Source: Mycobacterium sp. ITM-2016-00318
GTDB lineage: Bacteria > Actinomycetota > Actinomycetes > Mycobacteriales > Mycobacteriaceae
DNA length: 64,000 nucleotides
NCBI RefSeq assembly: GCF_002968285.2
Contig: NZ_CP134400.1
Coordinates: forward strand, 4,402,001 to 4,466,000
Direction of reading: 5' to 3'
Positions 1 through 64,000 of the stretch are shown here, piece after piece (the first letter of the stretch is position 1; each line of letters opens with the position of its first letter). Made by a program: the position numbers and the translations under genes. The notes below the pieces were generated by a model that ran no database searches, was not told the DNA's origin, and saw nothing but the letters and a program-made list of their open reading frames with translations.

Positions 1-440
1 GCCGGGAAGCGGACGGGTAGCTGCCACCAGGGTGCGGCGCTGACGAAGTGATCGGGATCGGACCCACCCTCATTGGTGTTGCGGTGGTGCTCAATATGGA
101 TGAACGCGAACGATTTGAATGAAATCAGAGGCGAGACGAAGAACATCGCTACGCGACCGAAGGCGACGTTGACCCAGCGATGTGAGCTGATCGAGTAATG
201 CGAGGCGTCGTGCAACACGGTGAACAGGACGAAGATTGCTGCGGAGTTCGCGGCGATAGTGGCAATTGCAGGCAAAGTGTCGGTGAGGGCAGCCCACGTT
301 GATGCGCCGAAGAGCGCAAGCGCGAGTGTGAAAATGCCGACTATCGGCCAGGACAGCGTAGGAACCTGCTCGCCCGGATTTGGCAAAGCGTGGTGCGAGG
401 CCACTAGTGGGGGTTTGGACGGTTGGGTCGTAGTCAGCAT
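1..440 (-). CDS. Fatty acid desaturase, membrane-bound di-iron type (N-terminal part; runs off the window)
   Basis: About 146 residues are visible, from an ATG at 440 to the window edge. The product would insert a double bond into an acyl chain at the membrane. Two histidine clusters typical of the membrane fatty acid desaturase family can be read: HDASH (HxxxH) after a hydrophobic stretch, and HIEHH (HxxHH) about 40 residues later, followed by RNTNEGGSDPDHF. The hydrophobic segments (WPIVGIFTLALALFGAS and IFVLFT) sit where the family has its first membrane helices. The third histidine box lies outside the window. The gene is downstream of, and in the same direction as, a PucR-type regulator (127-bp gap), which may control it. 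Family assignment is firm; substrate is unknown. Confidence 0.85.
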   Translation of the reverse strand, partial: MLTTTQPSKPPLVASHHALPNPGEQVPTLSWPIVGIFTLALALFGASTWAALTDTLPAIATIAANSAAIFVLFTVLHDASHYSISSHRWVNVAFGRVAMFFVSPLISFKSFAFIHIEHHRNTNEGGSDPDHFVSAAPWWQLPVRFP

Positions 441-567
441 CGGAGTCCTTCGCGCTTCGGGGTCAGATGCCAACCTACGAACGGCCGGTGTCGGTCAACA
501 AGACCCCCTCGGCCCTCTACGGTGTGCTGCTAGCACATTCGGCGCGCTCAGGCTCCAGCAAGTGAGG

Positions 568-1809
568 CTATGATTCGGGCAAAACCGAGGCCCCCAGCAC
601 GTCGCACACGAGTAGGGCGGCGTGCAGTTCGGCGACTTTGATCGTTGCGGGCCGGCCCCTGCGCTCTTCGGCACGACGCACCCTTTGCAGGACCGTGTTC
701 TTGTGGATGCCCAAGGTGCGTGCTGCGGTCGTCAGACTCCCTTGCGCGTCGAGAACGGCCAGGAGTGCGGCGCGCTCGCCGCGTTCTTTCGTATCGTCTC
801 GGGCGAGATCGCCGAGCTGAGCGGCAACGAAGGCCCTCGCCGCATCCAGGTCGCGCGAGATGGCGTCCACCAACGCAACGTCGCTGAACTCGGTGATCGA
901 TGGCGCTGCGCGCCCCGACAGTTCGATGATCCGGCGAGCGCGTAGCGCCTCGAGGTGGGAGGTGCGAAAGCCCGCAGCCCCCGGATGTGCCGAGCCCACC
1001 GCGATGTGAACGTTTTCGCGTTCGCCGGGAAACTCCGTCGCCATGCCCGTCAGCGAAGTCCTCACGTCTCCCGTCATCGATACCCATCCCCACACCGCGA
1101 CTGGGCCGTCGGCCACGACGAGTGAGTGACTCACCCCGAGATACCTACCAACCTGCCTGGCGAATCCCTCGAGGTCGACGCCGCGGTCGTCGGCCCAGCA
1201 CACGAAACCGATCTGTCGACCGGTGAGCCGGTGGCTGAGCACTCGTTCGGCCCGAGCGAGATCGACACGTTCGCCGGCTAGCAGTGCCCGCACGACGTCG
1301 TCGCGCTCGGCTCTTGCCTGGTTCTGGCGTCGGTCGAGCTCGGCGACGTACTCGGCAGCCACCAGACTGGAGATGCGGTCGATGTATCGAAACCCGTACC
1401 GCTCGAGATCGATGAACGTTCTCAGTGCCGCAGTGGGGTCGTCGATTCTGTCAGTAAGCCAGTCGGAAAGCTTCTCGGTGAAGTACTCATGACCCAACCG
1501 ATAGAACCGCAGCATCACATCGACGCTGTGCCCTCGTGATGCCATTGCTCGCGCGTGTTCGAGCGCAGTTACCGGCGCCTCCGCAGCCGCCACGTCAATC
1601 CCATGACGGAACATCGAAAGTACCGCTTCGAGATTCGACGAGCACGATCCCAGGGACAGGCCGCGAAGCTCAGCATCCCCGCCGACCTCCGGTATCCGCT
1701 CGACTATGTACGCGTGCATGTCCTCGGCCAGGCTGGACACATTCGTCAGCAGAGACGCAGCGATACCCCTTCCCGCGTCCGCGCCGTGGGCCGGCTCTAG
1801 CGCGTCCAT
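568..1809 (-). CDS. PucR/CdaR-family transcriptional regulator
   Basis: 413 residues starting at an ATG. The C-terminal part (about residues 345–395) carries the PucR-type helix-turn-helix: GSLTTAARTLGIHKNTVLQR, preceded by RAALLAVLDAQ, the characteristic arrangement of the PucR C-terminal HTH domain. The middle region resembles the GGDEF-like linker of these proteins, and the N-terminal ~180 residues are helical. Proteins of this type in actinobacteria usually control adjacent catabolic or lipid-modifying genes. The only co-directional neighbour is the desaturase gene downstream, so it is the likely target by inference. No operator was recognised. Confidence 0.85.
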   Translation of the reverse strand: MDALEPAHGADAGRGIAASLLTNVSSLAEDMHAYIVERIPEVGGDAELRGLSLGSCSSNLEAVLSMFRHGIDVAAAEAPVTALEHARAMASRGHSVDVMLRFYRLGHEYFTEKLSDWLTDRIDDPTAALRTFIDLERYGFRYIDRISSLVAAEYVAELDRRQNQARAERDDVVRALLAGERVDLARAERVLSHRLTGRQIGFVCWADDRGVDLEGFARQVGRYLGVSHSLVVADGPVAVWGWVSMTGDVRTSLTGMATEFPGERENVHIAVGSAHPGAAGFRTSHLEALRARRIIELSGRAAPSITEFSDVALVDAISRDLDAARAFVAAQLGDLARDDTKERGERAALLAVLDAQGSLTTAARTLGIHKNTVLQRVRRAEERRGRPATIKVAELHAALLVCDVLGASVLPES

Positions 1810-1946
1810 GACAGCACACTAACGTCGACAGAACTGCGACAGCCGGCCGTTCGCTGTCGACGCAGCACCGCACTTGTTGAGTGACTGGGGGACGCAAACC
1901 GGTCCGCGGGTCCAAAATGGGCCGAAATGCGAAAACGCGTCAATGA

Positions 1947-2171
1947 ATCGCCAGCCCGATCACCTCTCTCACCGCAAAACAACCCGAAACCGCGCTCGAA
2001 GCGCTCGTGAACGCCCAAGACGTCACCGACATCGCGACCCGATACGAAGCCGGGCAAACCACTCAGCAGGTCGGTGCTCGTTACGGCATCTCCCATACGA
2101 CCGTCGCTGCGGCGCTTCGGCGTGCATTTGCGGCCCCGCCCAGGATGGGGCTAAGCATCGCTGCCCCGTAG
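1947..2171 (+). pseudogene. Remnant of a helix-turn-helix protein (resolvase/recombinase-like HTH)
   Basis: An open frame begins directly after an in-frame stop (1944–1946) and ends with TAG at 2169–2171. It encodes a recognisable HTH: DVTDIATRYEAGQTTQQVGA followed by RYGISHTTVAAALRRAF. This resembles the C-terminal HTH of site-specific recombinases and other small DNA-binding proteins. There is no convincing start codon with a ribosome-binding site; the only in-frame candidate is a GTG at 2007. It looks like the decayed tail of a larger gene in an otherwise gene-free stretch (1810–2436). A short functional protein from GTG 2007 cannot be excluded. Confidence 0.4.
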
Positions 2172-2339
2172 GGACACACGAAGGTGTTTACGGCGACAAC
2201 ACACACGCCGTCTTCGGCGCCGTTACCGGACCAAGCGGTTAGGTGTCTCACGCACTATCCGATGCGAAGAACGGAGTCGCCATCGCCGATAACACCGCCG
2301 CAGCGCTGGTCTATGGCCACCGCTACTGCACTACGATAT

Positions 2340-2355
2340 TGTGATCCACATCACA
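2340..2355. promoter_or_regulatory. CRP-type operator upstream of the Asp23 operon
   Basis: The sequence TGTGATCCACATCACA is a perfect match to the TGTGA-N6-TCACA consensus used by CRP proteins, including the mycobacterial cAMP receptor protein. It lies 82 bp upstream of the ATG of the first Asp23 gene, a typical position for promoter control. Confidence 0.6.
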
Positions 2356-2436
2356 TCATGTGCGGCATTCGTTTCGCCGGACAGCGAGCGTCTAATCAGA
2401 CGTCACAACTCGAACGCAACGGGAGCGGGGATAACT

Positions 2437-2907
2437 ATGACAAGTGCTCAATCGGCGTCAAAGACCACAGGCGCAGCAGGCGCGGTGCCGTCGAGCGAAA
2501 ACGTTTTGAGCAGTTCGCACGGCACGACCACGATCGCCGACACCGTCGTCTCCAAGATCGCCGGCATCGCCGCGCGTGAAGTCAACGGTGTCTTCGCCCT
2601 CGGCGGCGGTGGAGCCGCCCGCATGGTCGGGCAATTGCGCGAACGCATCCCCGGCGCCAGCGTCAATCAGGGGCAAGGGGTTTCGGTGGAGGTCGGGGAA
2701 CGGCAGACCGCCGTCGACATCGATATCATCGCCGAATATGGGGTGGCCATGACTGACCTCGCTAGTGGGATACGCCGCAATGTGATCGCAGCTATCGAGC
2801 GGATGACCGGGCTCGAAGTCACGGAGGTCAACATCACCGTTCACGATGTGCATCTCGAAGACGAGGATGACGCCGACGAGCATGCCGGACCCGCCCGAGT
2901 GCAGTAA
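2437..2907 (+). CDS. Asp23/Gls24-family envelope stress protein (first copy)
   Basis: 156 residues. The ATG at 2437 is chosen because GGGAGCGGGG lies just upstream; an in-frame ATG at 2341 has no ribosome-binding site and would overlap the CRP-type site. The Asp23 core is visible: TTTIADTVVSKIAGIAAREV, then VDIDIIAEYGVAMTDLASGIRRNVIAAIERMTG and VTEVNITVHDVHL. Asp23 proteins are cytosolic but membrane-associated and take part in cell-envelope stress. The stop overlaps the start of the next gene (TAATG). This is the head gene of a six-gene operon. Confidence 0.85.
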   Translation: MTSAQSASKTTGAAGAVPSSENVLSSSHGTTTIADTVVSKIAGIAAREVNGVFALGGGGAARMVGQLRERIPGASVNQGQGVSVEVGERQTAVDIDIIAEYGVAMTDLASGIRRNVIAAIERMTGLEVTEVNITVHDVHLEDEDDADEHAGPARVQ

Positions 2908-3212
2908 TGACGGCTAGCACCCCGGCGCCGAACGAGCCGGCAGACCGCGTCGCGGCGGCGGTGCGGGCGGTGCCCGGCGTGGCCGACCTGCACCCGGGCA
3001 TGTTCGGTGAAGTCGGCACGTACCTGCCCGGACGGCGCGTGCCCGGCATCCGCATCGACGACGGCGCGGTACAGGTGCACATCTGCGTGGTGTTCGGCGC
3101 CTCCTTGCGCGACACCGCCGCTGCGGTGCGTGCCGCCATCGCTGCGCAACTGCCCGACGCCACCGTCATAGATGTCACCGTCGAAGACGTGATCCGCGGC
3201 CAGCCGCGGTGA
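2907..3212 (+). CDS. Small Asp23-like protein
   Basis: 101 residues, its ATG overlapping the stop of the previous gene by one base. It keeps an Asp23-like pattern (DRVAAAVRAVPGVADLHPG, VQVHICVVFGASLRDTAAAVR, ATVIDVTVEDV) but lacks the conserved N-terminal strand of the full-length family. It is probably a divergent or half-length member that partners the other two copies. The exact function is unknown; operon membership is clear from the overlap. Confidence 0.7.
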   Translation: MTASTPAPNEPADRVAAAVRAVPGVADLHPGMFGEVGTYLPGRRVPGIRIDDGAVQVHICVVFGASLRDTAAAVRAAIAAQLPDATVIDVTVEDVIRGQPR

Positions 3213-3256
3213 CACTTTCGACATGAGGCCATCATCTCTCTTGGGAAGGACACAAA

Positions 3257-3436
3257 GTGACCACTAGCACAGTTGGACTGATCGCCGGCTTGCTGCTCGG
3301 ATTGGCCGCCGCCGCAGGCGGTTTCACCGGCTTTTTGATCGCGCTCGTGCTCGGCGTGATTGGTTACATCATCGGTGGGCAGCGCGACGGGGAATTCGAC
3401 GTGATGGCGCTGCTGCGGGGTCGCGACCGTGGCTGA
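3257..3436 (+). CDS. 59-residue membrane protein, DUF2273-like
   Basis: Starts at GTG 3257 behind GGAAGGA and ends at TGA 3436. The protein is almost entirely a hydrophobic hairpin (GLIAGLLLGLAAAAGG, then FLIALVLGVIGYIIGG) with a short charged tail. DUF2273 proteins of this size and shape occur in Asp23/Gls24 operons of other bacteria. It would sit in the cytoplasmic membrane and may help anchor Asp23. The next gene starts inside its last codons. Confidence 0.7.
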   Translation: MTTSTVGLIAGLLLGLAAAAGGFTGFLIALVLGVIGYIIGGQRDGEFDVMALLRGRDRG

Positions 3437-3800
3437 GCCGTCAGACGCTGATCCCGGCGATCGTGGAACACTCGTCGTCAAGGACAGGGTTGCTCAGCGC
3501 ATCGCGGTTCGTGCTGCCCGCGACACCGCGGGCGTGTTGCCGCAGGACGCAACGATGACCAAATTGATCGGTCGCGAGCTGCCCAAGGTGACCGTAATGA
3601 TCTCGGCGGATCGGGTGCGCGCGGCCGTCGACGTTGCGGTGCCTTGGCCCTGCCCGCTCACAGACGTCGGCGCGGCGGTGCGGCAAAACGTCGGCACGGC
3701 CTTGCACCGGTTGGCCGGGCTGGAGGTCGACGGCGTTGATGTCACCGTCTCGAAGGTGGTCTCGGAAATTGAGACCACGCCCGCCCGGGTGCTGCAATGA
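3429..3800 (+). CDS. Asp23-family envelope stress protein (second full copy)
   Basis: 123 residues from a GTG that overlaps the preceding gene by 8 bases. The Asp23 pattern is present: TLVVKDRVAQRIAVRAARDT, RAAVDVAVPWPCPLTDVGAA, VRQNVGTALHRLAG and VDGVDVTVSKVV. It is paralogous to the protein starting at 2437. Its stop overlaps the next start codon, implying coupled translation. Confidence 0.8.
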   Translation: MAEPSDADPGDRGTLVVKDRVAQRIAVRAARDTAGVLPQDATMTKLIGRELPKVTVMISADRVRAAVDVAVPWPCPLTDVGAAVRQNVGTALHRLAGLEVDGVDVTVSKVVSEIETTPARVLQ

Positions 3801-4417
3801 CCACCACCGACCTCGGGCAAGGCGGCGCCGACCGCACTCCCGACCAATGGCAAGGCGGCGATCACGACCGGTCGACGGCGCTTCCTGCGGCCGCCCCCGT
3901 CCCCGTCGCACCGCTGGCCGCGTCCTATCTCGGAGCGCTGTGCGGGATAGCGCTGGTGGTCCTGGGCGCGGTCGGCATCCGCGACGGCATCGTCGCGGCC
4001 GGCTGGATAGACGGCCGGCTGTGGACCCGCATGACGGTCGACTGGATCGACGGGCAGACTTTCCACGGCTGGATGGTGCCGGTCGGAATCATCGCAGCAC
4101 TGCTGGGCCTGTTGTGCGTGGTGCTGGCGCTCAAGCCACGCCGTAAACGCGCGGTGGCATTGTCCGCACGCTCCAGCGTCTATCTCGAACTCTCCGACGC
4201 TGAGCGGGTGGCCGCGGCCGCGGCGCGCTCGGTCCCCGGCGTCGTGGACGCCAACGCTCGCGCGCGTCGCCGCCAAATCACCGTCCGCGCCCGCACAACT
4301 GGTGCTGATCCCGCCGAGCAGCGTGCTGCGGTGAGCGGCGCGGTCACCGACGCGCTTGCGCCGCTGACCGACGCCCCCAGAATCAAAGTCCGTGTGAGCA
4401 CCGGAGGACGCCGATGA
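3797..4417 (+). CDS. Two-helix membrane protein of the Asp23 operon (DUF6286-like)
   Basis: 206 residues; its start overlaps the previous stop (ATGA). Two membrane segments are clear: LGALCGIALVVLGAVGI at about residues 48–65 and MVPVGIIAALLGLLCVVLAL at about 93–112, separated by a loop with WIDGQTFHGW. The rest is a soluble, Asp23-like alpha/beta domain (ERVAAAAARSVPGVVDANAR, RQITVRARTTG). The order of membrane pair then soluble domain matches the actinobacterial DUF6286 family found beside Asp23 genes. Probable role: membrane scaffold for the Asp23 proteins. Confidence 0.7.
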   Translation: MTTTDLGQGGADRTPDQWQGGDHDRSTALPAAAPVPVAPLAASYLGALCGIALVVLGAVGIRDGIVAAGWIDGRLWTRMTVDWIDGQTFHGWMVPVGIIAALLGLLCVVLALKPRRKRAVALSARSSVYLELSDAERVAAAAARSVPGVVDANARARRRQITVRARTTGADPAEQRAAVSGAVTDALAPLTDAPRIKVRVSTGGRR

Positions 4418-4977
4418 GACCCTTCGTGACCGGCGTCGACCGCCTCGGCACCCTTGTACTGGGTCTTCTTTTGCTCGCGATCGGCGTCGGTTTCCTCGCG
4501 TGGGCCGTTGTCGACGTCGACAATGCCACCGTGTTGACCGCTCCGGGTCTGGCAACCGCAGCCGGGTCGGCCTGGTGGCCATGGGCCACGGGCGCCGCCG
4601 GCGTGGTGTTGGTGCCGTTGGGGATGCGCTGGCTGCTTAGCCGGGGACCCGCCGAACGCCCTAGGCCGCTGACGCTGCCCGGAAGCGACCAGACGGGAAG
4701 GCTGACCGCCGACCTCAAGTCGCTGGCGAGCGCCGCCGCCGACCAGCTGAGCAGTCATCCGGCGGTACGCTCGGCGAAAGGTTCGGCGATCGTCGACCGC
4801 GGCGCGCCGAGTATTCAGCTGAAAGCAACCGCGTCTTCCGCCGAGACACTGGCAGAGGCGGTTCGCGCCGCCGATGACATCGCGACGACTGCGACCGGCA
4901 TGCTCGGCGACGCCATAGTCGTTCGCACTCGACTGCACGTCGACACCAAACGCCGCGCCGAGCGACGCCTCGCCTGA
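4414..4977 (+). CDS. AmaP-like membrane anchor of the Asp23 operon
   Basis: 187 residues, ATG overlapping the previous stop (ATGA). The N-terminal half holds two membrane helices (LGTLVLGLLLLAIGVGFLAW and WPWATGAAGVVLVPLGMRWLL). The C-terminal half is soluble (DLKSLASAAADQLSSHPAVR ... SIQLKATASSAETLAEAVRA). This layout matches AmaP, which anchors Asp23 to the membrane in Firmicutes, although sequence similarity is only general. It is the last gene of the operon; 323 bp without a gene follow. Confidence 0.65.
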   Translation: MRPFVTGVDRLGTLVLGLLLLAIGVGFLAWAVVDVDNATVLTAPGLATAAGSAWWPWATGAAGVVLVPLGMRWLLSRGPAERPRPLTLPGSDQTGRLTADLKSLASAAADQLSSHPAVRSAKGSAIVDRGAPSIQLKATASSAETLAEAVRAADDIATTATGMLGDAIVVRTRLHVDTKRRAERRLA

Positions 4978-5300
4978 CTGCTCAGAGGTGAGCATCGCCT
5001 CGGTGGTGCACGCAGGTCTGGACGCTGGGATGGCAGCGCACCGGTACTGGCGACCAGCTAGCTGGCACGCCGCCCCCGGGGAAGCGCTTAATCGTCTAGC
5101 CGTACTGATTCGAGAGGTTAGGTACGCGGGTGGCGGGTGGTTGGCCTCCGAGTGCGGTGTTGCCGCGGTGGTAATTGTAGGTGCAGCCAGCCGGCAACGA
5201 CGGTGGGGAATTGTTACGAGGACGACTGCAAGCACACCCGACTGGGTAGACAACGTTCGACGATCCCCCGTTCGGGGAGCAGCAGAGAGAGTGATGAGCC
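4978..5300. other. Gene-free stretch between the Asp23 operon and csbD
   Basis: Open frames here (for example 4988–5317) have no family resemblance and no ribosome-binding site. A GGGTAG at 5244–5249 resembles a SigF-type -10 element but has no matching -35 at the right spacing, so I do not call a promoter. The csbD promoter must lie in this stretch. Confidence 0.5.
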
Positions 5301-5495
5301 ATGAGCGGTTCCGATAAGGCCAGTAACAAAGTGCAGCGGCTCAGGGGCAAGGCGAAAGAGACAATCGGCCGTGCCATCGGAGACCCCGCGCTTGAAAATC
5401 AAGGCGGACGCGATCAGCGCGGATCGCATCTGAAAGACGCTGGTGAAAAGATCAAGGACGCGTTCCGCCCCAAGCGACGCAGGCAGCAGAAGTAG
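5301..5495 (+). CDS. CsbD-family general stress protein
   Basis: 64 residues, very hydrophilic and rich in Lys, Arg, Gly and Gln. The CsbD signature is visible: ASNKVQRLRGKAKETIGRAI, then a Gly/Gln-rich middle and LKDAGEKIKDAF. CsbD-like proteins are small stress-induced proteins of unknown biochemical activity, usually under general stress sigma factors. The gene stands alone between the Asp23 operon and the tRNA gene. Confidence 0.85.
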   Translation: MSGSDKASNKVQRLRGKAKETIGRAIGDPALENQGGRDQRGSHLKDAGEKIKDAFRPKRRRQQK

Positions 5496-5687
5496 GCGGG
5501 GGTGCAGGGGCATAGATGCGGCTGACACTGCTCTAACTCGCGAGAAAGGACGCCAACCGCAGCGGTTGGCACGATAGGCTTGCCTGATCATGCGCGGCGG
5601 ACTACAGCTGCGCCTGAATCCCGGAAACCGCAAGCGATCCGAATGACTTCGCGGGGTTCGAGTAAGGACGCGAAGGTGTCGGGTCAG

Positions 5688-5760
5688 TGGAGCTAAGGGG
5701 AATCGAACCCCTGACCTACTCGATGCGAACGAGTCGCGCTACCAACTGCGCCATAGCCCC
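5688..5760 (-). tRNA. tRNA-Ala (anticodon CGC)
   Basis: Read on the minus strand the sequence folds into a cloverleaf. The acceptor stem is GGGGCTA/TAGCTCC with one G-U pair, the D stem GCGC/GCGC, the anticodon stem ACTCG/CGAGT with loop TTCGCAT, and the T stem AGGGG/CCCCT with loop TTCGAAT or TTCGATT. The anticodon CGC reads the alanine codon GCG. The discriminator base is A and no CCA is encoded. Ends are accurate to about one base. Confidence 0.92.
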
Positions 5761-5823
5761 TGGTCGGTAGCACAGGCTACCAGTGCACCCGCTGCCGCCG
5801 GAAACCGGCAGGACCGCGGACGT

Positions 5824-6915
5824 CTACTGCCCGGCCGCCCTCGGCAGGTCGTATCCATGCATCGCAGGCGCGTAGTCGAGGTGCTCGAACATCGGGTCCT
5901 CGTCGTCGATCTCAAGCACCACCGCACCCGGCCTGCGCAGCCGTGCCGGCACCAGGTCGAGGTCGTGGTCCTCGGTGTTCTCGACGCCGAGGCGCGCGCG
6001 TGCCGCCCGCGTTGCCCGGCGCCGCATCAACCGCTGCTCGATGCGCGTCTGACGCCGCAGATAGCCCAAGTAGAGCAGTGTCACCGCGCCGGTGCCGCCG
6101 CACACGTACCAGCCCCACGGCGCCTGGAAGTACGCGTAGGCCGCCGACGCCATCATCATCAGCGTCATGAACGCCAGCATCCGCTTGCGGAACTTGTACT
6201 TTCGGGCGCTGATCGCCGCGGCCTTCGCCGGGTCGTAGCGACGCCGCCGCGAGGCCCCCATCGAGTCCGCGATCCGCAGATCGGTTTCCGCAGCTGCCTC
6301 GAGGCCGGAAGAGTCGTCGACGTACTCGTACTCGTCGGCGGTACCGTCGTCCGCGTCGTCATCTTCGTATTCGTCAGTCGCGACTTCGTAGATCGCGGTG
6401 TCGACGTTCTCCTCTTCGGACTCCTGGACCTCGACGACCTCGTCGGCCTCATCGCCGTCGTCGGGTTCCTCGAAATTCAGTGTCAGCTCGTCGCTTTCAG
6501 CGAGCTCTTGCTCAGCCGACGCGCCAACCGGCAGGGCGCCCACCGGCTCCTCGATGACATCGACGTCGAGGTATTCGGGTTCGGCGACCTCGACGACGGG
6601 CGCCGCGAGCACCACCGTCTTCTCCGACTCGTCGTCTTCCTCGTCTTCGTAGTCGTCGTCGAAATCGTCGTCGTCGAAGGTCTCGTCTAGGTCGTCCTCG
6701 GACGGTCGCCAGGCCGGGTCGCTGCGATGCCCCGACGCCGGTCCCCCGCGTTTGAGCAGCCGTGCGCTGGTGGTGGTGTTGAGGACCCGCGTCGCCAGCG
6801 CCACATCGCTCGTCCGCCTGACGGCGTCGCGCTTGCTGATCAGCATCGGAACCAGAACGAAGAGCCAGAGCACGACAAGTGAGATCCAAAGGAGGGACTG
6901 GGGGATGCTCGGCAT
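5824..6915 (-). CDS. glpR: Divisome membrane protein SepX/GlpR
   Basis: 363 residues from the ATG at 6915, chosen because GGAGCAGG lies just upstream; an in-frame start at 6984 lacks one. An N-terminal helix (SLLWISLVVLWLFVLVPMLI) is followed by a ~150-residue stretch dominated by Asp and Glu. Two more helices follow near residues 265–305 (MLAFMTLMMMASAAYAYF and WYVCGGTGAVTLLYLGYL), then a basic arginine-rich segment. This matches actinobacterial SepX/GlpR, the membrane receptor that recruits the gephyrin-like protein Glp to the FtsZ divisome. The glp gene lies nearby at 8776–10056. The M. tuberculosis counterpart is Rv0996 by position. Confidence 0.85.
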   Translation of the reverse strand: MPSIPQSLLWISLVVLWLFVLVPMLISKRDAVRRTSDVALATRVLNTTTSARLLKRGGPASGHRSDPAWRPSEDDLDETFDDDDFDDDYEDEEDDESEKTVVLAAPVVEVAEPEYLDVDVIEEPVGALPVGASAEQELAESDELTLNFEEPDDGDEADEVVEVQESEEENVDTAIYEVATDEYEDDDADDGTADEYEYVDDSSGLEAAAETDLRIADSMGASRRRRYDPAKAAAISARKYKFRKRMLAFMTLMMMASAAYAYFQAPWGWYVCGGTGAVTLLYLGYLRRQTRIEQRLMRRRATRAARARLGVENTEDHDLDLVPARLRRPGAVVLEIDDEDPMFEHLDYAPAMHGYDLPRAAGQ

Positions 6916-7153
6916 GACGCCTGCTCCTTTCCCCATCAGGCTAGGTCCGTGACCAGCGCGTCCGTCATTGGGGCGCCGAGACAATTACACACCTGTAATT
7001 CGCTGGTGACAAGCACCAACAGTCACTTATGTCACATTTGCCACAGGCCTCTTAAGCAGGGCGACTGTGCGCGTGCATACGCGAATCGCCGACCCTGTGG
7101 ACAAATCCGCACAGTCGGCCGGTTGTGTCGGAGTCCGGCGGCACGCTCCGGCC

Positions 7154-8029
7154 ATGGGGGATGAACTCGAATGGCCGCTGCGCGGATGGGAAGCCGTCGA
7201 AGCCGAAGCGCTGACGGCCCGGCAGCTCAAGAGGTTCTACACGCCGGTCTACCCGGCGGTGCACATTCCGCGAGGCGCGGAGCTTTCTGCAGCTCAGCGC
7301 GCGATCGCAGCCTGGTTGTGGTCTCGCCGATGCGGGGTTGTCGCCGGCTTGTCCGCCGCTGCGATGCTGGGCGCCAAGTGGATCGACCCGGCACTGCCCG
7401 CCGAGATGATCCACACCAACCGGCGGCCCCCGCCGATGCTGACGGTGCACACCGACACCGCCGCGGCATGCGAGATCCAACGCGTGGACGGAATGCGCGT
7501 GACGACCGCTGCCCGTACCGCTTTCGACATCGCCAGGCGTCGTGAACTCGTCGAGGGCGTCCAGCGTGTCGACGCTCTGATGAACGCCACCGACGTCAAG
7601 GTCTGCGACGTCGAAGACGTGATCGCTGGGCATCCGGGGGTCCGCGGCCTCGAGCAGCTCCGCCGAACGCTCGAGCTCGTCGACGGCGGGGCCGAATCCC
7701 CCTACGAGTCGCTGACGCGGTTGCTATTCGTGCGCAGTGGATTTCCGCGGCCCGAAACGCAGATACCCGTCGTCGACGACTACGGAGTTCTCGTGGCCGT
7801 CATCGATATGGGCTGGCGCGACTACCTGGTTGGCGTCGACTTCGAAGGCGCACACCATTGGACGGATCCGCGACAGCGGCGATGGGACGCCGAGCGCTAC
7901 ACGCGGTTGGCCGAAATCGGGTGGACCGATTTCCGGGTGACGAGCGGCATGGTGCACAACGCTTCGAGAACGCTGTTGCGGCGCGTCGGCGCTGCACTCG
8001 TCGCGCGCGGCTGCCCACAGACGTGGTGA
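7154..8029 (+). CDS. AbiEi-antitoxin-like / Vsr-like nuclease-fold protein
   Basis: 291 residues from ATG 7154, preferred over an in-frame GTG at 7067. The middle (AAARTAFDIARRRELVEGVQ) resembles the AbiEi-like C-terminal region found in many mycobacterial proteins. The C-terminal third resembles the DUF559/Vsr nuclease fold: ESPYESLTRLLFVRSGFPRP, then VIDMGWRDYLVGVDFEGAHH and WTDFRV. The family is abundant and multicopy in mycobacteria, with unproven activity. No toxin partner lies beside it. It separates glpR from rimJ–glp–galU and runs on the opposite strand, which suggests later insertion. Confidence 0.65.
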   Translation: MGDELEWPLRGWEAVEAEALTARQLKRFYTPVYPAVHIPRGAELSAAQRAIAAWLWSRRCGVVAGLSAAAMLGAKWIDPALPAEMIHTNRRPPPMLTVHTDTAAACEIQRVDGMRVTTAARTAFDIARRRELVEGVQRVDALMNATDVKVCDVEDVIAGHPGVRGLEQLRRTLELVDGGAESPYESLTRLLFVRSGFPRPETQIPVVDDYGVLVAVIDMGWRDYLVGVDFEGAHHWTDPRQRRWDAERYTRLAEIGWTDFRVTSGMVHNASRTLLRRVGAALVARGCPQTW

Positions 8030-8081
8030 CTGTGCGCCTACTGACGCGGCTGCGGCGTGTTGCGTACGCAGACGCACAGTC
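8028..8081. terminator. Inverted repeat between convergent genes
   Basis: GACTGTGCG at 8028–8036 pairs with CGCACAGTC at 8073–8081. The repeat lies between the ends of two convergent genes. There is no T-tract, so it is only a possible bidirectional terminator. Confidence 0.35.
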
Positions 8082-8107
8082 GCGAACCCGAACCCGAACC
8101 GAACGCC

Positions 8108-8761
8108 TCAGGCCCAGCTCGCGTGCCCGTCGCGCACCAGCAGCGACGTCACCGAGCCGTTGATCTCCTCGACCGTGATCGCCACCAGCAGGTGATCGCG
8201 CCACGCGCCGTCGACTTCGAGGTACCGCCGCAGCAGACCCTCCTCGCGGAAGCCCGCCTTGGCCAGAACGGCACGACTCGCGGCGTTCTCCGGCCGCACC
8301 GTCGCCTCGAGTCGATGCAGCCGCACCGGGCCGAACGCGTGATCCATGCCCAGCGCAAGCGCCGCTGTCGCCACTCCCCCGCCGATGTGCGACGTGGCCA
8401 CCCAGTAGCCGATCCAGGCCGACCGCAACGCACCGTGCGTGACGTTGCCGATCGTCAGCTGGCCGCCGAACTCGCCGTCGACCTCGATCACATACGGCAG
8501 CATCCGACCCTTGCGCGCCTCCGACCGCAATCCTGAGCACACCGTCGGCCACTGTGTAATCGAATGCCGGACATCCCAATTGACTTCGGTGCTCGGCTCC
8601 CACGGCTCAAGGTGCGCACGGTCGGCCAGCCTGATGCGGCTCCACACCGCGCCGTCGCGCAGCCGCACCGGCCGCAGCTTGACCACCCCACCGGGAACCC
8701 GGATCGGCCCGCACGATATCGGCCAGCCCGGGTGGGCCGCAGACGATCGCCACAGGGTCAC
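8108..8761 (-). CDS. GNAT-family N-acetyltransferase (RimJ-like)
   Basis: 217 residues. GNAT motifs can be read: VKLRPVRLRDGAVWSRIRLA at the N-terminus, IGYWVATSHIGGGVATAALA for the acetyl-CoA loop, and VRPENAASRAVLAKAGFREE for motif B. The family transfers acetyl from acetyl-CoA to an amino group, in RimJ the N-terminus of ribosomal protein S5. It is 14 bp downstream of glp and shares its direction. The position matches rimJ (Rv0995) of M. tuberculosis. Its real substrate is not shown by sequence. Confidence 0.85.
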   Translation of the reverse strand: MTLWRSSAAHPGWPISCGPIRVPGGVVKLRPVRLRDGAVWSRIRLADRAHLEPWEPSTEVNWDVRHSITQWPTVCSGLRSEARKGRMLPYVIEVDGEFGGQLTIGNVTHGALRSAWIGYWVATSHIGGGVATAALALGMDHAFGPVRLHRLEATVRPENAASRAVLAKAGFREEGLLRRYLEVDGAWRDHLLVAITVEEINGSVTSLLVRDGHASWA

Positions 8762-8775
8762 GACGGGATTGTCGC

Positions 8776-10056
8776 TTACCCGCGCTGCGCGAGAAAGGCG
8801 ACGTCGACGATCTCGCCGGTGCGAACCTCTTCGGCTTCACTGGGAACCATCACCAGACAGTTCGCCTCGGCCAGCGTCGCAAGTAGATGCGACGACGCAC
8901 CGGGCGCGCCGCCGAGCGCCTGCACGAGGTACTCGCCGGTGTCCTGATCCCGCATCAGCTGCCCGCGCAGATACCCCTTGCGGCCGGCAACCGAGGTGAT
9001 CGGCGACAACGCGCGCGCCTGCACCACCCGCCGCATCGGTTGCCGCTTGCCCAGCGACAGCCGGATCAGCGGCCGCACCATCACCTCGAACACCACTAGC
9101 GCGCTGACCGGGTTGGCGGGCAGCAGAAACACCGGCACGCCGTCGACGCCGAGCTGACCGAACCCCTGCACCGAACCCGGGTGCATCGCGATGCGGGTGA
9201 CCTCCACCTCGCCGATCTCCGACAGCACCGCGCGCACACTTTCGGCGGCCGCCCCGCCGACGGCGCCCGCGATCACCACCACCTCGGCGCGGTTGATCTG
9301 ACCCTCGACGACGTCGCGCAGTTCCTTGGGGTCTGTGTCGACGATGCCGACGCGGTTCACCTCGGCGCCCGCATCCCGGCCGGCCGCGGCGAGCGCGTAA
9401 GAGTTGACGTCATAGACCTGCCCGTTGCCGGGCGTGCGCGAGATGTCGACCAGCTCACCGCCGACGCACATCACCGACAGCCGCGGCCGCGGATGCACCA
9501 GCACGCGTTCGCGGCCCACCGCCGCCAGCAGACCGACCTGCGCGGCACCGATGATCGTGCCCGCGCGCACCGCCACATCGCCGGGCTGGACGTCGTCGCC
9601 GGTACGGCGGACGTACGCACCCGAGCGCACCGGCCGCAGCACCCGCACCCGCGACTGTCCGCCGTCGGTCCAGCGCAGAGGCAGCACCGCGTCGGCGAGC
9701 GTCGGCATCGGCGCGCCGGTCTGCACACGGGCGGCCTGCCGCGGCTGCAACCGCGACGGCGTGCGTTCACCCGCTGAGATCGTCCCCATCACGGGCAGGC
9801 TGACCTGCTGCTCGCCCTCGTCGGCCGTATCCTCGCCGTCGTCGTCTGCTCCGCGGATCGGCGTCACACCGAGCACGTCGACGCTTCGCACCGCGTACCC
9901 GTCGATGGCGGCCTGGTCGAAGCCCGGCAGCGGGCGCTCGGTGACCACTTCCTCGGCGCACATCAGGCCCTGTGCTTCTGCAATCGCGACCCGCACCGGT
10001 CGGGGGGCTACCGCAGCGGCCGTGACTCGTGCCTGTTGCTCCTCAACCGAACGCAC
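8776..10056 (-). CDS. glp: Gephyrin/MoeA-like divisome protein Glp
   Basis: 426 residues with the complete MoeA/gephyrin layout. The N-terminal part carries GFDQAAIDGYAVRSVDV, the middle TGAPMPTLADAVLPL and VRRTGDDVQPGD. The MPT-binding-like domain carries VYDVNSYALAAAGRDAGAEV and LLPANPVSALVVFEVMVRPL. Enzymes of this fold insert molybdenum into molybdopterin, but corynebacterial Glp has been shown to bind FtsZ and the receptor GlpR. Position next to galU and rimJ (Rv0993–Rv0995 order) and the presence of glpR favour the divisome role. Residual MoeA activity cannot be judged here. Confidence 0.87.
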   Translation of the reverse strand: MRSVEEQQARVTAAAVAPRPVRVAIAEAQGLMCAEEVVTERPLPGFDQAAIDGYAVRSVDVLGVTPIRGADDDGEDTADEGEQQVSLPVMGTISAGERTPSRLQPRQAARVQTGAPMPTLADAVLPLRWTDGGQSRVRVLRPVRSGAYVRRTGDDVQPGDVAVRAGTIIGAAQVGLLAAVGRERVLVHPRPRLSVMCVGGELVDISRTPGNGQVYDVNSYALAAAGRDAGAEVNRVGIVDTDPKELRDVVEGQINRAEVVVIAGAVGGAAAESVRAVLSEIGEVEVTRIAMHPGSVQGFGQLGVDGVPVFLLPANPVSALVVFEVMVRPLIRLSLGKRQPMRRVVQARALSPITSVAGRKGYLRGQLMRDQDTGEYLVQALGGAPGASSHLLATLAEANCLVMVPSEAEEVRTGEIVDVAFLAQRG

Positions 10057-10092
10057 AAGACGCCTTTCTGAAGTCGCGGGGCCAGGGACGCG

Positions 10093-11004
10093 TCAGCAGT
10101 CGACCAGCCCCAGCCGTTCCACCAACCACCGCCGCAGATCCGGGCCGTAGTCGTCGCGTTGCAAGGCAAAGTCAACCGCAGCCTTGAGGTAGCCTCCGGG
10201 ATTTCCCAAGTCGTGTCGATCCCCGCGATGCACGACGACGTGTACCGGATGGCCCTCGTCGATCAGCAGTGCGATCGCGTCGGTCAGCTGGATCTCGCCC
10301 CCCGCACCCCGCGGCACCCGGCGCAGGGCGTCGAAGATCTTGCGGTCCAGCACGTAGCGGCCGGCGGCGGCATAGGGCGACGGCGCATCATCGGCCTTGG
10401 GCTTCTCGAGCATGCCCCTGACCCGTAAGACGTTGGGATTGTTGCTGTCTGTGACGGGTTCGATGTCGAATACGCCGTAGGCGCTTATGTCTTCCTTCGG
10501 CACCTCGATGGCGCACAGCACCGAGCCGCCGCGCTTGGCCCGCACCTTCGACATCGTCTCCAGCACGCCGGTCGGCAGCACAAGGTCATCCGGCAGCAGC
10601 ACCGCGATGGCGTCCTCGTCGGGCCCGAGGGCCGGTTCGACGCAGCCGACCGCGTGACCCAGGCCAAGCGGCTCGGCCTGCACGACGGATTCGACCTTGA
10701 TCAGCCCGGGCGCCCGGCGGACCTTCTCCAGCATCGACTTCTTGCCGCGCTCCTCGAGCGTCCCCTCGAGGACGAGGTCCTCGACGAAGTGGGCGACGAC
10801 GCCGTCCTTGCCTTCGGACGTGACGATGATCAGCCGCTCCGCGCCCGCCTCGGCGGCTTCGGCGGCCACCAGCTCGATGCCTGGCGTGTCCACGACGGGC
10901 AGCAGCTCCTTGGGCACCGTCTTGGTCGCGGGCAGGAATCGGGTCCCAAGACCGGCGGCTGGGACGACCGCCGTGCGCGGTATGGAGACCAGGGCGCGTG
11001 TCAT
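10093..11004 (-). CDS. galU: UTP–glucose-1-phosphate uridylyltransferase
   Basis: 303 residues starting MTRALVSIPRT at 11004; the longer frame to 11172 would run into the divergent neighbour. The nucleotidyltransferase signature AAGLGTRFLPATKTVPKELL is near the N-terminus. Further marks are VQAEPLGLGHAVGCVEPALG and VLLPDDLVLP. GalU makes UDP-glucose for trehalose, cell-wall glycans and polysaccharides in the cytoplasm. It heads the minus-strand group galU–glp–rimJ, with a 36-bp gap to glp. It is divergent from the 5-FCL gene, so the two promoters share about 60 bp. Confidence 0.95.
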   Translation of the reverse strand: MTRALVSIPRTAVVPAAGLGTRFLPATKTVPKELLPVVDTPGIELVAAEAAEAGAERLIIVTSEGKDGVVAHFVEDLVLEGTLEERGKKSMLEKVRRAPGLIKVESVVQAEPLGLGHAVGCVEPALGPDEDAIAVLLPDDLVLPTGVLETMSKVRAKRGGSVLCAIEVPKEDISAYGVFDIEPVTDSNNPNVLRVRGMLEKPKADDAPSPYAAAGRYVLDRKIFDALRRVPRGAGGEIQLTDAIALLIDEGHPVHVVVHRGDRHDLGNPGGYLKAAVDFALQRDDYGPDLRRWLVERLGLVDC

Positions 11005-11067
11005 CGCCCCACAGTATCGCCCACCGGTCGAGCGCCGCCCGCGTCCGCGCCGTGACATCGTTGGTGT

Positions 11068-11652
11068 GTGGAGTCCGGCAGCAAGACCGCGATGCGCAAG
11101 GCGATCCTCGCGGCCCGCCGCGGGGTCGCCCCGGAAGTCCACGACGCGGAGGCCGAGGCGCTGTGCGGCCATCTGCCCGAGGTGCTCGGCATCGCGCCGA
11201 TCGTCTGCGCCTACGTGCCGATCAGATTCGAGCCCGGCTCGATGACCCTGTTGGACATGCTGCTGCGGCTCGGCAAGCAGGTGCTGCTTCCGGTCGCGCG
11301 CAGCGATGATGACGGCGTGCCACTGCCGATGCAGTGGGGCCCCTACCGACCCGGCGCCCTCGTCCCCGCCCGGCTGGGCCTGCAGGAGCCGCAGAAGCCG
11401 TGGCTACCGGCGGCGGCGATCGCCGATGCCTCTGTGGTGTTCGTGCCCGCGCTGGCCGTCGACCGGGCCGGGGTTCGGCTGGGCCGCGGCGCCGGCTTCT
11501 ACGACCGGACGTTGCCATTGGCCCGTCCGGCGGCGCGGCTCGTCGCGGTGGTGCGCGACGACGAACTTGTCGACGAACTGCCCGCCGAGGCACACGACGT
11601 CCCGATGACACACGCGCTCACACCGCGCCGCGGGCTCGTCGCGCTTGGTTAG
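11068..11652 (+). CDS. 5-formyltetrahydrofolate cyclo-ligase
   Basis: 194 residues from GTG 11068. The family converts 5-formyl-THF to 5,10-methenyl-THF using ATP. Visible marks are KTAMRKAILAARRGV at the N-terminus (ATP-binding Lys/Arg), VPIRFEPGS, and the C-terminal signature VFVPALAVDRAGVRLGRGAG followed by FYDRTL. It starts 63 bp from the divergent galU start. Position matches Rv0992c. Confidence 0.92.
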   Translation: MESGSKTAMRKAILAARRGVAPEVHDAEAEALCGHLPEVLGIAPIVCAYVPIRFEPGSMTLLDMLLRLGKQVLLPVARSDDDGVPLPMQWGPYRPGALVPARLGLQEPQKPWLPAAAIADASVVFVPALAVDRAGVRLGRGAGFYDRTLPLARPAARLVAVVRDDELVDELPAEAHDVPMTHALTPRRGLVALG

Positions 11653-11732
11653 CAGCGCGCCAGCACGTCCCGCATGGCCTGCTTCTCCTTCGCTGAGACC
11701 GGCACGGGAATGACGCGACCCACATAGCGGTT

Positions 11733-11759
11733 CTAGCACTTAAGCCGGTAGAGTGCTAA
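11733..11759. promoter_or_regulatory. CIRCE operator (HrcA binding site)
   Basis: The left arm CTAGCACTT (7 of 9 match TTAGCACTC), a spacer of exactly 9 bases and the right arm GAGTGCTAA (9 of 9) form a CIRCE element. It ends 28 bp before the start of the FmdB-type chaperone gene. HrcA represses heat-shock genes through this element, and Rv0991c of M. tuberculosis belongs to the HrcA regulon. Confidence 0.8.
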
Positions 11760-11787
11760 GTAGTTAGACCATCACGGAGGGTTTTTC

Positions 11788-12135
11788 GTGCCTACCTATT
11801 CCTATGCGTGCACCGAGTGCGACAACAAGTTCGACATGGTGCAGGCCTTCAGCGACGACGCGTTGACCGAGTGCCCCAAGTGCGAGGGCCGTCTGCGCAA
11901 GCTGTTCGGCAAGGTGGGCGTGGTCTTCAAGGGCAGCGGCTTCTACCGCACCGACAGCCGCGAGGCGGTCAAGAGCTCGTCCAACGGGTCCGCGAAGAGC
12001 AGCTCAGAAGACTCGTCGTCGAGTTCGTCGGAGAAGAAGTCCGATTCCTCGAAGTCGGACAGCTCGGGCTCGGGTTCGTCGAAGTCGGACAGCAGCACGA
12101 GCTCGTCGACCGCAAAGGCCGCAGCGTCCAGCTGA
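11788..12135 (+). CDS. FmdB-type zinc-ribbon protein, orthologue of the redox-regulated chaperone Ruc (Rv0991c)
   Basis: 115 residues. An N-terminal zinc ribbon has two CxxC pairs: YACTECDNKF and ECPKCEGRLRKLFG. It is followed by a disordered tail made almost entirely of Ser, Lys, Asp and Gly. M. tuberculosis Rv0991c (Ruc) has this architecture; it is a chaperone activated by oxidation of the zinc cysteines and acts with DnaK. The strong ribosome-binding site (GGAGGG) and CIRCE operator upstream fit heat-shock control. The long Ser/Lys repeat tail is low complexity and may vary between strains. Confidence 0.88.
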   Translation: MPTYSYACTECDNKFDMVQAFSDDALTECPKCEGRLRKLFGKVGVVFKGSGFYRTDSREAVKSSSNGSAKSSSEDSSSSSSEKKSDSSKSDSSGSGSSKSDSSTSSSTAKAAASS

Positions 12136-12202
12136 CCCCTGGTTATCCACAGGCCGTCCTGACGGCGCCCCCGCCGGGGCCCTGCTGTCTAGCGTGGCGG
12201 CC

Positions 12203-12850
12203 ATGGGGGAATCACTCAATCCGTCGGCGTTGAGCCGGCTCATCCACGACCGGCGGCCGGACTGGACCCGCACCGTCGCCGCGCGCAGAGCGGTGGCGGC
12301 AGGCCTCGTCGTTCTCGCCGCCGTCGCCGCGCTGCGTTCCGACCCGCACGGAGACCAGACCGACATCGTGGTGGCTGCACGCGACCTCTCCCCCGGCGTC
12401 GAGCTGACCGCCGCCGACGTTAAGCTCGAAAAGCGTTTGGCCACAACAGTTCCCGATGGTGCATCGGTAACCGTCGACACCGTCGTCGGGTTTACTCTCG
12501 CCGGCCCGGCGCGCCGCGGCGAGGTGCTGACCGACGTGCGACTGCTCGGCCCTCGGCTGGCACAGTTATCGGCGGGCCCGGACGCCCGCATCGTGCCCCT
12601 GCATCTGTCCGACACGGCGTTGTTGGATCTCGTGCGGCCCGGCGACGTGGTCGACGTGCTGGCGGCCGCCGACGACGACATCGATCCGCGCGTGGTGGCC
12701 ACCGATGCCGTCGTGGTGCTGGTGTCGGAGAAGCAGAAGGGGCCCGGCGCCGGCGGGGACCGCGTCGTGCTGGTCGCGCTGCCTGCCCACGCCGCCAACG
12801 ACGTCGCGGGCGCGACGCTCATGCAGGCGGTGACCCTCACGTTTCACTGA
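12203..12850 (+). CDS. SAF-domain protein (CpaB/RcpC-like)
   Basis: 215 residues from ATG 12203; an in-frame GTG at 12194 is an alternative. A short N-terminal helix (AVAAGLVVLAAVAAL, about residues 30–45) is followed by a SAF domain beginning DIVVAARDLSPGVELTAADV. The rest is beta-rich (LLDLVRPGDVVDVLAA, VVLVALPAHAANDVAGATLM). SAF/RcpC proteins belong to pilus assembly systems, but no pilus genes are nearby. In mycobacteria this gene sits in the conserved block between fmdB and mscL. Function unknown; probably anchored outside the membrane. Confidence 0.8.
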   Translation: MGESLNPSALSRLIHDRRPDWTRTVAARRAVAAGLVVLAAVAALRSDPHGDQTDIVVAARDLSPGVELTAADVKLEKRLATTVPDGASVTVDTVVGFTLAGPARRGEVLTDVRLLGPRLAQLSAGPDARIVPLHLSDTALLDLVRPGDVVDVLAAADDDIDPRVVATDAVVVLVSEKQKGPGAGGDRVVLVALPAHAANDVAGATLMQAVTLTFH

Positions 12851-12930
12851 GCTGTCCTGGTCCGCAGTGCGACTAACGTGTCAATCCTCCCGACCAGGCC
12901 TCACAACAGCTTCAGGAAGGATCCCAACGC

Positions 12931-13386
12931 ATGATGAAGGGCTTCAAGGACTTCATAACCCGGGGGAACGTGATCGACCTGGCGACTGCCGTCGTCATCG
13001 GTGCCGCGTTCACCGGATTGGTCAGCTCCTTCACCGACAATGTCGTTCAGCCGCTGGTCGACCGCGTTGGCGCGGGCGGCGACAGGGAGTACGGCATCCT
13101 GAAAATCCCCCTGGGCGGAGATCAGTTCATCGATCTCAACGCAGTGCTCTCGTCGGCGATCAACTTTCTCATCGTCGCGGCGGTTGTTTATTTCGTGATC
13201 ATCGTGCCGTACAAGAAGATGAAGGAACGCGACCCGAAGGTCGAGGAAGCAGAAACCGAGCTGACGCTCCTCACCCAGATCCGAGATCTGTTGTCCGAGA
13301 ACGGTGCAGGCTCCGGCAGGCATGGGGCCACACCAGCCGCCCTCGAAGCCGAGGCCGCCAAGGCGAGGAAGTCCGACTCGTCGTAG
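12931..13386 (+). CDS. mscL: Large-conductance mechanosensitive channel MscL
   Basis: 151 residues. The hallmark N-terminus MMKGFKDFITRGNVIDLATA is followed by TM1 (VVIGAAFTGLVSSFTDN), a periplasmic loop, TM2 (FLIVAAVVYFVIIVPYKKM) and a charged cytoplasmic helix (LLTQIRDLL). The channel opens under membrane tension and releases solutes during osmotic downshock; it is a homopentamer in known structures. A ribosome-binding site AGGAAGGA lies upstream. The second Met (12934) could be the real start. Confidence 0.96.
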   Translation: MMKGFKDFITRGNVIDLATAVVIGAAFTGLVSSFTDNVVQPLVDRVGAGGDREYGILKIPLGGDQFIDLNAVLSSAINFLIVAAVVYFVIIVPYKKMKERDPKVEEAETELTLLTQIRDLLSENGAGSGRHGATPAALEAEAAKARKSDSS

Positions 13387-13404
13387 ACCCGCACACACGC
13401 ACAA

Positions 13405-13435
13405 AACAGCCCCCGCCTTTCGGCCGGGGGCTGTT
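13405..13435. terminator. Strong bidirectional hairpin terminator between mscL and the porin gene
   Basis: The arms AACAGCCCCCG and CGGGGGCTGTT are fully complementary around a short loop (CCTTTCGGC region). The hairpin lies between the convergent ends of mscL and the MspA-type porin gene. Confidence 0.85.
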
Positions 13436-13454
13436 CCGTATGACTGGCAGGGAG

Positions 13455-14090
13455 TTATGCCATGTCCCAAGGCTCGCCGTAGGTGGTGACGCTGTCACCG
13501 CTTGCGGAGATGAGACGGGCGAACGGACGCAGCAGCACGCCACCGGCCGCACCGGTCACGGTGCCGTGCGCGTTGGAGACCGCCACGCCGCCCTGCGGGC
13601 CTGCCACGTCAACCGAGAAGGTCGCAACCTCTTGGATGCCGGGCCCGTTGCCCAGGTCAGAACTGATCGACACACCCGGGAACAGGTTCGGCGTGATGAC
13701 CGAGCCCAGCGGGTTGAACACCGGGAACAGCGATGCGTCGTCGAGCAGGATGTTTGGCGTGGTGTAGCTGAAGTTGATGCCGACGCCCAGCGACCACGGG
13801 AAGCCGATCTGGTAGCCCAGCTCCAGCGTGCCCTCGAACTCGTCGGCGCCGGCGCCGGCGACGTTGTACTTGGCACGCCCGGAGTGGAACCACTCACGGG
13901 TCAGCCGGTTGCGGTCCAGGGGGAACACGCCGTTGAGAAAGGTATCCCACTGCTGAATCGTCAAAGTCCGGTCCTGGCCGTCAACCAGACTCATCTCGTT
14001 GTCCAGTACTGCGTGAGAGGTACCGGTGCTCGCGAAAAGAGCCGCGATGGCGGCTACCATCGCGATCAGCACCCGACTTATTGCCTTCAT
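13455..14090 (-). CDS. MspA-family outer-membrane porin
   Basis: 211 residues: a 27-residue signal peptide ending TSHA, then a 184-residue mature protein, the same length as MspA. The mature sequence follows MspA almost throughout (NEMSLVDGQDRTLT, QWDTFLNGVFPLDRNRLTRE, LGVGINFSYTTPNIL, GGVLLRPFARLI, SVTTYGEPWDM). MspA forms an octameric pore in the mycolate outer membrane for hydrophilic solutes. In the constriction, Asp90 and Asp91 are kept but position 93 is Ser instead of Asp, and position 139 is Gln instead of Glu. The pore is therefore probably less negative than MspA. MspA-type porins are a mark of fast-growing mycobacteria. Confidence 0.95.
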   Translation of the reverse strand: MKAISRVLIAMVAAIAALFASTGTSHAVLDNEMSLVDGQDRTLTIQQWDTFLNGVFPLDRNRLTREWFHSGRAKYNVAGAGADEFEGTLELGYQIGFPWSLGVGINFSYTTPNILLDDASLFPVFNPLGSVITPNLFPGVSISSDLGNGPGIQEVATFSVDVAGPQGGVAVSNAHGTVTGAAGGVLLRPFARLISASGDSVTTYGEPWDMA

Positions 14091-14179
14091 GTTCTCCCTA
14101 GCTCTGTCGGCGGTGACCGTCGCGGCTCACCGAGTTGTTTCCGTGCTGGTAGTACGCCTACACCACACACGACGCAAGA

Positions 14180-14193
14180 GTCACACGTGTGAC
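14180..14193. promoter_or_regulatory. Perfect 14-bp palindrome upstream of the porin gene
   Basis: GTCACACGTGTGAC reads the same on both strands and ends 90 bp upstream of the porin start codon. It contains TGTGAC/GTCACA half-sites but not the usual CRP spacing. It is a candidate operator for a regulator I cannot name. Confidence 0.4.
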
Positions 14194-14650
14194 AAATGAG
14201 AGAGTCCACATTCTCTTCTTACGTTTCGCTCATCGTTGACACGAGGAACATAACGGGAGGGCATCAGCGCGGCAACGCGTACGGGTACGTGTGACAGTGC
14301 GGATAGGGACGGCACAAAGTTTGCTGGAGCCGGGGGTATCCCGCCTCGGACACGCCCGCGTCATACACACCCTTCAACCCCGTTCAGCACCGCTGCATCG
14401 GCCCGTGCACACCAGTGACAGGCCCTGCCACTAGGCATTCTCACCTGCGGTTACTTGCGCTTAGCCTGATTTGAACCATCATTCATGATGAGGCGGAACA
14501 TTGTTGCGCAACCAGTTCTCATGGTCGCCGTCGGCGGCGGATGAATTCGTTTCCCGTTCGTCGGTCGACGCCTGGGGCAGTTCCTCGCCGAAGACTTTGT
14601 TAACTAGGTCGCGCGGCGGCTTAGAGGGCGAGGTCACAACCGGCCCCGGC

Positions 14651-14666
14651 TGTGACCAAGATCACA
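14651..14666. promoter_or_regulatory. CRP-type palindrome without an adjacent gene
   Basis: TGTGACCAAGATCACA matches TGTGA-N6-TCACA perfectly. It lies about 560 bp from the porin start and about 105 bp beyond the 3' end of moaB2, so no annotated start codon is at promoter distance. Confidence 0.5.
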
Positions 14667-14720
14667 ATCCGGTGCGGGCAGATGTTCACCCGTGCGTAAC
14701 GCAAAAGGGATTGCCGAAGA

Positions 14721-14747
14721 GACCCCGCTCCTGTTAGGTGCGGGGTC
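14721..14747. terminator. GC-rich hairpin downstream of moaB2
   Basis: GACCCCGC at 14721–14728 pairs exactly with GCGGGGTC at 14740–14747, leaving an 11-base loop. It starts 24 bp beyond the moaB2 stop. No T-tract is visible on either strand. Confidence 0.55.
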
Positions 14748-14770
14748 CGCTCCAGCCGGAAAGCAAATTC

Positions 14771-15340
14771 TTAGATCTCCAAGCTTGATAGCTGGCCGAT
14801 GATTTGAGTGGCCAACGGGTTGAGTGTCGCCATGCCGTCGCGGACCGCGGAGCGAGAGCCGGCGATGTTCACGACCAACGTGCTGCCCGAGACGCCGGCA
14901 AGGCCTCGCGACAGTCCGGCGTCGATGATTCCCGCGGCCAGGCCGGACGCTCGCAGCGCCTCGGCGATGCCGAGAAGCTCGCGATCCAGAATGTCGCGCG
15001 TGGCCTCGGGCGTCACATCGCGCGGCGTCACCCCCGTGCCGCCGACCGATACCACCAGATCGACGCCGCCGATGACAGCCGTGTTCAGCGCGTTGCGGAT
15101 CTCCACCTCGTCGGAGGACACCACCACGACACCGTCGACGACGAAGCCCGCCTCATGAAGCAACTCGGTGACCAATGGACCGCTGTGGTCCTCCTCGCCG
15201 TGGGCAGTCCGGTCGTCGACGACGACGATGAGTGCCCGACCGACCAACTCCCCTGGCTGTTCCATGAGTGCCACCGTATATCCGGCCGATGACGTCGGCG
15301 CGGCTACTCTCGCCGTCGGCGTGCCCGGTGCCTCGGTCAC
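14771..15340 (-). CDS. moaB2: MogA/MoaB-family molybdenum cofactor protein MoaB2
   Basis: 189 residues. The ATG overlaps the stop of pepD (ATGA), so translation is probably coupled. The MoCF-binding signature is clear: LVVSVGGTGVTPRDVTPEAT, then GIAEALRASG, LSRGLAGVSGSTLVVNIAGS and MATLNPLATQIIGQL. The fold binds molybdopterin and adenylylates it, or is a diverged copy. In M. tuberculosis moaB2 (Rv0984) lies in the same operon as mprA–mprB–pepD. An internal Met at residue 26 is a possible later start. Confidence 0.92.
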   Translation of the reverse strand: MTEAPGTPTARVAAPTSSAGYTVALMEQPGELVGRALIVVVDDRTAHGEEDHSGPLVTELLHEAGFVVDGVVVVSSDEVEIRNALNTAVIGGVDLVVSVGGTGVTPRDVTPEATRDILDRELLGIAEALRASGLAAGIIDAGLSRGLAGVSGSTLVVNIAGSRSAVRDGMATLNPLATQIIGQLSSLEI

Positions 15341-16680
15341 TGCTGAGCCTTCCCCAGCGTCACCTGCACGGTCTGCGGTTTGCCTGAGGGGTCGATGTAG
15401 GTCAGCGTGACCTTGTCGCCAGGGGGCCTGGAGCGGACTGCCGCGACAAGCGCGTCGGCACTGCCGATGACGCGGTCGTCGACCTTGGTCACGACAACCC
15501 CGCTCGGCAGGCCTGCGGCGGCGGCCGCGCCACCGCTGGTGACCTCGACGATCTTGGCGCCGTGCGCGGATGCGTCGTTTCCGACCTGCACGCCGAGCGA
15601 GGCGTGGGAGGCGTTGCCGTCCTGGATCAACTCGTCGGCAATGCGCTTTGCCTGGTCGATCGGGATCGCGAAGCCCAGCCCGATCGAGCCACCCTGCGCG
15701 TCGGCGGAGTCGCCGCCGAGGGTGGCGATCGCCGAGTTCACGCCGACGAGTTCGCCGTTCATGTTGACCAGCGCGCCACCAGAGTTGCCCGGGTTGATCG
15801 CGGCGTCGGTCTGGATCGCGTCGAGCACGGTGTTCTGGTTGCGGATGTCTCCGCCTGCGGCGACCGGCCGGTTCAGCGCGCTGATGATGCCCGTGGTGAC
15901 GGTGCCCTCGAGGCCGAGCGGCGATCCGATCGCGACAACGTCCTGGCCGACCTTGAGGTCGGCCGACGAGCCGATGGTGATCGGGGTCAGGTCGGAGACG
16001 CCTTCGGCCTTGATGACGGCGATGTCGCTGCTCGGATCGGTGCCGACGACGCTGAACTTGGCCGTGCGGCCGTCGGCGAAGGTGACCGTGGTGTTGCCGC
16101 CCTTGCCGCCCGCCACGACGTGGTTGTTGGTCAGGATCAGGCCGTCGGACGACAGGATGATGCCCGAGCCCTCTTCCGAGGCCCGGCCCATATCGGTCTC
16201 CAACTTCACCACGCTGGGCACCACCTTGGCCGCGACCTGTTCGACGGATCCGGCGGGCAGGCTGGCCGCGGGCACGCTGGGCGCCGCGGTGATCTGGGTT
16301 CCACCGGAGACGTTGTCGGGCTTGGCCATAAGGGCGACGCCGCCACCGATGCCGGCCGACACGACGGCGATCGTCAGCGCGCCCACCGTCAAGGCGCCAG
16401 CGCGCGATCGCTTCTGTGGACGTGGGGACTGCGGCTGCTGCGGTGGAGCGTCGCGGTAGGGGTCATAGGGGTGCTGCCGGAAGGCCTGGTGATGCGGGTG
16501 CTGTCCGTGAGCATGCTGCTGGTGGGCTTGCTGCTGAGCCCGCTGCTGCTGGGTCGCGTAGCGCCAGTCGTAGGGCTGCTGCTGGTAGCCGGTCTGCCCG
16601 GGATATGCCGCCGTGCGGTCATCGCCTGGCCGACGGCCGTGATGCGGCGGCGGCGGTGAGTACCTCGGGTCGTTCGTCAT
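15337..16680 (-). CDS. pepD: HtrA-like serine protease PepD
   Basis: 447 residues. A disordered Pro/Gln/His-rich cytoplasmic N-terminus (about 95 residues) leads to one membrane helix (GALTVGALTIAVVSAGIGGG). A trypsin-like domain follows, with catalytic His in LTNNHVVAGG, Asp in SSDIAVIKAEG and Ser in NPGNSGGALV. A C-terminal PDZ domain (ASLGVQVGNDASAHGAKIVE) completes it. PepD acts outside the membrane in envelope quality control and feeds back on the MprAB/SigE stress response. A loose MprA box at 16769–16787 lies 89 bp upstream. Confidence 0.95.
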   Translation of the reverse strand: MTNDPRYSPPPPHHGRRPGDDRTAAYPGQTGYQQQPYDWRYATQQQRAQQQAHQQHAHGQHPHHQAFRQHPYDPYRDAPPQQPQSPRPQKRSRAGALTVGALTIAVVSAGIGGGVALMAKPDNVSGGTQITAAPSVPAASLPAGSVEQVAAKVVPSVVKLETDMGRASEEGSGIILSSDGLILTNNHVVAGGKGGNTTVTFADGRTAKFSVVGTDPSSDIAVIKAEGVSDLTPITIGSSADLKVGQDVVAIGSPLGLEGTVTTGIISALNRPVAAGGDIRNQNTVLDAIQTDAAINPGNSGGALVNMNGELVGVNSAIATLGGDSADAQGGSIGLGFAIPIDQAKRIADELIQDGNASHASLGVQVGNDASAHGAKIVEVTSGGAAAAAGLPSGVVVTKVDDRVIGSADALVAAVRSRPPGDKVTLTYIDPSGKPQTVQVTLGKAQQ

Positions 16681-16768
16681 GTCGCTACGGGCTCTTCTCT
16701 CGAGTTCTAAGAACGGACGGCGCCTTCACTTCTTCAACGAAGCTCGCACTTTCACGGTGCCCGGAGGG

Positions 16769-16787
16769 GCTGAGAATGCGCTTAGAG
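16769..16787. promoter_or_regulatory. Probable weak MprA box upstream of pepD
   Basis: GCTGAGAA-TGC-GCTTAGAG is an 8+3+8 direct repeat with the same layout as the strong box at 19011–19029; each half matches CCTGAGAG at 6 of 8 positions. It lies in the mprB–pepD gap, 89 bp before the pepD start. pepD is a known MprA target in M. tuberculosis. Confidence 0.5.
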
Positions 16788-16835
16788 ATTGTTCGGCACA
16801 TCCACAGACCTTCGCACGCGGTCCTTGCCGACCAT

Positions 16836-18302
16836 TTACCCATTGTCGGCGCTGGCCACCCGTTGTGTGGCGACCTGGGCAGGCCGTGTCGCGGGGATCA
16901 CCCGCCCCGGCAGGAGGACGTAGATCGAAGTGCCCGGCGGCTGGCCGCCGCGCACCGTCTCCTCCACCCGTAGCGCGCCGCCGTGCTTGAGCACGACCTG
17001 CTTGACGATGGCCAGCCCGAGGCCCGAGCCCGGCATCGCCCGCGCGGCGGTGGAGCGGAAGAACCGCTCGAACACCAGCTGGCGTTCGTGCGGCGGGATG
17101 CCGGGGCCGTGGTCGGAGACGACCATCTCGGCGTGCATGGGATCGGTCTGGGTAAGCCGGACGCCGACCCGGCCGTTGGCCGGACTCCACTTGGCGGCAT
17201 TGTCGAGCAGGTTCAGCACCGCCCGCGACAACCCTGCCGCGTCGCCGTACACCTGCCACGGGATGACGTTGACGTCGAACTCGATGTCGTTGCGGCGCCG
17301 TCGCACCCGCTCGAGGCAGCGGTCGATGATCTCGGACATGTCCACGGGCTCGTGCACGATGCCGCCAGCCTCGTCGCGGGTCAGATCGACGAGATCGCCG
17401 ACGAGCGTAGACAATTCCTCGATCTGAGCGATGACGTCGGCACGCAGTTCGGCCATCTCGTCCTCGGGTATCCGGGGTGCGCCGGGCTGCTGAGAGGCCA
17501 TCAGCAGCTCGACGTTGGTACGCAACGACGTCAGCGGGGTACGCAACTCGTGGCCCGCGTCGGTGACCAGCCGGGCCTGGCGTTCGCGTGACTCGGCCAG
17601 CCCGCGCAGCATCATGTTGAAAGCCTGTGTGAGACGGGCAAGTTCGTCGCTACCCACCACGGGGATGGGACGCAGGTCGTCGGTGCGGGCCACCCGTTCG
17701 GCGGCCTCGGTTAATCGGGCCACGGGTCGCAACCCCGCGCGCGCGACCATGCCGCCCGCGAACGCGGCGATCGCCACGCCGATGCCGCCGACGATGAGCA
17801 GGACCGTGCCGAGCCGTTTGAGCACCTTGCTGGTGGGCGCCAGGCTCTTGGAGATCAACAACGAACTGCCGTTGTTCAGGTGAACGGCCAGCACGCGCTG
17901 ATGGTTGGCGGTGCGCAGCGACAGCAGAAGTTGGCCGGACATCACGTCCTTCTCCTGCTTGCCGATCGGCAGCGTCTGGCCTTCCTGGTTGGCGGTGTAG
18001 ATCGAGCGGCCGGGGTTCACCAGCATCGCGTTGACGTCGGAGTAGGCGGTGCCCTCGATGGCCTTGCCGGGATCGGCTGCCAGCGAACCGCTCTCGATCA
18101 GCAGACGAGCCCGGCTGTGCAATTGATTGTCGATGTCCTCGTAGAGCGCGCGGGAGACGACGACGTAGACGGCGAGCGCCATCAGCACGACGACCATCGC
18201 CACCATCGACATCGCCAGCAGCATCACCCGCCAGCGCAGTGACAGGGAGCTAGTTTCAGGAAGCGAACTGGGCCGGAACGGTAGTGGACGAAAACCAGCC
18301 AT
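16836..18302 (-). CDS. mprB: Envelope-stress sensor histidine kinase MprB
   Basis: 488 residues. Two membrane segments (MLLAMSMVAMVVVLMALAVY at about 27–46 and TVLLIVGGIGVAIAAFAGGM at about 165–185) enclose an extracytoplasmic sensor domain. HAMP and dimerisation regions follow, with the phosphorylated His in TDAGHELRTPLTSLRTNVEL near residue 245. The ATPase domain shows NLLDNAAKWSP (N box) and DHGPGIPP (G1). MprB senses envelope stress, binds DnaK through its outer loop, and phosphorylates MprA. Its start overlaps the mprA stop by one base. Confidence 0.96.
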   Translation of the reverse strand: MAGFRPLPFRPSSLPETSSLSLRWRVMLLAMSMVAMVVVLMALAVYVVVSRALYEDIDNQLHSRARLLIESGSLAADPGKAIEGTAYSDVNAMLVNPGRSIYTANQEGQTLPIGKQEKDVMSGQLLLSLRTANHQRVLAVHLNNGSSLLISKSLAPTSKVLKRLGTVLLIVGGIGVAIAAFAGGMVARAGLRPVARLTEAAERVARTDDLRPIPVVGSDELARLTQAFNMMLRGLAESRERQARLVTDAGHELRTPLTSLRTNVELLMASQQPGAPRIPEDEMAELRADVIAQIEELSTLVGDLVDLTRDEAGGIVHEPVDMSEIIDRCLERVRRRRNDIEFDVNVIPWQVYGDAAGLSRAVLNLLDNAAKWSPANGRVGVRLTQTDPMHAEMVVSDHGPGIPPHERQLVFERFFRSTAARAMPGSGLGLAIVKQVVLKHGGALRVEETVRGGQPPGTSIYVLLPGRVIPATRPAQVATQRVASADNG

Positions 18303-18994
18303 CAGGGCGGTGTCTCACGCAGCACGTAACCCACCCCGCGCACGGTGTGGATCAGCCGCGGCTCACCCTCTGCTTCCGTCTTACGACGTAGATAACCGAC
18401 ATAGACCTCGAGGGCATTGCCCGACGTCGGGAAGTCGAATCCCCACACTTCCTCGAGGATGCGGCTGCGGGTGAGCACGCGCCGGGGGTTGGCGATCAGC
18501 ATTTCCAGAAGCGCGAACTCGGTGCGGGTGAGGCTGATCTGGCGGGTTCCGCGGGTGACCTCGCGGGTCACCGGGTCCAGACTCAAATCGGCGAACGTCA
18601 TCGCAGGCGATTCGCCGCTGTCGTCGGGCGTGGTGCGACGCAGGAGCGCGCGCATGCGCGCGAGCAGTTCCTCGAGCGCGAACGGCTTCGGCAGGTAGTC
18701 GTCGGCGCCCGCGTCGAGACCTGCGACGCGCTCGGACACCGAGTCGCGGGCGGTGAGTACGAGGATGGGCAGATCGTCGCCGGTGCTGCGAAGCTGACGG
18801 CACACCTCGAGGCCGTCCAGTTTCGGCATCATCACGTCCAGTACGAGAGCGTCGGGCCGATCGCTGGCGATCAGGTCCAATGCTTCGAGGCCGTCCTGAG
18901 CCAGCGCGACGGAATAGCCGTTGAAGGAGAGCGAGCGACGAAGGGATTCGCGCACGGCACGGTCGTCGTCAACGACAAGGATTCGCACGGCCAC
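18302..18994 (-). CDS. mprA: Response regulator MprA
   Basis: 230 residues from GTG 18994, the length of M. tuberculosis MprA. The upstream reading frame to 19168 would cross the MprA box and rpmF, so it is rejected. The receiver domain shows ILVVDDD and the phospho-acceptor Asp53 in [11 protein letters not shown], with the conserved Lys in [20 protein letters not shown]. The C-terminal winged helix is OmpR-type ([20 protein letters not shown] ... VYVGYLRRK). MprA controls pepD, sigE and itself. A strong MprA box lies 17 bp upstream. Confidence 0.97.
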
Positions 18995-19010
18995 CAGTGT
19001 TAACCCATCG

Positions 19011-19029
19011 CCTGAGAGTGACCTGAGAG
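19011..19029. promoter_or_regulatory. MprA box upstream of mprA (autoregulation)
   Basis: CCTGAGAG-TGA-CCTGAGAG: two identical 8-bp direct repeats separated by 3 bp, 19 bp in all. This is the layout described for the MprA box (two 8-bp direct repeats within 19 bp). It lies 17 bp from the mprA start codon, between mprA and the end of rpmF. Confidence 0.8.
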
Positions 19030-19050
19030 GCGCGCCGGGGCGCGCGTGAG

Positions 19051-19224
19051 CTAACGGCGGTCGAGGTCGATCAGGCCGAGTCGGGCAGCCTTGAGCAGAC
19101 GACGCGGGACCTTGTGCTGCTGACCTGCAACCGTGACCCCGACGAGTTCGGTGCGCTTGGCCTTCCACTGCGAGCGGCGGCTACGGGTGTTCGAGCGCGA
19201 CATCCGGCGCTTGGGCACAGCCAT
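19051..19224 (-). CDS. rpmF: 50S ribosomal protein L32
   Basis: 57 residues, ATG 19224 to TAG 19051. The protein reads [20 protein letters not shown] and continues with [20 protein letters not shown], the mycobacterial L32 sequence. It has no cysteine, so it is the zinc-independent form. A ribosome-binding site (AGAGGAGC) precedes the ATG by 8–9 bases. It lies immediately upstream of mprA in the same direction and may be cotranscribed with it. Confidence 0.96.
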
Positions 19225-19323
19225 GGGTAGAAGCTCCTCTTGAGGGGTGCTGCCGCGCAGCGTTCGGCTACGGCAATTGGGTATCAGGATAGCCGGTGAC
19301 CTGCGCGGCCTCCAAAACGCCGA

Positions 19324-19512
19324 TTATCGGCGCCGACGGATTCCGGCGAGCCGTTGCGCGTGCGACGGGGATCCGGGGTCCTGACGCGGGTTCTCGCGGT
19401 TGAAATCGCGCATCATGCCGTCGATCCGGCGGCCTTCGGCGCGGAATCGGCGCACGAGCCAGACCATCGCGGCCGCGAGGACGGCCAGGACGATCCATGC
19501 GAGCCAACTCAT
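19324..19512 (-). CDS. Small single-pass membrane protein of unknown function
   Basis: 62 residues from ATG 19512, which has AAGGGG at good spacing. One N-terminal helix (WLAWIVLAVLAAAMVWLV) precedes a basic, arginine-rich tail (FRAEGRRIDGMMRDFNRE). No family was recognised. It precedes rpmF in the same direction with a 99-bp gap. Confidence 0.6.
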   Translation of the reverse strand: MSWLAWIVLAVLAAAMVWLVRRFRAEGRRIDGMMRDFNRENPRQDPGSPSHAQRLAGIRRRR

Positions 19513-19681
19513 ACGCACCCCTTCAGCCGAGCGTAGCCTCCGAACTGTGGGATTTCGGTGCGAATACCCATGCTGAGCGCTGTTTATCGGGCCTCACGCG
19601 CAATCGGGGTGCCTTGACGGCGGACCGGTGGTACCGGCTAACCTACCGGTTGGTTGGCACGCAGATCGATGAGGAGGATGC

Positions 19682-21427
19682 GTGACGTCGGCGCACGGGA
19701 GACGCAACACCGTTTTGGCACCGGTGCGCATCGGGAACTGCTCCGGCTTCTACGGCGACCGTCACGCGGCGATGCGCGAAATGCTGACCGGCGGCGACCT
19801 CGACTACGTCACCGGCGACTATCTCGCCGAGCTGACCATGCTGATCCTCGCCCGCGACCGGGCCAAGTCCGCCGACCGCGGCTACGCCAAGACCTTCCTC
19901 AGCCAGCTCGAGGAGTGCCTTGGCCTTGCGCTCGACCGGGGCGTGCGGATCGTCGCGAACGCCGGCGGGCTGAACCCGGCGGGTCTTGCGACGGCGGTGC
20001 GGACGCTGGCCGAACGTCTCGGCCTGCGGGCCACGGTCGCCCACGTCGAAGGCGACGACCTGGTGGCACGCGCGAGCGAGCTCGGCTTGGGAGCGGCGAC
20101 ATTCGGCGGGGGCACACCGCTGGCCGCCAATGCCTATCTCGGCGCATGGGGCATCGTCGACTGCCTCAACAGCGGGGCCGACGTCGTTGTCACCGGGCGC
20201 GTTACCGATGCGTCGGTGATCGTCGGTCCGGCCGCCGCGCACTTCGGTTGGGCGCGCGACGATTACGACTGCCTCGCCGGTGCGGTGGCCGCAGGCCACG
20301 TCATCGAGTGCGGCGTTCAGGCGACGGGCGGCAACTTCGCGTTCTTCACCGAAGTACCCGATCTGACCCACGCGGGTTTTCCACTGGCCGAGATCTACGA
20401 CAACGGCGGCTCGGTGATCACCAAGCACGCGGGAACCGGCGGTGTGGTCAACGTCGACACCGTCACCGCGCAGCTGCTCTACGAGATCACCGGCGCACGG
20501 TATGCGAATCCCGATGTGACACTGCGGATGGACAGCATCGAGCTGTCGCCCGACGGAGCCGACCGGGTGCGCATCGACGGTGTTCGCGGCGAACCGCCGC
20601 CACCCACGCTGAAGGTGTCGCTGAACAGCATCGGCGGTTTCCGCAATGCGATGACGTTCGTGCTGACCGGCCTCGACATCGACGCCAAGGCCGACCTGGT
20701 GCGCCGGCAGCTGGAAGCCGGGCTGACGGTCAAGCCTGCCGAGCTCGAGTGGCGGCTGGCCCGTACCGACCACGCCGACGCCGACACAGAGGAGACGGCT
20801 AGCGCACTGCTGCACTGCGTGGTCCGCGACCCCGATCCGGCCAATGTAGGACGCAAGTTCTCGTCCGCCGCAGTCGAATTGGCGTTAGCCAGCTACCCGG
20901 GCTTCACGACAACGTCCCCGCCGAGCGATGGCCAGGTGTACGGCGCGTTCACGCCGGGCTACGTCGACGCGGCCGACGTTCCCCATGTCGCGGTGCACGC
21001 CGACGACACACGCGTACACATTCCTGCGGCAACTGAAACGAAGGTGCTGGAGCCCGTCGCGCCGTTCGCGTTGCCCGAACCGCTGCCGTTCGAGGACACC
21101 CAGCGCGTCCCGCTGGGCCGCATCGCAGGCGCCCGCAGCGGTGACAAGGGCGGCAACGCCAACGTCGGCGTGTGGGTGCGCACCACCAATCAGTGGCGGT
21201 GGCTGTCTCACGCGCTCACCGTCGAGAAGTTGCGTGAGATGCTGCCCGAGACCGCCGATCTGGAAATCACCCGCCACGTGCTGCCCAACCTGCGGGCGGT
21301 GAACTTCGTCATCGACGGCATCCTCGGCGAGGGGGTGGCCTACCAAGCGCGCTTCGACCCGCAGGCCAAGGGCCTCGGCGAATGGCTACGCAGCCGACAC
21401 ATCGACATCCCGGAGAGCCTCCTATGA
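19682..21427 (+). CDS. AtuA-like protein (DUF1446, acyclic terpene utilisation family)
   Basis: 581 residues from GTG 19682. The DUF1446 domain is obvious: RIGNCSGFYGDRHAAMREML, YVTGDYLAELTMLIL, VANAGGLNPAGLA, VVTGRVTDASVIVGPAAAHF and GGSVITKHAGTGG. A second domain near the C-terminus (GRIAGARSGDKGGNANVGVW) is also part of AtuA proteins. AtuA is required for citronellol/geraniol use in Pseudomonas but its reaction is unknown. The gene heads a six-gene coupled operon with acyl-CoA dehydrogenases, an acyl-CoA carboxylase and an enoyl-CoA hydratase. Orthologue by position: Rv0976c. Confidence 0.88.
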   Translation: MTSAHGRRNTVLAPVRIGNCSGFYGDRHAAMREMLTGGDLDYVTGDYLAELTMLILARDRAKSADRGYAKTFLSQLEECLGLALDRGVRIVANAGGLNPAGLATAVRTLAERLGLRATVAHVEGDDLVARASELGLGAATFGGGTPLAANAYLGAWGIVDCLNSGADVVVTGRVTDASVIVGPAAAHFGWARDDYDCLAGAVAAGHVIECGVQATGGNFAFFTEVPDLTHAGFPLAEIYDNGGSVITKHAGTGGVVNVDTVTAQLLYEITGARYANPDVTLRMDSIELSPDGADRVRIDGVRGEPPPPTLKVSLNSIGGFRNAMTFVLTGLDIDAKADLVRRQLEAGLTVKPAELEWRLARTDHADADTEETASALLHCVVRDPDPANVGRKFSSAAVELALASYPGFTTTSPPSDGQVYGAFTPGYVDAADVPHVAVHADDTRVHIPAATETKVLEPVAPFALPEPLPFEDTQRVPLGRIAGARSGDKGGNANVGVWVRTTNQWRWLSHALTVEKLREMLPETADLEITRHVLPNLRAVNFVIDGILGEGVAYQARFDPQAKGLGEWLRSRHIDIPESLL

Positions 21428-22572
21428 ATACTTGGCACAACCCCGAGCGCGAACAACTGCGAAAGACCGTGCGCGCGTTCGCCGAACGTGAGGTGCTGCC
21501 GTACGCCGACGAGTGGGAACGCTCCGGCATGCTGCCGCGCGAGTTGCACCTCAAGGCCGGCGAAGCGGGGCTGCTGGGCGCGGGCTTTCCCGAGGCGGTC
21601 GGCGGTGGCGGCGGAGACGGCGCCGACGCGCTGACCATCTGTGAGGAGATGCACTACAGCGGAGCTCCAAGCGGGGTGTTCGCGTCGCTGTTCACCTGCG
21701 GCATCGCGGTGCCGCACATGATCGCGTCGGGCGATCAACGGCTGATCGACACCTATGTGCGGCCGACGCTGCGCGGCGAGAAGATCGGCTCGCTGGCGAT
21801 CACCGAACCCGGCGGCGGCTCCGACGTCGGGCATCTGACCACCAGGGCGACGCGCGACGGCGACGACTACATCATCAACGGCGCGAAGACCTACATCACC
21901 TCCGGCGTTCGTGCCGACTTCGTCGTCACTGCGGCTCGCACGGGCGGTCCTGGTGCAGCGGGGGTTTCGCTGATCGTCGTCGACAAGAACACACCCGGGT
22001 TCGAGGTGACGCGCAAGCTCGACAAGATGGGCTGGCGTTCTTCAGACACCGCCGAACTGTCCTACACCGACGTCCGAGTGCCCGCCGCGAACCTGATCGG
22101 CGAGGAGAACACCGGCTTCCTTCAGATCGCGGGCGCCTTCGTCTCCGAGCGGGTCGGGTTGGCTGCGCACGCCTACGGGGGCGCACAGCGTTGCCTTGAC
22201 CTGACCGTCGAATGGTGCCGCAACCGTGAAACCTTCGGAAAGCCCCTGATCTCACGGCAGTCCGTGCAGAACACGCTCGCGGAGATGGCGCGCCGCGTCG
22301 ACGTCGCGCGGGTGTACACCCGCAACGTGGTCGAGCGGCAGCTTGCAGGTGAGACCAACCTGATCACAGAGGTGTGCTTCGCGAAGAACACCGCCGTCGA
22401 GGCCGGTGAGTGGGTCGCCAACCAAGCGGTCCAGCTCTTCGGCGGGATGGGATACATGGCCGAGTCAGAAGTGGAACGGCAGTACCGCGACATGCGGATC
22501 CTCGGGATCGGCGGCGGCACAACCGAAATCCTCACCTCGCTGGCGGCCAAGACATTGGGGTACCAGTCATGA
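21424..22572 (+). CDS. Acyl-CoA dehydrogenase (FadE13-like)
   Basis: 382 residues from ATG 21424, which overlaps the previous stop (ATGA). Acyl-CoA dehydrogenase signatures are present: LAITEPGGGSDVGHLTTRAT for the FAD/substrate region, and VQLFGGMGYMAESEVERQYR and ILGIGGGTTEI at the C-terminus. The Glu in YMAESEVERQYRD sits where these enzymes often carry a conserved residue; the catalytic base cannot be fixed without a structure. It would oxidise an acyl-CoA to the enoyl-CoA, passing electrons to ETF. It corresponds to fadE13 (Rv0975c) by position. Confidence 0.92.
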   Translation: MNTWHNPEREQLRKTVRAFAEREVLPYADEWERSGMLPRELHLKAGEAGLLGAGFPEAVGGGGGDGADALTICEEMHYSGAPSGVFASLFTCGIAVPHMIASGDQRLIDTYVRPTLRGEKIGSLAITEPGGGSDVGHLTTRATRDGDDYIINGAKTYITSGVRADFVVTAARTGGPGAAGVSLIVVDKNTPGFEVTRKLDKMGWRSSDTAELSYTDVRVPAANLIGEENTGFLQIAGAFVSERVGLAAHAYGGAQRCLDLTVEWCRNRETFGKPLISRQSVQNTLAEMARRVDVARVYTRNVVERQLAGETNLITEVCFAKNTAVEAGEWVANQAVQLFGGMGYMAESEVERQYRDMRILGIGGGTTEILTSLAAKTLGYQS

Positions 22573-24164
22573 CGGCGCTGGCTTCGACGCTAGACCCCCG
22601 ATCGCCCGGGTACGCCGAGGCCGCCGACGCGATGGCCGCCAAGCTAGCCGAACTCGACGCCGAGCACGCCAAGGCGCTGGCGGGCGGTGGCGAGAAGTAC
22701 GTCAAGCGCCATCACGACCGCGGCAAGATGACCGCGCGTGAACGCATCGAGATGCTCGTCGACCCCGACTCACCCTTCCTCGAGCTGAGCCCGCTGGCCG
22801 CATACAGCAGCGACTTTCAGATCGGCGCCAGCGTGGTGACTGGCATCGGAGTGGTCGAGGGCGTCGAGTGCATGCTGGTCGCCCACGACCCGACGGTCAA
22901 GGGCGGCACCACCAATCCGTGGACTTTGAAGAAGATGTTGCGGGCCAACCAGATTGCGCTGGAGAACCGACTGCCGGTGATCTCGCTGGTCGAGTCTGGC
23001 GGCGCCGACCTGCCGACTCAGAAGTTGATCTTCATCCCCGGCGGACAGGGTTTCCGTGACCTGACCCGGCTGTCCGCGGCGGGCATCCCGACCATCGCGC
23101 TGGTGTTCGGTAACTCGACGGCGGGCGGCGCCTACATCCCCGGCATGTCCGACCATGTCGTGATGATCAAGGAGCGCTCGAAGGTGTTCCTTGCCGGGCC
23201 GCCGCTGGTGAAGATGGCCACGGGTGAGGAGTCCGACGACGAATCGCTCGGCGGCGCCGAGATGCACGCCCGCACATCGGGTCTCGCGGACTACTTCGCA
23301 GTCGACGAGCTCGACGCCATCCGCATCGGTCGCCGCATCGTCGCGCGGCTGAACTGGCGCAAGCAGGGCCCGACCCCAGGCCCGGTGACAGAGCCGCTGT
23401 TCGACTCCGAGGAACTGCTCGGGATCGTTCCGTCGGATCTCCGGATTCCGTTCGATCCGCGCGACGTGATCGCCCGCATCGTCGACGGCTCCGATTTCGA
23501 CGAGTTCAAGCCGCTCTACGGGTCGTCGCTGGTGACCGGCTGGGCCGACCTGTACGGCTATCCGATCGGCATCCTCGCCAACCACCGCGGTGTGCTGTTC
23601 AGCGAGGAGTCACAGAAGGCCACGCAGTTCATCCAGTTGGCCAACCGCTCGAACACGCCACTGCTGTTCCTGCACAACACGACCGGCTACATGGTCGGCA
23701 AGCAGTACGAGGAAGGCGGGATGATCAAGCACGGCTCGATGATGATCAACGCCGTGTCCAACTCGACCGTCCCGCATATCTCGCTGCTGGTCGGCGCCTC
23801 CTACGGCGCGGGGCACTACGGCATGTGCGGACGCGCATACGATCCGCGTTTCCTGTTCGCGTGGCCCAGCGCGAAGTCGGCGGTGATGGGCGGCGCCCAA
23901 CTCGCGGGCGTGCTGTCGATCGTCAACCGCGCGGCTACCGAGGCCCGCGGCGGGCAGGTCGACGAGGACGCCGACGCGGCGATGCGCGCCGCCGTCGAAG
24001 GACAGATCGAGGCAGAGTCGCTACCGATGGTGTTGTCCGGAATGCTCTACGACGACGGCGTCATCGACCCCCGCGACACCCGCACCGTACTGGGAATGTG
24101 CCTGTCCGCCATCGCCAATGGCCCGATCGAGGGGACGTCGAACTTCGGCGTCTTCAGAATGTAG
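22569..24164 (+). CDS. accD2: Acyl-CoA carboxylase beta subunit (carboxyltransferase) AccD2-like
   Basis: 531 residues from ATG 22569, overlapping the previous stop; an in-frame upstream extension lies inside the dehydrogenase gene. The carboxyltransferase fold shows RHHDRGKMTARERIEMLVDP, the N-domain glycines (IALVFGNSTAGGAYIPGMSD) and the C-domain oxyanion region (LVGASYGAGHYGMCGRAYDP). It transfers carboxyl from biotin to an acyl-CoA. MccB/LiuB/AtuC-type enzymes of this length use branched or terpenoid acyl-CoAs. It pairs with the alpha subunit encoded next. Confidence 0.93.
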   Translation: MTALASTLDPRSPGYAEAADAMAAKLAELDAEHAKALAGGGEKYVKRHHDRGKMTARERIEMLVDPDSPFLELSPLAAYSSDFQIGASVVTGIGVVEGVECMLVAHDPTVKGGTTNPWTLKKMLRANQIALENRLPVISLVESGGADLPTQKLIFIPGGQGFRDLTRLSAAGIPTIALVFGNSTAGGAYIPGMSDHVVMIKERSKVFLAGPPLVKMATGEESDDESLGGAEMHARTSGLADYFAVDELDAIRIGRRIVARLNWRKQGPTPGPVTEPLFDSEELLGIVPSDLRIPFDPRDVIARIVDGSDFDEFKPLYGSSLVTGWADLYGYPIGILANHRGVLFSEESQKATQFIQLANRSNTPLLFLHNTTGYMVGKQYEEGGMIKHGSMMINAVSNSTVPHISLLVGASYGAGHYGMCGRAYDPRFLFAWPSAKSAVMGGAQLAGVLSIVNRAATEARGGQVDEDADAAMRAAVEGQIEAESLPMVLSGMLYDDGVIDPRDTRTVLGMCLSAIANGPIEGTSNFGVFRM

Positions 24165-24171
24165 ACAGCCG

Positions 24172-26190
24172 ATGACTACACGAGTTCTGGTCGCCAACCG
24201 CGGGGAGATAGCCCGCCGCGTCTTCGCCACCTGCCGTCGTCTCGGCATCGGCACCGTTGCCGTCTACACCGACCCCGACGCAGGCTCGCCGCATGTCGCC
24301 GAGGCCGACGCGCGGGTACGCCTGGAGGGCCGCAACGGATATCTCGACGCTGCGCAGTTGGTCGCGGCCGCGCGAGCATCAGGCGCCGACGCCGTGCACC
24401 CCGGATACGGATTTCTCTCCGAGAACCCCGATTTCGCAGCCGCAGTGCTCGACGCCGGATTGACGTGGATCGGTCCGCCGGTCGCCGCCGTCGCGGCGAT
24501 GGGCTCCAAGATCGAGGCCAAGAAGATGATGTCCGCGGCGGGTGTGCCGGTGCTCGAGGAGCTCGACCCCGAGACCGTGAGGGCCGACCAACTCCCCGTG
24601 CTGATCAAGGCATCGGCCGGCGGTGGCGGACGCGGCATGCGGGTGGTGCGCGACCTGTCCGAGTTACCCGGCCAGGTGGAGGCCGCGCGCCGTGAGGCGC
24701 AGTCGGCGTTCGGCGATCCGACCGTCTTCTGCGAGCGCTACCTCGCCACCGGTCACCACGTCGAGGTGCAGGTGCTCGCCGACGAGCACGGCACCGTGTG
24801 GTCGGTCGGCGAACGCGAATGCTCCATCCAGCGGCGCCACCAGAAGATCATCGAAGAGGCGCCGTCACCGCTCGTCGAACGCACTCCGGGCATGCGCGAC
24901 AAGCTGTTCGACGCGGCGCGGCTTGCCGCGACTGCGATCGGATACACCGGCGCGGGCACGGTCGAGTTCATGGCCTCCGGCTCAGAAGACGGGGCCGGCG
25001 ACTTCTTCTTCCTCGAGATGAACACCCGGCTTCAGGTCGAGCACCCCGTCACCGAGGCCACCACCGGCCTTGACCTTGTCGCGCTGCAACTGCACGTCGC
25101 CGACGGCGGCCGCCTCGACCCGGAGCCGCCGCCTGCGCGCGGGTACTCCATCGAGGCACGGCTCTACGCCGAGGACCCGGCCAAAGGCTGGCAGCCGCAG
25201 GCAGGCAGGGTGCACCACTTCGGAGTTCCCAACACGACAACGGAATTCGGGCTGCTGGACAAACTCGGTGTGCGCGTCGACACCGGCATCGTCGACGGCT
25301 CCGAAGTATCGGTGTTCTACGACCCGATGCTGGCCAAGGTCATCTCCTACGCGCCGATGCGCCGTCAGGCCGCAGGCCTGCTGGCCGACGCCTTGGCCCG
25401 CACCCACATTCACGGCGTGCGCACCAACCGCGACCTTCTCGTCAACGTGTTGCGCCATCGCGCATTCCTCGACGGCGCGACGGACACGGCGTTCTTCGAC
25501 ACTCACGGCCTGGCGGAGTTGGCGTCGCCGCTGGCGGATGACCGTGCGGTCGAATTGTCGGCGCTGGCGGCGGCGCTGGCCGATGCCGCCGAGAACCGCA
25601 CGACGGCAACGGTGTTCGCTGCGGCCCCCAGCGGCTGGCGCAACGTCAACTCCGGCTTCCAGGTCAAGCGCTACGACGACATCGCGGGCAAGACGCACGA
25701 CGTCCGCTATCGCTTGACGCGGGGCGGGCTGGAACTGCCAGGGCATGATGCGGTGAGCCTGGTTTCGGCGACACCGACCCAGGTGGTGCTAGCGGTCGAC
25801 GGTGTGGACCGGCCGTTCGACATCGCCCGACACGGCTCGGATCTTCACGACGTCTACGTCGACTCGCCTCTCGGCCCAGTGCAACTCGTCGCGCTGCCTC
25901 GGTTCCCGGATCCGTCGGCCGCGCTGGCGCACGGTTCGTTGCTCGCGCCCATGCCGGGCTCGGTGCTGCGGATCGCCGCAGCGGCCGGCGACACCGTGAC
26001 CGCGGGCCAGCCGCTGATCTGGCTGGAAGCCATGAAGATGGAGCACACCGTGGCCGCGCCCGGCGACGGCGTGCTCGTCGAACTCAACGTCGAACCCGGC
26101 CAGCAGGTCGACGTCGGCGCCGTACTCGCCCGTGTGGACGACCCTCACCGCGCACGCGAGGAGCAGAACGACGAAGGAGACCAACGATGA
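24172..26190 (+). CDS. accA2: Acyl-CoA carboxylase alpha subunit (biotin carboxylase + BCCP) AccA2-like
   Basis: 672 residues from ATG 24172. The biotin carboxylase domain starts TRVLVANRGEIARRVF and has the ATP-grasp glycine loop KASAGGGGRGMRVV plus the catalytic region EMNTRLQVEHPVTEATTG. The C-terminus is a biotinyl domain with the acceptor lysine in EAMKMEH. The middle BT-like domain couples alpha and beta subunits. It starts 7 bp after accD2. Together they would carboxylate an unsaturated acyl-CoA in the pathway encoded by this operon. Confidence 0.94.
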   Translation: MTTRVLVANRGEIARRVFATCRRLGIGTVAVYTDPDAGSPHVAEADARVRLEGRNGYLDAAQLVAAARASGADAVHPGYGFLSENPDFAAAVLDAGLTWIGPPVAAVAAMGSKIEAKKMMSAAGVPVLEELDPETVRADQLPVLIKASAGGGGRGMRVVRDLSELPGQVEAARREAQSAFGDPTVFCERYLATGHHVEVQVLADEHGTVWSVGERECSIQRRHQKIIEEAPSPLVERTPGMRDKLFDAARLAATAIGYTGAGTVEFMASGSEDGAGDFFFLEMNTRLQVEHPVTEATTGLDLVALQLHVADGGRLDPEPPPARGYSIEARLYAEDPAKGWQPQAGRVHHFGVPNTTTEFGLLDKLGVRVDTGIVDGSEVSVFYDPMLAKVISYAPMRRQAAGLLADALARTHIHGVRTNRDLLVNVLRHRAFLDGATDTAFFDTHGLAELASPLADDRAVELSALAAALADAAENRTTATVFAAAPSGWRNVNSGFQVKRYDDIAGKTHDVRYRLTRGGLELPGHDAVSLVSATPTQVVLAVDGVDRPFDIARHGSDLHDVYVDSPLGPVQLVALPRFPDPSAALAHGSLLAPMPGSVLRIAAAAGDTVTAGQPLIWLEAMKMEHTVAAPGDGVLVELNVEPGQQVDVGAVLARVDDPHRAREEQNDEGDQR

Positions 26191-27353
26191 CCGAATCCGG
26201 ATTCATCGAGAGCGAAGAACGTCAGGCGCTGCGCATGTCGGTTGCGGCCATGTGCGCCAACTACGGGCAGGACTATTACCTGGAGAAGGCACGTGCCGAC
26301 CAGCACACCGATGAGTTGTGGACCGAGGCAGGCAAACTCGGCTTCATCGGCGTAAACCTGCCCGAGGAGTACGGCGGCGGCGGCGCGGGCATGTATGAGC
26401 TGTCCATCGTGATGGAGGAGATGTCGGCGGGCGGTTGTCCCCTGCTGCTGATGGTGGTCTCCCCCGCCATCAACGGCACCATCATCGCCAAGTTCGGCAC
26501 CGACGACCAGAAGAAGCGGTGGCTGCCCGGTATCGCCGACGGCACCATCACGATGGCGTTCGCGATCACCGAACCCGATGCCGGCTCGAACTCACACCGC
26601 ATCACCACCACCGCCCGCCGCGACGGCAGCGACTGGCTCCTCAACGGACAGAAGGTGTACATCTCCGGCGTCGACCAGGCGCAGGCGGTGCTCGTGGTGG
26701 GCCGCACTGAGGATCACAAAACCGGCAACCTCAAGCCCGCATTGTTCATCGTGCCCACCGACACCCCGGGGTTCACGTGGACCAAGATCGACATGGAGAT
26801 CGTCAGCCCGGAGAACCAGTTCCAGGTCTTCCTCGACGACGTCCGGCTGCCGTCCGATGCGCTGGTCGGCTCGGAGGACGCGGCGATCGCCCAGCTGTTC
26901 GCCGGCCTGAACCCCGAGCGGATCATGGGCGCGGCCAGCGCGGTCGGCATGGGCAGGTTCGCGATCAACAAGGCAGTCGACTACGTGAAGACCCGCCAGG
27001 TGTGGAAGACGCCGATCGGCGCGCACCAGGGCCTGTCACATCCGTTGGCGCAGAACCACATCGAGGTCGAGCTCGCCAAGCTCATGATGCAGAAGGCCGC
27101 GACACTGTATGACAGTGGCGACGACGTCGGTGCTGCCGAGGCGGCGAACATGGCCAAGTACGCAGCGGGCGAGGCGTCGGTACGCGCGGTCGACCAGGCC
27201 GTGCAGTCGCTCGGCGGCAACGGGCTGACCAAGGAGTACGGCATCGCCGCGGCGGTGACGGCGTCGAAGCTGGCGCGCATCGCGCCGGTCAGCCGTGAAA
27301 TGGTGCTCAACTTCGTCGCGCAGACGTCGTTGGGTCTGCCACGCTCTTACTGA
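26187..27353 (+). CDS. Acyl-CoA dehydrogenase (FadE12-like)
   Basis: 388 residues; the ATG overlaps the accA2 stop (ATGA). Signatures: MAFAITEPDAGSNSHRITTT for the FAD-binding region, GLNPERIMGAASAVGMGRFA, and AVQSLGGNGLTKEYGIAAAV. It is only distantly related to the first dehydrogenase of the operon, suggesting a different chain position or chain length. Corresponds to fadE12 (Rv0972c) by position. Confidence 0.92.
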   Translation: MTESGFIESEERQALRMSVAAMCANYGQDYYLEKARADQHTDELWTEAGKLGFIGVNLPEEYGGGGAGMYELSIVMEEMSAGGCPLLLMVVSPAINGTIIAKFGTDDQKKRWLPGIADGTITMAFAITEPDAGSNSHRITTTARRDGSDWLLNGQKVYISGVDQAQAVLVVGRTEDHKTGNLKPALFIVPTDTPGFTWTKIDMEIVSPENQFQVFLDDVRLPSDALVGSEDAAIAQLFAGLNPERIMGAASAVGMGRFAINKAVDYVKTRQVWKTPIGAHQGLSHPLAQNHIEVELAKLMMQKAATLYDSGDDVGAAEAANMAKYAAGEASVRAVDQAVQSLGGNGLTKEYGIAAAVTASKLARIAPVSREMVLNFVAQTSLGLPRSY

Positions 27354-28120
27354 TGAAAACTGTCGTCCACTACTCCGTCGAAGGTCCGGTCGCCCGTCTG
27401 ACGCTGGACTCGCCGGACAACCGCAACGCGCTGTCCACCGCGCTGGTGAGTCAGCTGCGCCAGGGTCTGTGCGACGCGGCGGACGACTCGTCGGTGCGGG
27501 CGGTGGTGCTGACCCACACCGGACGGACGTTCTGCGCGGGCGCCGACCTCTCGGAGGCCAGTGGCGGCGACCCGGCCGAGACGGTCGCCCACAATGCGCG
27601 ACAGCTGACGTCGGTGCTGCGGGCGATCCTCGAGCTGCCTCAGCCGGTGATCGGAGCCGTCGACGGTCATGTCAGGGCAGGCGGGCTGGGGCTCGTCGGA
27701 GCGTGCGACATCGTGGTGGCGGGCCGCAACAGCACTTTCGCCCTGACCGAGGCGCGGATCGGGGTGGCGCCGTCGATCATCTCGCTGACGCTGCTGCCGA
27801 AGATGTCCGCGCGAGCCGCGGGTCGCTATTTCGTGACCGGTGAGAAGTTCGGCGCCGACGAGGCCGCGGAGATGGGCCTGGTGACGGTCGCTGTCGACGA
27901 CGTCAATGCGGCTGTTGCCGGGTTGACGGCCGAGATCGCGAAGGGCTCGCCGCAGGGCTTGGCCGCGTCGAAAAGGTTGACCACGTCGGCTCTGCTGAGT
28001 TCGTTCGACCAGCACGCCGAGGCGCTGACCAGGCAGTCCGCAGAGCTTTTCGTTTCTGACGACGCGCGCGAAGGAATGCTCGCATTTCTACAGAAGCGTC
28101 CGCCGGCCTGGGTCAACTGA
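27353..28120 (+). CDS. Enoyl-CoA hydratase/isomerase family protein (EchA7-like)
   Basis: 255 residues; its ATG shares one base with the previous stop. Crotonase-fold marks: AVVLTHTGRTFCAGADLSEA (first oxyanion glycine), AVDGHVRAGGLGLVGACDIV (second) and FALTEARIGVAPSIISLTLL. Catalytic glutamates, where present in the family, lie in the second region; here the position is occupied by Arg-Ala-Gly, as in LiuC/AtuE-type hydratases with altered residues. Last gene of the operon. Corresponds to echA7 (Rv0971c). Confidence 0.9.
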   Translation: MKTVVHYSVEGPVARLTLDSPDNRNALSTALVSQLRQGLCDAADDSSVRAVVLTHTGRTFCAGADLSEASGGDPAETVAHNARQLTSVLRAILELPQPVIGAVDGHVRAGGLGLVGACDIVVAGRNSTFALTEARIGVAPSIISLTLLPKMSARAAGRYFVTGEKFGADEAAEMGLVTVAVDDVNAAVAGLTAEIAKGSPQGLAASKRLTTSALLSSFDQHAEALTRQSAELFVSDDAREGMLAFLQKRPPAWVN

Positions 28121-28152
28121 CCCATACCTGGGAGGGCTCCCGCGGCCGTGAG

Positions 28153-28169
28153 AGCAAACAATGTTTGCT
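28153..28169. promoter_or_regulatory. Palindrome AGCAAACAATGTTTGCT, copy 1
   Basis: AGCAAACA and TGTTTGCT are exact inverted arms around a central A. It lies 33 bp beyond the echA7-like stop codon. The same 17-mer recurs at 28359, which argues for a protein-binding site or a mobile-element end rather than chance. Confidence 0.5.
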
Positions 28170-28356
28170 GGGTTCGCTGCGCGCCATGCTGAGAAAAGCG
28201 GCGTAGCGGCCTAGGCGTGTCATTCACATGCCCGTGCGGCAGCAGCAGAGGGGTCCGGATCAAGCGGTTGTCGAATACCACCGGCGGGAGTCACGGCAGC
28301 GGTGCTGAAGTATCCTTTGAGCTGCTCATTTGTCCGTACTCTCAGGTTTGGAAGCG

Positions 28357-28377
28357 CCAGCAAACAATGTTTGCTGG
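28357..28377. promoter_or_regulatory. Palindrome, copy 2 (extended arms)
   Basis: The same 17-bp core as copy 1, here with arms extended by CC and GG to 10 bp each around a central base. It lies about 160 bp upstream of the small secreted protein gene. TetR-type regulators bind dyads of this size; the regulator is not identified. Confidence 0.55.
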
Positions 28378-28439
28378 ATCGTTTCAGGAAGCTTCCGGGA
28401 AGCCACAAGTCGCTGACGTCGGGGGTAATAAGAAAGCAC

Positions 28440-28470
28440 TTGCGCGATTAGCCAAGTAGTGGGCTATAGT
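28440..28470 (+). promoter_or_regulatory. Possible promoter of the small secreted protein gene
   Basis: TTGCGC at 28440–28445 and TATAGT at 28465–28470 are separated by 19 bp. They resemble a housekeeping mycobacterial promoter with slightly long spacing and would place the transcript start about 55 bp before the start codon. Confidence 0.3.
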
Positions 28471-28534
28471 GTGTTAACTGAGCGGCGAGCACGTCACTGC
28501 GAACCCCTCACAAACTTCAAGTCAAGGAGAACGA

Positions 28535-28873
28535 ATGAGGATCAAGTCAATCGCCGCCGTTGGCGCCATGGGCGTCGGCTTGGGCATCGCCAGCTTCATC
28601 GGCGGCACCGGCACCGCATCGGCCGCCTGCGATGAGGCCCTCACCCCGCCGCTGGAGCGTGCGAACTGCCTCGTCAGCCGGGACCTCCTCGGCGGTTTCC
28701 TGCCGAGCATCGACCCCATTACCGCATACAACACGTTCGTCAACGGCGACCCGGAAGACACCGATTTCGGCAGTCTTGGCATCGCCCACCAGGGCGAGAC
28801 TTTCGTGAACAGCCTCACGGGCACGGGTGGTTTCCTGTCGGGGCCCATCTCGTCTGTGCCCGAGGGTCCCTGA
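28535..28873 (+). CDS. Small secreted protein of unknown function
   Basis: 112 residues. An AAGGAG ribosome-binding site lies 6 bp before the ATG. A signal peptide (MRIKSIAAVGAMGVG...) ends at TASA, giving a mature protein of about 82 residues that starts with Ala-Cys. Two cysteines (ACDE and NCLV) could form a disulfide near the N-terminus. The rest contains no recognised domain. It is followed by a strong terminator and appears to be a single-gene transcript. Confidence 0.75.
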   Translation: MRIKSIAAVGAMGVGLGIASFIGGTGTASAACDEALTPPLERANCLVSRDLLGGFLPSIDPITAYNTFVNGDPEDTDFGSLGIAHQGETFVNSLTGTGGFLSGPISSVPEGP

Positions 28874-28887
28874 TCCTTCGATAAGTC

Positions 28888-28927
28888 AACGGGCACTTAC
28901 GCACAGCGCAGGTGCCCGTTTTCTTTT
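28888..28927 (+). terminator. Rho-independent terminator after the small secreted protein gene
   Basis: AACGGGCAC (28888–28896) and GTGCCCGTT (28912–28920) form a perfect 9-bp stem, followed by TTCTTTT. This is the clearest intrinsic terminator of the window. Confidence 0.85.
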
Positions 28928-28947
28928 GCGCGTAGGGTCAGTCAGCG

Positions 28948-29709
28948 ATGGCTCGTGACGTTCTCATCACTGGCGCGACCGGCACACTCGGGCACCGAGT
29001 GGTCGGCGAAGCCACCGAGGCCGGTCACAAAGTCCGCGCGCTGAGCCGCAGACACCACGTCGGCTACACCGGCGTCCACTGGGCGCAGGGCGACCTGCTC
29101 AGCGGCGAGGGCATCGACGCCGCGCTCGACGGCATCGACACCGTCATCCACTGCGCCACCCAGGGCACGCGTGCCAAGGACGTCGTCTCCGCCACCAACC
29201 TCATCTCGGCCGCACGCCGCGCGAAGACGGCCAACATCATCTATGTGTCGATCGTCGGAATCGATCGCATCCCGCTTCCCTATTACAAGACCAAGCTGCG
29301 CGTCGAAGAGGCGCTCGCCGCGTCGGGACTCGGCCACACGATCGTCCGCGTCACGCAGTTCCACGATCTGATCGAGACGTCGTTCTCTATGCAGCGCTTC
29401 ACACCCGCGCTGATCGCGATCAAGGACGTCCGCTTCCAGCCCATAGACACCCGTGACGTCGCGTCGCACCTGGTGTCGCTGATCGACAAGGAAGCCGCCG
29501 GTCGGGTTGACGACATCGGCGGGCCCGCGGTCTTCGGCCACGACGATCTGGGCCGCATGTATGTGACGTCGCGCGGCAGCCGTCGACGGGTGGTTTCATT
29601 GCCAGTGCCCGGTGGCATCGTCGCCGGCTTCAAGTCCGGCGCTAATCTCGTGCCGGCAAATCCAATCGGCACGATCGGCTTCGCCGAGTACCTAGTTGCA
29701 ACTACATGA
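28948..29709 (+). CDS. NAD(P)-binding atypical SDR / NmrA-like protein
   Basis: 253 residues. The N-terminus has a Rossmann signature LITGATGTLGHRVVGEATEA, then VHWAQGDLLSG, IDTVIHCATQG and YVSIVGIDRIPLPYYKTKLR, where Tyr and Lys are spaced as in SDR active sites. The C-terminus is short, as in NmrA-like and atypical SDRs acting as oxidoreductases or redox sensors. Substrate unknown. It starts 21 bp after a terminator, so it has its own promoter. Confidence 0.85.
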   Translation: MARDVLITGATGTLGHRVVGEATEAGHKVRALSRRHHVGYTGVHWAQGDLLSGEGIDAALDGIDTVIHCATQGTRAKDVVSATNLISAARRAKTANIIYVSIVGIDRIPLPYYKTKLRVEEALAASGLGHTIVRVTQFHDLIETSFSMQRFTPALIAIKDVRFQPIDTRDVASHLVSLIDKEAAGRVDDIGGPAVFGHDDLGRMYVTSRGSRRRVVSLPVPGGIVAGFKSGANLVPANPIGTIGFAEYLVATT

Positions 29710-29752
29710 CTTTCCTGTGCTTATTCGTACCTTCGCCGTACGCTCGACAGTG

Positions 29753-30334
29753 ATGAGCACTCCAACGTCGCGAAATCAGTCGGACCCCGCAGCGGACACC
29801 GATCGCGTACACGTTGCACAGCTCCTCGCCGACGCCGCCGCAGCGGGTCGCCTCCCGATGAGTGAGTACGAGAACCGGCTGACCAAGGCCTACGCGGCCA
29901 AGACGTACGACGACCTCGAGCGCCTGAGTTCGGATCTGCCCGGCGCCTTGACCAGCGCCGTGAGGGGCGGGCCGCTCCATCCGGCTCCGTCGACGGTGCT
30001 GCTGGCGATCATGAGTGGATTCGAGCGCCGTGGCCGGTGGAATGTTCCGAGAAAGCTGACGACCTTCGCGCTGTGGGGCGGCGGCGTGGTCGATCTGCGC
30101 TACGCCGACTTCACGTCACCCGAGGTCGAGATCCGCACCTACTCGATCATGGGCGGCCAGACGATTCTTGTTCCGCCGGAGGTCAACGTCGAGTTGCATG
30201 GCCACGGCGTGATGGGAACGTTCGACCATCTCGAGAACGGGCAGGGCGTACCCGGCGCACCCCTGGTGAAAGTCAAGGGCTTCTCGCTGTGGGGCAAAGT
30301 CGCCGTCAAGCGCAGGAAGCGCAAGGCCGGCTAG
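29753..30334 (+). CDS. DUF1707 domain protein
   Basis: 193 residues from ATG 29753. The DUF1707 (SHOCT-like) segment near the N-terminus reads VAQLLADAAAAGRLPMSEYE, followed by NRLTKAYAAKTYDDLERLSS and DLP. The C-terminal part is a beta-rich domain (ALWGGGVVDLRYADFTSPEV, IMGGQTILVPPEVNVELHGH) similar to the LiaF-type C-terminal domain. Such proteins are implicated in envelope stress in Gram-positive bacteria. Corresponds to Rv0966c by family and neighbourhood. Confidence 0.85.
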   Translation: MSTPTSRNQSDPAADTDRVHVAQLLADAAAAGRLPMSEYENRLTKAYAAKTYDDLERLSSDLPGALTSAVRGGPLHPAPSTVLLAIMSGFERRGRWNVPRKLTTFALWGGGVVDLRYADFTSPEVEIRTYSIMGGQTILVPPEVNVELHGHGVMGTFDHLENGQGVPGAPLVKVKGFSLWGKVAVKRRKRKAG

Positions 30335-30360
30335 CACCGACCCTGCGCTGCCGCTTGCGG

Positions 30361-30861
30361 TTAGCAGTCCTTGAACCCGAATACCGGCGCTCCGCTCGCG
30401 GGGTCGCCCTTCAAGTTGCATTCGCGGACCGGAAGTACGTTTCCTAACTGATCTGCCGGGGCCGTGTTGAGCACACCCTTGAACGCGCCGTTCGATCCCG
30501 TTGTCTTGTCGTAGTAGTACTTGCCGTCGGCCTGGTCGTACCTGACCTTGCCGGCCTGCCCGAACGCCTCGTGATACCCGGCACCAACCGGCGAATCGTC
30601 AAGTGTCTTGTTGATACCCGGAGTCTGATTGAAGACCGAATCGCCGAACTGCTGCGCGGCGCGCAGACCCGGCGCGGGGTTGTTGAGGTCCGGGCGGCCG
30701 ACCGCGGTGCCCGGCGTATTCGCCTCGACCTCATTTGCGGTTGGTGCTGCCGCTGCCATGCCTGCCGGCGCAAGAGCCGCGAGTGCGCCGCCGGCGGCCA
30801 GGCCGCCGATCACCGTCCGCGTGCGCACAGATCTTTCGGACATGCGCCGATGCTTCGCCAT
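30361..30861 (-). CDS. Secreted protein of unknown function
   Basis: 166 residues. A cleavable signal peptide is evident: basic start (MAKHRRMSERSVRTRT), hydrophobic core (VIGGLAAGGALAALAPAGMA) and a likely cut at AAA. The mature part is hydrophilic with two cysteines near the C-terminus (REC and KDC) that could pair. A repetitive Tyr/Asp/Lys segment (RYDQADGKYYYDKTTG) is notable. No domain recognised. It converges on the DUF1707 gene. Confidence 0.75.
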   Translation of the reverse strand: MAKHRRMSERSVRTRTVIGGLAAGGALAALAPAGMAAAAPTANEVEANTPGTAVGRPDLNNPAPGLRAAQQFGDSVFNQTPGINKTLDDSPVGAGYHEAFGQAGKVRYDQADGKYYYDKTTGSNGAFKGVLNTAPADQLGNVLPVRECNLKGDPASGAPVFGFKDC

Positions 30862-30995
30862 CTACAGGGTCCCCTTCACGAAAGCGGCCGCCCCCTCGGG
30901 CAGCTCGTCCCGCGAAATGTAGCGCACGCGTCGACGGTTGTCGCGAGTAAATGCATATCACTGCAACGCAATTCGGCTCCGACTGAGCGACCCGG

Positions 30996-31022
30996 TTATC
31001 CACAGTCGGGACTTTATCCACA
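30996..31022. promoter_or_regulatory. Two DnaA-box-like 9-mers upstream of the DUF222 gene
   Basis: TTATCCACA occurs at 30996–31004 and again at 31014–31022 in the same orientation, 18 bp apart. It equals the general bacterial DnaA-box consensus. The same 9-mer also occurs at 12143–12151. They may be DnaA sites or remnants of a repeat associated with this gene family. Confidence 0.35.
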
Positions 31023-31075
31023 GGCGGCAATTTTCCTCTGACACATCGCACACACGTTCGAATAGCGTGGAAGGC

Positions 31076-32614
31076 ATGAAGTCGCAGCAGCAAAAGCAGA
31101 TCGGCGCCGCACTCGATGCGATCGACGCCGGTTACGCGCAGCTGCGCGCGGCCTGCTCGGACTCGGTCGGCAATGCGTTTCGCGTCGAGGTCGCCGAGCG
31201 CCTCGAACGCCAACACCGGGTCAACCGGGGCCAGATGTACCGCGTCTTCGGCGAGCTCATCGAACCACCCGACGGGCCCGACGACCCCGACCTGCCCAAA
31301 GGCACCGTCATCTCGAAACTGCTGTGGCAGCGGCTGCGCATCACCAGCGGCGACATCAAAAAGCGCATCATAATCGCCGGCCGCATCCGCCCGCGCCGGA
31401 CGCTCACTGGACCACAGCTGCCGCCCGAACTCCCCTGTCTCACAGAGGCCCTCGAGAACGGCGACGTCGGCGAAGCCCACATCGACGCGGTCTGCGAGGG
31501 CGTCGACGCATTGCCGTCGCGGCTCAATCACAGAAAGGGCACGGCCGAACGGATTCTGGTCCGCCACGCCAAAGAAGACGACGCCAACTTCGTCGCGAAG
31601 ACGGCTCGTGACATCGCTGCGGAACTGAGCCCCGACGACGACTTCGATGAGCAGGATCGCAGGCGCAAGAGCGGATTCAGGATGGGCAAGCAACGCGTCG
31701 ACGGCATGAGCTACATCGCCGGCTGGGCTGACCCCGAACTTCGCGGGTACATCGAAGCCGCGAATGCCGCCGTCAGACCCGGCCGCCACCAACCACACGA
31801 TCCGGTCACTGATCCAGAACACGAGCCGGAGAACGACCACTCGCCCGCCGACGCCGAGCAGTTCGAGTTGATCGACGACCCCCGACCGGAACTCGACACC
31901 GACGCCCCCGATGACGCAGCCGCAGACGCAGCCGATCAAACCGCAGACGAACCTTCAGGCGTCGAGCACGTCGCGGTGGAACTCGATACTCGCAGCGCGG
32001 CCCAACGGCTTCACGATGCCCTCAAACTCGGCTTGAGAGCGGCGCTCGCCTCAGGCGCCTACGGCCAGCACCGCGGCCTGCCGGTCACCGTCATCGCCAC
32101 TACCACGCTGGCTGAACTCGACCAAGCCTCCCACGCCATCAACAATCCGGCCATCCCGATGCCACCACCGGCACGCACCGGCGGCGGCTCGCGCCTACCG
32201 ATGCGCGACCTACTCCGCATGGCCGCCAACGCGATCCACTATCTGGCGGTGTTCGACGACCACACGGGCCGGCCGCTGTACCTGGGCCGCACCAAGCGCA
32301 TCGCCACCGTCGACCAACGCATCATCTGCTACGCCCGCGATCGCGGCTGCACACGGCCCGGCTGCACCGAACCCGGATACCACTGCGAAGTGAACCACGA
32401 ACCGGCCTGGGGCAAAGGCGGCCAAACCGACGCCGACTGTCTCTTCTTCGACTGCGGGCCCGACCACGCCCTCATCACCAAGGGCCTACTCCAAACCAAG
32501 ATCACCGACGCCGGCCGACTCGCCTACACCGACGACACCGGTCCACCCGAGATCAACCTCGCCCACCATCCCGAAGAACTCCTCAAAGAACTCTTCGACG
32601 ACGACGATCCCTAA
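31076..32614 (+). CDS. DUF222 / 13E12-repeat family protein with HNH endonuclease domain
   Basis: 512 residues from ATG 31076. The N-terminal two thirds is a DUF222 helical region (RVNRGQMYRVFGEL, VGEAHIDAVCEGVDALPSRL). It is interrupted by an acidic linker of about 70 residues (PVTDPEHEPENDHSPADAEQ). The C-terminal HNH domain has RDRGCTRPGC, CEVNHEPAWGKGGQTDADCL and CGPDHALI. The family is multicopy in mycobacteria (REP13E12); in M. tuberculosis such a copy is the phiRv1 attachment site. No phage genes are here. Its stop overlaps the convergent VWA gene's stop. Confidence 0.87.
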   Translation: MKSQQQKQIGAALDAIDAGYAQLRAACSDSVGNAFRVEVAERLERQHRVNRGQMYRVFGELIEPPDGPDDPDLPKGTVISKLLWQRLRITSGDIKKRIIIAGRIRPRRTLTGPQLPPELPCLTEALENGDVGEAHIDAVCEGVDALPSRLNHRKGTAERILVRHAKEDDANFVAKTARDIAAELSPDDDFDEQDRRRKSGFRMGKQRVDGMSYIAGWADPELRGYIEAANAAVRPGRHQPHDPVTDPEHEPENDHSPADAEQFELIDDPRPELDTDAPDDAAADAADQTADEPSGVEHVAVELDTRSAAQRLHDALKLGLRAALASGAYGQHRGLPVTVIATTTLAELDQASHAINNPAIPMPPPARTGGGSRLPMRDLLRMAANAIHYLAVFDDHTGRPLYLGRTKRIATVDQRIICYARDRGCTRPGCTEPGYHCEVNHEPAWGKGGQTDADCLFFDCGPDHALITKGLLQTKITDAGRLAYTDDTGPPEINLAHHPEELLKELFDDDDP

Positions 32615-34617
32615 CGGCGGCGGCGCGAACGCAGATAGTCACCGACGACGGCGGCTCCCAAGCCATCGAGATCGGGCACTACGACGCGCCCTTCGACGCG
32701 CCGCGCCACTTGATCGATGAACCGGGCCAGGCCCGGATCGTTGCCGAGCCGGAAAATCGTGACCTGCGCACCGAGGCGGGCCATATCGTCGAAGCCCTTC
32801 ACGGTGTGGGCGATCGTCCGCGGATGCGGTGGGTAGTCGAAGAACACTCCCGGCGGCTGAGCCGCCGAATCTAACCCAGTGCCGTCTCGATAGCTCTCCA
32901 GGTGCGCAGTCGGTTCACCGTCGGTGACCACCAGCACCACCGGCTGCGCGTTCGGGTGACGGCGCAGATGCCGCCCGGCAAGCGCCAGCGCATGGTGCAG
33001 GTTCGTGCCCTGCTCGTAGACACCCTCCAAGCCGGTCAACTCCGCCGCCGACACCGTCCGCGCATAGCGGCCGAAGGCAATGATCTGCAACGCATCCGAC
33101 CGGAACCGGGTGCTCACCAAGTGACTCAAGGCCAGCGCTGTCCGCTTCATCGGCAGCCAGCGGTTCTCCATCACCATCGAGAACGAGGTGTCCACCAGCA
33201 GTGCCACCGCGGCCTGCTGACGCGTCTCGGTCTCCGACACCTCGACGTCCTCGACCATCATCCGAATCGGCGTTTCCGCCTCGCCCGCGCCCGCCTGCCG
33301 CAGCACGGCGTTGGTCAGCGTGCGGGTGACGTTCCACGGCTCGGTGTCGCCGAACTGCCACGCCCGCGTGGCGCCCGTCAGCTCGCCCGCCGCGCCGGCC
33401 CGTCGCGTCTCCCGTTCTCCGTGCCGGCCCGAAAGCTGCTGCGACACATCGCGCAACGCGGTCTGACCGAGCTGGCGCATCGCCTTCGGCGACAGCCGCC
33501 ACTGCCCGTCGGCGCCGCGATCCAGGAAGCCCTGGTCCATCAACGCCTTCTCCAACTCGGACAGTGTGCGCGCGTCCACGGCGGCCTCTTCGCCGAGCTG
33601 GCGGGCCAGCGCCTCGAGGTCGACGTCATCCATCGTCGCACCCGCATAGCTCTGCGAGAGCGCCTCCGCCAGCTGCTCGAGCTCCGCGATGTCCTGCATG
33701 GCCTGCGCACCCTCGCCCATACCCATCGGGTTGTCGCCCGAGAACCGCGACGAGCCCGTCCAGTCCTCGCCCGGCCGCGCCGCCTGCAGATGCCCGTCGA
33801 GCCGGTTGAGCGCATTCATCAGCGACGGCGAGCCGAAAGCCTGCTGCGCCAACGCATCCAGCTCGGCACGTTGATCGGGCGACAGGCTGTTGCGGAACCG
33901 CTGCGCGGCGGCCGCACGCTGGGCCAGCGAATCCAGCAGCTCGTCGACGTTCTGCGGGTTCTCCGGGAAGAACTCGCCGTGCTTGGCCATGAAGTCGTCG
34001 AAGTCCTCCTTCGTGTCCTCGCCGCGGGAGTGCTTGTCCAGCAGATCGTTCAAGTCGTCGAGCATGTCGTTGACACGCTGACGGTCCTCATCGGTGGCGT
34101 TCTCCAGCGCCTGCTTCATCCCGGCGAACCGTTGGTCGAGCATCTCGCGGCCCAGCAGATCCTTGATCTGCTCGTACTTCTCGCGCGCTTCCTGGCTGCG
34201 CCAGTCATAGTCGGACAGCTCCTGGACGGCCTTGGCAGGCGACGGCGGCAGCGACTCGATCCGCATCTCGTTGAACCGCGCGTCGTCGTCCAACGCACGC
34301 GCCAGTTCCTTGCGCTCGGCCAGCACGGCCTCGTCGAGCAGCTTCTTGATCTCCTGCAGCGTGCCGTCGAGGTTGTTGCGCTGCAACAGCTCCCGGCGGC
34401 GGCGGTTCGCCTCGGCGGCCAGCTTGTCGGCGCCCTTCATGTTCTGCGTGCCTCGTCGCAGCAGCTCCTGCAGCGCCCGACGCGGAGACGAGCCCTCCAT
34501 CACGTCCTGCCCGATCGCCTCCAGCGCGTCACGCAGATCCACCGGCGGCGCCAGCGGATCCGGACCGCCGGTGTAGCCGGAGTAACGAGACGAGCGCCCG
34601 TGCCCGCGTCTAGCCAT
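32611..34617 (-). CDS. von Willebrand factor A domain protein paired with a MoxR-type ATPase
   Basis: 668 residues from ATG 34617. The N-terminal 430 residues are mostly charged helices (ALQELLRRGTQNMKGADKLA, ADEANRRRREL-like). The VWA domain near residues 470–640 carries the MIDAS motif DTSFS in VALLVDTSFSMVMENRW, then LVVTDGEPTAHL. MoxR/VWA pairs act as chaperone-like systems in metal insertion or envelope maintenance. It overlaps the ATPase gene by 8 bases. Corresponds to Rv0959. Confidence 0.88.
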   Translation of the reverse strand: MARRGHGRSSRYSGYTGGPDPLAPPVDLRDALEAIGQDVMEGSSPRRALQELLRRGTQNMKGADKLAAEANRRRRELLQRNNLDGTLQEIKKLLDEAVLAERKELARALDDDARFNEMRIESLPPSPAKAVQELSDYDWRSQEAREKYEQIKDLLGREMLDQRFAGMKQALENATDEDRQRVNDMLDDLNDLLDKHSRGEDTKEDFDDFMAKHGEFFPENPQNVDELLDSLAQRAAAAQRFRNSLSPDQRAELDALAQQAFGSPSLMNALNRLDGHLQAARPGEDWTGSSRFSGDNPMGMGEGAQAMQDIAELEQLAEALSQSYAGATMDDVDLEALARQLGEEAAVDARTLSELEKALMDQGFLDRGADGQWRLSPKAMRQLGQTALRDVSQQLSGRHGERETRRAGAAGELTGATRAWQFGDTEPWNVTRTLTNAVLRQAGAGEAETPIRMMVEDVEVSETETRQQAAVALLVDTSFSMVMENRWLPMKRTALALSHLVSTRFRSDALQIIAFGRYARTVSAAELTGLEGVYEQGTNLHHALALAGRHLRRHPNAQPVVLVVTDGEPTAHLESYRDGTGLDSAAQPPGVFFDYPPHPRTIAHTVKGFDDMARLGAQVTIFRLGNDPGLARFIDQVARRVEGRVVVPDLDGLGAAVVGDYLRSRRRR

Positions 34618-35992
34618 AGACGGTTTCACCCTCGCCGGACACCTTGTCGATGCGCTTGGCCAAATACAATGCCTCCAAGGCCAATTCGACTGCGGCGGCA
34701 CGCTGGCCGTCCGACGTCGCACCCAGGCGCTCCTGCACCTTGGCGATCGCGGGCACCTCGGGCACCACAGCGAGCACGTCGCGCGCCGACACCCGCTCGC
34801 CCGTCGTCACCGCGTTGCCACCCTCGATCGCGACCACCAGCGGGCCGACGTCGATACCGCCGAGCAGCCGCTGTGCGGTGTCGGCCGTCGCGCGCCGCAG
34901 CAGATGCTCGAGCACCGCCTGCTCGCGGCCCTCCTCACCGGACTCGAACTCCAGCTTGCCGCGCAGCACGTCGATCACCGTGCCGAGGTCGACCACGCGC
35001 GCCACCGGATCCTTCTCACCGAGGATCGCCGAGCGGTGCCGCGCCGCAGCAGCGACCGTCTCCGCCGCCGCGATCGCGAACCGCGCCGACACACCAGAAC
35101 GCTGGTCGATCGACGTCGACTCACGCAGGTAGCGAGCGAAGCGCGCGAGGATCTGCAGCAGGTACTCCGGCACCTCGGCCGCGAGCTGCGCCTCCTGGCT
35201 GATGACGCCGACCTCGGCGTCCAGCTCCAGCGGGTAGTGGGTGCGGATCTCCGCGCCGAAGCGGTCCTTCAGCGGGGTGATGATCCGCCCGCGGTTGGTG
35301 TAGTCCTCGGGGTTGGCGCTGGCGACGACCACCACGTCGAGCGGTAGCCGCAGCGTGTAGCCGCGCACCTGGATGTCGCGCTCCTCCATCACGTTGAGCA
35401 TCGACACCTGGATGCGCTCGGCGAGGTCGGGCAGCTCGTTGACCGCGACGATGCCCCGGTGCGCCCGCGGGATGAGCCCGAAGGCGATGGTCTCGGGGTC
35501 GCCGAGGCTGCGGCCCTCGGCCACCTTGATCGGGTCGATGTCGCCGACCAGGTCGGCCACGCTGGTGTCGGGGGTGGCCAGCTTCTCGAAGTAGCGCTCG
35601 CTGCGGTGCCGCCACTCGATGGGCAGATCCTCGCCGGACTCGGCGGCCCGCCGGATCGACTCCGGCGTGATCGGCGTGTACGGGTGCTCGCCGAGCTCCG
35701 ACCCCGCGATCACCGGCGTCCATTCGTCGAGCAGGCCGGACAGCGAGCGCAGCAGTCGGGTCTTGCCCTGACCGCGTTCGCCGAGCAACACCACGTCGTG
35801 GCCCGCGATCAGCGCCCGTTCGAGCTGCGGAAGCACGGTGTCCTCGAAGCCGAGGATTCCGGGCCATACCTCGCGGCCCTCTGCCAGCGCGGCCAGCAGG
35901 TTCTCCCGGATTTCCTCTTTGACGCCCCGCTCGCGATGGCCGGAGGCACGCAGCTCGCCGACGGTGCGGGGCAGATTGTTAGATGACGTCAC
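34610..35992 (-). CDS. MoxR-type AAA+ ATPase (magnesium-chelatase subunit-like)
   Basis: 460 residues. Walker A is LLGERGQGKTRLLRSLSGL and the Walker-B-like region is HRGIVAVNELPDLAERIQV, followed by VVASANPEDYTNRGRIITPL (sensor 1) and LKDRFGAEIRTHYPLEL. The C-terminal helical lid includes ARRSAILGEKDPVAR-like sequence. The protein works with the VWA partner encoded next, in ATP-driven remodelling of an unknown target. Rv0958 orthologue. It is 94 bp from the nitrile hydratase operon upstream and probably separately transcribed. Confidence 0.9.
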   Translation of the reverse strand: MTSSNNLPRTVGELRASGHRERGVKEEIRENLLAALAEGREVWPGILGFEDTVLPQLERALIAGHDVVLLGERGQGKTRLLRSLSGLLDEWTPVIAGSELGEHPYTPITPESIRRAAESGEDLPIEWRHRSERYFEKLATPDTSVADLVGDIDPIKVAEGRSLGDPETIAFGLIPRAHRGIVAVNELPDLAERIQVSMLNVMEERDIQVRGYTLRLPLDVVVVASANPEDYTNRGRIITPLKDRFGAEIRTHYPLELDAEVGVISQEAQLAAEVPEYLLQILARFARYLRESTSIDQRSGVSARFAIAAAETVAAAARHRSAILGEKDPVARVVDLGTVIDVLRGKLEFESGEEGREQAVLEHLLRRATADTAQRLLGGIDVGPLVVAIEGGNAVTTGERVSARDVLAVVPEVPAIAKVQERLGATSDGQRAAAVELALEALYLAKRIDKVSGEGETVYG

Positions 35993-36078
35993 TACTCCAC
36001 GCTACGACTGCTCGGGTTCTGCGGCAGCGGCTACGCCTTACGCGAACATGACGTCGCGGAAAAGCAGCAGCCTGCGCA

Positions 36079-36095
36079 CGCCTCGGCTAGGCGTG
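36079..36095 (-). terminator. Short hairpin at the end of the nitrile hydratase operon
   Basis: ACGCCT-CGGCT-AGGCGT, a 6-bp stem overlapping the stop codon of the accessory gene. It is weak and lacks a T-tract. Confidence 0.25.
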
Positions 36096-36422
36096 ATCGT
36101 GACCGCTGTCACGCCGCGCGAGGTTGTCGGCTCGTGCGGTGACCTCGACGGAGCGCACGGCGCCGACATCGCCGAGCACATCCTCGAGCGCACCGACCCA
36201 ATGGTGGTAGTAGCTCCACCGCGTGCGCTCGTCGGCCGCCGCCTCCCAGCGGGCGATACGGGCAATCAACGCCGCTTGAAACCGCTGCCAGGTGAACGCA
36301 TCGGCCTGGTTCAACGCGACGGCCATGGCGAAGGCCCGGCTCTCCCAGGGTTCGGCGAACACCAGCTCACCGTTGGATCGCGGCGGCGCGGCGGCACCCT
36401 CGAGATCCATCGGGACGGTCAT
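36087..36422 (-). CDS. Nitrile hydratase accessory/activator protein
   Basis: 111 residues from ATG 36422, overlapping the alpha-subunit stop (ATGA). It resembles the N-terminal half of nitrile hydratase beta subunits: VFAEPWESRAFAMAVALNQA, TWQRFQAALIARIARWEA and YYHHWVGALEDVLGD. Small proteins of this kind help insert cobalt into the alpha subunit by subunit exchange. The gene order beta–alpha–activator matches cobalt nitrile hydratase operons of Rhodococcus. Confidence 0.85.
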   Translation of the reverse strand: MTVPMDLEGAAAPPRSNGELVFAEPWESRAFAMAVALNQADAFTWQRFQAALIARIARWEAAADERTRWSYYHHWVGALEDVLGDVGAVRSVEVTARADNLARRDSGHDHA

Positions 36423-37015
36423 GGCGCCCCGATCTTCGCCACGCCGACCATCGCGTCGCGGGTGACAAGAGCCACCAGTTCGTCCTGCGACCATCCGTCG
36501 GTGCCTGCCGGGCGCTGGGGCAGCACGAGCCAGCGGACCTCGCTGCTCGAATCGTGGACCGTGATGTGCACGTCGTCGGCGAGGCCAAGGCCCATCTCGC
36601 GCAGCACTTTTCGGGGTTCCTTCACCATCCGCGCCCGGTACGCCGGATCCTTGTACCAACTCGGCGGCAGACCGAGCAGCTGCCATGGATAACACGAACA
36701 CATCGTGCAGACCACGGCGTGATGGGTGGCGGGACCGTTCTCGACGACCACGACGTACTCCGTCTGCGGCCCGAGGAAGCCCATCTCGCGGATGGCGGCG
36801 GTGCCGTCGTCGAGCAGCCTGCGCCGGTACTCGGGATCCGCCCACGCCTTGGCCACCACCTTGGCTCCGTTGAGCGGCCCGATATCGGTTTCGTAGGTCC
36901 TGATGATGGCGTCCAGCACCGTCGGGTCGATGAGGCCGCGCTCGGTGAGCAACTGCTCGAGCGCCTCGGTGCGCAGGGACGCAGAAATGCGTTCTGCCGA
37001 ATCAGACACGCTCAT
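36419..37015 (-). CDS. Nitrile hydratase alpha subunit (cobalt type)
   Basis: 198 residues. The metal-binding claw VCTMCSC (Cys103, Cys106, Cys108 with Thr104) is followed by YPWQLLGLPPSWYKDPAYRA and WLVLPQRPAGTDGWSQDELV. Thr at the second position of VCTxCSC indicates a non-corrin cobalt site; Fe-type enzymes have Ser. The enzyme hydrates nitriles to amides in the cytosol. A thiocyanate hydrolase gamma subunit would look similar but would have separate alpha and beta partners, which are absent. No amidase lies in the neighbourhood. Confidence 0.92.
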   Translation of the reverse strand: MSVSDSAERISASLRTEALEQLLTERGLIDPTVLDAIIRTYETDIGPLNGAKVVAKAWADPEYRRRLLDDGTAAIREMGFLGPQTEYVVVVENGPATHHAVVCTMCSCYPWQLLGLPPSWYKDPAYRARMVKEPRKVLREMGLGLADDVHITVHDSSSEVRWLVLPQRPAGTDGWSQDELVALVTRDAMVGVAKIGAP

Positions 37016-37677
37016 GGGGCCTTCTCCAGATAGCTCTCGAACATCTCGATCGTCACTGCGAACTCTTCGGCGCCGTCACCCCACAGCTCATGTGAATCGA
37101 ACTGCACGGTGTACACGAACTGCGGGCACTCACCCTCGAAGTGCGCGTTGGTGTCGGGAAACACGAACGCGGGCTCGATCAGCGTGACGACGCCGGTGTG
37201 ACCGCGGATATATCGCGGCAGCCGGGTGTGTCCGGCCGGCGAGAGGTCCTTGGCGCGTACACGCTCACCGAGACAGAACGCCGGTTCGCCCTCGACGTGG
37301 CGAAGTGAACCGTCGGCGGTCGACGCATGGCCAGACTCGGGCGGTTCCGGCGTGGGCGCTTCCTCGATGCCATCGCCTCGCAGATTGCGGGCCCTCGCGT
37401 CGACGGCCGACGGTGCGAGGACTCCGCTTTCGGTCAGGGTGCGCTCGGCGCCGTTGAGCCAGCGGCCGAAGTAGCCGTCGTCGAGGTAGGCCCGGCGGTC
37501 AAGGCGCTCCAGCGAGTGCCGGAACGAATCCACGTTGCCGTGCGCCAACCGATTGGCCAGCAGGCTGAGCGCGAAGGCCCTGCCGTGCCACGGTTCCGGA
37601 AATGGCGGCTCGTCGGGCTGCGGCCGTGTCGCCGGACCCCAGCCGTCGGCACCTCCCATATCGGCGATTCCGTCCAT
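37012..37677 (-). CDS. Nitrile hydratase beta subunit
   Basis: 221 residues from ATG 37677, chosen because GGGAGG is 8 bp upstream; an ATG at 37686 is too close. The N-terminal half (MDGIADMGGADGWGP, FPEPWHGRAFALSLLANRLA) resembles the activator protein. The C-terminal half is the SH3-like domain (LGERVRAKDLSPAGHTRLPR, YIRGHTGVVTLIEPAFVFPD, VYTVQFDSHELWGDGAE). It pairs with the alpha subunit in an (alpha-beta)2 enzyme. Its stop overlaps the alpha start. Confidence 0.92.
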   Translation of the reverse strand: MDGIADMGGADGWGPATRPQPDEPPFPEPWHGRAFALSLLANRLAHGNVDSFRHSLERLDRRAYLDDGYFGRWLNGAERTLTESGVLAPSAVDARARNLRGDGIEEAPTPEPPESGHASTADGSLRHVEGEPAFCLGERVRAKDLSPAGHTRLPRYIRGHTGVVTLIEPAFVFPDTNAHFEGECPQFVYTVQFDSHELWGDGAEEFAVTIEMFESYLEKAP

Positions 37678-37790
37678 GGCATGCACCTCCCACCGACTCG
37701 CCCTGCCGAATCAACTCGATCACATACGGACCGGCGGTGAGGCATTTCTGAGTGTTTTCCGGCCACCGAAGGCTTCGGCCGTACCGACAG

Positions 37791-38453
37791 TCAGGAGTCG
37801 GACGGGGGCAGCATCTGGAAGCCGGTGAGGATGGTTTCGGCGTCGCGCTTGTAGGCCGGATCGTCCGCGTCGCCGCTCTGCACCGTCATCGTCATCGCGT
37901 ACGTGGTGTCTTCCGTGGTCAGCACGGCGGTGACCACCCTGGCCGGGTGCGGCGGCAGGAAGCCGAGCATCGGCGTCGTGTAATCGATCATCTCGGCGGG
38001 CAGTTCGCACACCGTAGTGGGGGTCACCTCGATGTCCGTCGCGCCGATCTCGGTCTCCAGCGCATCCTGCTGAGCGTCGAACACCTCGCGCGGCTCGGCG
38101 ATACCGCGATGGCTCTCCAGCGTCACCACCGCCGTCGGCGAGAAGCCGTCGCGCGCGAGGCTCCGGTTGCGCATCGTGAAGCGGATCAGCTCGGAGTCCA
38201 TCATCGTGACCCGCTCCCACCCCTCGGGCTGGGGGATCGCCATGACGGGCTCTTCGTCGGTGTGGTCGGGGATCGACGTCATCGGCGCGTCCACCGACGT
38301 GCAGTCCGACGCGGTGGCGGCGGCCCTGCCCATATCGGGCGCCGCGACAACGCGGGCGTCCTCGACGACGCGCGTGCACGCCGCGGCGAGCACCAACGCC
38401 GCGGCACCGGCAACCACCGCAACAGAACGCGCCGCCCTCGCCATGGACGGCAA
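37791..38453 (-). CDS. LpqN/LpqT-like lipoprotein
   Basis: 220 residues. The signal peptide ends in a lipobox VLAAAC with the lipidated Cys near residue 26. The mature domain (MAIPQPEGWERVTMMDSELI, VVTLESHRGIAEPREVFDAQ, YTTPMLGFLPPHPARVVTAV, YAMTMTVQSGD) matches the mycobacterial LpqN/LpqT family, which interacts with envelope proteins. The start is 4 bp after the purH stop, so it is cotranscribed. Not in the M. tuberculosis version of this block as far as I know. Confidence 0.8.
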   Translation of the reverse strand: MPSMARAARSVAVVAGAAALVLAAACTRVVEDARVVAAPDMGRAAATASDCTSVDAPMTSIPDHTDEEPVMAIPQPEGWERVTMMDSELIRFTMRNRSLARDGFSPTAVVTLESHRGIAEPREVFDAQQDALETEIGATDIEVTPTTVCELPAEMIDYTTPMLGFLPPHPARVVTAVLTTEDTTYAMTMTVQSGDADDPAYKRDAETILTGFQMLPPSDS

Positions 38454-38457
38454 CCTA

Positions 38458-40059
38458 TCAGTGAGCGAAGTGGCGCGCTCCGGTCACGTACAGCGTGACA
38501 CCGGCCTTGGCGGCCGCCTCGGTGACCAACTCGTCGCGCATCGACCCACCCGGATGCACGATCGCCTTCACTCCGGCGTTGGTCAGCGTCTCCAGGCCGT
38601 CGGGGAACGGGAAGAACGCGTCGGAGGCGGCCACCGCGCCGCGCACGCGGTCGCCGCCGCGCTCGACCGCGAGGCGGGCCGCGTCGACGCGGTTCACCTG
38701 GCCCATGCCGACGCCGACGGTCGCGCCGTCGGCGACGACGACGATCGCGTTGGACTTCACCGCCCGGCAGGACCGCCATGCGAAGACGAGGTCGGCCAGC
38801 GTCGCCGGGTCGGCGGGCTCACCGGTGGCCAGCGTCCAGTTGGCCGGGTCGTCGCCGGCCGCGTCAAGTGCGTCGCGCTGCTGCAGCAGCAGGCCCCCGC
38901 TGATCGGCCGCACCTCGATGCCGGTGACCGACGGTTCCGACGCCACCAGTACGCGGATGTTCTTCTTGCGCGCGAGCACCTCCACCGCGCCGTCCTCGTA
39001 TGCGGGGGCGATGATCACCTCGGTGAAGATCTCGGCGACGGTCTCGGCCATTTCGACGCTGACCGTGGTGTTGGCCGCGATGACGCCGCCGAACGCGCTC
39101 AGCGGGTCGCATTCGTGGGCCTTGCGGTGGGCGTCGGCGACGGACTCCGACGAGACGGCGATACCGCACGGGTTGGCGTGCTTGATGATGGCGACGCACG
39201 TGTCCTCGTGATCGAACGCGGCCCGCCATGCGGCGTCGGCGTCGGTGAAGTTGTTGTAGGACATCTCTTTTCCGTGCAGCTGCTCGGCCTGCGCCAGACC
39301 CGGCCACGCGGTGTCGTCGGTGTAGCGCGCCGCCTGCTGATGCGGGTTCTCCCCGTAGCGCAGTACGCCGGTGCGCCGCCATGTGCGGCCGAACCAGGCG
39401 GGCAGCTTCTGGGCAGGCTCCTCGGGGGCCAGCGTTTCGCCCATCCAGCTCGCCACCGCCACGTCGTACTGGGCAGTGTGCCGAAATGCCAGTGAGGCCA
39501 GTATCTTCCGCTCCGCGAGCGTGAATCCGCCTGCGCGCACGGCTGCCAGCACGCCGTCGTAGCCGCGTGGTTCGACGACCACCGCGACGCTCGGATGGTT
39601 CTTCGCAGCGGCCCGCACCATCGACGGTCCGCCGATGTCGATCTGCTCGACACACTCGTCCTCGCTTGCGCCGGAGGCCACCGTCTCGCTGAACGGGTAC
39701 AGGTTCACCACGACGAGGTCGAACGCCTCGATGCCGAGCTCCTCGAGCGCGGCGGCGTGTTCGGCCTTGCGCAGGTCGGCGAGCAGACCGGCGTGCACCC
39801 GCGGGTGCAGCGTCTTGACCCGGCCGTCGAGCACCTCGGGGAACCCCGTCAGCTCCTCCACCGGAGTCACCGGAACACCGGCGCCCGCAATGGTTTTCGC
39901 GGTCGACCCGGTCGACACGATGGCCACGCCCGCGTCGTGCAGGCCCTTGGCCAGTTCGGCAAGGCCGGTCTTGTCGTAGACGCTGACCAAGGCCCGCCGG
40001 ACCGGCTTTCGCCCGTCCCCGGAGGCGCTTGGCGCCGACACCGTCTCAAACCCCGTCAT
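38458..40059 (-). CDS. purH: Bifunctional AICAR transformylase / IMP cyclohydrolase
   Basis: 533 residues from ATG 40059, overlapping the purN stop (ATGA). The IMP cyclohydrolase domain starts [20 protein letters not shown] and includes [12 protein letters not shown] and [15 protein letters not shown]. The transformylase domain has [24 protein letters not shown], and the catalytic Lys-His in [12 protein letters not shown]. It performs the last two steps of purine synthesis. Rv0957 orthologue. Confidence 0.97.
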
Positions 40060-40685
40060 CCGATGACCGCCTTTCGTCCAGTCCACGTCACGCCGCTCGT
40101 CGCCAGCGCGGCAAGGACGTCTACCAAGAGTTTGCGTTCGACGACCTTGATGCGCTCGTGCAGGGTCGCCTCGTCGTCGTCGTCGAGCACCTGCACCGGT
40201 TGCTGCGCCAGGATCGGGCCGGTGTCGGTGCCCGCATCCACCAGATGCACGCTGCAACCGGTCACCTTGACGCCATAGGCCAGCGCGTCGGGCACGGCGT
40301 GCGCGCCGGGAAACGACGGCAGCAGCGCCGGATGTGTGTTGAGTATCCGGCCCATGAACCGCGAAAGGAACACCGGACCAAGGATTTTCATGAACCCCGC
40401 CGACACGATCAGGTCAGGCTCGTGCGCGACGGTCGCGTCGGTGATCGCGGCGTCCCACGCGTCGCGGTCGGGATGATCGCTCAGGCGGACCTTGTAGCTG
40501 GGCAGCGACGCCGCGGATGCGATTTCGACGGCCCGGCAGTCGCGGTCGACGCCGACAGCAACGATACGGGCCGGGTAATCGCCGACCGCGGACTCGAGCA
40601 GGGACTCCAGCAGCGAACCGGTGCCCGATGCCAGCACCACGACTCGCGCCGGTGCGCTCGGGGGCACGCGGAGGGGTTGCTGCAC
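40056..40685 (-). CDS. purN: Phosphoribosylglycinamide formyltransferase
   Basis: 209 residues. Marks: [18 protein letters not shown] for phosphate binding, the catalytic Asn-His in [16 protein letters not shown], and the catalytic Asp in [20 protein letters not shown]. It transfers a formyl group from 10-formyl-THF to GAR. It overlaps purH and starts 9 bp after the perM stop. The 5-FCL enzyme elsewhere in the window supports the same folate pool. Confidence 0.96.
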
Positions 40686-40694
40686 GCGACGAGC

Positions 40695-42230
40695 CTAGTC
40701 GTCAGCCCTGCGGCTCTTGTCGCCGATGGGGCCCGGCGTGGCGTCGTCGTCGTCGATGTATTCGAACTCCTCGGGATCGGGCAGGTCGTCCTCGAAATCC
40801 GGGTCCGAATCGGGGTCAGGATCCGGGTCGGGATCGGCTGGCGCGGTGCGGACGATCCGCGGGGGCCGCACGTCCGCGGGCTCGTCGTCGAGCAGCGGCT
40901 CGACCTCGGGCACTAAGGCTTCCGGTTCTTCGGGCCGGTGTGGCTCGGGTTCCTGCGGTTCGAACGCGGATTGGAGGTCGGGCTCGGGCTCGAATGCGTC
41001 CTCGAACTCGGGTTCGGGCTCGATGTCGTCGTCGAGATCGACGTTCTGGCGGGAACTACTCGCACTTTCCCGCCCAGTTGTCGGTTTGGGCGCACGGAGT
41101 GGGCGGGCGATCCCGCCGGCCATCGCGATCGTCAGACCGCCGATCGCCATGAACCATAGGAACACGGCCGGTGCGAACGTCGCCTGGTCGACACCGACGT
41201 GGCCGAAGTTGCCCAGCTCGCCGCCGCCCGCGTGGCCCAGCAGTGCCATCGCCACCGCCGCGAGCGCCGACGCCAGCGTCAGCTTGCCCAGAGCGGGCAG
41301 CAGCGGAAGCGGCCGTCGTCCGCACTGTTGACCGACCACCACGCCTGCCGCCGCGCCGATGATCAGCAGCACGACCCAGATCGGGCCGAGCGGCGGCGTC
41401 GGCACCGCGGCGAGCACCGGCAGCGCGGGGATGTCACCACCGAACACCGTGAACGAGCTGAACGTCGCAATCCCGACGTGCGCGCTCGACCCGACGGCGA
41501 CGGCCGAGGTGCCGACGATGACGTTGGGCGCGTACAGCGCCGACAACGCCGTCAGGCTGAACTGGCCGAACACCGAATCGGTGATCGCGTACAGGTCATG
41601 CATCGTCGACCAGTGCACGACCAGCGACAGCGCCGTCACGGCGCCGGATAGCCCGAGCAGCGCCAGCACACCGGCGTATGCCGGCCGCCCGGCGTCGGCC
41701 ACCCACTGCGGCAGCCCGGATGCGGTGAGCAACCGCCTGCCTGCGCGTGACCCGACGCCGATCACGGCGCCGATCGCATGCACCGCCAACACACCGGTGA
41801 ACGCCCGCAGCGCGTTGGGTGTCTGCAACTGCGTCAGCACCGAGGAGGCGTCGTGGATCACGGCCAGCGAGATCGCGGCGATCAGCAGCGGACCGCCGAG
41901 CGCAGACGCGACGATCCACCGGATGAGAAACCAGGAGCCCTGCGGCGGAGTGGCGGCCGCAGTGGTGCGCGCGGTGCCCCACACCATCGCGAGCACCGGC
42001 AGCAGCGGCATCACGCCCAGCTCACGGCCGCCGATCGAGATCGGCACCTGGTGCACGCCGAGCCACATGGTGGCGATCGCACCCGGCGCCCCGAACATGT
42101 CACTGTTCGCGATCAGCAGCTGCAGCAGCACCACCGCGGCGATGACCACCAGCGCCACGGCCGACGGGCCGAACGCGACGCGGAACAGGTCGCGTGCCTG
42201 GCGACTGCCGACCGACCTGTTCTCCACCAC
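40695..42230 (-). CDS. perM: Cell division membrane protein PerM
   Basis: 511 residues. About eight to ten hydrophobic helices in the first 390 residues (VALVVIAAVVLLQLLIANSD, ALGGPLLIAAISLAVIHDAS, GPIWVVLLIIGAAAGVVVGQ and others) are followed by an acidic disordered tail (PEPEFEDAFEPEPDLQS, DPDPDPDSDPDFEDDLPDPE). In M. tuberculosis PerM (Rv0955) stabilises the divisome protein FtsB and is needed for persistence. It is upstream of purN in the same transcript. Confidence 0.9.
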   Translation of the reverse strand: MVENRSVGSRQARDLFRVAFGPSAVALVVIAAVVLLQLLIANSDMFGAPGAIATMWLGVHQVPISIGGRELGVMPLLPVLAMVWGTARTTAAATPPQGSWFLIRWIVASALGGPLLIAAISLAVIHDASSVLTQLQTPNALRAFTGVLAVHAIGAVIGVGSRAGRRLLTASGLPQWVADAGRPAYAGVLALLGLSGAVTALSLVVHWSTMHDLYAITDSVFGQFSLTALSALYAPNVIVGTSAVAVGSSAHVGIATFSSFTVFGGDIPALPVLAAVPTPPLGPIWVVLLIIGAAAGVVVGQQCGRRPLPLLPALGKLTLASALAAVAMALLGHAGGGELGNFGHVGVDQATFAPAVFLWFMAIGGLTIAMAGGIARPLRAPKPTTGRESASSSRQNVDLDDDIEPEPEFEDAFEPEPDLQSAFEPQEPEPHRPEEPEALVPEVEPLLDDEPADVRPPRIVRTAPADPDPDPDPDSDPDFEDDLPDPEEFEYIDDDDATPGPIGDKSRRADD

Positions 42231-42287
42231 TAGCGGTATAGCAGTTCTTTGCTCACGCGCGCGGTATTCACGCGTGTGAGGTTTGGA

Positions 42288-43169
42288 CTACGACGTCGAG
42301 TTGCCGGACTGGTTCGACGACGACGGCGGCTGCTGCTGCGCCGGCTGGCCGCTCTGCCCCGACTGCGACGACTGCGGCTGGCTGTAGGTCGGGAAGCCGG
42401 TCGGAGGGGTCGGCGGGCCGCCGTGCTGACCGATCGCGGAGAAACCGCCCGTCGAGGAGCCCGCGCCGGAGTAGCCGCCGCTGTACTGGCCCGGATAGGG
42501 CGGACGCTGCTGCCCCGGGCCCTGGCCCTGCCCCTGCGGGGCGGCGTGCTGGCCGTAGTACTGGTTCGGCTGGCCGTAGGGGCCGTAGTTCGGCTGCTGC
42601 TCGTGCTTCGGCTTCGGCACCGGCGCCTTGATGATGCCCGAGTCGAGCAGCAGGGCGCCGATCGCGACTGCGGACTGCAGGAGCGTCAGCAGGACGACGA
42701 CGTAAAGCGCCCAGCCGATGCTCACGCCTTCGGGCTTCTGGATGATCTCGGCGAGCACGAGCAGGAACGACAGCACCGCGACCGCGGCGATGACGCCGAT
42801 GGGCGCCTTCTGCCTCGGCAGCAGGCTGGCGGCGGCGATCAGGCCGGAGACCAGCGCGGCGACGACGGCCATCACGACGCCCTGCGAGGTGCCGCTGGCG
42901 CTGCCCATCTGCGGGAAGTCGCTGCTTTCGATCGTGAACACGTCGCCGAAGCTGAACAGGTACACGAGCAGGCCGAGCACTGCGACGGCAGTGAGCAGGA
43001 TGAACGGCAGTCTGCTCGGGCCTGAGGGCGTGATAGCGGCGGGCGTCTGAACCGACCCCTGCTGATGCTGCTGCTGCTCGACCTTGCCGAACTGCTGGGT
43101 CGGAGCGCTGAACTGAGTCGTGGGCTGCTGGCTGGGCGGATATCCCGAGCTACTGGGCGGGTAGGTCAT
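42288..43169 (-). CDS. 34-kDa antigen family membrane protein (DUF5336, Rv0954-like)
   Basis: 293 residues from ATG 43169. Low-complexity Pro/Gln/Ser termini flank four membrane helices in the middle (LPFILLTAVAVLGLLVYLFS, GVVMAVVAALVSGLIAAASL, IGVIAAVAVLSFLLVLAEII, ALYVVVLLTLLQSAVAIGAL). The C-terminal tail is rich in Gln, Gly, Pro and Tyr. Rv0954 has been linked to the division complex, which fits its place next to perM. Confidence 0.87.
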   Translation of the reverse strand: MTYPPSSSGYPPSQQPTTQFSAPTQQFGKVEQQQHQQGSVQTPAAITPSGPSRLPFILLTAVAVLGLLVYLFSFGDVFTIESSDFPQMGSASGTSQGVVMAVVAALVSGLIAAASLLPRQKAPIGVIAAVAVLSFLLVLAEIIQKPEGVSIGWALYVVVLLTLLQSAVAIGALLLDSGIIKAPVPKPKHEQQPNYGPYGQPNQYYGQHAAPQGQGQGPGQQRPPYPGQYSGGYSGAGSSTGGFSAIGQHGGPPTPPTGFPTYSQPQSSQSGQSGQPAQQQPPSSSNQSGNSTS

Positions 43170-43288
43170 GACCTCTCCTGCTTTGGGTTGGACGCCGCTT
43201 CCGGCGACGCTGCGTGCGCTCACGAACCGATGAACTCATGAACGGCGACCGCATAGGCGAATCGACAACCACGCTAGCGCACGCTGCG

Positions 43289-44418
43289 TTATGCGGACAC
43301 GAGCACAGTAGCGTCGGCCCCCTTATCTTCGGCGTTCTCGATCTCGCGGACGAGTGGAAGCACCCGCGAACCGAAGTAGGAGATCTCCGCTGGAAGTGCA
43401 GGAAGCCGCCGAGAATCAGGTCAACACCTCGTTTGCGGTACGCCGCAATGCGTTCCGCGATCTGCTCGGGCGTGCCGATCAATTGTGTGCGGAACCCGTC
43501 GTTGTACTGCACCAAGTCGTCGAACGAGGAGTCCGCCCACATGCCACGTTTGTCCGCGGTCGAGTTGCCAGCTTGTTGTACGGCGGCTTTGAACCCCTCC
43601 ACAGCCGGGCGGTTGGCCTTGGCGACGATTTCGCGCAGCGTCTCCTTCGCCTCGGCCTGGGTGTCGCGGGCGATGATGAAAGCGTTCAGCCCGAATTTCA
43701 CTTCGCGGCCTGCGGTGCGCGCATGATCGCGGACGTCGACGACCTGTTCGGTCACGCCGTCGAAGTCCTTGCCGTTCGAGAAGTACCAGTCGGCGTAGAG
43801 GCCGCCGTTGCGCCGCGCCGCCGTCGAGTTGCCGCCTTGGAAGATCTCCGGATTCGGGCGGGCGGGCGTGTTGACGGGCTTGGGCTTGAGCGTGAAGTCG
43901 TGGATGCGGTAGAAGTCGCCGCGGAAATCCACGTCGTCCTCGGTCCAGATCTTGCGCAGCACCTGCAGGAACTCCGCGCTGCGGCGGTACCGCTCGTCGT
44001 GTTCCAGCCACGGCTCGCCGAGATGGGTGAACTCGTCCTTGAACCAGCCCGACACCACGTTGACGGCGAAGCGGCCGTTGCTCAGCTGATCGGCGGTCGC
44101 GCCGAGTTTGGCGAGCACGCCTGGCTGCCAGAGCCCGGGGTGGACGGCGGCGATCACCTTGAGTCGTTGGGTGGCCAGCAGCAGCGCGAGGCTGAAGCTG
44201 GTCGACTCGTGCTGGTACTCGGCGCCGTAGCTGGCCTCGTAGCGGACCTGGGACAGCGCGTAGTCGAAACCGTTGTTCTCCGCCGTCTGGGCGAGCTTGA
44301 CGTTGTAGTCGTAGCCCCAGTCGGTGCGCTGTTCGATGTCGCTGGTGACGAGTCCCCCGCTGACATTGGGCACCCAGTACGCGAATTGGATGTTCTCTGC
44401 GATGCGTTCAGTCGTCAT
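43289..44418 (-). CDS. SfnG-type LLM flavin monooxygenase with a frameshift near its 3' end
   Basis: The frame from ATG 44418 matches FMNH2-dependent dimethylsulfone monooxygenases (SfnG) through ILGGFLHFQ: ENIQFAYWVPNVSGGLVTSD, YEASYGAEYQHESTSFSLAL and EIFQGGNSTAARRNGGLYAD. After about 43390 this frame becomes Arg/Ser-rich nonsense that runs into the next gene (to 43150). One frame over, starting at 43387, the expected C-terminus EISYFGSRVLPLVREIE continues and ends at TAA 43289. One missing base at about 43388–43390 explains this. Either the last ~32 residues are lost or the base is a sequencing error. The enzyme would release sulfite or methanesulfinate from organosulfur compounds. Confidence 0.8.
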
Positions 44419-44479
44419 GGTCTGCACCCAACATCGAGCGCGGTCGATCGTCGCGGGTAACGCTCTCGGTGACGGAAAG

Positions 44480-45643
44480 TCAGACCTCGATGATCGGCGT
44501 CGCCGGGATGCCGTTGAAGCGTGACGACGTCACCGACGTGTAGGCGCCCATCATGGGGCTGACGACGACGTCGCCGACGTTCAGAGTCGGCATCGGGTAG
44601 TCGCGTGCGATCACGTCGGCGCTGTCGCAGGTCGGTCCGGCCAGCGTCACGGGATCGTGGCCGGTGACGTCGTCGACGATCTCGCGCAGCGCAAGGATCG
44701 GCGGGTGCACGTCCTCGGTCATCACGTTCGAGTAGCTGCCGTAGATGCCGTCGTCGAGGTAGTGCCACTGGCGGCCGTCGCGCACAGCGCTGCCGACCAC
44801 GCCGGTCAACAGCGTCATGCTGTCGGCGGCCAGGAAGCGGCCCGGCTCGGCCATCAACGTGAACTCGTCGCGCCGGTCCCCGAGCTCCTCGTCGACGACG
44901 GCCGCGATGGTGTCGATGGCCGGCATCGTCTCGCGATAGGTGAGAGGGAAGCCGCCGCCGATGTCGATGATTCGCGTTGGCATACCGTTTGTTTCGTCGA
45001 TGTGGTCGATGAGGTCGAGGGTGCCGCGCAGAGCGGCGCGGTACGGCTCGGCGGTCGTGCCCTGGCTGCCGACGTGAAAGCTGAACCCGGCGAACTGAAC
45101 TCCGCTCGCCAGTACGTGTTTGACGACGAGTTCCGCGTCGGCGGGATCGACGCCGAACTTCGTCGACAGATCCGACTTCGCGCTCGGGTTGCGGAATGCG
45201 AGCCGCACGAGCACCTGGATGTCGGTGGGCAGGCCCGCGAACTTCTGCGCCTCCGCGGCATTGTCGACGACGAACGTGCGGATACCCGCGATATAGGCGT
45301 GGTCGATGTCGGTCAGCTTCTTGATCGGGTTGGTGTGGAGGCAACGCTCGACGGGAAGACCAAGCGCGGCAATGAGATCGGTCTCGCCACGCGTGGCCAC
45401 GTCGAACCCGCACCCAGCGGCGGCGACAGCCCGCAGCACCGCCGGGTGGGACGATGTTTTCGCCGCGTGATGCAGCCGAAAACCCGTCAGCTGCGAGGCG
45501 AGGAGCCGGGACTGCTCGACGACGCGATAGGGGTCGAGCACCAGCAGCGGGGTGCCGTGCTGCGCGATGAGCGAGCGCCAGCCCTCGGTTTCGCATCGGA
45601 TGCGCAGGTCCTCACGCAACCGCGACCGCAGCGACGGGTTCAC
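44480..45643 (-). CDS. PLP-dependent decarboxylase, ornithine/lysine decarboxylase-like
   Basis: 387 residues from GTG 45643; longer frames overlap the upstream gene. The fold-type III pattern is clear: Lys62 in HHAAKTSSHP, GFDVATRGETDLIAALGL, FSFHVGSQG, IDIGGGFPLTYRE and the EPGR phosphate loop in LMAEPGRFLAADSM. The second-subunit Cys-Asp motif GPTCDSADVI and YGSYSNVMTEDVH resemble eukaryotic-type ornithine decarboxylase rather than LysA. The predicted product is putrescine or cadaverine. Substrate is inferred. It may be cotranscribed with the small gene it overlaps. Confidence 0.82.
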   Translation of the reverse strand: MNPSLRSRLREDLRIRCETEGWRSLIAQHGTPLLVLDPYRVVEQSRLLASQLTGFRLHHAAKTSSHPAVLRAVAAAGCGFDVATRGETDLIAALGLPVERCLHTNPIKKLTDIDHAYIAGIRTFVVDNAAEAQKFAGLPTDIQVLVRLAFRNPSAKSDLSTKFGVDPADAELVVKHVLASGVQFAGFSFHVGSQGTTAEPYRAALRGTLDLIDHIDETNGMPTRIIDIGGGFPLTYRETMPAIDTIAAVVDEELGDRRDEFTLMAEPGRFLAADSMTLLTGVVGSAVRDGRQWHYLDDGIYGSYSNVMTEDVHPPILALREIVDDVTGHDPVTLAGPTCDSADVIARDYPMPTLNVGDVVVSPMMGAYTSVTSSRFNGIPATPIIEV

Positions 45644-45848
45644 CGTCGACCTCCTCGATTGGCTGGCTGCGGACTGCCAACAGGTGTGCGGCGTACGAAC
45701 AGCGCACCCCGTTGACGTAGGCGGTTGCGGCGCCGAGTTCGCCTGCTGCCCAGCCCGCGAGTTCGTTGGGCAGGTAGCGCCGCACCCACTCCATGAGCTT
45801 CTGGCGGTTGGTGCGCGTGGCCTCCATGTCATGGAGTTTCGCGAGCAC
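45612..45848 (-). CDS. Small protein overlapping the decarboxylase gene
   Basis: 78 residues, ending 32 bp inside the decarboxylase gene. The middle looks like a folded helical segment (NRQKLMEWVRRYLPNELAGW, AAGELGAATAYVNGV). A second Met at residue 8 is an alternative start. I do not recognise a family. The overlap suggests translational coupling and perhaps a role with the decarboxylase. Confidence 0.5.
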   Translation of the reverse strand: MLAKLHDMEATRTNRQKLMEWVRRYLPNELAGWAAGELGAATAYVNGVRCSYAAHLLAVRSQPIEEVDGEPVAAVAVA

Positions 45849-45920
45849 CAGCCCGCACGTCGCGAGTAGCCCGCTACCTCAGTTGTCAACGTCGTGGCAC
45901 CCCGGCCTTGCCCCCCAGAC

Positions 45921-45934
45921 TGGAACACGTTCTA
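45921..45934. promoter_or_regulatory. KstR-type palindrome upstream of the LLM gene
   Basis: TGGAACACGTTCTA fits TnnAACnnGTTnnA, the core recognised by KstR, the TetR repressor of sterol catabolism in mycobacteria. It ends 9 bp before the start codon of the LLM oxidoreductase gene. Confidence 0.5.
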
Positions 45935-45943
45935 ATTCGGGGT

Positions 45944-46792
45944 ATGGATTATGGGCTCGTACTCTTCACCAGCGATCGTGGGATCGCCCCTGCTGCGGCG
46001 GCCAAGCTCGCTGACGAGCACGGCTTCACGACGTTCTACGTGCCCGAACACACCCACATTCCGATCAAGCGCCAGGCCGCTCACCCGACCACCGGCGACG
46101 AGTCGCTGCCCGACGACCGCTACATGCGCACCCTCGACCCGTGGGTATCGCTCGGCACCGCCTGCGCCGTCACCTCGCGGGTGCGGCTGTCGACGGCAGT
46201 GGCCCTGCCCGTCGAACACGACCCCATCACGCTGGCCAAGTCGATCGCCACGCTGGACCACCTCTCCGGCGGCCGCGTCAGCCTCGGCGTCGGATTCGGT
46301 TGGAACACCGACGAACTGGCCGACCACAACGTGCCGCCGGGCCGTCGGCGCACCATGCTTCGTGAGTACATCGAGGCGATGCGCGCGCTGTGGACGCAGG
46401 AGGAAGCCGAATTCGACGGCGAGTTCGTGAAATTCGGGCCGTCGTGGGCATGGCCCAAGCCGATCCAGTCGCACATCCCCGTGCTGGTCGGCGCGGCGGG
46501 CACCGAGAAGAACTTCAAGTGGATCGCGCGCTCGGCTGACGGCTGGATCACCACGCCACGCGACTTCGACATCGACGAACCCGTAAAGCTGCTGCAGGAC
46601 ACCTGGGCTGCCGCGGGTCGCCACGGCGCACCGCAGATCGTCGCCCTTGACTTCAAGCCCGACCCCGACAAACTGGCTCACTGGCGCGAACTCGGCGTCA
46701 CCGAAGTCCTGTTCGGCCTCCCCGACAAGACCGAGGACGAGGTCGCCGGTTACGTCGAACGGCTCGCGGGCAAGCTCGCCGCGCTGGTCTGA
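45944..46792 (+). CDS. LLM-class F420-dependent oxidoreductase
   Basis: 282 residues from ATG 45944. The family pattern reads YGLVLFTSDRGIAPAAAAKL, FYVPEHTHIPI, VRLSTAVALPVEHDPITLAK, GRVSLGVGFGWNTDELADHN and IPVLVGAAG. The typical F420-binding residues of TIGR03619-type enzymes are in these segments. Substrate unknown. It corresponds to Rv0953c. Its end overlaps the end of the convergent TetR gene by 43 bp. Confidence 0.88.
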   Translation: MDYGLVLFTSDRGIAPAAAAKLADEHGFTTFYVPEHTHIPIKRQAAHPTTGDESLPDDRYMRTLDPWVSLGTACAVTSRVRLSTAVALPVEHDPITLAKSIATLDHLSGGRVSLGVGFGWNTDELADHNVPPGRRRTMLREYIEAMRALWTQEEAEFDGEFVKFGPSWAWPKPIQSHIPVLVGAAGTEKNFKWIARSADGWITTPRDFDIDEPVKLLQDTWAAAGRHGAPQIVALDFKPDPDKLAHWRELGVTEVLFGLPDKTEDEVAGYVERLAGKLAALV

Positions 46793-47322
46793 GCAGCGCG
46801 CAGCAGTTCGACGAACGCCGCAGCGGCGGCGTCGACGCCCTCGTCGTCCTCGGTGGCGACCAGGTCAAGCAGCAGCCCGCGGATGACCGCCAGCCCGAGC
46901 CGGACAAAAGCGGGATCGGCTGTCGTCGCGTCGACCTCCGCCAGCCACGACTCGACCGCGCCCGGCACCATGCGCGCGTACGGCTGCTCGCCCTGGGCGC
47001 CGCGGGCGTAGCACTCGAAGAACAGTCGCTCGAACGGGCGCAGCTCGGGCCTGCGAACGTCGGCCCACATCGCCGCCACCGCATCGGCGGGCTCGGTGTC
47101 GGCGTCGGGCAGCGTCGACATCTGCCTGCGCTCGATCTCGTCGACGATGGTGAGCAGCAGCTCGTCACGTGACCCGAAGTGATGCAACAGCATTCGATGA
47201 CTGGTGTCGACGGCTTCGGCAATCTCGCGCAGTGAGCGGTCGCCGATGCCGCCGCGGGCGAAGTCGTCGATGAGGGCGTCGAGCAGGTGCTGTCGCCGCT
47301 CGAGGTCAGGAGGTCGAGCCAC
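46750..47322 (-). CDS. TetR-family transcriptional regulator
   Basis: 190 residues from GTG 47322. The HTH reads GGIGDRSLREIAEAVDTSHR followed by MLLHHFGSRDELLLTIVDEI, the classical TetR arrangement. The C-terminal ligand-binding part is helical. It follows a SRPBCC gene with a 17-base overlap. A palindrome at the SRPBCC start is the likely operator, giving autoregulation of the pair. Confidence 0.9.
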   Translation of the reverse strand: MARPPDLERRQHLLDALIDDFARGGIGDRSLREIAEAVDTSHRMLLHHFGSRDELLLTIVDEIERRQMSTLPDADTEPADAVAAMWADVRRPELRPFERLFFECYARGAQGEQPYARMVPGAVESWLAEVDATTADPAFVRLGLAVIRGLLLDLVATEDDEGVDAAAAAFVELLRAAQTSAASLPASRST

Positions 47323-47740
47323 GCAGTTGCTCGCTGCGCGCCTTGAGCCCCTTGGCCTCGAGGTCGAGGTAGCGCTTGGTGGTGCCGCGCATCAGCCGGG
47401 CAACGAGCCCACCGACCGGGCCCTGCTGGTCGAGGCGCTGCTTGACCTGTGCCCGGTCGCCGTCGGGATGGACCTCGTGCATGGCGATCGTCCGGCCGCC
47501 GGGTGAGCGCTGCTCCCACGTCCACGACCGGCCTTCGTCGAGCGCGGTGACCGTCCACACCAGCCTCGGCAGCCGCGGTTGCTTGATCTCGAACCGCTTA
47601 CCGACCGCAAGACCCGGCCCGTCGAGCGCCTTCAGGCTGGTCACCGATGCCGTCCAGGCAGGCCAGCGCTCCACGTCGGAGAAGACGTCCCAGACGAGGT
47701 CCGCGGATGCGTCGATGTCGATGCCGCACTCGGTAATCAT
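47306..47740 (-). CDS. SRPBCC-family (polyketide cyclase/START-like) protein
   Basis: 144 residues. The helix-grip fold is recognisable: ITECGIDIDASADLVWDVFS, VERWPAWTASVTSLKALDGP, GKRFEIKQPRLPRLVWTVTA and GGLVARLMRGTTKRYLDLEA. Such proteins bind hydrophobic ligands or act as cyclases/aromatases. With no space between start codon and operator, the transcript may be leaderless. Cotranscribed with the TetR gene; perhaps both respond to the same small molecule. Confidence 0.85.
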   Translation of the reverse strand: MITECGIDIDASADLVWDVFSDVERWPAWTASVTSLKALDGPGLAVGKRFEIKQPRLPRLVWTVTALDEGRSWTWEQRSPGGRTIAMHEVHPDGDRAQVKQRLDQQGPVGGLVARLMRGTTKRYLDLEAKGLKARSEQLRGSTS

Positions 47741-47756
47741 GTACCAAATGGTACAT
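47739..47756. promoter_or_regulatory. TetR-type operator at the start of the SRPBCC–TetR operon
   Basis: ATGTACC-AAAT-GGTACAT is an 18-bp dyad with 7-bp perfect arms. It overlaps the SRPBCC start codon. TACC-N4-GGTA cores are common TetR operators. Confidence 0.6.
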
Positions 47757-47888
47757 CACGGCCCGGCACGACCGGCGCGTCAATCGCACCCGTTTCGAGT
47801 CCAGAGGACGTGTGGCCAAACGTCGGTGACGGTGACGCGGGCCCCGCGACGGTCGATTTCGACTCATCACTGCCTGCGTGGGATTGGC

Positions 47889-49415
47889 TTAGGTCAGGCG
47901 CGCGCGGTTGCCCTGCTCGGCCGACGTCACGACGATGCGCGCACCGAGCGGATCTCCATCGGACATCAGCCCGACGAGGTCATCGTCTTCCGTGAGAGCC
48001 ATGAACCGGGAGCGATCGGCGTCGAGCCTGCCGATGATGACACCGGTACGCACCGGCCAGTCGTAGCGCACAGAGTAAGTCTCGATCGTCGCGGGGCCGT
48101 CAGCGCGCTCCGTCACCGAAATCGTTGGTAACGAGGCGACCTCGTCGTTGAGTTCGGTGCTGCGATCAGATCGCCAATCGACCGGCAGAGTCGAGTAGAT
48201 TCCCACCGAGTACTTGCTCATCGTTCCGCCGTTTGCGCCGACGAAGCCGAATTGACCCGGCTTGTCGCGCATCTCGGCCACCGTCTCGGCGATCGCGTGC
48301 AGCGAGTAGCTGTTACCGGGTCCGCCGAAATAGGGCAGCCCGCCTGTCAGCGTCAACCCGCGCGGGTCGTCGCCGTCGATCCCCAGCGCCTCGCACATGA
48401 CGAACACCGGGAACGGGAAGCAGCTGTACAGATCGAACGTTGAGATGTCGTCGACACCGATATCCGCCACCTGCAACGCTTCCCGCGCGGCGTGCACGGT
48501 CGCGGGGCTCGCGCCGAGGTCGACGCGATCCAGCAGCGGCTGTTCGACCATGTCGGAGTGTCCGTGGACGTACACCCACTTCTCCTCCGGCACTCCGAGT
48601 CGCCGCGCGGCATCCACCGACATCATCACCACCGCCGCACCCTGATTCACCTGATCGCGCGCGACGAGCAGACGCGGATACGGATCGCAGATCATCCGGT
48701 TGTCGTCGGTGACGGTCACGACCTCGTCGACCGAGCGCTCGACCGGCGATGACGAGAACGGGTTCTTCGCAGCGACTTTCGACATCGGCGCGAACAGCTT
48801 GGCCATGTCCGCCCGGTAGTCCGCGACACTGCGCCCGAGCCGGCTGCGACGCGCGTTGTCCAGCAGCCCGTACTGCACGGGGGCGCCGGTCAGCCCGTGC
48901 TTGATGGTGTACTCGCTGATGTAGTTGAAGATCTGGTGGCCACGGTCTTCCATCTGGCCGTCGATGTGCTCGCTGTGGTCGGGCTTGTCGTCCCGCTTGG
49001 CGAAGGTCCGCAGCGTCGACCCGTTCTCCGAGCCGATGATCACCACCACGTCCGCCGTGCCCGCGGCGATCTCGTTGCCGAATTCCGTGACGAGCTTCTG
49101 CGGGCCCTGTCCGCCGACGGGTTCGATGACCGACCGCCCGGGCTGCACACCGAGGCGCTGCATCACCGACCGCGGATAGTTGTTGGACTTGCCGAGCAGA
49201 ACGGGCATGCCAGCCGAGATCTCGAACTGCCGCAGGCCGACGACCGCGTCGACCGCCTCGGCGACGGCGTCGGCGTCCGCGCCGGTGTCGGCCAGCGCGG
49301 CCCTGACCGCCTCGGCGGCCAGTTCGACCGCGGACATGCCGCGATAGCGGGGATCATCGATGTTCTCGGTGAACTGGCCGACACCGACGATCACCGGGGT
49401 GCGCGGATCAACCAT
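47889..49415 (-). CDS. Thiolase-like protein (SCP2-thiolase-like type 1, TLP1)
   Basis: 508 residues from ATG 49415 behind AGGAGG. The thiolase fold is visible (RTPVIVGVGQFTENIDDPRY, AGTADVVVIIGSENGS, GGLPYFGGPGNSYSLHAIAE with the catalytic-type His). Where thiolases have VCGSG, this protein reads PVGGQG, so the nucleophilic Cys is replaced by Gly. The last ~90 residues (TYSVRYDWPVRTGVIIGRLD) form an extra C-terminal domain as in M. smegmatis TLP1. It is unlikely to be a true acetyl-CoA acetyltransferase. A KstR-like palindrome lies 46 bp upstream. Confidence 0.83.
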   Translation of the reverse strand: MVDPRTPVIVGVGQFTENIDDPRYRGMSAVELAAEAVRAALADTGADADAVAEAVDAVVGLRQFEISAGMPVLLGKSNNYPRSVMQRLGVQPGRSVIEPVGGQGPQKLVTEFGNEIAAGTADVVVIIGSENGSTLRTFAKRDDKPDHSEHIDGQMEDRGHQIFNYISEYTIKHGLTGAPVQYGLLDNARRSRLGRSVADYRADMAKLFAPMSKVAAKNPFSSSPVERSVDEVVTVTDDNRMICDPYPRLLVARDQVNQGAAVVMMSVDAARRLGVPEEKWVYVHGHSDMVEQPLLDRVDLGASPATVHAAREALQVADIGVDDISTFDLYSCFPFPVFVMCEALGIDGDDPRGLTLTGGLPYFGGPGNSYSLHAIAETVAEMRDKPGQFGFVGANGGTMSKYSVGIYSTLPVDWRSDRSTELNDEVASLPTISVTERADGPATIETYSVRYDWPVRTGVIIGRLDADRSRFMALTEDDDLVGLMSDGDPLGARIVVTSAEQGNRARLT

Positions 49416-49460
49416 CACAGACCTCCTGGCGACTGTTAATTCGTCAGGCTAACTGAATAC

Positions 49461-49474
49461 TGGAACGTGTTCCT
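49461..49474. promoter_or_regulatory. KstR-type palindrome upstream of the thiolase-like gene
   Basis: TGGAACGTGTTCCT matches TnnAACnnGTTnnA at all but the last position and contains the near-palindrome GGAACGTGTTCC. It lies 46 bp upstream of the TLP1 start codon, in the gap to sucD. Confidence 0.45.
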
Positions 49475-49507
49475 AATCGACAGCGGCGTCCGTCACATCC
49501 GTGACAG

Positions 49508-50410
49508 CTACTGGCCCTGCAGGATCTCCCGAGCCAGGTTCGCGGTCTCCGACGGCGTCTTGCCGACCTTGACGCCCGCGGCCTCCAGCGCTTCCTTCTT
49601 GGCGGACGCGGTACCCGACGAGCCGGACACGATCGCGCCAGCGTGCCCCATCGTCTTGCCCTCCGGCGCGGTGAATCCCGCGACGTAGCCGACGACCGGC
49701 TTGGACACGTTGGCCTTGATGTAGTCGGCCGCGCGCTCCTCGGCGTCGCCGCCGATCTCGCCGATCATCACGATGACCTTGGTGTCGGGATCCTTCTCGA
49801 ACGCCTCGATGGCGTCGATGTGGGTGGTGCCGATGACCGGGTCGCCGCCGATGCCGATCGCCGTCGAGAAGCCGAAGTCGCGCAGCTCGAACATCATCTG
49901 ATAGGTCAGCGTGCCGGACTTCGACACCAGGCCGACCGGGCCGGGGCCGGTGATGTTGGCAGGTGTGATGCCCGCCAGCGCCTCGCCCGGCGTGATGATG
50001 CCCGGGCAGTTCGGCCCGATGATCCGGGTCTTGTGACCCTTCTCGACGTTGTAGGCCCACGCATATGCACTGTCCTGCACCGGAATTCCCTCGGTGATGA
50101 CGACCAGCAGCGGGATCTCGGCGTCGATGGCCTCGATGATCGCGTCCTTGGCGAACTTCGGCGGCACGAAGACGACCGACACGTCGGCGCCGGTCTCCTT
50201 CATCGCCTCCGCGACGCTGCCGAACACCGGCAGCTCGACATCGTTGCCGCCGGAGTCCTTGTGCGACACCGTCGTTCCCGCCTTGCGGGCGTTGACGCCG
50301 CCGACGAGCTGGGTGCCTGCCTTCAGCATCAGCGCCGTGTGCTTGGTGCCCTCGCCACCGGTGATGCCCTGGACGATGACCTTGGAGTTCTTGTTCAAGA
50401 AAATAGACAT
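49508..50410 (-). CDS. sucD: Succinyl-CoA synthetase alpha subunit
   Basis: 300 residues. CoA-binding Rossmann start: [20 protein letters not shown]. Further marks are [17 protein letters not shown] and the phosphohistidine in [13 protein letters not shown]. With SucC it converts succinyl-CoA, ADP/GDP and phosphate to succinate and ATP/GTP. It is 12 bp after sucC. Rv0952 orthologue. Confidence 0.97.
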
Positions 50411-50422
50411 GTCAACAGTCCC

Positions 50423-51586
<1,164 letters not shown>

Positions 51587-51845
51587 CAGCTCGCTGTCTG
51601 TTAGAAACCACTGTCTATTTGACTTTGACTCGTCCACCCGACGGGCTCGGGGGAACTTTATCGACACCAGTTGAGATCGCCGACATCGCCCACCGCTCAT
51701 GTGGCAGATGTCACCGGGGGCCGCAGGGTGATACGAGTCACAATCGGCGATGGAATACTCTCTCCGGTTGCAACGGGCATTGGGATTTGGTTAACGTCGT
51801 CCGGTCTAGATCACGTTTAGGTCACGACTAGAAGGATATTTCAGC

Positions 51846-52943
51846 TTGGCGGGGCAACGGGCGTTCACATCTCCACACGGAGGCGCGACGAACGCTCGGC
51901 TCAGGTGGGTAGATCCCGAAGCCACTGAAATCACCGACATCATTCCGTTCAACGAGTTCGGGAAGCTTTCTGACCTGGAGTTTCATCACAGCTCCGCATT
52001 CGATCGCGAGGCTCAGGTCGTTCACGCCCCCGAGCTGGACGACATGCACCACACCGACGATCTGATCCCGTTGCGGCTCGCCGTGCCGTCGCGGTTCCGG
52101 CCGGAGGCCCGCGACGAGCGCCGCTCTTCTTCCTCGCGCGGTGCGCGAAATGCAACACACGCTTACCGCGACAGCAATACCGATGTCAGCAATGGCGTCG
52201 CGGCCACTGACATCTTCGACCTGAGCACCCGTCGCGCCGCCCAGCACCGCAAGGAGACCGCCGGCGCGGTCAAGGGCAGGCTGATGATCGCGGCGATGGC
52301 CGCAGGCGCCACCGCGGCGGCCGCGCACTCCGTGATCAACAACGACGACACCGCGACCGGCGACACCGTGCTCGCCGCCGACCAGTCGGCCATGGCGGGC
52401 GGTGCGATCACCGGCTCCTCCGACGGCATGCAGGTCGTCACTGTCGCGTCGGCGGTCGACTCAGTGGTGCACGCGGAGGAGATCACCAAGGCCGCCGCAT
52501 TCGCCCAGGAGCGGGCCGATCGCGAGGCCCGACTGCAGCGGCCGATGTTCGTGATGCCGACGAAGGGCGTCTTCACATCGGGCTTCGGTTACCGCTGGGG
52601 TGCGCTGCACGCCGGCGTCGACATCGCCAACTCGATCGGCACGCCGATCTACGCGGCCGCCGACGGAGTTGTCGTCGACGCGGGCCCGACTGCGGGCTAC
52701 GGCGCGTGGGTCAAGCTACGGCACGCCGACGGCACCGTCACGCTCTACGGCCACGTCAACACCTGGAACGTCAGCATCGGTCAGCGCGTGTGGGCCGGTG
52801 ACCAGATCGCCACCATCGGCAACCGCGGCAACTCCACTGGTCCGCACCTGCACTTCGAGGTGCACCAGAACGGCACCGACCGGATCGACCCGGTCGGATG
52901 GCTGGCCAAACGGGGCATCAGCCTCGGCGGCTACTCTCCGTAA
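51846..52943 (+). CDS. M23-family (LytM-like) peptidoglycan peptidase
   Basis: 365 residues from TTG 51846 behind AGAAGGA. A long hydrophilic N-terminus is followed by one hydrophobic segment (GRLMIAAMAAGATAAAAHSV, about 142–161). The C-terminal M23 domain has the zinc ligands in LHAGVDIANSIGTPIYAAAD (HxxxD) and GPHLHFEVHQN (HxH), plus VKLRHADGTVTLYGHV. The catalytic domain would lie outside the membrane, cutting peptide cross-links. Rv0950c orthologue. The next gene starts 2 bp after its stop. Confidence 0.92.
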   Translation: MAGQRAFTSPHGGATNARLRWVDPEATEITDIIPFNEFGKLSDLEFHHSSAFDREAQVVHAPELDDMHHTDDLIPLRLAVPSRFRPEARDERRSSSSRGARNATHAYRDSNTDVSNGVAATDIFDLSTRRAAQHRKETAGAVKGRLMIAAMAAGATAAAAHSVINNDDTATGDTVLAADQSAMAGGAITGSSDGMQVVTVASAVDSVVHAEEITKAAAFAQERADREARLQRPMFVMPTKGVFTSGFGYRWGALHAGVDIANSIGTPIYAAADGVVVDAGPTAGYGAWVKLRHADGTVTLYGHVNTWNVSIGQRVWAGDQIATIGNRGNSTGPHLHFEVHQNGTDRIDPVGWLAKRGISLGGYSP

Positions 52944-52944
52944 T

Positions 52945-53532
52945 GTGAGTGACGCGGACCTTCCCGACAAGTCCGTCGAGAAGTCGTCTCCGTCATCTGA
53001 TGGGCTCGCCGCGCCCAAAACGGGCATCATCCGGCGTACGCCAACGGGATCGTTGCCGACGCTCGACGAGCCGCAGACCACTCACATCGGGACCCACACC
53101 CATCCGGAATCGCAGACCACCTATATTCCGCAGGCCAAGCCGGTTTCGATCCGGGGCCGCAACGCAATGCGGCCGAAGATGGCCGCCACGACAGCGGTCT
53201 CTGCGATCCTCAGCGGATGGGCGACCGCCGTCATCGCCACCGACCTCATCACCGGCTGGTGGGCGTCTGACCGGCTGTTCTGCGTCGCGGTCGGCTTCCT
53301 GACGCTGGTGTCGGCGGGCGCGCTCATCGGCGGGGTGATCGCGCTGCTGCTTCGTCGGCGGATGGCCAGGGTTCTCGTCGTCGTCGGTTCGGTGATCGGG
53401 CTGTTGATCTTCGCGAGCCTGTTCGTGGCGGGCGCCAAGCTGGCGCCGGTGGTCTATGCGATCCCCGCGCTGCCGGTGATCACGATCGTGCTGGCGCTGC
53501 TTCCGGCCACCGCCCGGTGGGCCCGGTCCTAG
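52945..53532 (+). CDS. Membrane protein of unknown function downstream of the M23 peptidase
   Basis: 195 residues from GTG 52945, directly behind the peptidase stop. A disordered N-terminus with repeated Thr/His/Pro (EPQTTHIGTHTHPESQTTYI) precedes four hydrophobic segments: AVSAILSGWATAVIATDLI, VAVGFLTLVSAGALIGGVIA, VLVVVGSVIGLLIFASLFVA and VVYAIPALPVITIVLALLPA. No family recognised. Close coupling suggests it works with the peptidase. Its stop shares CTAG with the convergent uvrD1 stop. Confidence 0.75.
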   Translation: MSDADLPDKSVEKSSPSSDGLAAPKTGIIRRTPTGSLPTLDEPQTTHIGTHTHPESQTTYIPQAKPVSIRGRNAMRPKMAATTAVSAILSGWATAVIATDLITGWWASDRLFCVAVGFLTLVSAGALIGGVIALLLRRRMARVLVVVGSVIGLLIFASLFVAGAKLAPVVYAIPALPVITIVLALLPATARWARS

Positions 53533-55835
53533 AGCTTGCTGATCGGCGCGTGGTTGTGCATCAGCTTGACGCGGCCTGCGCTGCCGAAGTCGATCAGCGA
53601 CATCGCCGATTCGCCCATGCCGGACACCTCCTCGACGCGGCCGAGGCCGTACTTGTCGTGGGTGACGCGGTCGCCGGCCTCCAGCACGATCAACGGGCGC
53701 TTACCCGCCGACGAACGCGCCGGCGACGGCCGGGGCGTGCCGAAGCGGCCCGCACCGCTGAGCGGTGCCGACAAGGACGGCGCCGGGTCGGTGCGACGCC
53801 AGTTGATGAGCTCCTGCGGAATCTCGCGGAGGAACCGCGACTCGGGATTGAGCATCGGCTGACCCCACGACGACCGGACCTTCGCCCGGCTCACGTAAAG
53901 GCGTTGCCGCGCACGGGTTATACCGACGTAGGCCAGCCGCCGCTCCTCGGACAACTCGGCGGGATCGCCGAGCGCCCGCATGTGCGGAAACATGCCGTCC
54001 TCCCAGCCCGTCACGAACACGACGGGGAACTCCAGGCCCTTGGCGGTGTGCAACGTCATCATCGTCACCACGCCCGCACCGTGCTCGGGTAGTTCGTCGG
54101 CGTCGGCCACCAGCGATACCCGCTCGAGGAACTTCGCCAGCACGCCCGTGTCGGGGATGTCCTCATCGTCGAGGTCGGTGCCCAGCGCCTCGGCGTTGGC
54201 CAGGTCGGTGCTGAACTCGTGTGCGACGCTGACCAATTCGTTCAGGTTGTCCAGCCGTGCGAGATCCTGCGGATCGCTGGACGCCTCCAGCTCCGCGCGG
54301 TAGCCGGTGCGGTCCAGCACCGCCTCGACCAGTTCCCCCAGCTCGCCGTCGAGACGGCCCCGCAGATCGTCGAGCAGTTCGACGAAGCCAGCGATGCACT
54401 TCTCGGCGCGGGTGTTCAGCATCGGCACCCTGCCCTCGGCGGCCGCCTGCAGCGCATCGTTGAAGCTGCCGCCGGTGTTCTCGGCATAGACCGCGACGCA
54501 CGCCTCTGCGCGGTCGCCGATGCCGCGTCGCGGGGTGTTCAGGATGCGTCGCATGCTCACCGAATCGCCCGGATTGTCGAGCACCCTCAGATAGGCGACG
54601 ATGTCGCGGATCTCCCTACGCTCGTAAAAGCGAACGCCGCCAACAACTTTGTAGGGGATGCCGGCGCGGATGAACACCTCTTCCAGCGCACGCGACGAGT
54701 TGTTGGTGCGGTAGAACACCGCGACGTCGTTGTACGTGATCTCCTTGCGGTCGGCCAGCGCGTCGATCTCCTCGGCGACGAACCGCGCCTCGTCGTGCTC
54801 GTTGTCGGCGACATAGCCGACGATCAGCTCACCCTCGCCCGCGTCGGTCCACAACCGCTTCTCGCGGCGCCCCGCGTTGCGGGAGATGACGGAGTTGGCC
54901 GCCGACAGGATGTTCTGCGTCGAGCGGTAATTCTGTTCGAGCAGAATCGTTCTGGCATCGGGGAAGTCGCGCTCGAAGTCCTCGATGTTGCGGATGGTGG
55001 CGCCGCGGAACGCGTAGATCGACTGGTCGGCGTCGCCCACCACGCAGAGTTCGGCGGGCGTGATGCCGTCGATGGTGGTCTCTGTGCCGACGAGCTCGCG
55101 CACCAGCACGTACTGCGCATGGTTGGTGTCCTGGTACTCGTCGACGAGGATGTGCCGGAAGCGGCGCCGGTAGTACTGGGCGATCTGCGGAAAGGCTTGC
55201 AGCACAGCGACTGTCTCGCCGATGAGGTCGTCGAAGTCGAGCGCGTTGGCCGACCGCAGCCTGCGCTGGTACTCCCCGTACACCTCGGCGATGATGCGGG
55301 CCAGGTCGTCCTCGGCCTCTGATGCCTCCGCGGCGGCCTGCTCGGGCCCGATCAGCTCGTTCTTCAGGTTGGAGATCCCGTTGGCCAGCAACCGCGGGGA
55401 GTGCCGCTTGGTGTCCAGGCCCATGTCCTTGCCGATCATCAGCAGCAGCCGCCGCGAGTCGTCGGCGTCATAGATCGAGAAGTTGGAGTTCAGCCCCGGC
55501 AGCAGCGAGGCCTGGTTGCGCAGGATCCGCACGCAGGTCGAGTGGAACGTCGACACCCACATCGCGCGGGCCCGCGGACCGATCAGCCCCACCACCCGCT
55601 CGCGCATCTCGGCGGCGGCCTTGTTGGTGAACGTGATGGCCAGCACCTGGCCGACGCCGACGTCGCGGGCGGCCAGCAGGTAGGCGATCCGGCGGGTGAG
55701 CACGGCCGTCTTACCCGAGCCCGCCCCGGCGACGATGAGCAGCGGCGAGCCTTCATGCAGCACCGCCTGGCGCTGCTGGGGGTTGAGCCCGTCAAGAAGC
55801 TCGTCGGCCTGCGAATCGGTCACGTGCACACTCAT
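53529..55835 (-). CDS. uvrD1: ATP-dependent DNA helicase UvrD1 (PcrA/UvrD family)
   Basis: 768 residues. Superfamily 1A motifs: Q-motif LNPQQRQAVLHEG, Walker A LLIVAGAGSGKTAVLTRRIA, motif II HILVDEYQDTNHAQY, motif III VVGDADQSIYAFRGA, motif V TLHTAKGLEFPVVF and motif VI RLAYVGITRARQRLY. A C-terminal Tudor-like domain (ALRVTHDKYGLGRVEE-type, DFGSAGRVKLMHNHAP) matches the region that binds Ku or RNA polymerase in mycobacteria. Works in nucleotide-excision repair and replication-fork restart. Rv0949 orthologue. Confidence 0.96.
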   Translation of the reverse strand: MSVHVTDSQADELLDGLNPQQRQAVLHEGSPLLIVAGAGSGKTAVLTRRIAYLLAARDVGVGQVLAITFTNKAAAEMRERVVGLIGPRARAMWVSTFHSTCVRILRNQASLLPGLNSNFSIYDADDSRRLLLMIGKDMGLDTKRHSPRLLANGISNLKNELIGPEQAAAEASEAEDDLARIIAEVYGEYQRRLRSANALDFDDLIGETVAVLQAFPQIAQYYRRRFRHILVDEYQDTNHAQYVLVRELVGTETTIDGITPAELCVVGDADQSIYAFRGATIRNIEDFERDFPDARTILLEQNYRSTQNILSAANSVISRNAGRREKRLWTDAGEGELIVGYVADNEHDEARFVAEEIDALADRKEITYNDVAVFYRTNNSSRALEEVFIRAGIPYKVVGGVRFYERREIRDIVAYLRVLDNPGDSVSMRRILNTPRRGIGDRAEACVAVYAENTGGSFNDALQAAAEGRVPMLNTRAEKCIAGFVELLDDLRGRLDGELGELVEAVLDRTGYRAELEASSDPQDLARLDNLNELVSVAHEFSTDLANAEALGTDLDDEDIPDTGVLAKFLERVSLVADADELPEHGAGVVTMMTLHTAKGLEFPVVFVTGWEDGMFPHMRALGDPAELSEERRLAYVGITRARQRLYVSRAKVRSSWGQPMLNPESRFLREIPQELINWRRTDPAPSLSAPLSGAGRFGTPRPSPARSSAGKRPLIVLEAGDRVTHDKYGLGRVEEVSGMGESAMSLIDFGSAGRVKLMHNHAPISKL

Positions 55836-55870
55836 GTCTGCCCCAACTTACCGCTGCGATGGGACATTCT

Positions 55871-55900
55871 TTGCGCTGGCGGCGGGCCGGATGGCACACT
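55871..55900 (+). promoter_or_regulatory. Possible promoter of the chorismate mutase leader transcript
   Basis: TTGCGC at 55871–55876 and CACACT at 55895–55900 are 18 bp apart. This places transcription start at about 55907, the G of the leader GTG codon, so the leader peptide would be leaderless. Confidence 0.4.
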
Positions 55901-55906
55901 TATTTC

Positions 55907-55966
55907 GTGCTCATCACGCAGCGTCGATTTTTCTACGGGTACCGGCCAGCGGTGCCCGTGGTCTAG
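55907..55966 (+). CDS. Leader peptide rich in Phe and Tyr (attenuator of the chorismate mutase gene)
   Basis: A 19-codon ORF, GTG to TAG, encoding a peptide whose middle reads RRFFYGYR, that is four aromatic residues in five positions. A GC-rich hairpin begins 12 bp after its stop and the chorismate mutase start is about 105 bp downstream. This is the classical layout of ribosome-mediated attenuation: stalling at Phe/Tyr codons would prevent terminator formation. An attenuator at the chorismate mutase gene of Corynebacterium glutamicum has been reported, which supports the reading. Too short to be a functional protein. Confidence 0.65.
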   Translation: MLITQRRFFYGYRPAVPVV

Positions 55967-55977
55967 CTGCTTCGTCA

Positions 55978-56010
55978 GAGCCCCGCGGTCCGCTTCCGGA
56001 TCCGGGGCTC
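55978..56010 (+). terminator. Attenuator terminator hairpin before the chorismate mutase gene
   Basis: GAGCCCCG (55978–55985) pairs exactly with CGGGGCTC (56003–56010), followed by GTCTCTTGTG. It sits between the aromatic leader ORF and the chorismate mutase gene. The T-content after the stem is modest. Confidence 0.6.
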
Positions 56011-56072
56011 GTCTCTTGTGTGAGGCCCGAAACCGGATGGATCGCAGCCCACACAATGAGGAGTCCAACAAT

Positions 56073-56336
56073 ATGTCTATCGAAACGGAACCCGTGGCCG
56101 ACATCGACGATCTTCGCCAGGAGATCGACCGACTCGACGCCGAGATCCTTGCCGCAGTGAAGCGTCGCACCGAGGTGTCGAAGCTCATCGGCAAAGCCCG
56201 GATGGCCTCCGGCGGCACCAGGCTGGTGCACAGCCGCGAGATGAAGGTGATCGAGCGCTTCAGCGAGCTCGGCCCCGAGGGCAAGGACCTGGCGCTGCTG
56301 CTGCTCCGCCTGGGCCGCGGCCGCCTCGGCCACTGA
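56073..56336 (+). CDS. Intracellular chorismate mutase (AroQ-delta)
   Basis: 87 residues from ATG 56073, preferred because GAGGAG precedes it at 10 bp; an in-frame ATG at 56037 would add 12 residues. The AroQ helix pattern DDLRQEIDRLDAEILAAVKR RTEVSKLIGKAR is split by conserved Arg and Lys residues, and the C-terminus LLLRLGRGRLGH is typical of the mycobacterial enzyme that is boosted by DAHP synthase. It converts chorismate to prephenate for Phe and Tyr. Rv0948c orthologue. Control by the aromatic leader fits the pathway. Confidence 0.93.
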   Translation: MSIETEPVADIDDLRQEIDRLDAEILAAVKRRTEVSKLIGKARMASGGTRLVHSREMKVIERFSELGPEGKDLALLLLRLGRGRLGH

Positions 56337-56394
56337 CCGTTCGCGATTTCGGCGCGCTGGCGTGCGCTGAGCGTCGATTACCGCGCCGAAATCG

Positions 56395-58428
56395 CTATTT
56401 GCGCAGCGCGTCCTCGAGCCACGGCGTCAGCCACTCCACCGCTTCCGGCGTCGGGTGAAGGCCGTCCATCCGCATCTTGATGCCGTCGACCCGGTTGGTG
56501 TAATAGCCGTTGGGGCACAGCTTCTCGTTGAGGTCGAGCACCGTCGCGTTCTTGCGGCCTGCGACGGTGCGCCGCACCAACGTGTTCCACGCGTCGACGC
56601 GATCGGGCTCGTCCTCCGGGTACAGCGATCCGTCGGGTTGTTCGCCGCGCCGGTTGTACGGCGTCGTCGTCACCACGACGGGGGCGCCCGTCGAGCCGAG
56701 GATGTCGATGGCACGCCGGAGTTCACCGCCGAGGTACGCATTGAAGGCCTTGTCGCCGACATGCGTCCAGTGCCCTTCGTTGACGCGGTCGACGGTCTCC
56801 CAGCGGCCGATGATCAGCAGCGCGACGTCGGGCTTGGCGTGGCTGATCCGCTGCGCCCAGCGGGAAGGCCAGCTCTCGCACTCAGGTTTCTGGGTCAGGG
56901 TCTCGCCCGTCGACCGGTACGGCCCGCCGCGCGCGACGCCGCAGCCGATGGTGGTGAAGTCGACGAACTTGAAGCCCGGCGTCGGCGGCAGATAGCGCAT
57001 CATCGTCCACGCCATCGAGTCCCCGAACACCGCGACGGTGCGGGTGCCCGGCGTCAGCCGCGCGGTGCCGCCGATCTCGACCGGCACCTCCGGATGCGCG
57101 GCAGCGGCGAGCACGTCGGGGCCGATGGGACGCTCGCCGTCCTGCCTGATGCCGACCGGGACGACGACCATCGTCGCAACCGCCGCGGTGGCCAGCGTCG
57201 CGGCGGCCAGCCGCAACTGCGGCACGTGCACGGGGCGCCAGCGCTTGATCGGCTGCTCGATCAGCCACCACGAGATCGCCGCGACGGTCACCGTCGCCAC
57301 CGCCCGGATCGCGAACAGCGACATCCCCGTCAGCCCGGTGCGCTCGCCGTTGAGCGCCAGGAAGATCGGCCAGTGCCAGAGGTAGACGCCGTAGGAGATG
57401 ACGCCCAGCCAGACCAGCGGCGGGAAAGCCAACACGCGCGCCACCAGCCCGCGCTGCTCAAGCGCGACCGGGGCGACGATGAAGATCGCCGCGAGCGCCA
57501 CCACGATCAGCAGGCCGCGACGGAACTCCGGGACGCTGCCCGTCGCGAAGTGCGCCACCACGCCGAGCATCGTCAGCCCGATCACCGGGAGGATCTGCGC
57601 GATCCAGCGGCCCCACCGCGCCCGAATCTGCGAGCCGTAGCGCGCCAGCGCGGGCCAATCCTGGACCAGCAGCGCGGCCGCCGCAGCACCGACGAGCAGC
57701 GCCTGCACGCGGGTGTCGGTGCCGAAGTAGACACGGTTCAGCGAGTCCTCCGACACCATCAGGCATGACGCGACCGCTGACGCCGCCGCACCCGCGAGCG
57801 CGACGCCGACGACGACCATGCGGACCGTGCGCAGCGTCGGCTCGCTGCCGCGGCGCCTGACGAGCAATGCGACTGCGACGGCGACGGCGAGCAGCACCAG
57901 CGGCCATAAGACGTAGTACTGCTCCTCCACCGCAAGCGACCAGGTGTGCTGCAGCGGCGACGGCGGATCGCCCTGGGTGAAGTAGTCGGTTTCGCGGAAC
58001 ACGAAGACCCAGTTGGCCACCCAGAAGAAGGCGCCGACGGCGTCGTCGCGCACCGCGGCGACGGCATTCGAAGGGAACAGCTCGCGCAGCACGACGACCG
58101 CCAGCACCATCACGATCAGCGCGGGCAGCAGCCGCCGGGCCCGACGCACCCAGAACCCCGGCAGATCGATCGTGCCGGTGCGGCCGAGTTCGTCGAGCAG
58201 CAGCGACGTGATCAAAAATCCGCTCAGCACGAAGAACACGTCGACGCCGATGAAGCCGCCCGAGACACCCGGGATGCCAGCGTGATCGGCCAGCACGAGC
58301 CCGACGGCCACCGCGCGGATACCGTCCAGCGCGGGGATGCCGTTACCGCGCCGGGGCCGCGCAGATGCCCTCGGCGCGCCGCGGTCGATGGCGCGTTCGG
58401 GCGCCGCGACCCACCGGTGGCCACTCAC
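56395..58428 (-). CDS. Acyltransferase family 3 / SGNH-hydrolase fusion (O-acyltransferase, OafA-like)
   Basis: 677 residues from GTG 58428; a longer frame to 58473 would begin inside a terminator hairpin. The membrane acyltransferase domain (about 1–375) starts NGIPALDGIRAVAVGLVLAD and has FIGVDVFFVLSGFLITSLLL and HTWSLAVEEQYYVLWPLVLL. About ten helices follow. The C-terminal SGNH-like domain carries TVAVFGDSMAWTMMRYLPPT (catalytic Ser), IIGRWE and MDGLHPT (Asp/His). Such proteins O-acetylate or acylate envelope glycans. It is not part of the M. tuberculosis block between Rv0948c and pgi, so it looks like an insertion. Confidence 0.87.
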   Translation of the reverse strand: MSGHRWVAAPERAIDRGAPRASARPRRGNGIPALDGIRAVAVGLVLADHAGIPGVSGGFIGVDVFFVLSGFLITSLLLDELGRTGTIDLPGFWVRRARRLLPALIVMVLAVVVLRELFPSNAVAAVRDDAVGAFFWVANWVFVFRETDYFTQGDPPSPLQHTWSLAVEEQYYVLWPLVLLAVAVAVALLVRRRGSEPTLRTVRMVVVGVALAGAAASAVASCLMVSEDSLNRVYFGTDTRVQALLVGAAAAALLVQDWPALARYGSQIRARWGRWIAQILPVIGLTMLGVVAHFATGSVPEFRRGLLIVVALAAIFIVAPVALEQRGLVARVLAFPPLVWLGVISYGVYLWHWPIFLALNGERTGLTGMSLFAIRAVATVTVAAISWWLIEQPIKRWRPVHVPQLRLAAATLATAAVATMVVVPVGIRQDGERPIGPDVLAAAAHPEVPVEIGGTARLTPGTRTVAVFGDSMAWTMMRYLPPTPGFKFVDFTTIGCGVARGGPYRSTGETLTQKPECESWPSRWAQRISHAKPDVALLIIGRWETVDRVNEGHWTHVGDKAFNAYLGGELRRAIDILGSTGAPVVVTTTPYNRRGEQPDGSLYPEDEPDRVDAWNTLVRRTVAGRKNATVLDLNEKLCPNGYYTNRVDGIKMRMDGLHPTPEAVEWLTPWLEDALRK

Positions 58429-58453
58429 CGATTGAATCTTTCCCGCGCGAGCA

Positions 58454-58500
58454 GACGCAAAAGTCCCCGACACGCCGGGCGCCGGGGACCTTTTGCGTTC
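58454..58500. terminator. Strong bidirectional terminator downstream of gabD
   Basis: GACGCAAAAG-TCCCCG and CGGGGA-CCTTTTGCGT form a long stem with A/T-rich flanks, giving T-rich 3' ends in both directions. It separates the gabD transcript from the acyltransferase gene. Confidence 0.85.
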
Positions 58501-58532
58501 CCCAGCTTCGCGTGGGCCCAGCTCGCGGGCGA

Positions 58533-59981
58533 CTATTTAGTCAGCGCGATGTACTTCGTGTCGAGATACTCGTCGATGCCCTCGAATCCACCTTCGCGGC
58601 CGAAACCGGACTCCTTGACACCGCCGAACGGCGCAGCGGCATCGGAGATGACCCCCCGGTTCACACCCACCATGCCGGAGGCGACGCCCTCGGCCGCGCG
58701 CAGCGCCCGGTCGAGGTCGCGGGTGTAGATGTAGGCGGCCAGGCCGTACTCGGTGTCGTTGGCGGCCGCGATGCCCTCCTCCTCGGTGTCGAAGCCGGTG
58801 ATCGGCGCGACGGGCCCGAACACCTCCTCCTTGAGGATGCGCGCGTCGACGGGCACGTCGGCCAGCACGGTGGCGGGGTAGAAGTTGCCGGGCCCCGAGG
58901 GGGCGACGCCGCCGACGGCGACCGTGGCACCCTTCGACACCGCGTCGGACACCAGATCCGACACCGTGGCCACCTGCTTGGCGTTGATCAGCGGCCCGAG
59001 GGTGGCCGACTCGTCGATGCCCTTGCCGAGCTGGAACTCACTCATCCGCTTGACCAGCTTCTCGGTGAACTCCTCGCGCACGGAGTTCGCGACGTGGAAC
59101 CGGTTGGCGGCCGTGCATGCTTCGCCACCGTTGCGCATCTTGGCAAGGATCGCGCCTTCGACGGCGGCGTCGACGTCGGCGTCGTCGAATACGACGAACG
59201 GCGCGTTGCCGCCCAACTCCATCGAGGTCCGCAGCAGCGCGTCCGATGACTGCTTGACGAGCGCCTTGCCCACGCCCGTCGACCCGGTGAAGGTCAGCTT
59301 GCGAAGGCGCCCGTCGTCGATCAGCGCTGTGGTGACCTCGCGGGGGTTGTTGGTGGGCAGCACCGACAGCACGCCCTTGGGCAGGCCCGCGTCGTCCATC
59401 AACTTGGCCAGCAACAGCATCGTCAGCGGGGTCTCCTGTGCCGGCTTGACGATCATGGTGCAGCCCGCCGCGACCGCGGGCCCGATCTTGCGGGTGCCCA
59501 TCGCGAGCGGGAAGTTCCACGGCGTGATCGCGTAGCAGGGGCCGACGGGCTGCTTGGTGACGATGATGCGGCCGGTTCCGGCGGGGCTCGGGGTGTAGCG
59601 GCCGTGGATGCGCACCGCTTCTTCGGCGAACCAGCGGAAGAATTCCGCGCCGTAGGTGACCTCACCCATGCTCTCGCGCAGCACCTTGCCCATTTCCAGG
59701 GTCATCAGCGTCGCGAGATCTTCGGCGCGTTCGGTGATCTTCTCGAAGACCGCCCGCAGCACCTCGCCGCGCTTGCGCGGCGCCGTGTCCGCCCACTCCT
59801 CCTGCGCCGCGGCGGCAGCGTCGAGTGCGGCGATCGCGTCCTCGGCGGTGGCGTTGGCCACCGACACCAGAACCGAGTCGTCGGACGGGTCGAGGACGTC
59901 GAACGTCGACGAACCCTTGCGCTCCTCACCGCCGATCCAGATGCCGGTGGGGACGGATTTCAACAGAGCGGAGGTATCCAT
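58533..59981 (-). CDS. gabD: NAD(P)-dependent succinate-semialdehyde dehydrogenase
   Basis: 482 residues. Aldehyde dehydrogenase marks: [36 protein letters not shown], catalytic Glu in [13 protein letters not shown] and catalytic Cys in [14 protein letters not shown], plus [11 protein letters not shown]. Close to GabD enzymes that oxidise succinic semialdehyde to succinate, linking GABA and TCA metabolism; other aldehydes are possible. Divergent from pgi. Confidence 0.9.
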
Positions 59982-60029
59982 GACTCTCTCTTACACCTTT
60001 GTTCAAATGGCCGCACTAGGGTCGGAGGA

Positions 60030-61730
60030 ATGACCGCCGACGAGCGCTCGCGCGAGGAACAGACGAGCACAGTAACCGAGCAGATCCCCGACATCTCAGC
60101 CATTCCAGCATGGCAGGCCCTGCAGCGGCATCACGATCAGATCCGCGACAAACACATCCGAGATCTCTTCGACGAGGACCCCGCCCGCGGAACCGAACTG
60201 GCGCTGACGGTCGGCGACATGTACATCGACTACAGCAAGCACCGGATCACCCGCGAAACGCTGACACTGCTGGTTGACCTGGCGCGAGCCGCACATCTGG
60301 AACAGCGCCGCGACGCCATGTATTCCGGTGTGCACATCAACACCTCGGAGGATCGCGCCGTCCTGCACACCGCCCTGCGTCAGCCGCGCGGAGTCGGGCT
60401 GACCGTGGACGGCCAGGACGTCGTCACCGACGTGCACGAGGTGCTCGACCGGATGGGCGAGTTCACCGACAGGCTGCGCAGCGGCGAGTGGACCGGTGCG
60501 ACGGGCCAGCGGATCGCATGCGTGGTCAACATCGGTATCGGTGGTTCCGACCTCGGCCCGGTGATGGTGTACGAGGCGTTGCGGCACTACGCCGACGCGG
60601 GCATCGCGTGCCGGTTCGTGTCCAACGTCGACCCCGCCGACCTAGTGGCCAAGCTCGACGGACTCGACCCGGCCACAACGCTTTTCATCGTCGCATCGAA
60701 GACGTTCTCCACCCTGGAGACGTTGACGAACGCGACCGCGGCGCGGCGCTGGCTGACCGAGACGCTCGGCGACGCGGCGGTGGCCAAACACTTCGTCGCG
60801 GTGTCGACGAACAAGAAACTGGTCGACGACTTCGGCATCAACACCGACAACATGTTCGGCTTCTGGGACTGGGTGGGCGGCCGCTACTCCGTCGACTCGG
60901 CGATCGGGCTGTCGGTGATGGCCGCGATCGGCAAGGAGCGGTTCGCCGAATTCCTCGCAGGCTTCCACATCGTCGACGAGCACTTCAAAACCGCGCCGCT
61001 GGAGGCGAATGCGCCTGCGCTGCTTGGCCTCATCGGCCTCTGGTACAACAATTTCTTCGGCGCGCAGTCGCGGGCGGTGCTGCCGTACTCGAACGACATG
61101 TCGCGTTTCGCCGCCTATCTGCAGCAGCTGACGATGGAGTCCAACGGCAAGTCCGTGCACGCCGACGGGTCACCGGTGACCACCGACACCGGCGAGATCT
61201 TCTGGGGCGAGCCGGGAACCAACGGCCAGCACGCGTTCTACCAACTGCTGCATCAGGGCACGCGGTTGATCCCCGCCGACTTCATCGGGTTCAGCCAGCC
61301 CACCGACGACCTGGCCACCGCCGACGGCACCGGCAGCATGCACGATCTGTTGATGAGCAACTTCTTCGCGCAGACGCAGGTGCTGGCGTTCGGCAAGACC
61401 GCCGAGGAGATCGCCGCGGAAGGCACACCGTCAGAAGTGGTGCCGCACAAGGTGATGCCGGGCAACCGGCCGTCGACGTCGATCCTCGGAACACAGTTGA
61501 CACCGTCGATCATCGGCCAGCTGATCGCGCTCTACGAGCATCAGGTCTTCACCGAGGGCGTGGTCTGGGGTATCGACTCGTTCGACCAGTGGGGCGTCGA
61601 GCTGGGCAAGACGCAGGCCAAGGCGCTGCTGCCGGTGCTCACCGGTGACGCGTCGCCGCCGAAGCAGTCGGACAGCTCGACCGACGCCCTTGTGCGGCAT
61701 TACAGGGCGGAGCGCGGTAGATCAGCCTGA
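60030..61730 (+). CDS. pgi: Glucose-6-phosphate isomerase
   Basis: 566 residues from ATG 60030; the N-terminus is about 13 residues longer than in M. tuberculosis and the true start may be later. Signatures: [100 protein letters not shown] (catalytic His) and [16 protein letters not shown]. Glycolysis/gluconeogenesis enzyme. Rv0946c orthologue. Confidence 0.97.
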
Positions 61731-61750
61731 GAAACCTCGCCCGCGAAATG

Positions 61751-61793
61751 GCATTCCGGCAGACAAATGTCGAGAGGGGGCCTGCCGGTATGC
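61751..61793. terminator. Hairpin between pgi and the SDR gene
   Basis: GCATTCCGGCAG (61751–61762) pairs with CTGCCGGTATGC (61782–61793) with one mismatch, between convergent genes. A likely bidirectional terminator without a T-tract. Confidence 0.6.
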
Positions 61794-61809
61794 AATCTCG
61801 CGAGAAAGA

Positions 61810-62559
61810 CTAAGCGAAAGGCTTCGTGAGCCGGGGCGGCAGCACCTTCATCAGCTGCACCAACGGCGCCCACGGCCAGAAGGGCACAGCGGCGCGGCCG
61901 CTCTCCTTCTCGATCGCATTCACCATCGCCTTCGTGCCGGATTCGTTGTCGACCATCAACATCGTCGACGCCGACTTCGCCGTCATCTCCGACTCGATGT
62001 ATCCCGGCTCGAGCACCGTGATCTTGACGGGGCCACTCGGGTACTCGGCGCGCAGCGATTCGCCGAGCGACGACACACCCGCCTTGCTGGCGGCGTAGGC
62101 GGCCTTGACGCCCGGCACCCCTTTGTTGCCCAGCACCGACGAAATCAGCACCAGATGTCCACCACCGGAGTTCTTGAACATCTCGATGGCGGTTTCGATC
62201 TGCACAAGCGCCGCCACCAGGTTCGTCTCGATCGTCTGCTTGTTCGCCCACAACTTGCCCGACCCCAGCGGCGCACCCTTACCGATGCCCGCGTTGACGA
62301 TCACGCGGTCGATGCCGCCCAGCTGGTCCTCCAGCTCGGCGAAGACCTTGGGCACCTGGTCATGGTCGTTGACGTCCAGTGCCGCGACGGCCACGGTGAT
62401 GCCCTGGTGTCGCGCGGTCAGCTCGGCCTTCAGTTCGTCGAGGCGGTCGACGCGCCGGGCGCACAGCGCGAGGTCGCGCCCCTTGGCGGCGAACGCCCTT
62501 GCCATGCCCGCACCAAGGCCCGAACTGGCGCCCGTGATCAAGATTTTCTGCCGTGTCAC
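61810..62559 (-). CDS. Short-chain dehydrogenase/reductase (Rv0945-like)
   Basis: 249 residues. Classical SDR signatures: cofactor loop KILITGASSGLGAGMARAFA, NAG motif VIVNAGIGKGAPLG, catalytic Ser in LVLISSVLGNKGVPGVKA and the YxxxK pair in YAASKAGVSSLGESLRAEYP. Substrate unknown. It converges on pgi, and its start lies 26 bp from the divergent secreted chorismate mutase gene. Confidence 0.92.
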   Translation of the reverse strand: MTRQKILITGASSGLGAGMARAFAAKGRDLALCARRVDRLDELKAELTARHQGITVAVAALDVNDHDQVPKVFAELEDQLGGIDRVIVNAGIGKGAPLGSGKLWANKQTIETNLVAALVQIETAIEMFKNSGGGHLVLISSVLGNKGVPGVKAAYAASKAGVSSLGESLRAEYPSGPVKITVLEPGYIESEMTAKSASTMLMVDNESGTKAMVNAIEKESGRAAVPFWPWAPLVQLMKVLPPRLTKPFA

Positions 62560-62585
62560 CCGGACAGCCTAAGCATGATGGACGA

Positions 62586-63155
62586 ATGAGCCGTAATCGA
62601 AGTGCTGCCGTGCTGGTAACCGGGTCGCTGCTGGTGGGCGCGCTGCCCGTGGCCGCAAGCGCCGAGCCCGCCAGCCCGCTGTACCTGCTGGTGGACACCG
62701 CCGCCCAGCGGCTGGCGACCGCGGACCCTGTCGCGGCCACGAAGTGGATCAACCACGGGCCGCCGATCGACGATCCGCCGCGAGCCGCCGCCGTGCTGGA
62801 CAGCGTCGGCGCCGACGCCACCGCCCACGAGATCGACGCCGGCTACGTGCGGAGGATCTTCACCGACCAGATAGACGCGACCGAAGGCGTCGAGTACACG
62901 CGATTCGCGCAGTGGAAGTTCGACCCCTCAACCGCCCCGACGACCGCGCCCGACCTGTCCGAATCGCGAAGAGCCATCGACGGGTTCAACAAGACCATGG
63001 TTAACGAGATTGCGCTGCACTGGAATTCGCTGCGCGGGCCGTCCTGTCAGGCTGAGATTCAGGAGGCGACGGACGCCGTCGCCTCTGCCCGTGCCCTCGA
63101 CCCGCTGTACCGGCAGGCGCTGTCATCGGCGACACGGTCTTACTGCCTCACGTGA
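62586..63155 (+). CDS. Secreted chorismate mutase (AroQ-gamma, Rv1885c-like)
   Basis: 189 residues from ATG 62586. A signal peptide (SAAVLVTGSLLVGALPVAAS) ends at ASA before EPASPLYLLVDTAA. The mature part matches the *MtCM family: TAAQRLATADPVAATKWINH, GYVRRIFTDQIDATEGVEYT and FNKTMVNEIALHWNSL. Two cysteines (GPSCQAEI, SYCLT) are placed as the disulfide of Rv1885c. It makes prephenate outside the cytoplasm, with unclear purpose. Its end overlaps the convergent GMC gene by 8 bp. Confidence 0.92.
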   Translation: MSRNRSAAVLVTGSLLVGALPVAASAEPASPLYLLVDTAAQRLATADPVAATKWINHGPPIDDPPRAAAVLDSVGADATAHEIDAGYVRRIFTDQIDATEGVEYTRFAQWKFDPSTAPTTAPDLSESRRAIDGFNKTMVNEIALHWNSLRGPSCQAEIQEATDAVASARALDPLYRQALSSATRSYCLT

Positions 63156-64000
63156 GCAGCCGCGGCATCCGCAGCGCCGCTGGTGCGCTGTCGGGCACCA
63201 CGGGATCCGTCGGCATGACGGGCGCCACCGGCTCGTAACTTTGGCTGAGAGCCGGCCGGTTGTCCGCGGATCCCTTGTTCGGCCAGAAGGCGACGGCCCG
63301 TTCGGCTTGCGCGGTGATCGTCAGCGAAGGGTTGACACCGAGATTCGCCGAGATCGCCGAGCCGTCCAGCACGTGCAGGCCGGGATGGCCGTACACCCGG
63401 TGGTAGGGATCGATCACGCCTGTCTCGGGCGAGTCCCCTATCACCGCCCCGCCAAGGAAGTGCGCGGTCATCGGGACATCGGCGATCTCGCCCAGGCTGC
63501 TGTAGGGCAGTCCGTCGATGTCCTCGGCGAGCCGGCGCACGGCCTCGTTGGCCGCCGGTATCCACGTGGGGTTGGGCACCCCGTGACCCTGTTTCGACGT
63601 CAGCTTCATGCCGCCGAGGCGTTTGCGCTTCAGGAACAGCGTGAGCGAGTTGTCCTCGGTCTGCATGACCAGCGCGATGATGGTGCGCTGCGACCAGTCG
63701 GTGAGCCCGATGTAGAGGGACGCCGCCTGGGCAGGGTGCCTGACGATCTGCCCCAGCCACTTCACCCAACGCGGCACGCTGCCACCGCCGTCGGTCATCA
63801 CGGTCGTCAGGAGCCCCATCGCGTTCGACCCCTTGCCGTAGCGAACGGGTTCGATGTGGGTGTTCTCGTCGGGGTGTATCGACGAGGTGATTGCGATGCC
63901 CTGGTGAAACGCCGCCTGTTTGCGGTTGCGCAGTTTCACGCTTGCGCCGCACAGCGCTTCGGAGTTCGTTCGGGTGAGCACGCCAAGGCGGTCGGAGAGA
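63148..64000 (-). CDS. GMC-family oxidoreductase, cholesterol-oxidase-like (C-terminal part; 5' end outside the window)
   Basis: About 284 residues are visible and the frame stays open past the window edge (LSDRLGVLTRTNSEALCGAS). The C-terminal GMC signature is clear: the His in VPMTAHFLGGAVIGDSPE, HRVYGHPGLHVLDGSAISAN and GVNPSLTITAQAERAV with the Asn used for catalysis. It resembles mycobacterial ChoD-type oxidases, which use FAD to oxidise alcohols. Whether sterols are the substrate cannot be seen here. Confidence 0.87.
   Translation of the reverse strand, partial: LSDRLGVLTRTNSEALCGASVKLRNRKQAAFHQGIAITSSIHPDENTHIEPVRYGKGSNAMGLLTTVMTDGGGSVPRWVKWLGQIVRHPAQAASLYIGLTDWSQRTIIALVMQTEDNSLTLFLKRKRLGGMKLTSKQGHGVPNPTWIPAANEAVRRLAEDIDGLPYSSLGEIADVPMTAHFLGGAVIGDSPETGVIDPYHRVYGHPGLHVLDGSAISANLGVNPSLTITAQAERAVAFWPNKGSADNRPALSQSYEPVAPVMPTDPVVPDSAPAALRMPRLLT

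Follow-up and report, generated by a model that had tools for sequence, protein, structure and literature searches.

We report here a probable ribosome-mediated leader-peptide attenuator of the intracellular chorismate mutase (CM) gene in Mycobacterium sp. ITM-2016-00318, which would sense charged tRNA-Phe and perhaps tRNA-Tyr. The most likely sensed amino acid is Phe. The element lies in a stretch of 64,000 nucleotides that was analysed as a whole and is referred to here as the window. Its parts are the following (window positions).

53529-55835, - strand: divergent neighbour, a PcrA-type helicase gene
55871-55876, + strand: -35-like TTGCGC, 18 nt 5' of the -10-like box (prediction only)
55895-55900, + strand: -10-like box CACACT, inside GGCACACT (55893-55900)
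55907-55966, + strand: leader ORF VLITQRRFFYGYRPAVPVV, GTG start, TAG stop, 19 sense codons, probably translated leaderless
55925-55942, + strand: putative sensor codons CGA-TTT-TTC-TAC-GGG-TAC (Arg-Phe-Phe-Tyr-Gly-Tyr)
55933-55961, + strand: P1 (1:2) hairpin inside the leader ORF, arms 55933-55944 and 55950-55961, 12 pairs
55949-55993, + strand: candidate antiterminator (2:3), 55949-55952 with 55990-55993 and 55956-55961 with 55983-55988
55978-56010, + strand: P3 (3:4) terminator-like hairpin, 14 pairs, one bulge at 55986
56011-56022, + strand: tail 3' of P3, GTCTCTTGTGTG, with 5 T in the 10 nt after CGGGGC and no canonical U-tract
56013-56060, + strand: hairpin P4, formed by 56013-56025 and 56048-56060; its 3' end abuts the Shine-Dalgarno sequence GAGGAG
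56073-56336, + strand: CM gene, 87 aa, the presumed regulated gene (NCBIfam NF005894, 2.7e-40; TIGR01808, 1.9e-36)

The ORF reading and the NF005894 and TIGR01808 matches confirm a preliminary description of a 19-codon GTG-to-TAG leader containing Phe-Phe-Tyr-Gly-Tyr (codons 8-12, 55928-55942) before the CM gene. At least four F, Y or W within five codons were found in 2 of the 839 short ORFs of the window, the leader and ORF 4454-4537, compared to 0.1 +/- 0.3 in 20 Markov-1 simulations. The same description had singled out an 8-bp GC stem following the leader. This stem is exact (GAGCCCCG, 55978-55985, with CGGGGCTC, 56003-56010) and begins after an 11-nt spacer from the leader stop, but it is just the outer part of P3, extending inward to the 14-pair stem with one bulged base, and P1, which overlaps the Tyr-Gly-Tyr codons, had gone unnoticed. 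By itself, the 8-bp stem is no better than chance, with 54 perfect 8-bp stems (loops of 3-20 nt) in the window versus 36, 58 and 47 in three simulations; conservation carries the case. The RNA from 55890 to 56080 folds at -88.9 kcal/mol (z = -5.7 versus 200 shuffles), and the window energies are -22.9 kcal/mol for P1, -19.3 for arm 2 with arm 3, -27.2 from the end of the ORF to the terminator and -21.1 for the P4 region. At the leader site, Rfam gave nothing above gathering score, the best weak match being RF00627 with 20.4 bits versus a gathering score of 70. A second CM-like ORF (62553-63155, + strand, 200 aa; CM_2 match at 62688-62894, 35.7 bits) carries an apparent signal peptide and perhaps encodes a secreted-type chorismate mutase; it lies some 6 kb away from the intracellular CM gene.

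The leader, its reading frame, the spacing between box and start, and the hairpins P1, P3 and P4 are conserved. CM is present in 145 of 148 genomes of the genus. Our genus-level set consisted of 221 loci (194 distinct): 141 loci from the genus and 80 named contigs, which were the best matches by CM similarity, picked by similarity and not by genus, with mostly mycobacterial titles. Two records titled Bifidobacterium breve MAG (L015, L052), with CM 80-82% identical to that of the window, look mislabelled or mixed. The leader motif, defined as at least 7 of the 13 residues of RFFYGYRPAVPVV, was found upstream of CM in 173 of the 194 distinct loci and was absent from 21. Among the 173 loci, Arg is kept in 170, the first Phe in 170, the second Phe in 146, the first Tyr in 152, Gly in 169 and the second Tyr in 164. 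The comparison of relatives proposed in the preliminary description thus comes out in its favour: in the genus-level set, both the hairpins and the aromatic codons are conserved, whereas the number of codons between the start and the motif Arg ranges from 4 to 21.

An in-frame start without intervening stop lies 6-8 nt 3' of a box of the form [TC]A[CG]A[CA]T in 171 of the 173 loci, the exceptions being L074, where a stop replaces the Arg, and L202. This start is GTG in 163 loci and ATG in 8, at a distance of 6 nt from the box in 129, 7 nt in 41 and 8 nt in 1; the box reads CACACT in 149, CAGACT in 17, TACACT in 3, and TAGACT and TACAAT in 1 each. A -35-like pentamer is located 16-20 nt 5' of the box in 160 of the 170 loci with enough upstream sequence, at a spacing of 18 in 150. 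An earlier, cruder count (167 loci of motif score at least 8, without L090, L092, L032, L094 and L097) had placed the box in 161, with five apparent out-of-frame starts, all of them GTGTG or ATGTG overlaps. In the window, the leader frame is also open upstream to an ATG at 55859 (35 codons), so that the window alone does not fix the GTG start; conservation does. Because an open, in-frame GTG or ATG follows the conserved -10-like box at 6-8 nt in 171 of 173 loci, leaderless initiation at the leader GTG is likely. A promoter starting transcription on this GTG was proposed in the preliminary description; the sigma-70 consensus scan finds no promoter at 55800-56100, where the terminator scan also returned nothing.

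Of the 173 loci, 166 use TTT as the first Phe codon and 167 use CGA for the motif Arg. Both codons are rare in three genes of the window, with 5 TTT among 48 Phe codons and 3 CGA among 144 Arg codons. Retention of rare codons at the putative sensor may fit a need for sensitivity; a base-level reason is possible, too. It strikes us as highly improbable that the element is instead a 5' structure of constitutive effect, or a premature terminator, that senses no amino acid and has its aromatic codons as a by-product of P1. In keeping with this alternative, the Tyr codons do lie inside arm 1 of P1, and in loci of the RFPYGY type (L046 and L050, for example) P1 and P3 persist although the second Phe codon is gone. 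However, the first Phe codon, which is outside P1, encodes Phe in 170 of 173 loci, the reading frame and start position are kept, and the gene served was CM in all 44 strong matches to our covariance model (described below) that were checked. Leaders in genus g10 (L165, L167, L331, L332) read RFPSGY, RFPSGH or RFLSGY; these loci have kept P1 and a P3-like stem without the second Phe codon or the first Tyr codon. No such leader was found upstream of the second CM copies in g10 (L195, L196).

Pairing was scored on an alignment (A1) of 102 of 111 sequences, omitting L089, L096, L294 and the outgroups L174, L185, L186, L140, L165 and L167; a second alignment (A2) comprised 34 of 36 chosen sequences, with L089 and L096 omitted. 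On A1, 11 of the 12 pairs of P1 are formed in 97.1% of alignment cells and the outermost in 96.1%; the corresponding values are 95.7% for 13 pairs of P3 and 82.4% for its innermost pair, and 80.9% for 10 pairs and 88.7% for 2 pairs of P4. The structure as a whole is paired in 91.6% of cells versus 38.5-50.3% when slid, with a covariation score of 0.107 versus 0.025-0.062. Double changes affect 12 pairs and 29 cells, compared to 9-13 pairs and 16-50 cells in slid controls, and two further double-change counts gave 4 and 6 versus 1-5 and 2-7, and 4 and 6 versus 2-8 and 2-10 when slid. The 29 cells changed on both sides on A1 compare with 11.8 +/- 3.2 in shuffles. Since double changes are not above the slid controls and kinship can also produce an excess over shuffles, structural support comes mainly from conserved pairing and individual cases. 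A naive covariation ranking (APC-corrected G statistic on 137 of 164 aligned sequences with motif score at least 9, without L032, L094 and L097) was dominated by kinship and was discarded as proof.

P1 provides several of the individual cases. Both-side changes occur in three of its pairs. At 55939/55955, GC has become AU in 4 of the 102 sequences; with this change, L056, L066 and L108 keep Gly (GGG to GGA) and have Ser in place of Pro. In the sister genus g24, L327 (RFFVRHRLPVLDN) and L328 (RFFSQAPEAGA) have lost Tyr-Gly-Tyr and keep Phe-Phe, and P1 forms with 14 and 12 pairs at -23.9 and -23.4 kcal/mol, respectively. These cases bear on the idea that the leader product itself is functional, as a small protein or an arrest peptide, with incidental hairpins. 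Such a protein would suit the conservation of the peptide RFFYGYRxxVPV, both across the genus-level set and in several loci of sister genera, and the presence of RFFYGYRPPV in one genome of another family. We nevertheless give this idea very little credence: the N-terminal part varies in length, as noted above, the P1 pair is kept at the expense of the peptide in the three loci with Ser for Pro, P1 is conserved in L327 and L328 although Tyr-Gly-Tyr has been replaced there, and the leader is missing where CM itself starts at the promoter-proximal GTG.

P4 is not among the 14 pairs, parts of P1 and P3, that are all RNAalifold predicts on A1; the case for P4 rests on pairing counts and arm swaps. 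In the swap test, which covered 100 of 105 sequences, 74 of the 100 had a more stable P4 with their own arms than with swapped ones (mean -15.8 versus -14.2 kcal/mol; Wilcoxon 2e-8, kinship included), and a control piece showed no effect, with own arms better in 38 of 93. A different hairpin (GGATCG..CGATCC) seems to replace the P4 of the window 3' of P3 in L185 and L186.

The candidate antiterminator 2:3 would compete with P1 and P3. Its helices are paired in 91.2-100% of cells of the alignment, and together with a 4:5 alternative (56003-56010 with 56022-56029, paired in 93.2% of cells) in 95.2% versus 29-53% when slid. The base at 55986 is bulged in P3 and paired in 2:3; at least 95 of 101 sequences carry a pyrimidine there, as 2:3 requires. 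In simulated folds with a ribosome on arm 1 and arm 4 unmade, arm 2 pairs with arm 3 in 150 of 151 sequences. The energy of the stalled RNA has a mean z of -0.7 versus base shuffles, and the duplex of arms 2 and 3 has a mean z of -1.0 versus dinucleotide shuffles of arm 2, with a median fraction as stable of 0.18. These tests covered 151 of 170 and 96 of 111 sequences, respectively, because arm 3 was located by a text pattern. L185 and L262 favour another 2:3 register (CGUG with CACG). As pairing is near-universal yet energies are just modestly better than those of shuffles, we regard 2:3 as plausible, but not proven.

From this arrangement we infer the start site, leader translation, termination, the antiterminator and the signal, as follows. 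Transcription would start on the leader GTG, and the leader would be translated leaderless. With ample charged tRNA-Phe, and perhaps tRNA-Tyr, the ribosome would reach the stop codon and cover arm 2, P3 would form, and transcription would end before CM. When charged tRNA is scarce, the ribosome would stall at CGA-UUU-UUC-UAC and cover arm 1, which would free arm 2 to pair with arm 3, so that P3 does not form and CM is transcribed. When no ribosome is present, P1 would form and thus P3 would be allowed. A ribosome covers about 15 nt ahead of its P site. With this footprint, the stall at Phe is predicted to cover arm 1, and a ribosome at the stop codon would cover arm 2, but not P3. P4, located beside the Shine-Dalgarno sequence, may add a translational layer.

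P3 is called a terminator mainly because T-runs follow it in some sister-genus loci. In the window, there is no canonical U-tract 3' of the stem (GTCTCTTGTGTG), and the consensus scan reports no terminator there. A T-run is found 3' of P3 in the sister-genus loci L185, L186, L321, L323-L328, L330 and L333, namely CTTTTTTCG in L324 and L325, CTTTTTCG in L321, L323 and L327, CTCTTTTCG in L326 and L330, CCTTTTCG in L328, CATTTTTCG in L333 and CTCATTTTTC in L186. It is absent after P3 in L174, L322, L140, L165, L167, L331 and L332, and in L314 from another family. The T count in the 10 nt after P3 differs little, with 5 in the window versus 5-7 in the T-run loci listed. Attenuation by leader translation, as put forward in the preliminary description, is supported by the conserved leader, frame and hairpins, and the putative termination step at the P3 of the window leans on relatives.

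Alternatively, control could be translational, with a Phe or Tyr stall rearranging the hairpins so that P4, adjoining or overlapping the Shine-Dalgarno sequence, would open and CM would be translated, with little or no termination. The missing U-tract in the window, the arm-swap result for P4 and the high pairing of 4:5 would all agree with this. Three observations make it unlikely in our view. A single double change in one pair leaves 4:5 nearly unprobed by covariation; when the tail is folded, an average of 48% of the Shine-Dalgarno zone stays unpaired, so that its sequestration is partial; and T-runs do follow P3 in some sister-genus loci. We favour transcriptional attenuation at P3.

Relatives without the attenuator bear on the start codon. 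In 11 of the 21 motif-less loci, as read from the sequence, CM itself starts at a promoter-proximal GTG, and two groups can be delimited by sequence likeness. In L059, L069 and L203 (and in L210, not a distinct row), the box is followed after 6 nt by a GTG that is the CM start. CM of L069 and L203 still opens with GTG CTN, like the leader, and for this reason a deletion appears to have joined the leader start to CM in this group. In L119, L245, L246, L269, L272, L273, L287 and L288, the GTG of CM is positioned 6 nt after GACTAT, GACGAT, GACCAT or GAGCAT. In both groups, CM thus seems to have turned directly leaderless, reusing the leader start codon in the first. Such attenuator-less relatives are natural controls, and their sequences support the leader GTG as a real start. 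Elsewhere, the hairpins are lost in L015, L022 and L277, and P3 is wholly or mostly missing in L032, L096 and L097, as well as in L089, where this was judged by length.

The spread of the element was followed with a covariance model (R1) built on 34 sequences from the genus-level set and genera g10, g12, g18 and g24; its E-values are rough. At E 0.001, R1 matched 71 of 201 family genomes, many of them weakly. There were 45 strong matches (E <= 2.5e-8), in 6 of the 31 sampled genera of the family (g1, g10, g12, g18, g22 and g24), and no strong match in the other 25; g22 matched strongly though not part of R1. CM lies directly 3' of 44 of the 45, and its place is not listed for the 45th (G327). 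In 148 class genomes, G414 of family f36 gave the sole strong match outside the family (6.0e-10). Its leader contains RFFYGYRPPVAVAAV, starts with a GTG 7 nt 3' of TATGCT and precedes a CM gene, with 50% identity across residues 15-86. When RFFYGYR was searched as a strict nucleotide pattern, 21 of 394 class genomes matched, namely 20 of the genus and G414; single pattern matches alone are weak because the reversed pattern matched 4 of 394. Genome G115 (locus L261) keeps the attenuator element, and an FFYGY leader was not found upstream of CM in five g3 genomes (CM 56-65% identical). Weak R1 matches elsewhere were treated as chance, for example G262 with 31.1 bits on a different contig from its CM, and L334 without CM. 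In the genome of Mycobacterium sp. ITM-2016-00318 itself, with starts taken from the longest ORF, no comparable aromatic leader was present at the DAHP synthase or prephenate dehydratase genes; a weak F..F.W candidate leader of 33 codons precedes the DAHP synthase gene. The longest ORF of its prephenate dehydratase (L301, C1:5210595-5211158, - strand) starts with GTG, and it is a guess that this gene is leaderless, too.

Taken further, the data would accommodate an ancient actinobacterial Phe attenuator that is older than the family and reads charged tRNA-Phe through the conserved rare codon pair CGA-UUU on a leaderless transcript. It would act at two levels, termination at P3 and P4 near the Shine-Dalgarno sequence, and would have been lost at least twice, CM taking over the promoter-proximal GTG as a leaderless gene and, in one case, fusing the first codons of the leader to the enzyme. 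We offer this wider scenario tentatively, as one that may well prove wrong.

In Escherichia coli, translation of the pheL leader starts at a Shine-Dalgarno sequence and its terminator carries a U-tract, in both respects unlike the reading given here for the leader in the window. The two are alike in that a Phe leader stands before a gene of the Phe branch, pheA encoding CM-prephenate dehydratase (PMC11802643). The preliminary description had cited attenuation at the CM gene of Corynebacterium as a precedent. We set this aside, since in the accessible parts of PMC4046766, PMC3890552 and PMC11802643 the leader-peptide attenuators of C. glutamicum are listed at trpE, leuA, ilvB and aroF (with a Phe-Tyr-Phe leader), and not at csm. 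The aroR-aroF attenuator, which responds to Phe limitation, not Tyr (Neshat et al. 2014, as described in PMC11802643 and PMC4046766), is, by description, likewise an actinobacterial aromatic leader peptide with ribosome-mediated attenuation of an aromatic pathway gene, but serves the DAHP synthase gene aroF instead of chorismate mutase. Attenuation of ilvB1 in M. tuberculosis is backed by experiments, according to PMC13236596. As described there and in PMC11857589, M. tuberculosis ilvB1 and C. glutamicum ilvBNC share with the window a leader ORF with regulatory codons and competing antiterminator and terminator hairpins, and the ilvBNC leader is leaderless, too, with a third hairpin preceding the antiterminator. 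They differ in responding to branched-chain amino acids and in having been examined by experiment. The window element most likely shares its type with the classical leader-peptide attenuators, here before a mycobacterial CM gene.

Canestrari et al. (2020) is said to be a reference on Cys-rich leaderless uORFs of mycobacteria. These uORFs, described in PMC4633059, resemble the window in placing a leaderless short ORF rich in an amino acid upstream of genes for that amino acid. They differ in concerning cysteine and, as far as the accessible text of a 2005 comparative survey of Actinobacteria goes, in having no conserved terminator hairpins (PMC1262725); the same text reports that conserved RNA structures were not found in front of phenylalanine or tyrosine operons. 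At the level of titles and the openings of abstracts, no paper on mycobacterial chorismate mutase or Rv0948c was found to describe this attenuator, although a mention in a table is possible, and the portions of PMC10937400, PMC11133741 and PMC6437058 that were examined contain no description of a CM attenuator.

As summarized in PMC4281200, chorismate mutase of M. tuberculosis is weak alone, is activated by DAHP synthase and is inhibited via the complex by Tyr and Phe. The attenuator comes with natural controls, namely relatives that lost the element and in which CM is apparently directly leaderless. A conserved expression switch on chorismate mutase would add a second layer of control beside that at the protein level.
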